The notes beneath the pieces were generated by a model that was not told the DNA's origin, ran no database searches, and was given only the letters and a program-made list of their open reading frames with translations. The position numbers and the translations under genes are program-made. From a virus: DNA of 20,577 nucleotides. Within the stretch, counting starts at the first letter, position 1, and each line of letters starts with the position of its first letter. The stretch covers positions 1-20,577 of the IMG/VR virus record IMGVR_UViG_3300031963_004722, one strand, 5' to 3'. Below, piece after piece: positions 1 to 20,577 of this stretch.

Positions 1-8
1 GCAGAACA

Positions 9-293
9 ATGGGGATGACCAAAGATGAAAAACAGTATCTGTCACGAGTCTCAGAACTCGGTTGTGCTGTCTGCCGAAGATTGGGATACCCTGGAACGCC
101 TGCTGAAATCCACCATCTGCGAGCAGGGCAGGGATGGGGCCGCAGTAGCCATTACCATGCAATACCACTCTGCCCCGAGCACCATAGAGGCAAAACTGGA
201 GTTCATGGACTAGGAACCAAAGGCTTCCCAAAACACTACGGGTTTACGGAACAAGACTTACTAGAGGATGTGCGGTGTTTACTATCTCCCTGA
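9..293 (+). CDS. Ref-like RecA-dependent HNH nuclease
   Basis: Small HNH nuclease resembling phage P1 Ref (RecA_dep_nuc family), which in P1 acts with RecA filaments to cut DNA in recombination. The 94-residue product has a CxxC pair near residues 19-22, an IHH motif at about 34-36, then SHYHAIPLCPEHHR with the second metal-binding Cys/His group, and a GVHGLG...YG tail typical of the Ref core. The long basic N-terminal tail of P1 Ref is absent. ATG at 9 or 15 would both work. The frame stays open to the left window edge and no ribosome binding site is visible, so the true start could lie outside. The stop overlaps the next gene by 19 bases. The family is clear; a role in homologous recombination beside the YqaJ exonuclease downstream is inferred. 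Confidence 0.8.
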   Translation: MGMTKDEKQYLSRVSELGCAVCRRLGYPGTPAEIHHLRAGQGWGRSSHYHAIPLCPEHHRGKTGVHGLGTKGFPKHYGFTEQDLLEDVRCLLSP

Positions 294-880
294 CGTTTTA
301 TAACGACCACGAGCACCTACACAGGCATATAGATGCTTGGCGTACATATCCTTATGTAGAGAAGCAAATAATAGACGACGGCAGTATTTCTCCCCCAGAT
401 GCAGATGTTCCTATCTACCGAATACACAGAGACATACCTTGGAACATTCCTGGGGCTAGAAACTTAGGAGCTACTGTCTGCCCGACGGAGTGGATTCTCT
501 TTTGCGATATGGACCAGACGTTTAGCAAAGAGGCGATAGATGCCATTATTGACACCAAGCTAGAAAGAGGGACTTTCTACTCCTTCCAGCGTAGGAACCG
601 ACCTAGAACCGCAGGCACGATGTTAGTCAGCAGGATGGACTACTGGCGGGTCGGTGGTTACGACGAGGATTTTGCCGGACATTACGGATACAACGACCCT
701 TACCTGAGAGCGTTGTTTTTACGCAACAATGTCCGAGAGGTAACACTTCCCATAATCTGCGACCAGCATAGTGCCGACTGCCAGCTAATCCGTACCCCAA
801 ATAATGAGGGTCTATACCAGCAAAAATTGCGGGGTGAGCACAGCCGAAACTACCTGAGATTTACATGGCAAAGGTACTAA
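275..880 (+). CDS. GT-A fold (family 2-like) glycosyltransferase
   Basis: Likely nucleotide-sugar-dependent glycosyltransferase of 201 residues. Residues 1-10 form the first beta strand (ISLTFYN), followed by IIDDGS at 32-37, ARNLGA at 61-66 and the metal-binding DMD at 78-80, in the family 2 order. A GGYDEDFAGHYGYNDPYL segment near 147-164 looks like the acceptor-side GG(Y/W)DE motif. There is no membrane segment, so it is probably cytoplasmic. The start is GTG at 275, preceded by AGAGGA at 263-268 with 6-base spacing; no ATG in frame keeps the first strand. It overlaps the Ref-like gene by 19 bases and the next gene by 16. The donor sugar and acceptor (DNA base, virion protein or host polysaccharide) cannot be read from sequence. 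Confidence 0.8.
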   Translation: MFTISLTFYNDHEHLHRHIDAWRTYPYVEKQIIDDGSISPPDADVPIYRIHRDIPWNIPGARNLGATVCPTEWILFCDMDQTFSKEAIDAIIDTKLERGTFYSFQRRNRPRTAGTMLVSRMDYWRVGGYDEDFAGHYGYNDPYLRALFLRNNVREVTLPIICDQHSADCQLIRTPNNEGLYQQKLRGEHSRNYLRFTWQRY

Positions 881-1518
881 TCTACACCTCGATTTTCGGG
901 GACTACGACTCGCTGAAGTCTCAGCCCGAGCAGTCCATAGACTGCACATTCATGCACTTTCGCCAACCGCACGAGGAACTAGGGGATAACCCTAGATTGC
1001 AGGCTAAGTATTACAAGCTCGTATTACACCGGATTTTTGGCTCTGAGAGCCCTTTTGATTACACGATATGGGTAGACGGGTCGGTACAGATTGCAAGCCC
1101 GTATTTCGCCGAATACATGGTTTCCCAGGCAAAAGACTCGTGGTGTATGTTCACCCACCCCTGGAGGGACTGTATATACGATGAGACCGAAGAGGCTCAC
1201 GATATGGTCAAGTATCTAGACGAACCTATGAAAGAGCAGATGGCTCACTATGCGAGCCAGGGTATGCCTAGAAACTTTGGCATGACCTCCGCTGGGATTA
1301 TTTGTAGGAACACCCGAAACCTGTCTGTAGTGGGGTTAGATGAGATGTGGTGGCGAGAGATTATGAGGTGGGGGATAAAAGACCAGATTCCGCTGCAATA
1401 CGTCTTGTGGAAAACAGGCCAAGAGATATTGCGGTGCGATAAGCCTTTGTTTGGCAACGGCTTATTTACAATTCATGCAGGCCACAGGGCAGAGGAGTAT
1501 AGAAAATTAAAGCGATAG
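865..1518 (+). CDS. TOD1/MUCI70 (DUF616)-like glycosyltransferase
   Basis: A 217-residue protein resembling the TOD1/MUCI70 glycosyltransferase-like domain (formerly DUF616). The N-terminal strand VLIYTSIFGDYD is followed by an Arg/Lys-rich KYYKLVLHRIFG segment and the signature YTIWVDGSVQI near 66-76, where the Asp replaces a DxD-type donor site. HPWRDCIYDE and an AGIICRNT strand follow, as in that family. No signal peptide or membrane segment is seen. It starts at ATG 865 inside the end of the preceding glycosyltransferase, with only a weak upstream GAG. It overlaps the following gene if that begins at ATT 1506. Its place between two other glycosyltransferase-like genes suggests they act on one glycan or one modified substrate, but this is inference. 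Confidence 0.75.
   Translation: MAKVLIYTSIFGDYDSLKSQPEQSIDCTFMHFRQPHEELGDNPRLQAKYYKLVLHRIFGSESPFDYTIWVDGSVQIASPYFAEYMVSQAKDSWCMFTHPWRDCIYDETEEAHDMVKYLDEPMKEQMAHYASQGMPRNFGMTSAGIICRNTRNLSVVGLDEMWWREIMRWGIKDQIPLQYVLWKTGQEILRCDKPLFGNGLFTIHAGHRAEEYRKLKR
1491..1497 (+). promoter_or_regulatory. Ribosome binding site that points to an ATT start
   Basis: AGAGGAG lies 8 bases upstream of ATT 1506. No ATG, GTG or TTG in the third glycosyltransferase frame lies within reach of it. The first conventional start, GTG 1530, has no purine-rich element in front of it. This is the main reason to place the gene start at 1506. Confidence 0.55.
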
Positions 1519-2192
1519 CCATAGCAACCGTGGACGGGAAGTGCCTTCCGGTCCTTGCAGCTTCTATTACCTTTTATGTCCCCGAGGATGTGGTTGTGTA
1601 TCTGTCGGGGTCGGAGATGAAATTACCTAGGCACAAGACGGTAAATTTACTCAACGAAGCGAGTAATTTTGGTGACGCCTTCAATACGGTGATGGGTCGG
1701 GCTTTTCAGGACTTCGACGAGGTGGTGTGTTGCAACGACGATATTGTGTTCAACCCCTACACCTGGAAGCTGCTTGCCGAGGATATTTCCATTATCAGAA
1801 GAGAAAATAACCCCCTCGGCTGGGTCGCATGCCGAAGCGACTACGCGAGAGGATACCAAAATATCCGAGTTGGCAAGGGAGACATAGGCGACTTTTTCAA
1901 GTACCAAAGCGAGCACCATATCCTGACTGCTGAGGTCATAGCTCCTATCTGCGCCTATATCCACAAGGATGCCTGGGTAGACTTCCCGCCCTTGAATTGG
2001 TTTAGTGACGACATCCAATGCCTTGACATAATGTCTAAGGGTTATCTAAACTTTATAAGTCGGGCGTATGTCCACCACGTTGGCTCCCAGACCTGTGGGC
2101 AGGACGGACTAAAATGTATTGCAGATGCACAACCTTGGATTCGAGAGAATAGGCCAGAGCTTTACGAACGATGGTTTCCGAAGAGCGACTAA
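1506..2192 (+). CDS. Glycosyltransferase-like protein, probable ATT start
   Basis: Putative GT-A-type glycosyltransferase, third in the row. With the start at ATT 1506 it has 228 residues and opens with a hydrophobic strand (KAIAIATVDG). Starting at GTG 1530 gives 220 residues and loses that strand. The frame opens after a TAG at 1500, so the start must lie between 1503 and 1530. CNDDIVFNPYTW is the likely metal/donor site, and ACRSDYARGYQNIR and FSDDIQCLDIM follow as in phage family-2-like enzymes. There is no membrane segment. It overlaps the previous gene by 13 bases and the next by 22. The fold assignment is fairly secure; sugar and acceptor are unknown. Confidence 0.68.
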   Translation: MKAIAIATVDGKCLPVLAASITFYVPEDVVVYLSGSEMKLPRHKTVNLLNEASNFGDAFNTVMGRAFQDFDEVVCCNDDIVFNPYTWKLLAEDISIIRRENNPLGWVACRSDYARGYQNIRVGKGDIGDFFKYQSEHHILTAEVIAPICAYIHKDAWVDFPPLNWFSDDIQCLDIMSKGYLNFISRAYVHHVGSQTCGQDGLKCIADAQPWIRENRPELYERWFPKSD

Positions 2193-2581
2193 AAAATTGG
2201 GCTTGGTATTGTGCATGGGGCCATGTCGGGCCAGAGGTCCGCACCACCGCCGCTTCTGCTGAGGGGAACTACGAATCTGACGACGTTTTTGAGGGCGAGG
2301 AGCCTAGACTTGAACCGGATATGTTGGACGGGCAGCTAGTGGAAAACGCTATAAGGCAGCTCCCAGAAATGTCCCGCAAGGTTCTAAAGGCACGTTATAT
2401 AATGTATCCGTACCATCTGAAGCACACCGTATCCCAAAGGCTACGGATTTCGGTGGACAGGCTTGAAAGTGAATTACATATCGCCAAGAGGAGGCTTTAT
2501 GACCGATTACAGAGAAATACTTCAGGGAACCGAGGAGTGGCTGAAAGCTCGGTTGGGTTGTCTAACAGCATCACGGGCTAA
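2171..2581 (+). CDS. Sigma region 4 / antiterminator-like HTH protein
   Basis: A 136-residue probable transcription regulator. Residues 1-20 (VSEERLKNWAWYCAWG) and the acidic linker resemble small phage regulators. From about residue 60 the pattern QLPEMSRKVLKARYIM...VSQRLRISVDRLESELHIAKRRLYDRL reads like sigma-70 region 4 or a Q/ArpU-type phage HTH: LP..R.VL..RY, then a recognition helix. There is no region 2, so it is not a full sigma factor. It may control late gene expression, but that is inferred. ATG 2171 lies within the end of the glycosyltransferase gene and has only a weak ribosome binding site. The last 27 codons or so, after the HTH, overlap the exonuclease gene by 83 bases. Confidence 0.6.
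   Translation: MVSEERLKNWAWYCAWGHVGPEVRTTAASAEGNYESDDVFEGEEPRLEPDMLDGQLVENAIRQLPEMSRKVLKARYIMYPYHLKHTVSQRLRISVDRLESELHIAKRRLYDRLQRNTSGNRGVAESSVGLSNSITG
2488..2494 (+). promoter_or_regulatory. Ribosome binding site of the YqaJ-like exonuclease
   Basis: GAGGAGG ends 4 bases before ATG 2499. It fixes that ATG as the start rather than the in-frame ATG at 2463, which would add 12 unrelated residues and lies deeper in the upstream gene. Confidence 0.6.
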
Positions 2582-3095
2582 TGATGCCTGCGCTGCCGAA
2601 ACGACAGCCGCTTATCAAAACTATCTCTGGCAGCTTGTAGCAGAACGCGAGACAGGTCTTGCAGAAGATACCTACGTCAACGCCGATATGCAGCGGGGAA
2701 CCGAAAAAGAACCCATCGCCAGAGCCGCCTACGAGGCCCACACAGGGACTTTCGTCACCCAGACAGGGTTCTGGCTCCACCCCGAAATCCCGTACTTTGG
2801 CGCTTCTCCTGATGGCCTGGCCGGAAAAGGTCTTATCGAAATCAAATGCCCGAGAACAAGCACCCACCTCCAGTACCGAAAAGAAGGCAAAGTCCCTACG
2901 AAATACAAGCGACAGATGATGTGCCAACTGCTCTGTACGGGCAGGAAGTGGGTGGACTTTGTTAGCTTTGACGACAGGGTGCGGGAGTCTAAAAGACTTT
3001 TTATAGTCCGGTTTGAACCCAAGCAGTCAGAGTTAGACGAGATGATGGAGAAGGTTCAGGCTTTCTTAAAAGCAGTCGCCAAGGAGTGCGAGTGA
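2499..3095 (+). CDS. YqaJ/lambda-exonuclease-type recombination nuclease
   Basis: Phage 5'-3' exonuclease of the YqaJ/lambda Exo (PD-(D/E)XK) family, expected to resect double-strand ends for single-strand annealing. It is 198 residues long, usual for the family. GCLTASRAND at 20-29 is the conserved N-terminal Ser/Arg motif, and RGTEKEPIARAAYE at 66-79 carries the helical Glu. FGASPDG (D105) and LIEIKCP (E114, K116) form the catalytic D...ExK. RQMMCQLLCTG at 138-148 matches the conserved Gln helix. No annealing protein (Beta/RecT) is recognisable nearby; the SSB-like small protein and Ref-like nuclease are the other recombination candidates. The gene is coupled to the next ORF through GTGA at 3092-3095. 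Confidence 0.88.
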   Translation: MTDYREILQGTEEWLKARLGCLTASRANDACAAETTAAYQNYLWQLVAERETGLAEDTYVNADMQRGTEKEPIARAAYEAHTGTFVTQTGFWLHPEIPYFGASPDGLAGKGLIEIKCPRTSTHLQYRKEGKVPTKYKRQMMCQLLCTGRKWVDFVSFDDRVRESKRLFIVRFEPKQSELDEMMEKVQAFLKAVAKECE

Positions 3096-3241
3096 ATACA
3101 GTCTTGGTAGAAGCTCTCGCGCAGGAAATCTATGAGGTTATAGACCAGTACGGGGAGCAGATGCCAGTAGCGGCTGTGGTGGGTGTTTTAGAGGCGGTGA
3201 AGTATCAGTTGATGCGAAGAGCATCGGGGGATGAAGAGTGA
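3092..3241 (+). CDS. 49-aa hypothetical helical protein
   Basis: Short ORF of 49 residues filling the space between the exonuclease and the dehydratase genes. AAGGAG at 3081-3086 lies 5 bases before the GTG start, which overlaps the upstream stop (GTGA). Its own TGA at 3239-3241 overlaps the next GTG start in the same way. The product is acidic with a basic patch (LMRR) and reads as two amphipathic helices, VLVEALAQEIYEVIDQYG and VAAVVGVLEAVKYQLM. No family is recognised. The good ribosome binding site and coupling on both sides support real translation. Confidence 0.6.
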   Translation: MNTVLVEALAQEIYEVIDQYGEQMPVAAVVGVLEAVKYQLMRRASGDEE

Positions 3242-4224
3242 AAATTCTAGTAACAGGCGGGGCAGGATTTATCGCCCACCATCTGATAGACGAGCTGCTC
3301 TTGAAAACAGATGCGGAGATAGTCAGTCTAGACAGACTTGACTACTCTGGGAATCTGAACCGGCTACATAACGTCTTAGAAAACAACCCCCACAAGAAGC
3401 GGGTAAAGATTGTCCATCACGACCTGAAGGCTGAAATAAACCCCCATGTGGCCTCCCATATTGGGAAGGTAGACATCATCCTGCACCTGGCCGCTGGGAG
3501 TCATGTAGACCGTTCTATCGACTTCCCAATGGAGTTTGCGATGGACAACACCATCGGGACGGTCAACCTCTTAAATTATGCTCGGACGATAGATATACAA
3601 AGACTTGTATATTTTTCCACGGACGAGGTGTTTGGTCCGGCCCCCGAAGGCGTGTTTTATAAAGAAAACGATAGATACAACTCTACTAACCCATATTCCG
3701 CTAGTAAGGCTGCGGCAGAGGAGTTCTGCGTAGCGTTTGAGAATACCTACGGACTTCCGGTGTGGATTACGCACACCATGAACGTATTCGGGGAAAGGCA
3801 GTCGCCTGAGAAGTACATTCCGCTTTGTATTAAAAAGGTGGACAGGAAAGAGAAGATTACGATTCACTCCGACCCGTCTAAAACCAAGGCTGGGAGCAGG
3901 CATTACATCCACGCCCGAGACGTAGCAGACGCCATGCTTTTCCTGCTAAACGAGGTTAAGCAGGCAGATAAGTGCGCTAAGTTCAACATCGTAGGCAAGG
4001 AGGAATGGGACAACCTAAAGGTCGCAACTACGATTGCGGATATACAGGGTAAACCCTTGCACTACGAGATGGTGGACTTTCATTCTTCTAGACCAGGACA
4101 CGACCTGAGATACGCCTTAGATGGCTCGAAGATGGCAGCTCTAGGCTGGGTTCCGAGAATAGATATTGCAGAGAGGTTAGAACAGGTAGTTAATTGGAGC
4201 TTGAAAAACAAGGAGTGGCTATGA
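3238..4224 (+). CDS. dTDP-glucose 4,6-dehydratase-like SDR enzyme
   Basis: Extended short-chain dehydrogenase, closest to RmlB, which makes dTDP-4-keto-6-deoxyglucose from dTDP-glucose with bound NAD. The 328-residue product has TGGAGFIA at 6-13 (Ala replaces the third Gly of GxxGxxG), LHLAAGSHVDRSI at 82-94, STDEVFG with the RmlB catalytic pair D129/E130, and YSASK with Y153/K157. FGERQSPEKYIP and SRPGHDLRYALD at 284-295 are nucleotide-sugar-binding signatures of RmlB. The length fits the family. GTG 3238 overlaps the upstream stop, and the gene ends in an ATGA overlap. No RmlA, RmlC or RmlD is visible, so host dTDP-glucose is probably the source. Together with the glycosyltransferases it suggests a phage-made deoxysugar; a related UDP-sugar epimerase or dehydratase is possible. 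Confidence 0.82.
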   Translation: MKILVTGGAGFIAHHLIDELLLKTDAEIVSLDRLDYSGNLNRLHNVLENNPHKKRVKIVHHDLKAEINPHVASHIGKVDIILHLAAGSHVDRSIDFPMEFAMDNTIGTVNLLNYARTIDIQRLVYFSTDEVFGPAPEGVFYKENDRYNSTNPYSASKAAAEEFCVAFENTYGLPVWITHTMNVFGERQSPEKYIPLCIKKVDRKEKITIHSDPSKTKAGSRHYIHARDVADAMLFLLNEVKQADKCAKFNIVGKEEWDNLKVATTIADIQGKPLHYEMVDFHSSRPGHDLRYALDGSKMAALGWVPRIDIAERLEQVVNWSLKNKEWL

Positions 4225-4334
4225 ACTGGACTGTATTTGTAGTGGATTGGGATTCTCTAGGACCGGCCAAGTTTCTGCTGTTTATGGCCGGAGTCGTTAT
4301 ATTTTCCGTGTGGTCAGAATGGCGTCGTGGCTGA
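4221..4334 (+). CDS. 37-aa single-membrane-segment peptide
   Basis: Tiny ORF (37 residues) starting at ATG 4221 in an ATGA overlap with the dehydratase gene. AAGGAG at 4210-4215 with 5-base spacing supports translation. Residues 16-31 (KFLLFMAGVVIFSVWS) form one hydrophobic segment, followed by a short basic end (EWRRG). It overlaps the next small membrane protein gene by 16 bases. No homologous family is recognised. It is probably an inner-membrane peptide of unknown role. Confidence 0.5.
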   Translation: MNWTVFVVDWDSLGPAKFLLFMAGVVIFSVWSEWRRG

Positions 4335-4462
4335 TTGCAGGGATAGGTGTTGTATACCTTCTAGTAGCGGTTCAACTGCTGGTAGAGGGTAAAATAGGGC
4401 TAGGCATAGCCTTTCTAGGTTATGCACTAGGTAATGTGGGCTTGTACTTAGCAGCGAGGTGA
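4319..4462 (+). CDS. 47-aa two-segment membrane protein
   Basis: Small membrane protein of 47 residues starting at ATG 4319; an upstream start at GTG 4310 or ATG 4247 would add unlike, Arg-rich residues. Two hydrophobic helices (WLIAGIGVVYLLVAVQLLV and GIAFLGYALGNVGLYLAA) are separated by a short EGKIGL loop, a hairpin seen in many small phage membrane proteins of unknown function. No strong ribosome binding site is visible, so it may depend on coupling to the overlapping 37-aa ORF. It is not placed with the lysis genes, so calling it a holin would be unsupported. Confidence 0.55.
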   Translation: MASWLIAGIGVVYLLVAVQLLVEGKIGLGIAFLGYALGNVGLYLAAR

Positions 4463-4464
4463 AT

Positions 4465-4692
4465 ATGCAATACGACAATACTAATAGTGGGGTTTTGTTT
4501 AAGAACGAATCCGAGAACGAGAAGGCTCCGGCTTACAAGGGCAAGATAAACGTGGACGGCAAGGAGTACGAACTGGCCGCGTGGATTCGGGAAGGCAAGA
4601 AGGGTAAGTTTATGAGCCTGAAGGTTCAAGAGCCGCGGCAGAAAAAGCCCGAACCTGACCTAGTCGCAATGGACGATGATATTCCTTGGTGA
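4465..4692 (+). CDS. Small protein with SSB-like acidic C-terminal tip
   Basis: A 75-residue protein (77 if GTG 4459 is used). GCGAGG just before 4460 favours ATG 4465. The start region (YDNTNSGVLFKNE) and the KGKINVDGKEYELAAWIREGKKGKFMSLKV core match a common family of small phage proteins, some annotated DUF736-like. The core reads as a short beta barrel. The tail is acidic and ends in MDDDIPW, almost the DDDIPF tip with which bacterial SSB binds its partners. A role at single-stranded DNA during replication or recombination is plausible but inferred. It overlaps the upstream stop region when GTG is used and the next gene's alternative starts. Confidence 0.65.
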   Translation: MQYDNTNSGVLFKNESENEKAPAYKGKINVDGKEYELAAWIREGKKGKFMSLKVQEPRQKKPEPDLVAMDDDIPW

Positions 4693-4697
4693 ACAAC

Positions 4698-5102
4698 ATG
4701 AGCATTTTCTATGACGTAGATGCCTTTATGAAGGCGGCGGGACACGGACCAGACCAGAAAAAGGTCGGTCTGTACCTAGACTTGGTGCGGGAAGAAATTG
4801 GGGAGTTAGAAGAAGCGATGGCCGCTTTTCACTCTTCCGAGAACCTTCAGGACGAGCAGGTAGCAAAAGCAGACGCTTTGGATGCGATTTGCGACTCTAT
4901 CTGGGTCTTGATAGGTCTAGGGAAGGTCATGGACCTGCCAATTGAGTGGGGGTGGGATGAGGTCACAATCACGAACCTCAAGAAGATTGACGCCGAACTA
5001 GGAACCGTCTTGCGAGACGACCACGGCAAGATTATGAAACCTCCTGGCTGGAGACCTCCCAATATGCTCAGGATTATCCAAGAGTTTGATAAGCAAAAAT
5101 GA
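4698..5102 (+). CDS. MazG-like nucleotide pyrophosphohydrolase
   Basis: All-alpha NTP pyrophosphohydrolase-like protein (PRA-PH/MazG superfamily), which hydrolyses (d)NTPs or related nucleotides to monophosphates. With ATG 4698 it has 134 residues; GTG 4689 and TTG 4686 are alternatives and none has a clear ribosome binding site. The metal-binding EExxE is at 32-36 (REEIGELEEA). The second helix, DALDAICDSIWVLIGLG, has D59, D62 and D66 where ExxD is usual. A GHGPDQ segment at 15-20 and the WDEVTITNLKKID helix also fit phage members. Phage MazG-like enzymes are thought to tune nucleotide pools; the substrate is not determined by sequence. Confidence 0.78.
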   Translation: MSIFYDVDAFMKAAGHGPDQKKVGLYLDLVREEIGELEEAMAAFHSSENLQDEQVAKADALDAICDSIWVLIGLGKVMDLPIEWGWDEVTITNLKKIDAELGTVLRDDHGKIMKPPGWRPPNMLRIIQEFDKQK

Positions 5103-5601
5103 ACTCAGGAGCCTCTTTACTTACAAGAGAGGCCACCTGTACTGGAAGCCCCGACCCGAGGAGTCGTTTGCCAAGTATTCTGCTTATGTGATGTGGAATA
5201 GGAGATATGCCAGCAAGAGGGCTGGCTCTCCTAACAAACGGGGTTATATCAGAATTGGTATAGCCAAGAAGTACTACATGGAGCACCGGCTCATCTGGCT
5301 GTTTCATAAGGGATGGTTGCCAGAGGCTATCGACCACAGAAACGGGAAACCAGCAGACAACAGGATGTCTAATCTCCGTGCGGCTACGCAGATGGAGAAC
5401 CGCTGGAACTCTCGTAGGAAGCAACCTACCAAGACGAATGTAAAAGGGGTCTACAGGCGGGATAATGGCAAGTATGAAGCCCACATCTGCGCCGACCACA
5501 AACGAATACACCTCGGGGTCTTTGTTCGCAAGCGAGACGCCATTAGAATCGTATCAGCCGCCAGAAAAGCGTTGCATAAAACATTTGCTCGGCATCGTTA
5601 G
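5086..5601 (+). CDS. HNH endonuclease with AP2 domain (homing type)
   Basis: Free-standing homing-type endonuclease of 171 residues. The HNH core runs from about 66 to 110: EHRLIWLFHKGWLPE, IDHRNG with D83/H84, DNRMSNLR and the N105 region, the usual HNH_3 pattern. Residues 121-165 (GVYRRDNGKYEAHI...HLGVFVRKRDAIRIV...ARKALH) form an AP2-like DNA-binding domain. TTG 5086 gives the expected N-terminus (MISKNELRSLFTYKRGHLYW) and overlaps the MazG-like gene by 17 bases; the first in-frame ATG, at residue 36, would cut this region off. Such genes move by cutting alleles that lack them. No disrupted gene is seen around it. Confidence 0.85.
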   Translation: MISKNELRSLFTYKRGHLYWKPRPEESFAKYSAYVMWNRRYASKRAGSPNKRGYIRIGIAKKYYMEHRLIWLFHKGWLPEAIDHRNGKPADNRMSNLRAATQMENRWNSRRKQPTKTNVKGVYRRDNGKYEAHICADHKRIHLGVFVRKRDAIRIVSAARKALHKTFARHR

Positions 5602-5627
5602 CCGGGGTGAATTTATAGCTTCTAGGG

Positions 5628-5632
5628 AGGAG
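5628..5632 (+). promoter_or_regulatory. Ribosome binding site before the 62-aa ORF
   Basis: AGGAG in the 40-base gap after the HNH gene, 9 bases before ATG 5642. It marks that ATG as the start; the frame stays open upstream only because it runs through the HNH gene in another phase. Confidence 0.45.
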
Positions 5633-5641
5633 ATACTAGAG

Positions 5642-5830
5642 ATGGTCATGTCCGAACACGAAGCCAAGATAGAGGGTCTAGCTCGCTTTGTGCTGAAGAT
5701 GAGAACGAAGGAAGAAAGAAGAAAGTGGTTGCAGGGGTTCGAGGATAAGAACGGACTAGACGTTACTCTTGAGCTGAAGAGTCGGATTCTTGAGATGAAT
5801 AAAGCGAAACCTCGTCCTTCCGACGTTTAA
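5642..5830 (+). CDS. 62-aa charged helical protein (DUF7696-like)
   Basis: Small, highly charged, helical protein of 62 residues (ATG 5648 would give 60). EAKIEGLARFVLKMRTKEERRKWLQGF followed by an LELKSRILEM helix resembles a group of small phage proteins with an R...EARYVL...R..(Y/W)L pattern, annotated as hypothetical or DUF7696. The function is unknown. It is the last gene of the left block, and its final 68 bases overlap the 3' end of the lysozyme gene on the opposite strand. Confidence 0.5.
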   Translation: MVMSEHEAKIEGLARFVLKMRTKEERRKWLQGFEDKNGLDVTLELKSRILEMNKAKPRPSDV

Positions 5831-6266
5831 CCAGACCTGGTAATTCTTTGCCTGCGGCTTTGGTCCAAGCCATAAACGCTTCCGCAGCACCCCCAAAGTC
5901 ACCCCTGTTGTGCTTCATGCGGATGGTGCTTTTTTGGAGATTTCCGAGTCCGACATTGAATGAAAAGCTAACCAGGGCATCGAAGCGGCCTTGAGTGAGA
6001 TTTTGAGGGCAAAGTCGTAACACTCCTCGCTCAAACCTAACCAAGTCGTCTGCAAGGATTGAATCCACCTCTGCCATTGAGAGAACTCGGTCCCATCCAG
6101 CAGGGATTGGTAGGTTCTTGCGCTCATCTAGTTTGACTCCAATATGCGAAGGGTCAATAACGTGACCAACCCCAACAGTCCACAAAAGAGCAGGACAACG
6201 ATAAGGGCGAGTACGAACTCCTTCATGGTGCTTTATCATCTTTAGACATTCGGCACTAATCTTCAC
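5763..6266 (-). CDS. GH24 endolysin (lysozyme) with E-C-T catalytic set
   Basis: Phage lysozyme of glycoside hydrolase family 24, cleaving the MurNAc-GlcNAc bond of peptidoglycan. It has 167 residues. KHHEG gives E15; at the T4 spacing (E-x8-D-x5-T) the positions are E15, C24 and T30, so Cys stands where T4 lysozyme has Asp20. This E-C-T arrangement (CPA..WTVGVGH) is known in phage endolysins. RFDALVSFSFNVGLGNLQKSTI and the GLVKRRKDE end are further GH24 hallmarks. There is no signal peptide or SAR segment, so export would need a holin. The start is GTG 6266, with GGGA 8 bases upstream, overlapping the 35-aa ORF. The tail after KRRKDE (about 16 residues, Ser-rich) lies in the antisense overlap with the left block. 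Confidence 0.9.
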   Translation of the reverse strand: MKISAECLKMIKHHEGVRTRPYRCPALLWTVGVGHVIDPSHIGVKLDERKNLPIPAGWDRVLSMAEVDSILADDLVRFERGVLRLCPQNLTQGRFDALVSFSFNVGLGNLQKSTIRMKHNRGDFGGAAEAFMAWTKAAGKELPGLVKRRKDEVSLYSSQESDSSAQE

Positions 6267-6370
6267 TCAAACATTCCCGCAAAGGTAATGATTAGATAGT
6301 TAGCCGCCGCAGCCAAGATAAGGCTTGTGGCAACAGGGTATTCGGCAAACAAAGCGGCAAATTCCATCAT
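6263..6370 (-). CDS. 35-aa membrane peptide beside endolysin
   Basis: Tiny ORF of 35 residues between the 3TM holin and the lysozyme. It starts at an ATG overlapping the holin stop (ATGATG context) and ends in a TGA that overlaps the lysozyme GTG start. After an acidic N-terminus (MMEFAALFAEYP) it has one hydrophobic segment (VATSLILAAAANYLIITFAGMF). An AGGATGGG stretch lies about 8-11 bases upstream. Position and coupling suggest a lysis accessory such as a pinholin or antiholin, but nothing in the sequence proves it. Confidence 0.5.
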   Translation of the reverse strand: MMEFAALFAEYPVATSLILAAAANYLIITFAGMFE

Positions 6371-6870
6371 TTCTTAGCCCATCCTCTAGAACCGAACCAG
6401 TAGCCAATAATACCGCCTAGCATAGCCATTTCGTCTTGGCTGAACACTACGTCTGAGAACTTGAGAACGTCGTCAATGCTTGTAATAACTCCGGGCAGGG
6501 AGAAGATGTGCCACATAATCCAGACGTTGATTGCCACGAGTTCGAGAACCAGGATGTAGGTAATGGTCGGTCTTACCGTCCCGACATAGTTCACCACCCA
6601 CTTGCTAGACTTATCTAGAATCTTGGCGTCGTGGGCTAGAGCTGCCTGCTGCATCTGAGACTCTGCCTGCATGGCAATCTGGTCTGTACGGATTTCCTCG
6701 ACCTTCTGCTGGGCTAAAAACCCTTCCCGGGCAAGAGCTAGTTCTCGCTCCGTCTGAACCCGTGCAAGCTCCATTTCATGCTTCTTATCCGCTTTATCTT
6801 GGAAGAACTCCAAGACTTTAGGTAATCCAGAGATAAGTAGACCGCCGAGGGTAGATAACAGACTTAGCAT
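6367..6870 (-). CDS. 3TM holin-like protein
   Basis: Resembles the GTA/phage 3TM holin family, which permeabilises the inner membrane for endolysin release. From ATG 6870 (TAATG overlap with the upstream stop, GGGAG 7 bases before) it has 167 residues; the longer frame from 6936 adds 22 unrelated residues. A first hydrophobic stretch (LLSTLGGLLISGLP) precedes a long Lys/Glu/Gln-rich helix (about 20-85). The family signature follows: VRPTITYILVLELVAINVWIMW, and the C-terminal GGIIGYWFGSRGWAKK. It is followed directly by the 35-aa peptide and the endolysin, a classical lysis cassette order. Confidence 0.78.
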   Translation of the reverse strand: MLSLLSTLGGLLISGLPKVLEFFQDKADKKHEMELARVQTERELALAREGFLAQQKVEEIRTDQIAMQAESQMQQAALAHDAKILDKSSKWVVNYVGTVRPTITYILVLELVAINVWIMWHIFSLPGVITSIDDVLKFSDVVFSQDEMAMLGGIIGYWFGSRGWAKK

Positions 6871-7310
6871 TACAGGGCTCCCGTTGCTTTTAGTATTCCG
6901 TAGACAATTGCTGAAACTAGAAGAATCCCACCCCACTCCCGTCTGGCCTGCATACGGTTGCGGTAAAACTCGTCGTTGAGTTCCCGGTGGTCTTTACGAA
7001 GTTGGTTGATTAAGGATTTGACTTCCGAGACAGCGGAGCGTCCAAACTCCCTCTCCACCTCTCGGTACATGGCTTGTTCTGCGTCGCGGATTTGTCGGAT
7101 GATTCGGTACTCATCTACCGCTTCCATCCACACCATGTCGCCACGGCGCATCATCTGTTGTTGTTTGCGTTTCCACGCTACACGGGCTTTTGCTTCCTCG
7201 TCTAAGAAAGTATTGACCTCCTTAGCGGTTTCTTTTATCTCACGCCCGACCTTGACTGCTTCTTTTATACTTCCTAGTGCTGCCCGTGTTGTCTCAATCG
7301 GGTCACTCAT
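6870..7310 (-). CDS. Tail-anchored coiled-coil protein
   Basis: A 146-residue helical protein. About residues 1-122 are very rich in charged residues (ETAKEVNTFLDEEAKARVAW, REVEREFGR, LINQLRKDHRELNDEFYRNR) with heptad-like spacing. One C-terminal membrane segment (WGGILLVSAIVYGILKATGAL) ends the chain. The start ATG 7310 follows GGGAG. The stop shares a base with the holin start, so it belongs to the lysis cassette. The topology (C-terminal anchor) is opposite to an i-spanin. Related unnamed proteins occur in environmental phage genomes, but I do not recognise a function. Confidence 0.65.
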   Translation of the reverse strand: MSDPIETTRAALGSIKEAVKVGREIKETAKEVNTFLDEEAKARVAWKRKQQQMMRRGDMVWMEAVDEYRIIRQIRDAEQAMYREVEREFGRSAVSEVKSLINQLRKDHRELNDEFYRNRMQARREWGGILLVSAIVYGILKATGAL

Positions 7311-7317
7311 TATCTCC

Positions 7318-8259
7318 CTATACTTTCTCTCCTCTGAAGTAAGCCTCTCCGTCTATTACTTCGCATAGTTCTGGCGGCAGTAGTTTGCCATTGTTAAACG
7401 TCAAAACAGCAAAACCGCTACACCAGTTCACGGGGTTACATTCCGTGTAGGTAAATTGGTCTCCGTAGGGTTCTGCCAAAGTCCCGGTATCTACACCGTA
7501 TCGTCGCCCGTCGTAGTCCGACCACGGGTAAACCTGGAGCTTGTGAAGGTGTCCGGTGACGATGCTTCTCCCAGACTTCAGCGTATTGTTATACGTTGCG
7601 TGTTGCCCGTTATGCCACCTGTGCTTCACAACTACGTCATCATTTATGTCTACTCGCCAGCCCGTGTGCCAGCCTGGGAAGTAGTCGAATAGTCCTTGGA
7701 AGTCGGATAACTCAGGAGCGTTGACAGCAATATAGCGGTGCAGCCGGACATCGTGATTACCAAAAGTCCAGAAACAGCGAGCGTTCTTGGTAGCGTTCCT
7801 AATCTCATCTAGACGGTCCTGGCAGGCTTCTATCTCTTGTTTAGGGGTAGGAGGGTTAGTGCCCATAAGAGGCTCGTGGCGGCAGATTCTGGAGCCGTCA
7901 AAGACATCCCCGTTCAGGATGACCGTCTGGGGCTTAAATTCGGTCAGCAAGGCGATGAAGGCTTTGTGGGCTACCGTTACCTCACCGGGCCAGTAATGGC
8001 AGTCAGAGGCCACAAAAACCCGCCCATTGTCGACTTGGTGGGAAAGGATGCGTTTGTTATCAGGAATGATAGTCTTTACGACCGATTCCTGTTTGGCGGC
8101 AAAAGAGGGTAGGGTTATCCCTAACTTCTGCTGGATGGCGGTTCGTCTCTTGTAGACGGTGGTGACATCCATTCCCAACTCTTTAGCGACATAGGTAGGA
8201 CTACCCAATCGTTTCAGAGCATCAATTATTTTCTCGTCCGGTACTCTTGCTACGGCCAC
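7318..8259 (-). CDS. Metallophosphoesterase with N-terminal HTH
   Basis: A 313-residue calcineurin-like metallophosphoesterase. The metal-ligand motifs are in order: D86xH88 (ASDCHYW), GD118 (LNGDVFDG), GNH169D170, a histidine region near 213-220 (KHRWHNGQH), and GH237xH239 (VTGHLHKLQV). The extra N-terminal 50 residues (KIIDALKRLGSPTYVAKELGMDVTTVYKRR) form a helix-turn-helix typical of DNA-binding or terminase-small-subunit-like proteins. The start is GTG 8259, preceded by GGGAGGG with 4-base spacing, inside the end of the hydrolase gene. The phosphoester substrate is unknown; the HTH points to a nucleic acid. Confidence 0.82.
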   Translation of the reverse strand: MAVARVPDEKIIDALKRLGSPTYVAKELGMDVTTVYKRRTAIQQKLGITLPSFAAKQESVVKTIIPDNKRILSHQVDNGRVFVASDCHYWPGEVTVAHKAFIALLTEFKPQTVILNGDVFDGSRICRHEPLMGTNPPTPKQEIEACQDRLDEIRNATKNARCFWTFGNHDVRLHRYIAVNAPELSDFQGLFDYFPGWHTGWRVDINDDVVVKHRWHNGQHATYNNTLKSGRSIVTGHLHKLQVYPWSDYDGRRYGVDTGTLAEPYGDQFTYTECNPVNWCSGFAVLTFNNGKLLPPELCEVIDGEAYFRGEKV

Positions 8260-8677
8260 GAATCCCTCCCAAGCGCATAGTGTCTATAGGTTCATGGGAT
8301 GAGGTGTCATACAGGCAAGCGAGCTTTACGGCTTCGGTAGGTGATAACCCTAAGTGCATAGCTGCTATTGCGTAATTTGCCCCAGTTCCAATCGCCCAAA
8401 AGTCGTTCTTAATACGCGCAGGAATGATAGTCCCCTCGTAAACCCAGAGACCGTCACTTCTAAGCTCAAGAACGGTAACGTCGGTATCGGAGTCCAGTTC
8501 TCCACCGGACTCCAAAACCTGTAACATTTTCAAGCATTTATCCCAATCTCCGCAAGCCCCATATACAGAGTTTTTTCCCCTGCGGAGCTTTTCCACGAGA
8601 TAAAAGGAGTCGTCGCCGCTAACCATAGAATCTGCGGCAATTTCTCCCGTAGATACCTTAGCGGCAACTGTGGTCAT
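8222..8677 (-). CDS. HslV/proteasome-like Ntn-hydrolase
   Basis: A 151-residue protein resembling HslV-type N-terminal-nucleophile peptidases. The chain begins MTTVAAK, so removal of Met would expose Thr1. AADS places an Asp at mature position 15 (HslV D17), and VEKLRRG places Lys at mature 29 (HslV K33). A GACGD segment and GTGANYAIAAMHLGLSPTEAVKLAC correspond to the HslV SGGNYALAA helix. No partner ATPase (HslU) is visible. Phage relatives occur, but their substrates are unproven; a role in virion protein maturation or host proteolysis is speculative. The ATG overlaps the stop of the 55-aa holin-like gene (ATGA). The Arg/Ser-rich C-terminal tail overlaps the phosphoesterase start by 38 bases. 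Confidence 0.7.
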   Translation of the reverse strand: MTTVAAKVSTGEIAADSMVSGDDSFYLVEKLRRGKNSVYGACGDWDKCLKMLQVLESGGELDSDTDVTVLELRSDGLWVYEGTIIPARIKNDFWAIGTGANYAIAAMHLGLSPTEAVKLACLYDTSSHEPIDTMRLGGIRGRSKSTGRENN

Positions 8678-8841
8678 TTTTTCTTAAGCCACCTTTGAAC
8701 CGTGTCCAATTCGTATATACGAAAACCCGTCCACACAATCGTAAACAGGGCTGCAATGGCCGGAAGTATCTCAGCCAGGGTTCCGATAACGGTTATGACG
8801 GAAACCCCGTCAGCAACGTGTTTAGCGTGTTCAGTTGCCAT
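8674..8841 (-). CDS. 55-aa holin-like membrane protein
   Basis: Small protein of 55 residues with one or two hydrophobic stretches (VSVITVIGTLAEILPAIAALFTIVW), an N-terminal amphipathic start (MATEHAKHVADG) and a basic tail (WLKKK). RIYE followed by the basic tail matches small holin-like proteins common in podovirus-type genomes. AAGGAAG lies 6 bases before ATG 8841. The TGA overlaps the hydrolase ATG, and the start overlaps the 51-aa gene by 11 bases. It is separated from the endolysin by four genes, so its membership of the lysis system is likely but not certain. Confidence 0.65.
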   Translation of the reverse strand: MATEHAKHVADGVSVITVIGTLAEILPAIAALFTIVWTGFRIYELDTVQRWLKKK

Positions 8842-8986
8842 CTTTTTCTTCCTTAGGGAGTTGCTCTTCTGCCTGCTCTTTAATCTTCACCACCAAAGGC
8901 CAAGCACCGGATGATGTCGGTAGTTGACCTAGGGTTTGCAGGATGCCGTTGACTTCTTCTACTGTGAGTTCAAGTTTGATGTTCAT
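8831..8986 (-). CDS. 51-aa conserved phage protein after tail fibre
   Basis: A 51-residue protein starting at ATG 8986 in an ATGA overlap with the tail fibre stop, with GGAGA 5 bases upstream. The pattern NIKLELTVEEVNGILQTLGQLPTSSGAWPLVVKIKEQAEEQ is a beta strand followed by two helices. It is recognisable as a small conserved family found next to tail fibre or holin genes in many podovirus-like genomes. The C-terminus is Lys/Glu-rich. The role is unknown; a fibre assembly factor is one possibility from position only. Confidence 0.6.
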   Translation of the reverse strand: MNIKLELTVEEVNGILQTLGQLPTSSGAWPLVVKIKEQAEEQLPKEEKDGN

Positions 8987-10890
8987 TTGTTCTCCAGAGC
9001 CGCTAGTCTTGCTTCAAATGCGGCGTTCTGTGCTTCTAGTGTTTCGATGCGTTCCATTGCTTCTTGCAGGGCTTTAATCGCCAGCCAATACATCGGTTGC
9101 TCACGGATACCAAAATACTCAGGCGTGGCTTCCTTGGCTTCTATGGCAGGCTCAACGACATTACCTTCTTCGTCCAACACCGCCTCTTTAGCCTCAACCG
9201 CTTCTTTGGCTTCTTGCGTGACTACGACTAACTCAGGGACAATTGGCTGAACCTGCTGTGCAATAACACCATACAGAAGCGGGTCGCCTTCATTGCAGTT
9301 TTTATATCTAAAATTAACAACCTCAATTGCTTTTACCTTATCCCATGATGTAGTGAGTGGGGATATATCTTTTTTCAAGCGTTCATCAGATGCAAGATTG
9401 ACATTGTTTGCGGAGTAGTTTGCAAGACCGCCATTAGAACGGATTTGCGCCTTAAACCCTGCGGTATCCTCGCAATCAAGAAAACGATTTGTTGTATTGT
9501 TTGGTGGAGTGGCATTTGAATAATAGACCTGTACCCCAAATGGGCTTGTGTTGCTATGCTGAAAAGACCCAACATAGCTACCGTTCGATGTTTGTAAAGC
9601 TGTTATCTTTCCACCAGTAGTCGTAGTCCCCACCATAAAATCACCACCGCTGGTAATACGGGCACGTTCTGTGCTGTTAGTTAAAAACACCATTGGCGCA
9701 TTCTGCCAAGTTCCAAAGCGCATTGAACTATCCGCAGTATTTGTATACATACTGCCAATGAATGTTCCGTTGATTGATAATTCGTAAGAGGCGTTTGTGC
9801 TTGCCGCTGAGTTGAGCGTTATCGCTTTATTTACACCACCAAGGTTTGGCGAACTCGTACCAATCCCCACATTACCGCTGGAGTCGATACGCATGCGTTC
9901 TGTTGTGCCACCAGTATCAAAACGAATATAGCTGTCTGAAGCACGACCTATGATGTTTACATAACTTCCTGTAACATTTCCACTAAATAGTTGAGCAATT
10001 CCTGTGCTTGCACTTTCATTTCCAAAAAGCTGTAATACAGCACCTCTACCAGTTGCGGAACCGCCACCGCCACTAATTACTAAACTGCTAGTATCGCTAC
10101 CATCCGAAGTATTTGTTCCAATCAATGCGGCTGCATTGTTAAGCAATACATCACCTGTGCTGGTGATACGCATACGCTCTGTTAGTGTAGATGCTCCGTC
10201 TGCTGTTGTTCTAAACACTAACCGACCGGGCATATCATTAGTGCCTGGAGTTCCGTCTACTTCACCAGTAATTCTTGCCGCAAAAACAAAATTTGTTCCA
10301 TCTGAACCAGAAAAATTTATCGCACCAAGTTGGTCGCCAGAGGCAACAATTGTTTGACCAACGGTTGCGCTTTTTGACCTTGATAACCAAAGTTGACCGC
10401 CGACACCGGCAGATGTTGAATACTGGTTATGTGCAAGACCCCCATCGTTTAATCCGGATGCACTTAAGTTAGGTGTGTAATTTCCAGGTTGAGCAACATT
10501 TGATGTTTGTTTTACCAACACATTACCGCTGGAGTCGATACGCATACCCTCCACACCACCCTCTGCAAATGCAATTGTGTCAGCAGCAGGGAAGAAGATG
10601 CCGGTGTTGGTGTCGCCGTGAGCTGCGATACTTGGGGTTCCTACTGCACCTGCGGCAAAGGTAGCGGTAGTAGAGCCTGTAATCGTATTTGTGCCTGACA
10701 TCAGCACCCCGCCAGCAAAGGTAAATGCGTCTCCAGAAGCTCCCGTCTGGAACTCCTTTAGGTGAACCATAAGTTCACGGATAGCATTGTTAATACCGGA
10801 AGGAGCGCATCCCTCCGCGATATTTATACTTTCAATATCGGTATTGTCTGAATTAGTGGTTGAGTACTCACTTAATTTTGTGCGGGGCAT
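8983..10890 (-). CDS. Tail fibre with S74 intramolecular chaperone
   Basis: Receptor-binding tail fibre or tailspike of 635 residues. Residues 1-50 form a typical virion-attachment region (INIAEGCAPSGINNAIREL). About 55-490 is a repetitive beta region with recurrent ERMRI(D/T)S(S)G(N/D)V units (near 116, 239, 332, 409). The C-terminal 135 residues are an endosialidase-type peptidase S74 chaperone: SDERLKKDI at 501-509 carries the self-cleavage Ser-Asp, followed by LLYGVIAQQV and a final coiled coil (ALQEAMERIETLEAQNAAF). An EAKEA-rich insert sits at about 560-588. Trimerisation and self-cleavage are known for the family. ATG 10890 has GGAG upstream. The receptor specificity cannot be read. 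Confidence 0.9.
   Translation of the reverse strand: MPRTKLSEYSTTNSDNTDIESINIAEGCAPSGINNAIRELMVHLKEFQTGASGDAFTFAGGVLMSGTNTITGSTTATFAAGAVGTPSIAAHGDTNTGIFFPAADTIAFAEGGVEGMRIDSSGNVLVKQTSNVAQPGNYTPNLSASGLNDGGLAHNQYSTSAGVGGQLWLSRSKSATVGQTIVASGDQLGAINFSGSDGTNFVFAARITGEVDGTPGTNDMPGRLVFRTTADGASTLTERMRITSTGDVLLNNAAALIGTNTSDGSDTSSLVISGGGGSATGRGAVLQLFGNESASTGIAQLFSGNVTGSYVNIIGRASDSYIRFDTGGTTERMRIDSSGNVGIGTSSPNLGGVNKAITLNSAASTNASYELSINGTFIGSMYTNTADSSMRFGTWQNAPMVFLTNSTERARITSGGDFMVGTTTTGGKITALQTSNGSYVGSFQHSNTSPFGVQVYYSNATPPNNTTNRFLDCEDTAGFKAQIRSNGGLANYSANNVNLASDERLKKDISPLTTSWDKVKAIEVVNFRYKNCNEGDPLLYGVIAQQVQPIVPELVVVTQEAKEAVEAKEAVLDEEGNVVEPAIEAKEATPEYFGIREQPMYWLAIKALQEAMERIETLEAQNAAFEARLAALENK
9869..9894. 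repeat. Copy 1 of a 26-bp direct repeat in the fibre gene
   Basis: A 26-base stretch identical to 10520-10545. On the gene strand it encodes the MRIDSSGNV unit of the fibre repeats, so selection at protein level may explain part of it, yet synonymous positions are also identical. Confidence 0.85.
10520..10545. repeat. Copy 2 of the 26-bp direct repeat in the fibre gene
   Basis: Identical to 9869-9894, 651 bases away in the same orientation and codon phase. Recombination between the copies would delete 217 codons in frame. Confidence 0.85.
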
Positions 10891-10893
10891 GAC

Positions 10894-12426
10894 TTACTCC
10901 ATTCCATACTGAGATGATAAAAGTCCGCGGATAGCTGTCGCGGGCAAAAGTTCAAATGCTCTACTTTCTGGCGTTCTTCCGAGGCTGATTTGTTCCATAA
11001 GGCGTTGGACATTTTGCTGACGTAGGGCTTCTGCTCCGCGGCGAGATACTTCTGCGCCAATCGCAAACGGAACGCCAAGCATCGGCTCTAGAGCTGCCGC
11101 ACCGCCGGTCACCAATCCGGTTACAGGACCGCGGACAGAGAACTTGCCTACAAACCTCAACATCTGCTCGGTAGTACCACCGCCTTTAGCGATGTTCTCA
11201 ATCTGAGCCCGTTCTGTTGGGGTAAATGTTGCCATACGTTTGTTGTTTTTTGCCAACGCAGCAAATTGCACCCGCAGAGCATTGTCCATTCCAGACTGAC
11301 TATACTGGGCAGAACTTATGTCAGCTTTATTAACCAAGTCCTCTACGATTCCTAGACGTTTGCTTTGGCCGTAGACTTTTCTAGCCTCTTTCAGAGCTGA
11401 CAAGGCAAGTTTCTCATCCCCAGCCAAAATGTTTGGCTTAGAAATGTTCTCAATCATTTCGTCATACTTATCCACAAGCGAGCCAGCAATACGTTGTTGG
11501 TCTCGGTTTGTGAAGTCTCCCTCTGGGGCGCGGACAATACGGCGCAAGTTTTCTAACTCTTTTAGAGTTTTGGGAGTCTGCCCTTCGGTTTCTAGACGAT
11601 TGATGACAGAAGCGACTTGAGGGTGTAATCCAGGGTCAAACCCGAGGTCTGTGGCTTCTTTTTTGAGTGTGTTGGCGATGTTTTGGACGTAGGCGTCTTT
11701 AACGACAAGTCCTGCTCTGTCTGCCAAACGGTAGGAAGAAGCGGCTTGGGCGGCTAAGTCTGCACGGCCACCACCTGCCTCTACACGGCCAGGACGAACC
11801 CCTGGGGCGGCTCCTACTGCTGTTCCTGCTACCAGACCAGCTAGAGGGCTTCCCGTAGCCTCTGAGACCATTTGTGCGGTAGCGGCGGCAGGTGCGGCGG
11901 TAGCGATTTGTGCCGTAGGTGCAGCCGCGGCTTGACGAGCAACTTCTCGAACGGCAGGTTGTGTGGCTGTGGTTGCTAGTCTTGTTAAAGCAGGCACTTG
12001 AGCACCTGCTCCGGCAACCGCTCCAGCACCCGCCTCAAGCATCCGTTCACCCCTGCTTTCAGGTTTTGCTAGACCAAGGCGGTCAAGCAGGTCGGAAATG
12101 GCTGCTGACGGTAGTTTTACATCTTCTCGGGCGGCTAAGTTATAAAGGTTTACCAAGAAATCAGAAACAGGGATTGCAAGACCGCCTGTTAAAGCCCCTA
12201 TAGCAGCCCCTGGAGGGCCAGCAACCGAACCCAAAGCCGCGCCTGTAGCTGCCATAGTAGCGGGAGGCAAAGCCCCTCTAGTGGCGATTTCTGCGACCCT
12301 TTGAGCACCGCCTTTTTGCGGAGCATTGGCTTCGTCATAAAGCCTTTTAGCCGCGGCATTGACGTCAGCTTCCGACATAGAGTCAGGAAACTCGACCTGC
12401 CCGACCTTCGGAATGTCAATAATCAT
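10894..12426 (-). CDS. Putative internal virion / DNA ejection protein
   Basis: A 510-residue Ala/Gly-rich protein. Residues 1-32 (VEFPDSMSEADVNAAAKRLYDE) are a short module common at the start of phage internal virion proteins. Gly-zipper-like hydrophobic stretches (about 55-85 MAATGAALGSVAGPPGAAIG, 130-145, 190-210, 430-455) could insert in a membrane. The middle (about 215-400) is helical and charged. Position between other ejection-type proteins and the tail fibre, and the composition, fit P22 gp16/gp20-like ejection proteins that leave the capsid ahead of DNA. No enzymatic motif is seen. ATG 12426 shares a base with the upstream stop (TAATG), with GGAAGGG before it. Confidence 0.6.
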   Translation of the reverse strand: MIIDIPKVGQVEFPDSMSEADVNAAAKRLYDEANAPQKGGAQRVAEIATRGALPPATMAATGAALGSVAGPPGAAIGALTGGLAIPVSDFLVNLYNLAAREDVKLPSAAISDLLDRLGLAKPESRGERMLEAGAGAVAGAGAQVPALTRLATTATQPAVREVARQAAAAPTAQIATAAPAAATAQMVSEATGSPLAGLVAGTAVGAAPGVRPGRVEAGGGRADLAAQAASSYRLADRAGLVVKDAYVQNIANTLKKEATDLGFDPGLHPQVASVINRLETEGQTPKTLKELENLRRIVRAPEGDFTNRDQQRIAGSLVDKYDEMIENISKPNILAGDEKLALSALKEARKVYGQSKRLGIVEDLVNKADISSAQYSQSGMDNALRVQFAALAKNNKRMATFTPTERAQIENIAKGGGTTEQMLRFVGKFSVRGPVTGLVTGGAAALEPMLGVPFAIGAEVSRRGAEALRQQNVQRLMEQISLGRTPESRAFELLPATAIRGLLSSQYGME

Positions 12427-13676
12427 TATTCAACCCTTCCGGTTGCGGGATTAAACTTTCTTACGCCACGCCCAGTTTGTGTCGGCATGACGTTTAGCGG
12501 TCCAAGCTCATAAAGTGGAAGTAAATCACGGACTTCTGGGCTTGCGTTTTTACGCAAAACGTCTAACTGACGGCCATGCGATGCAATTCGGTAATTTGCG
12601 GTCTTTTCCATTGCCGTAAGCAGGGCTTGGACCTCCGGCGCGGTGAATTGGTCTAGTCGACCAGCCGCGGCACGTTGAATCAGCATCCGTTCGTTTTCGG
12701 TAATAGCACCCTGACCGCGCATTGCGGCGGCGGCAGAGAGTTCAAACTTGGCAAGACCCTGCATAGCAACCGCGGTACGCTCAAGTTGCTCTTTTGTGTC
12801 CTTACCAGTAATTCCGAGAGATGTAGCAATCTGAGCCACAGCCCTTGGAGCACTACTAAGTGGGCCAGCAAACACGCCTTGCTCAATAATTGGACGCAAC
12901 TCCGAGATATTTTGCAGAGTGCTTTGTGCTTCTTGAGCCTGTGTAAACGAATTGTCTAAACGCTCTGCCGCACCTTTTCCAAGAACCTCTCCGAGCTTTT
13001 TGTCGCCAGGCAAAGTGATGTTTGTAGATGGCGCACCAGCTTTTTTCTGCTGGGTTGTCCAATCTTGGTAACTCCCTTTGAACCCTTGATTAACCGCAAA
13101 GTTATATTCACGGATTGATGTAGGAATTTCTGTGGCACGAGGTTGGGTAAGTTCTAAGTATTTTTCTGGAGCAAACTCGGCGATAGCGGATAACAGACGC
13201 TCGCGGTCTACCGTGCGCTGAGTCTTTGGAGCCTCTGCAACTACGTCTTGCAGGGACATAGTTTCTAAACGCTCTGGTTCAATATTTGTTTGCTGACGCA
13301 ATACGTCTTGCACGGTTGGTTGCATTACAGTTGCACCGCTGACCGCTTGTTGGAACTGTTGCTGACGTTGACGCTGACGCTCTGCCTCTGCTTGGCGTGT
13401 CCGCATCTCCTGTATCTGCATCCCGCGCAGGGCATTTTGTAGCGTCTGGTCGAAAGACTGCTGGTATGCCTGAACGCCGACAGGACCGGCTTGGCCGATA
13501 ATTTGACCAAGACCAGGAGCACGTTGTCCGGGAGCACCACGGGAGGCTTGTAACAGACCTAAACTAAGGTTAAGTAGTCCGGCGTTTTCTGCGCGGCGTT
13601 GAGCTGCGGCTTCTTGTTCCGGAGTTAAAAGTCCGGCTGGCAAACCGCCACCGAGGATGTCTTGTAATGTAGCCAT
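12426..13676 (-). CDS. Putative internal virion / DNA ejection protein
   Basis: A 416-residue protein. The start (MATLQDILGGGLPAGLLTPEQ) and a QQSFDQTLQNALRG helix lead into a Gln/Arg-rich coiled-coil-like stretch (about 88-110, EMRTRQAEAERQRQRQQQFQ). The C-terminal half (about 235-370) is helical and contains GQGAITENERMLIQRAAAGR, a motif shared by phage internal virion proteins, ending with GVRKFNPATGRVE. There is no membrane segment. Gene order (neck proteins, ejection proteins, fibre) supports DNA-ejection function. It is coupled to the next gene by TAATG. Confidence 0.6.
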   Translation of the reverse strand: MATLQDILGGGLPAGLLTPEQEAAAQRRAENAGLLNLSLGLLQASRGAPGQRAPGLGQIIGQAGPVGVQAYQQSFDQTLQNALRGMQIQEMRTRQAEAERQRQRQQQFQQAVSGATVMQPTVQDVLRQQTNIEPERLETMSLQDVVAEAPKTQRTVDRERLLSAIAEFAPEKYLELTQPRATEIPTSIREYNFAVNQGFKGSYQDWTTQQKKAGAPSTNITLPGDKKLGEVLGKGAAERLDNSFTQAQEAQSTLQNISELRPIIEQGVFAGPLSSAPRAVAQIATSLGITGKDTKEQLERTAVAMQGLAKFELSAAAAMRGQGAITENERMLIQRAAAGRLDQFTAPEVQALLTAMEKTANYRIASHGRQLDVLRKNASPEVRDLLPLYELGPLNVMPTQTGRGVRKFNPATGRVE

Positions 13677-13678
13677 AG

Positions 13679-14566
13679 TTATCCTAAAAGACTAGTAAGG
13701 TTTACAGGTTGCGGCTGGAAACGTGTGCCAAGCAGTCCAGTTCCTCTTGCTCGTTGAGCTAAAAGACCAAGCAAACCAGAATAATCAATTGCGCCTTGCG
13801 GAACATTTGTTCCAATTTGGTTCGGAATTGCTTGTTGCTGTGGGGTTAGTAACTGTTTTGCTAGTTGTGCGCCTCTTATTGCTTCTTGGATTGAAAGCGT
13901 TTGTGGTGCGGCAAGTGGCGCGGCGGCAGTAGCACCGCCTAATAGATTTGTAGCCCCAACACCTGCCGCAGTTTCTCCTGCAAGGTTAGCTGCCGTACCA
14001 GGAGCGAATCCGGCTGCGGTAAGTGCTGCGGTTACATCTGCGGCAGGAGGTAATGCGGTTCCAAATCCAGCGGTTCCTACTGGACCAAACGACCCAAGCT
14101 CAGTTGTCGGACCAAGTGATATTGTTGGTGCGGCTGTTGGTGCAGTACTGATAGCGGTTTCAAATGCACTAGGAACAACTGCTGGAGATGCTGGAGGAAC
14201 TGTTCCTGAAGCTCCTTGATAAACCGAATCTGAGACAGCACCAAATCCCTCTGTCCCGGCTGCTGATTCAGTACCGCCAAATGGGCTTCCACCTGGAGAA
14301 CCAATGAGATACATCGTTCCAGCCGTTTGTAACCCACCCTGAACGGCTTCTTCAGGGCTTTCACCCTGAACTAAACCAGCAATTGTGTTTGCAATGCCAG
14401 CACCAGGAGCCCCGCCAATTGTCGCCCCAACAACGGTGGCAACAGCAGAAAGCGGGTCTTGAACGATGGGTTGGATAACCTTGTCGTCAATGAAGCTGCC
14501 GACGTCTTCTACAACGTCTACAGCCCCTTCAACAACATCTTCTACAAAACTCGCTGCTCCACTCAT
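13679..14566 (-). CDS. Ala/Gly/Pro-rich putative virion protein
   Basis: A 295-residue low-complexity protein with no recognised family. The N-terminus (SFVEDVVEGAVDVVEDVGSF) is an acidic amphipathic helix, followed by a Gly-zipper-like stretch (VATVVGATIGGAPGAGIANTIAGLVQG at about 43-69). The long Ala/Pro/Ser/Thr linker (about 95-220) is followed by a Gln-rich end and an LLG C-terminus. It lies among ejection-type genes, with an ATGA overlap to the 120-aa gene. Composition resembles membrane-active ejection proteins, so a minor virion role is likely but inferred. Confidence 0.55.
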   Translation of the reverse strand: MSGAASFVEDVVEGAVDVVEDVGSFIDDKVIQPIVQDPLSAVATVVGATIGGAPGAGIANTIAGLVQGESPEEAVQGGLQTAGTMYLIGSPGGSPFGGTESAAGTEGFGAVSDSVYQGASGTVPPASPAVVPSAFETAISTAPTAAPTISLGPTTELGSFGPVGTAGFGTALPPAADVTAALTAAGFAPGTAANLAGETAAGVGATNLLGGATAAAPLAAPQTLSIQEAIRGAQLAKQLLTPQQQAIPNQIGTNVPQGAIDYSGLLGLLAQRARGTGLLGTRFQPQPVNLTSLLG

Positions 14567-14925
14567 ACCATTGCCATCCAGTTGTATTCTGGTTTATCGG
14601 ATTGCTGGACCGGCACACCGACAGAGGTAAGCAATTGAATAATCTGCTGGTTGTCTGCGTTTCCGTATACGGCGTCTAAGTCCATTCCCCTGATTTGTTG
14701 CATAAATACCACAACGGCTTTTGCTAGGGCAAGAGGTTTGTCCTCGGTAAACAAATGCAGAGCAACATTCTTCTCCCCAATATCTTCTAGGAATAAAACA
14801 GAATTGCCGCTTTGCATGAGCTTGCCGTTTTTCTCCTGAACCATCTTGTAGATAACGCTCAGGATTGCGTTGGGGTCAAGACCGCGTTGTTCTGCGTCTG
14901 CCGCTATGATTTCTGATGGTTTCAT
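14563..14925 (-). CDS. 120-aa conserved phage protein, possibly GNAT-like
   Basis: A 120-residue alpha/beta protein. NGKLMQSGNSVLFLEDIGEKNVALHLFTEDKPLALAKAVVVFMQQI, then the YGNADNQQIIQLLTSVGVPV segment and NWM near the end, form a pattern I associate with a conserved gene found among the neck and ejection genes of P22-type environmental phages. Beta-hairpin then helix could fit a small GNAT-like fold, but no acetyl-CoA loop is certain. It is coupled by ATGA on both sides, so it is probably needed in step with the virion genes. Confidence 0.5.
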   Translation of the reverse strand: MKPSEIIAADAEQRGLDPNAILSVIYKMVQEKNGKLMQSGNSVLFLEDIGEKNVALHLFTEDKPLALAKAVVVFMQQIRGMDLDAVYGNADNQQIIQLLTSVGVPVQQSDKPEYNWMAMV

Positions 14926-15791
14926 CCTAATATCCCGCCTAAAACTGCGCCTGCACCAGCACCGTATACTGGATTAAATCCAAATACATTCCCCGCCAAA
15001 TATCCAAGACCTGCGCCGCCTAATGCAGAACCAATTGGATTGGTTTGTGCTTGCGGAATTGGAATGTTTGACGAACCCATCGGGCTACCGTAAACAGATG
15101 ACAGGAATCCTTGGAGTTGTTGGTAAGGCAGCATTTGATTAAATTGGAACCTCTGCATACTTTCCTGTAAAGGCTGGGCGGCGATTTGCTCTCTGGCTGC
15201 GCCTACTTGACTTAATGCTTGAGATGGCAGAAATGCAGACTGGAAGAATGATGGGGCTGCCTGGCCTAGCGCAGCTTGTGCAAGTTGAGCCTGCTGTTGG
15301 AGTCCGCGCTCTCGTGCGTAGTCTTGGCCTGCGACTGTAGCTGCAACGTCGCCTAAAGACCTGCCAAAGGCTTCTGTAGCCCGTGCTTGGGCTTGTTCCA
15401 TCGCACCTGAACCGTAACGACCTGCCCGACTAAACCCGCTTGCAATGGTCGGCATAACCGTCTGCTCGTATTGCTGAACCAGCGGTCGGGTAGCGGCTTG
15501 GATTAGTTGCTCGCGGAACGGAGAACCACCTAAAAACCCACCTGCCGCCGTAGTTCCGATTTGGCCTAGAGACTGCTGATAAGCCTGCTGTGCTTGCTGA
15601 AGTATTGGTGCGGCAAGCCTGGCAGCTTCTTCTTGTTGGGTAAGGGCGGCGAGAGTCTGCTCGCTAGGAGAGACAAAGGTTTGCCCGGTAAAAAATGTAG
15701 GCTGCGGACCCGTTAAGAATAGCTCTTGAGCACGTTTTAATCCTGTCTCAAGATACGGTAGTAATGCTGGGTCAATTCTTGATTCTGCCAT
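14922..15791 (-). CDS. Putative ejection/internal virion protein
   Basis: A 289-residue Gln/Ala-rich helical protein. The core segment SGFSRAGRYGSGAMEQAQAR...FGRSLGD.AA...YARERGLQ (about 117-165) is shared by a family of phage internal or tail-associated proteins encoded next to gp10-like genes. The C-terminal 40 residues are a Gly-zipper-like hydrophobic region (SALGGAGLGYLAGNVFGFNPVYGAGAGAVLGG), able to enter a membrane. There is no signal peptide. Gene order fits a P22 gp7/gp20-type ejection protein, though sequence alone does not prove ejection. Confidence 0.6.
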   Translation of the reverse strand: MAESRIDPALLPYLETGLKRAQELFLTGPQPTFFTGQTFVSPSEQTLAALTQQEEAARLAAPILQQAQQAYQQSLGQIGTTAAGGFLGGSPFREQLIQAATRPLVQQYEQTVMPTIASGFSRAGRYGSGAMEQAQARATEAFGRSLGDVAATVAGQDYARERGLQQQAQLAQAALGQAAPSFFQSAFLPSQALSQVGAAREQIAAQPLQESMQRFQFNQMLPYQQLQGFLSSVYGSPMGSSNIPIPQAQTNPIGSALGGAGLGYLAGNVFGFNPVYGAGAGAVLGGILG

Positions 15792-15795
15792 GATT

Positions 15796-16596
15796 TTATC
15801 CCACTAGAATATAAGCGTAAGTTTTGTCTGCCGTTGAGTTGGCAAAGTGTGTAATTGTTGCCTGCCCTTGCTGTTGGGCAGAGACGTAAATGTTCGAGTA
15901 CGTTGCCGGTGCTACATAGTTAACCGTGAGAATTACCGACGGAGTTGCGGGTCTGGTCGGGCTGGTTTGCGCGGCTAAGTGTTCAATCTTGCAGTCTGAG
16001 TCCGTAGATGCCCACGCTAGTTGCACATAATCATCTGCTTGAAGTTCTATAAAGAAATTAAGCGCGGCAATTAAATGCCCGTCAGTCCCACCGTGGCTGT
16101 TAGGTACAGAAAACTTGCTGTTACTGCCAGCGACGTTAGACGCTGCACCGCCTCCGCTACCCTTCTTAAACCACACATCCACGTCTTGAATGGAAACGTC
16201 TGCGTTGGCAAACTGAATACTGAACGCAATGTTATATATCCCGTAGGACTTGACCCGAACCTTGTTGGTACTCTCTACCGAAACCCCGTTAGAGTAGTCG
16301 GTGGTGTCGTAAGAAATAATGTACTCGTTGGTGGTCGTCGTGGCCACCTGGTCAGTCGTGTCCTGAAACGCACCGTATGGCGCAGAGTCAAGTTCTGCCG
16401 CGTCCGAGAACGGTATAAGTACGATTTTTGTATCTACAGAAATGCGCTCGTCAACCAGACTTGTGGTGGTAGCGTTTCCTGTGTTTAGCGTGACAGTCCC
16501 TGTATTGTTGGACTTGCCGTTCATCAGGTTGTTGACTACCTCGGAAATCTCCCGTGGGGTGGCTCCAGAGTAGTTAAGTACCCGAAACATCGTCAT
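15796..16596 (-). CDS. Jelly-roll (C1q/TNF-like) minor virion protein
   Basis: A 266-residue mainly beta protein. The N-terminus (SGATPREISEVVNNLMNGKS) and TGTVTLNTGNATTTSLVDE are widely shared among phage structural proteins. The middle (about 75-230) reads like a C1q/TNF jelly roll: AFQDTTDQVATTTTN, a DTTDYSNGVSV strand, YGIYNIAFSIQF, VDVWFKKG, LNFFIELQADDYVQLAW. The conserved tail FANSTADKTYAYILVG closes it. The start overlaps the gp10-like stop (ATGACGATG; ATG 16596 or 16590). Such domains often form trimers on capsid or tail surfaces, so a decoration or short-fibre role is plausible but inferred. Confidence 0.6.
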   Translation of the reverse strand: MTMFRVLNYSGATPREISEVVNNLMNGKSNNTGTVTLNTGNATTTSLVDERISVDTKIVLIPFSDAAELDSAPYGAFQDTTDQVATTTTNEYIISYDTTDYSNGVSVESTNKVRVKSYGIYNIAFSIQFANADVSIQDVDVWFKKGSGGGAASNVAGSNSKFSVPNSHGGTDGHLIAALNFFIELQADDYVQLAWASTDSDCKIEHLAAQTSPTRPATPSVILTVNYVAPATYSNIYVSAQQQGQATITHFANSTADKTYAYILVG

Positions 16597-18023
16597 CTTG
16601 TGCCTGCCACCTGAATCTCAATATCCATCCCAATAGCGGAGGACCAGTTATCTCCTGAAGGCTGGGTCCGAACCCGGTGATAACGTCCGTAAGAACGCAC
16701 ACCCACCCGATTTTCAGAGCTTGCCGCAGTTACAGCGGAGAACGATACGACCTCGTTTAGACGTTGTCTAGACGTCACCGCGATGCTTGCAGAGCCGTTA
16801 TCCACAATGGGTTTGACCATCGTAATCATGGACTGATTTGCGCCGGTCTCAATGTCCGATGTGTCAATCAGCGCAGTTTTTGGAGGGCCGGTAAAGGTGA
16901 TGATTTTGGTGGCTTTTGTGCCAGCCAATTGTAGGTCACCGCCCACCCAAAGTCTAGAATCTAGCGGGGTTTGTAAAGCATCAATACTTGCGCTGAAGCT
17001 ATCTAGCCCTTCCAAGGTAACTCCAGGAGTAGAACTAGACGCAATCCTGTCGACTGCCGTGTCTGCGTATGCCCAGCGTTTAGTTGGAACGTGGTACATG
17101 AGAATCCGGTAAGTTAAGTCTGTACACGGATACCCGAACATAACTAGATTTTTAACAGGGTCTACAGCCGTGGACATTTGGTCCAAAACTGAGATTCGAG
17201 CCGTGTTAAAGAAGTACCTATTGACCTTCTCCGCGCCGATATTTACGACATTCTGGCCGTCACAGGCGTAGAACCCGTCATTGGACAGGAAGTAAGTAAC
17301 CCCTTGCCATTGGATAACGGAGTTGGATTCCAAACAGCCTAGATTTCTAGAGATGTTGTCAAACTGAAATATCAGCGGCGTTCCAACATAAGACATCCGA
17401 TACAGACTGCGGTCCATCAGGACTAGACCAAACTCGCCTCCGGTAATACCTTGAACCCTGCCACCGTCAGGAATGTCCTGAAAGTCAGCTTGGGTAGTGC
17501 CGGAAGATGCCCAGGTCGTCTCATTGTTAATCCCAGACCATTGGACGCGATTCTGATAAGACGTCTGGTAGCCGGAGACCACAAAGTCCCGCACCACACT
17601 TACGAATCTTGCTTTAGGAGCGTCGGAAGCCAGGTTTGTGAAACTACCCGTAGTCGTTAAGTCATAGGCTTGCAGGGTATGCGCTTCGGTAGCTGCAATC
17701 AACTTATTTCCAAACTGAGTAAATTTCCACGAGACGGCGTTGGTATAGGTTGTGGCCGATACGTCATCCATCGAGAAGTCCGAGGAATCCAAGCGGAAGA
17801 GCTTTGTAGTCCCAGCCGCAAAGACTCGGGTGTCTCCGTTTGTGTCCCTGGCGGCTACGACGTTGGTCAGATTCTGACTAGCGGCGTCCGAGTAATCTTC
17901 CTCGTTCGGAAAAGGACCATACCCGACAGCGCGGGGATAGCAGTTCTTGGCTGTCGTAAGAGCACCAATCACCCCAGGCTGGTCCGGCAGCCATTCTCCA
18001 AAATTTACCCTAGACGTTGCCAT
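16593..18023 (-). CDS. P22 gp10-like neck / DNA-stabilisation protein
   Basis: A 476-residue protein resembling the gp10-type tail accessory family, which in P22 attaches below the gp4 adaptor and closes the packaged head. The N-terminus (FGEWLPDQPGVIGALTTAKN, YPRAVGYGPFPNE) is typical, followed by beta-propeller-like blades: VVAARDTNGDTRVFAAGTTK, FGNKLIAATEAHTLQAYDL, VRDFVVSGYQTSYQNRVQWS, FGLVLMDRSLYRM, GVTYFLSNDGFYACDGQ. Residues 336-359 carry a module repeated in the neighbouring repeat protein. Residues 400-476 look like a separate beta domain. ATG 18023 has GGGAA 8-9 bases before it and overlaps the repeat protein gene by 19 bases. Confidence 0.75.
   Translation of the reverse strand: MATSRVNFGEWLPDQPGVIGALTTAKNCYPRAVGYGPFPNEEDYSDAASQNLTNVVAARDTNGDTRVFAAGTTKLFRLDSSDFSMDDVSATTYTNAVSWKFTQFGNKLIAATEAHTLQAYDLTTTGSFTNLASDAPKARFVSVVRDFVVSGYQTSYQNRVQWSGINNETTWASSGTTQADFQDIPDGGRVQGITGGEFGLVLMDRSLYRMSYVGTPLIFQFDNISRNLGCLESNSVIQWQGVTYFLSNDGFYACDGQNVVNIGAEKVNRYFFNTARISVLDQMSTAVDPVKNLVMFGYPCTDLTYRILMYHVPTKRWAYADTAVDRIASSSTPGVTLEGLDSFSASIDALQTPLDSRLWVGGDLQLAGTKATKIITFTGPPKTALIDTSDIETGANQSMITMVKPIVDNGSASIAVTSRQRLNEVVSFSAVTAASSENRVGVRSYGRYHRVRTQPSGDNWSSAIGMDIEIQVAGTR
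16947..17018 (-). repeat. 24-residue module shared with the adjacent gene, copy in gp10-like
   Basis: Codes for residues 336-359 of the gp10-like protein (TLEGLDSFSASIDAL, then LDS..W). Sixteen of 24 residues match residues 8-31 of the repeat protein encoded at 18797-18868, without a gap. The DNA also keeps short identical words (GAATCTAG, GTAAAGCATC on the + strand). Confidence 0.7.
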
Positions 18024-18889
18024 GAATTATTCCCAGAAGTCTGTGTGGTCCAAGTGTCGCTAATGATTGCTGTGTCCGACCAAGTATTCGGGCTAGCAGT
18101 AACGACCGTCCATGTGTCTGATTGTTCTGTTGCAGCGGTCCATGTTCCAACATCGTCTGCAACAACTACCCATTCTTCGCCAAACTTATAAAGTGTCGCA
18201 ACGATATTTGCGTTTGCAACAATGCTTGCAATACCGCTGGCAGTAAAGTTTGCTGCCGCAGTCATGTCTCCAGAAGAGAGCACGAAGGCGATGACGCTTT
18301 GCTCGGTTACTGCCGTGGCCGACATAGAACCCGTGGCAGTTATAGCACCCGCTACAACCCGAAGTCTGTCTGCGGCTGTGGTAACAGTAGCGGAGGCACT
18401 AACAACGGCACTAGCGGCCAAAATACGGCTTGCATCGGCAGTTACAGACCCAGAAGAGCTTATCTGCCCTGTTACGGTCCTAAGTCGTGTGGCGGCTGAC
18501 ACCACATCCGAAGCGGCTGTAATGCTACCGTCGGCAAGTCTTACGCGAATCCCGTCTGCTTGTACTACCCCGAAGGCAGAGATGTCTCCTGCTCCGAAAG
18601 TCGTCTTTGTTCCGTCTGCTAACACGACACCGGCGGCGGCGACTGCGCCGTCTACGGTCCGAGTCCTATCGCCTGCCGATACTACGGTGGCGGTAGCGGA
18701 AACCGTTCCGCTTACTACAAATGTGGCGTTGATACTACTTGTGACTAATCCTGTGCTGCTGATTTGCCCGTTTCCGTATCGAAAGCAGGCGGTGTCCCAT
18801 ACGCTTGAATCTAGGCTAAACGGTAAAGCATCTATGGACGAAGAGAACTGGTCGAGTTGCTCTAGCGTCCACGGTCCGCATTGGTCCAT
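18005..18889 (-). CDS. Virion protein of exact 20-aa and 10-aa repeats
   Basis: A 294-residue repeat protein between the Gp80-like and gp10-like genes. Residues 8-31 hold a module also found in the gp10-like protein. Residues 41-240 are ten consecutive units of exactly 20 residues with no indel: G at 41, 61, 81, 101, 121, 141 and 181 (Ala at 161, 201, 221), then an (I/V)(S/T)A.G.V pattern and .AD..R.R(T/L)V. Residues 240-290 switch to a 10-residue period with Trp at 240, 250, 260, 270, 280 and 290. This implies a regular beta-solenoid or trimeric beta fibre. No Cys pairs or enzyme motif is seen. Between adaptor and gp10 genes, it may be a neck fibre or needle-like part; this is inferred. No family is recognised for the repeats. 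Confidence 0.7.
   Translation of the reverse strand: MDQCGPWTLEQLDQFSSSIDALPFSLDSSVWDTACFRYGNGQISSTGLVTSSINATFVVSGTVSATATVVSAGDRTRTVDGAVAAAGVVLADGTKTTFGAGDISAFGVVQADGIRVRLADGSITAASDVVSAATRLRTVTGQISSSGSVTADASRILAASAVVSASATVTTAADRLRVVAGAITATGSMSATAVTEQSVIAFVLSSGDMTAAANFTASGIASIVANANIVATLYKFGEEWVVVADDVGTWTAATEQSDTWTVVTASPNTWSDTAIISDTWTTQTSGNNSWQRLG
18020..18178 (-). repeat. Trp repeats with exact 10-residue period
   Basis: Codes for residues 238-290 of the repeat protein. Trp falls at 240, 250, 260, 270, 280 and 290, mostly as (D/N/G)TW(T/S), a 30-base period with little DNA identity. The last codons overlap the gp10-like start. Confidence 0.85.
18170..18769 (-). repeat. Ten 20-residue (60-base) repeats
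   Basis: Ten in-register 60-base units coding residues 41-240. Units 1-8 are clear; the last two are diverged but keep the length. DNA identity between units is low, so they are old protein-level repeats rather than recent tandem copies. Confidence 0.85.
18797..18868 (-). repeat. 24-residue module shared with gp10-like, copy in repeat protein
   Basis: Codes for residues 8-31 of the repeat protein (TLEQLDQFSSSIDAL, then LDS..W), matching 16 of 24 residues of 336-359 in the gp10-like protein (16947-17018). Confidence 0.7.
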
Positions 18890-19275
18890 TAGTCCAGGGT
18901 AACGGTGAGGTTGCCAGAAGAGACTTTCAGGATGTCGCCGGTCTCAATGGTCTTAGACGTTGTGAGAGCCGTATACATCAGGAGATTTCCTGTGGATAAG
19001 GCATCGAAAATCCCAACGTGGGAGATGGTTCCCCAAGTACCAGTAGCCTGCGGGAAGGTGACATCTGCGGAAGATGTGGTGATTCCCGTGGAAGCTGTGG
19101 TTACAGATAAAACCTGTCGGGCATAGGAGCCACCCGAGACCTCTGTACCGCCACCAGTATCGCTAGGAGCTGCGGTAAAGAGTCCTAGATAAGCAGTAGT
19201 AGGAGATGTGTAAGAGACGTTTTTCAGGACATGGTCAAGAATCTTGTCCTCTAGATAGTTCGTAAATTCGGCCAT
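18889..19275 (-). CDS. Gp80-like phage tail protein
   Basis: A 128-residue small beta-rich protein of the type annotated as phage tail fiber protein (Gp80-like). FTNYLEDKILDHVL at the N-terminus, TTAYLGLFTAAPSDTGGGTEVSGGSYARQ, ADVTFPQATGTWGTISHVGIFD and LLMYTALTTSKTIETGDILK make the full family pattern at normal length. The function is not established; it is usually found with neck or tail genes. Its stop shares a base with the repeat protein start (TAATG), and it begins 4 bases after the adaptor stop. Confidence 0.75.
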   Translation of the reverse strand: MAEFTNYLEDKILDHVLKNVSYTSPTTAYLGLFTAAPSDTGGGTEVSGGSYARQVLSVTTASTGITTSSADVTFPQATGTWGTISHVGIFDALSTGNLLMYTALTTSKTIETGDILKVSSGNLTVTLD

Positions 19276-19278
19276 TTT

Positions 19279-19899
19279 TTACCTCGTGGTTACGGTCATT
19301 ACTAATGGAACGCCTGCAAATTCTGATTCTTCATCAGACGTATTTATGCGGGTGATGGATTGGTTGTAAAGGCTGGACCAAGTTTGAGTGCGAGCATCGT
19401 TCATAAGATACGGCTCGGCTTCCAAGAGACTTCCGTAGAGAAGGGCGTCTGGGTAGTTAGCCATGAACTCGTTGCTCGTGTTGCTATCAGAAAGTGCTAT
19501 CGGCTTGTAGTAGTAAAGCATCTGCACGACATACGCAGAATCTGGTTTGGGAGCGAACTCAAACTCGTTGGACCGCAAGGTATAAAAGACGGGTAGACCT
19601 TGTTCGTCAGCCCGTGAGTTGGCAGAAAACGCACTCGGGGAAAGATACGAGACTACTGTTCTTGGAGTGCCTTGCAGGTATACGTCGCGGATTGCTAAGA
19701 AATCTGATGGGAGACCGACTGTTGCGTCTCCTGCTGTCATGGTTGCGGTTGCTGTTTTGAGCATCCGGCGGGTCCGAATATCACGAGACAGACGGAGTTC
19801 GGCCAGCGTAATAAAGTCGGGAATCTGGCTCGTCAGGTCGCTCCGTCCGAGGTAATTCGCAACGCTAGTCTTGAGGTCGCTGTATGTTGCTAGGCTCAT
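19279..19899 (-). CDS. gp4-like head-tail adaptor
   Basis: Adaptor protein that joins the portal to the tail, resembling P22 gp4/SU10-type adaptors. From ATG 19899 it has 206 residues; ATG 19947 would add 16 residues not typical of the family and has no better ribosome binding site. MSLATYSDLKTSVANYLGRS, DFITLAELRLSRDIRTR and the LPSDFLAIRDVYLQG segment, then YYKPIALSDSNTSNEF and YPDALLYGSLLEAEPYL, follow the family order. The N-terminus overlaps the glycosyltransferase gene by 35 bases. It supports a podovirus-type neck and predicts portal and capsid genes beyond the right edge. Confidence 0.75.
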   Translation of the reverse strand: MSLATYSDLKTSVANYLGRSDLTSQIPDFITLAELRLSRDIRTRRMLKTATATMTAGDATVGLPSDFLAIRDVYLQGTPRTVVSYLSPSAFSANSRADEQGLPVFYTLRSNEFEFAPKPDSAYVVQMLYYYKPIALSDSNTSNEFMANYPDALLYGSLLEAEPYLMNDARTQTWSSLYNQSITRINTSDEESEFAGVPLVMTVTTR

Positions 19900-20577
19900 C
19901 TTTCGTCTCTGGGTAATCGTGCCAGCCGAACGTGTACTGTCCGACATGGCCTATTTGGTTTGACAAGTCGTGGTCTAAAAAGGTTGGGTATCCTGCGTCT
20001 AAAGCCTTGATGCAGAAGTAAACATCTTCCCCTAGTAACTTGCCGCCTGGAATCTGCTCAAACCAAAACCAAGGTTTCGGTGTGTTTTCAAATACTTCCC
20101 GCTTTACCATCATCACCCCGCAACCGACGGCGGTGACCTCTTCTAAACCTGTTTTCCCTTTGCTTACGACCGGAACCCAATGGTTCTCTTTCTTTTCGTT
20201 GTCTATCAACAGGTTCTTAGCTGTTGGTTTGACAGGGATGGAACGGGTTGTTGCGTTGACCCCGACGATTGGTTTGTCGTGGGCCATCAGAATATCTATC
20301 GTGTTCTTGGGGAAACGCATATCGGCGTCTATCCACAAGATGTAGTCTGCGCCTTCTTTTAAGGCTTCCTGCGCCATCTTCTCGCGCTGGTCGAATATCA
20401 GGGTTCCAGCCACCGTGTAAATGGACTGATGCCCTACCCTGTGTCTGGCGTCGTAGGCACACAAGACCGCTAGGTCAAAGGCTGTGCCTATCTCCATCTC
20501 ACCCCGACTCGGGATGCAGATTGCTATTTTCTTACCTTCTAGTCTGTTCTTGGCTTTAATCTTGTCGTGAATCTTGC
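19865..20577 (-). CDS. Glycosyltransferase (GT-A), 5' end not resolved
   Basis: GT-A-type glycosyltransferase, incomplete or with an unusual start. Motifs: AICIPSRGEMEIGTAFDLA (donor-binding first strand and helix), ILWIDADMRFP with DAD at 20321-20329, VTAVGCGVMMVKREVFE, and GEDVYFCIKALDAGYPTFLDHDLS with the following HVG. ATG 20497 would give 210 residues but removes the first beta strand, so it is rejected. The frame is open to the window edge with no ATG, GTG or TTG; ATA 20527 has AGAAGG 7 bases upstream and is a candidate start. It lies directly before the adaptor gene, so it may act on virion proteins or be cotranscribed for another use. The donor is unknown. Confidence 0.72.
   Translation of the reverse strand, partial: KIHDKIKAKNRLEGKKIAICIPSRGEMEIGTAFDLAVLCAYDARHRVGHQSIYTVAGTLIFDQREKMAQEALKEGADYILWIDADMRFPKNTIDILMAHDKPIVGVNATTRSIPVKPTAKNLLIDNEKKENHWVPVVSKGKTGLEEVTAVGCGVMMVKREVFENTPKPWFWFEQIPGGKLLGEDVYFCIKALDAGYPTFLDHDLSNQIGHVGQYTFGWHDYPETKDEPSNIQRPQD
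20535..20540 (-). promoter_or_regulatory. Possible ribosome binding site before ATA 20527
   Basis: AGAAGG on the - strand with a 7-base gap to ATA 20527, which opens the KIAICIPSRG strand of the glycosyltransferase. It is weaker evidence than at 1491 because the frame also runs on to the window edge. Confidence 0.3.

Follow-up and report, generated by a model that had tools for sequence, protein, structure and literature searches.

A proteasome-like hydrolase of the PPH family encoded near the lysis genes of a phage record

Introduction

Which role could a small proteasome-like hydrolase have among the late genes of a phage that seems to carry no HslU-like ATPase? The question is raised by an open reading frame in the IMG/VR virus record IMGVR_UViG_3300031963_004722, of which all 20,577 bases were analysed and are called the window here. 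The record has tail and endolysin genes and is perhaps a genome fragment; its source is a freshwater phage, and the contigs of its longer relatives measure ~36 kb. The original prediction, made from the letters and reading frames, saw in this frame an HslV-like Ntn-hydrolase encoded between holin-like and phosphoesterase genes. In enzymes of the proteasome type, the freed threonine acts together with Asp17 and Lys33, and a methionine in front of a threonine is removed by methionine aminopeptidase.

Several proteasome relatives are candidates for comparison. In a study of 22 new proteasome homologues (PMC8665760), PPH is defined as a group of proteins of ~140 residues from tailed phages that have no propeptide, lack helix H2 and possess a proteasome-like core with equivalents of Thr1, Asp17, Lys33, and Gly47. 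BPH is the beta-proteobacteria proteasome homologue (available part of PMC5777263), and a homologue of it is named among phage genes in the available part of a phage paper (PMC8953757). Activation of HslV is treated in PMC6429459, as far as its available part goes. Among the titles and abstracts searched, a scope that left preprints and most subscription journals outside, there was no experiment on, or enzymatic activity of, a phage PPH.

A predicted proteasome-like fold with conserved catalytic residues

The frame of 151 codons starting with MTTVA is read on the minus strand, from 8677 to 8222, and the plus-strand reading of the same segment is interrupted by stops. The Thr2, Asp16, and Lys30 residues and the GANYAIAA helix that had first drawn attention are all present in this protein. 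In L004, a relative with an identical gene, there is no upstream in-frame start; threonine is residue 2, and no propeptide precedes it. The positions of the gene, its catalytic codons and its neighbours are collected in Table 1.

Table 1. Features of the window, with position, strand and the basis of each assignment.
Feature	Position	Strand	Basis or remark
PPH-family proteasome-like Ntn hydrolase, 151 aa	8222-8677	-	phrog_1040; fold match (HslV, BPH, proteasome beta); conserved catalytic residues
Thr2 codon, predicted N-terminal nucleophile once Met is removed	8672-8674	-	conservation and model alignment
Asp16 codon (proteasome Asp17 equivalent)	8630-8632	-	conservation
Lys30 codon (proteasome Lys33 equivalent)	8588-8590	-	conservation
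Asp124 codon (probable proteasome Asp166 equivalent)	8306-8308	-	conservation
Codons of residues 127-129	8291-8299	-	Ser-His-Glu in the window clade
55-aa membrane-type ORF, upstream	8674-8841	-	stop overlaps PPH start (ATGA); no PHROG family; sub-threshold Pfam match only
Calcineurin-like metallophosphoesterase	7318-8259	-	PF00149 E 1.6e-8; phrog_221 E 2e-25
146-aa ORF, no assigned function, between phosphoesterase and lysis genes	6870-7310	-	
189-aa putative membrane protein; position alone makes it a holin candidate	6367-6936	-	phrog_6637 (unknown function) E 2e-17
Endolysin (phage lysozyme)	5763-6266	-	PF00959 E 1.5e-36; phrog_7
Tail fibre	8983-10890	-	ends in Peptidase_S74 intramolecular chaperone domain (PF13884)
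Glycosyltransferase-like gene	275-880	+	PF00535/PF10111
Glycosyltransferase-like gene	865-1518	+	PF04765
Glycosyltransferase-like gene	19865-20497	-	PF03452, at threshold
Nucleotide-sugar dehydratase/epimerase	3238-4224	+	PF16363 E 6e-52
YqaJ-type exonuclease/recombinase	2463-3095	+	
RecA-dependent nuclease-like ORF	9-293	+	
HNH_3 endonuclease-domain ORF	5086-5601	+	

The window protein matched a single PHROG family, phrog_1040 'peptidase HslV family' (E 8.1e-26, residues 1-143). Searched alone, it gave nothing significant in Pfam and NCBIfam, with PF00227 Proteasome unmatched at the gathering score, and among solved structures only a weak match to BPH (E 0.051). We also used A5, an alignment of 61 phage sequences obtained mostly from a search seeded with N-terminal patterns. 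All 61 members likewise matched phrog_1040, 28 of them matched PF00227 singly at E <= 0.01, and the A5 profile, when compared with the PDB, found proteasome beta subunits (best E 2.2e-11), BPH (7e-11), and HslV (3e-10).

With the A5 alignment as input, AlphaFold2 predicted a confident fold of the proteasome-beta/HslV type (pLDDT 89.6, pTM 0.84), and the Ntn fold proposed from the sequence is thus borne out by the model. HslV and BPH were the top Foldseek matches, BPH being second. VIA-align reached a best Z of 18.9 and found its closest folds among proteases. In its alignments with HslV (4g4e) and proteasome beta2 (1iru), residue 2 of the model falls on the first residue of the chain, which is the position of the catalytic Thr1. 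The only model helices of at least four residues are 45-57, 100-108, and 113-123; the first helical layer consists of one helix (45-57), and helix H2 is absent.

Conservation was counted in two sets. In A5, Thr2, Asp16, Lys30, and Asp124 are present in 61/61 sequences, the invariance of Thr2 and Asp16 being partly by construction because N-terminal patterns had seeded the search. A1, which comprises 24 diverse members and mainly tblastn hits, is the fairer set. Here, Thr2, Asp16, Gly43, Gly97, Gly99, and Asp124 are kept in all 24 members, and Lys30 in 23, where the lone exception may be a misaligned row. Loss of the threonine, aspartate or lysine in relatives had been named as an outcome that would speak against the assignment, and it was not seen. 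We take Asp124 to be the probable counterpart of proteasome Asp166. In comparisons with 11 clade members, dN/dS was 0.07-0.15 in nine and, because synonymous sites were saturated, not computable in two; the gene is under purifying selection.

These features indicate the family. The protein is best placed as a new member of the known, functionally uncharacterised PPH family: its length of 151 aa (untruncated diverse relatives have 139-176 aa), its origin in a virus record with tail and endolysin genes, the fold, the core with equivalents of Thr1, Asp17, Lys33, and Gly47, the missing propeptide, the three helices without H2, and the lack of an AAA_2 gene all fit PPH and not HslV. This filing goes by features, as the phrog_1040 match links only indirectly to the cluster defined by the authors of PMC8665760. 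The AAA_2 profile (PF07724) of HslU-type unfoldases was found in none of 25 PPH-carrying records, some of which are fragments, and was detected in 14 of 14 control genomes; the expectation that no HslU-like ATPase would be present has thus held. HslV proper, by contrast, is ruled out by the missing helix H2 and the missing AAA_2 gene, and its two full flanking helix pairs H1-H4 are not found in the model. Of the predicted HslV-like Ntn-hydrolase, the fold therefore stands, and the idea of an orphan HslV gives way to PPH.

From here, the simplest reading is that of an unfoldase-independent peptidase, because both an unfoldase gene and helix H2 are missing. We hold with moderate confidence, at about even chances, that the protein is such a threonine peptidase of the PPH family and is made together with the late genes. 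The host methionine aminopeptidase would take off Met1 and leave Thr2 as the N-terminal nucleophile, which, aided by Asp16 and Lys30, would hydrolyse peptide bonds. Since the enzyme lacks a propeptide, helix H2, and a phage HslU/ClpX partner, it probably works without a dedicated unfoldase; its targets would be accessible segments or small unfolded proteins, cleaved within a putative homo-oligomer. As this PPH gene stands in the late/lysis block, its substrates would be expected among the late proteins of the phage or those host proteins that are at hand in the late stage.

The gene neighbourhood in the window clade

The window clade comprises 144 relatives among the IMG/VR candidates, of which the best 80, with 47 distinct proteins, were used. 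Among these best 80 of 144, the phosphoesterase follows PPH in 79 loci, and the one exception stops at a contig edge. In the window, the phosphoesterase start overlaps the PPH end by 38 bases, and in 71 of the 79 loci the phosphoesterase match begins 34 bases ahead of the end of the PPH match. A possible N-terminal HTH in the phosphoesterase is sub-threshold. Upstream, a counterpart of the 55-aa membrane-type ORF is recognisable in 32 of the same 80 loci. The predicted neighbours were thus correct for the phosphoesterase, and the label 'holin-like' for the 55-aa ORF found no backing in PHROG or, above threshold, in Pfam. Wherever the downstream sequence reaches 3.6 kb or more, which is the case in 44 loci of this set, both the 189-aa putative membrane protein and the lysozyme were found, in agreement with the original placement of the gene with late and lysis genes.

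The pair of PPH and phosphoesterase is fixed in the clade and is not a family-wide unit. Only one of 50 other PPH records has a phrog_221 match (L164, also labelled G018; E 4e-7), and this match sits inside the next long ORF, which fits phrog_1745 'DNA transfer protein' far better. The phrog_1745 gene is the next long gene after PPH at L164 (1944-3467) and at L199 (2544-4190). The phosphatase of Klebsiella FBKp34, which is encoded beside a long PPH relative, has no clear similarity to the window phosphoesterase (BLASTP E 0.025).

Scans for promoters and terminators yielded counts not clearly above those of shuffled sequences. No prophage relative of the window clade was found in 136 candidate stretches by a genome-contig search with the close-clade alignment, a procedure that reaches close relatives only, and a plasmid search returned partial Rhizobium matches only (E 0.03). 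The fibre gene upstream of PPH is highly variable among relatives. Elsewhere in the record, the nucleotide-sugar dehydratase/epimerase suggests surface-sugar synthesis or modification; glycosyltransferase-like, nuclease and recombinase genes are listed in Table 1.

Packaging and lysis genes beside other PPH genes

A diverse set of 80 loci was reduced to 48 by removal of near-copies; for sets A6 and A7, neighbours were counted family by family. Ten long neighbours among the 48 loci were scanned, nine of them upstream (picked from 44) and one downstream. The nine upstream neighbours were five terminase large subunits, two portal proteins, one head-tail adaptor and one unmatched protein; the genes of the eight that matched each share 4 bases with the start of PPH. 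In Caulobacter CcrSC, the gene ahead of PPH is likewise annotated as terminase large subunit, and at L178 scaffold and capsid genes come after PPH. A terminase match is present in 28 of the 48 records, of which 10 have PPH at most 1 kb away from it, compared with 4.0 expected under uniform placement; for records of at least 25 kb, the count is 7 of 21 against 1.6 expected. This null is crude, as it ignores shared gene order and kinship, and the trials are not independent. In a 62-member tree, nine changes are required for the packaging-neighbour label, at least five of them forced by well-supported branches, and two for the lysis label; the labels were assigned by hand, the check for portal neighbours covered only part of the rows labelled 'other', and the bootstrap is not settled. 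The repeated occurrence of PPH next to packaging or lysis genes is hence a lead only, because the trials are non-independent and the null is crude.

This lead feeds the most serious alternative, namely that PPH is not degradative but a sequence-specific processing enzyme, or a connectase-like ligase, that serves a single protein of the virion or of packaging, for instance the portal, terminase, scaffold or a tail protein. The terminase, portal and adaptor neighbours with their short overlaps, the distances to terminase, the order at L178 and the forced changes on the tree all speak in its favour, as does the finding that profiles for S78, S49, and ClpP-type proteases matched no gene in any of 27 records. 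Against it, the window-clade gene sits with lysis and not packaging genes, the uniform-placement null is blind to shared gene order and kinship, and L145 encodes a 'protease' of its own (phrog_458) two genes downstream of PPH. Podovirus-like phages, moreover, often need no prohead protease. The argument that PPH substitutes for a missing one is weak for this reason, and we regard the processing enzyme as possible but rather unlikely. Slightly more doubtful still is a broader proposal that joins both contexts, in which PPH would be a maturation peptidase coupled to head formation and packaging or to lysis, acting without an unfoldase and translationally coupled to its neighbours in several independent phage lineages.

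A second alternative would give PPH a part in lysis timing by degradation of a holin, an antiholin or a small membrane protein encoded next to it. The fixed synteny with the putative membrane protein and the lysozyme in the window clade is consistent with this, and in Guernseyvirinae (Salmonella phage Ent1 and E. coli phage phiEc3) PPH stands directly before two annotated holins and the endolysin. However, the PPH of DSL-LC04, the closest annotated relative outside the clade (52% identity), adjoins neither a phosphoesterase nor annotated lysis genes, and most other lineages examined likewise have no annotated lysis genes nearby; we consider control of lysis timing improbable.

In addition, PPH genes occur in accessory or replication regions of Rhizobium, Colossus, Erythrobacter XM05 (where PPH adjoins a primase), Vibrio, Shewanella, and other phages. 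As some of these regions are apparently early or accessory, late timing is not family-wide. Long C-terminal extensions are found at L090 (3501-4412, 304 aa; Klebsiella FBKp34) and L092 (3501-4220, 240 aa; Shewanella 1/40), and both have a lysozyme and a PhoH-like gene just upstream.

Discussion

One observation within the protein counts against the favoured threonine peptidase. Most relatives have Ser/Thr-Gly-Gly at residues 127-129, whereas the window clade has His-Glu in place of Gly-Gly after Ser127, and His128-Glu129 adjoin the catalytic network beside the conserved Asp124. The Ntn clan also includes non-proteases (PMC8665760), and the exchange could mark an amidohydrolase with a non-protein amide as its substrate, or else a scaffold that has lost catalysis. 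Yet all catalytic residues are kept under purifying selection and the closest folds are proteases, so that we consider either version quite improbable. Least probable of all is a partnership with HslU or a different AAA+ unfoldase of the host, which would be borrowed and then redirected or blocked: the HslV-like fold and catalytic site and the lack of a phage unfoldase of the AAA_2 kind would suit it, but the model has no helix H2, and for BPH the available part of PMC5777263 reports HslU-contact residues that are not conserved and pull-downs without HslU.

The PPH family itself was already known, and the gene context, a modest lead, is what our analysis adds. The recurrent terminase, portal, and lysis neighbours offer a concrete place to seek PPH substrates, and the small, apparently intact enzyme is an easy test case for a proteasome fold that would work without an unfoldase. 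If the proposal of a late-stage maturation peptidase is true, PPH would represent a new kind of phage protease for morphogenesis or lysis.

Among the known systems, HslV (ClpQ), a hexameric double ring that the C-terminus of HslU activates, resembles the window protein in its fold, its N-terminal threonine and the start MTT, and the name of phrog_1040 implies HslV as well, though the features of the window protein do not support this. Compared with HslV, the window protein is ~20-30 residues shorter and has neither helix H2 nor an hslU gene. BPH shares the fold, the absence of a propeptide and the lack of a known unfoldase, but is bacterial, longer and a tetradecamer, according to the available part of PMC5777263. 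The extended relatives at L090 and L092 resemble the 'RPC' group of PMC8665760. The best agreement is with the PPH proteins of the same study, which, like the window protein, have ~140-150 residues, are phage-borne, carry the Thr/Asp/Lys set and have no propeptide, no H2 and no AAA+ partner. Within this family, the window clade is set apart by Ser-His-Glu in place of the usual Ser/Thr-Gly-Gly and by its fixed neighbourhood of phosphoesterase and lysis genes.
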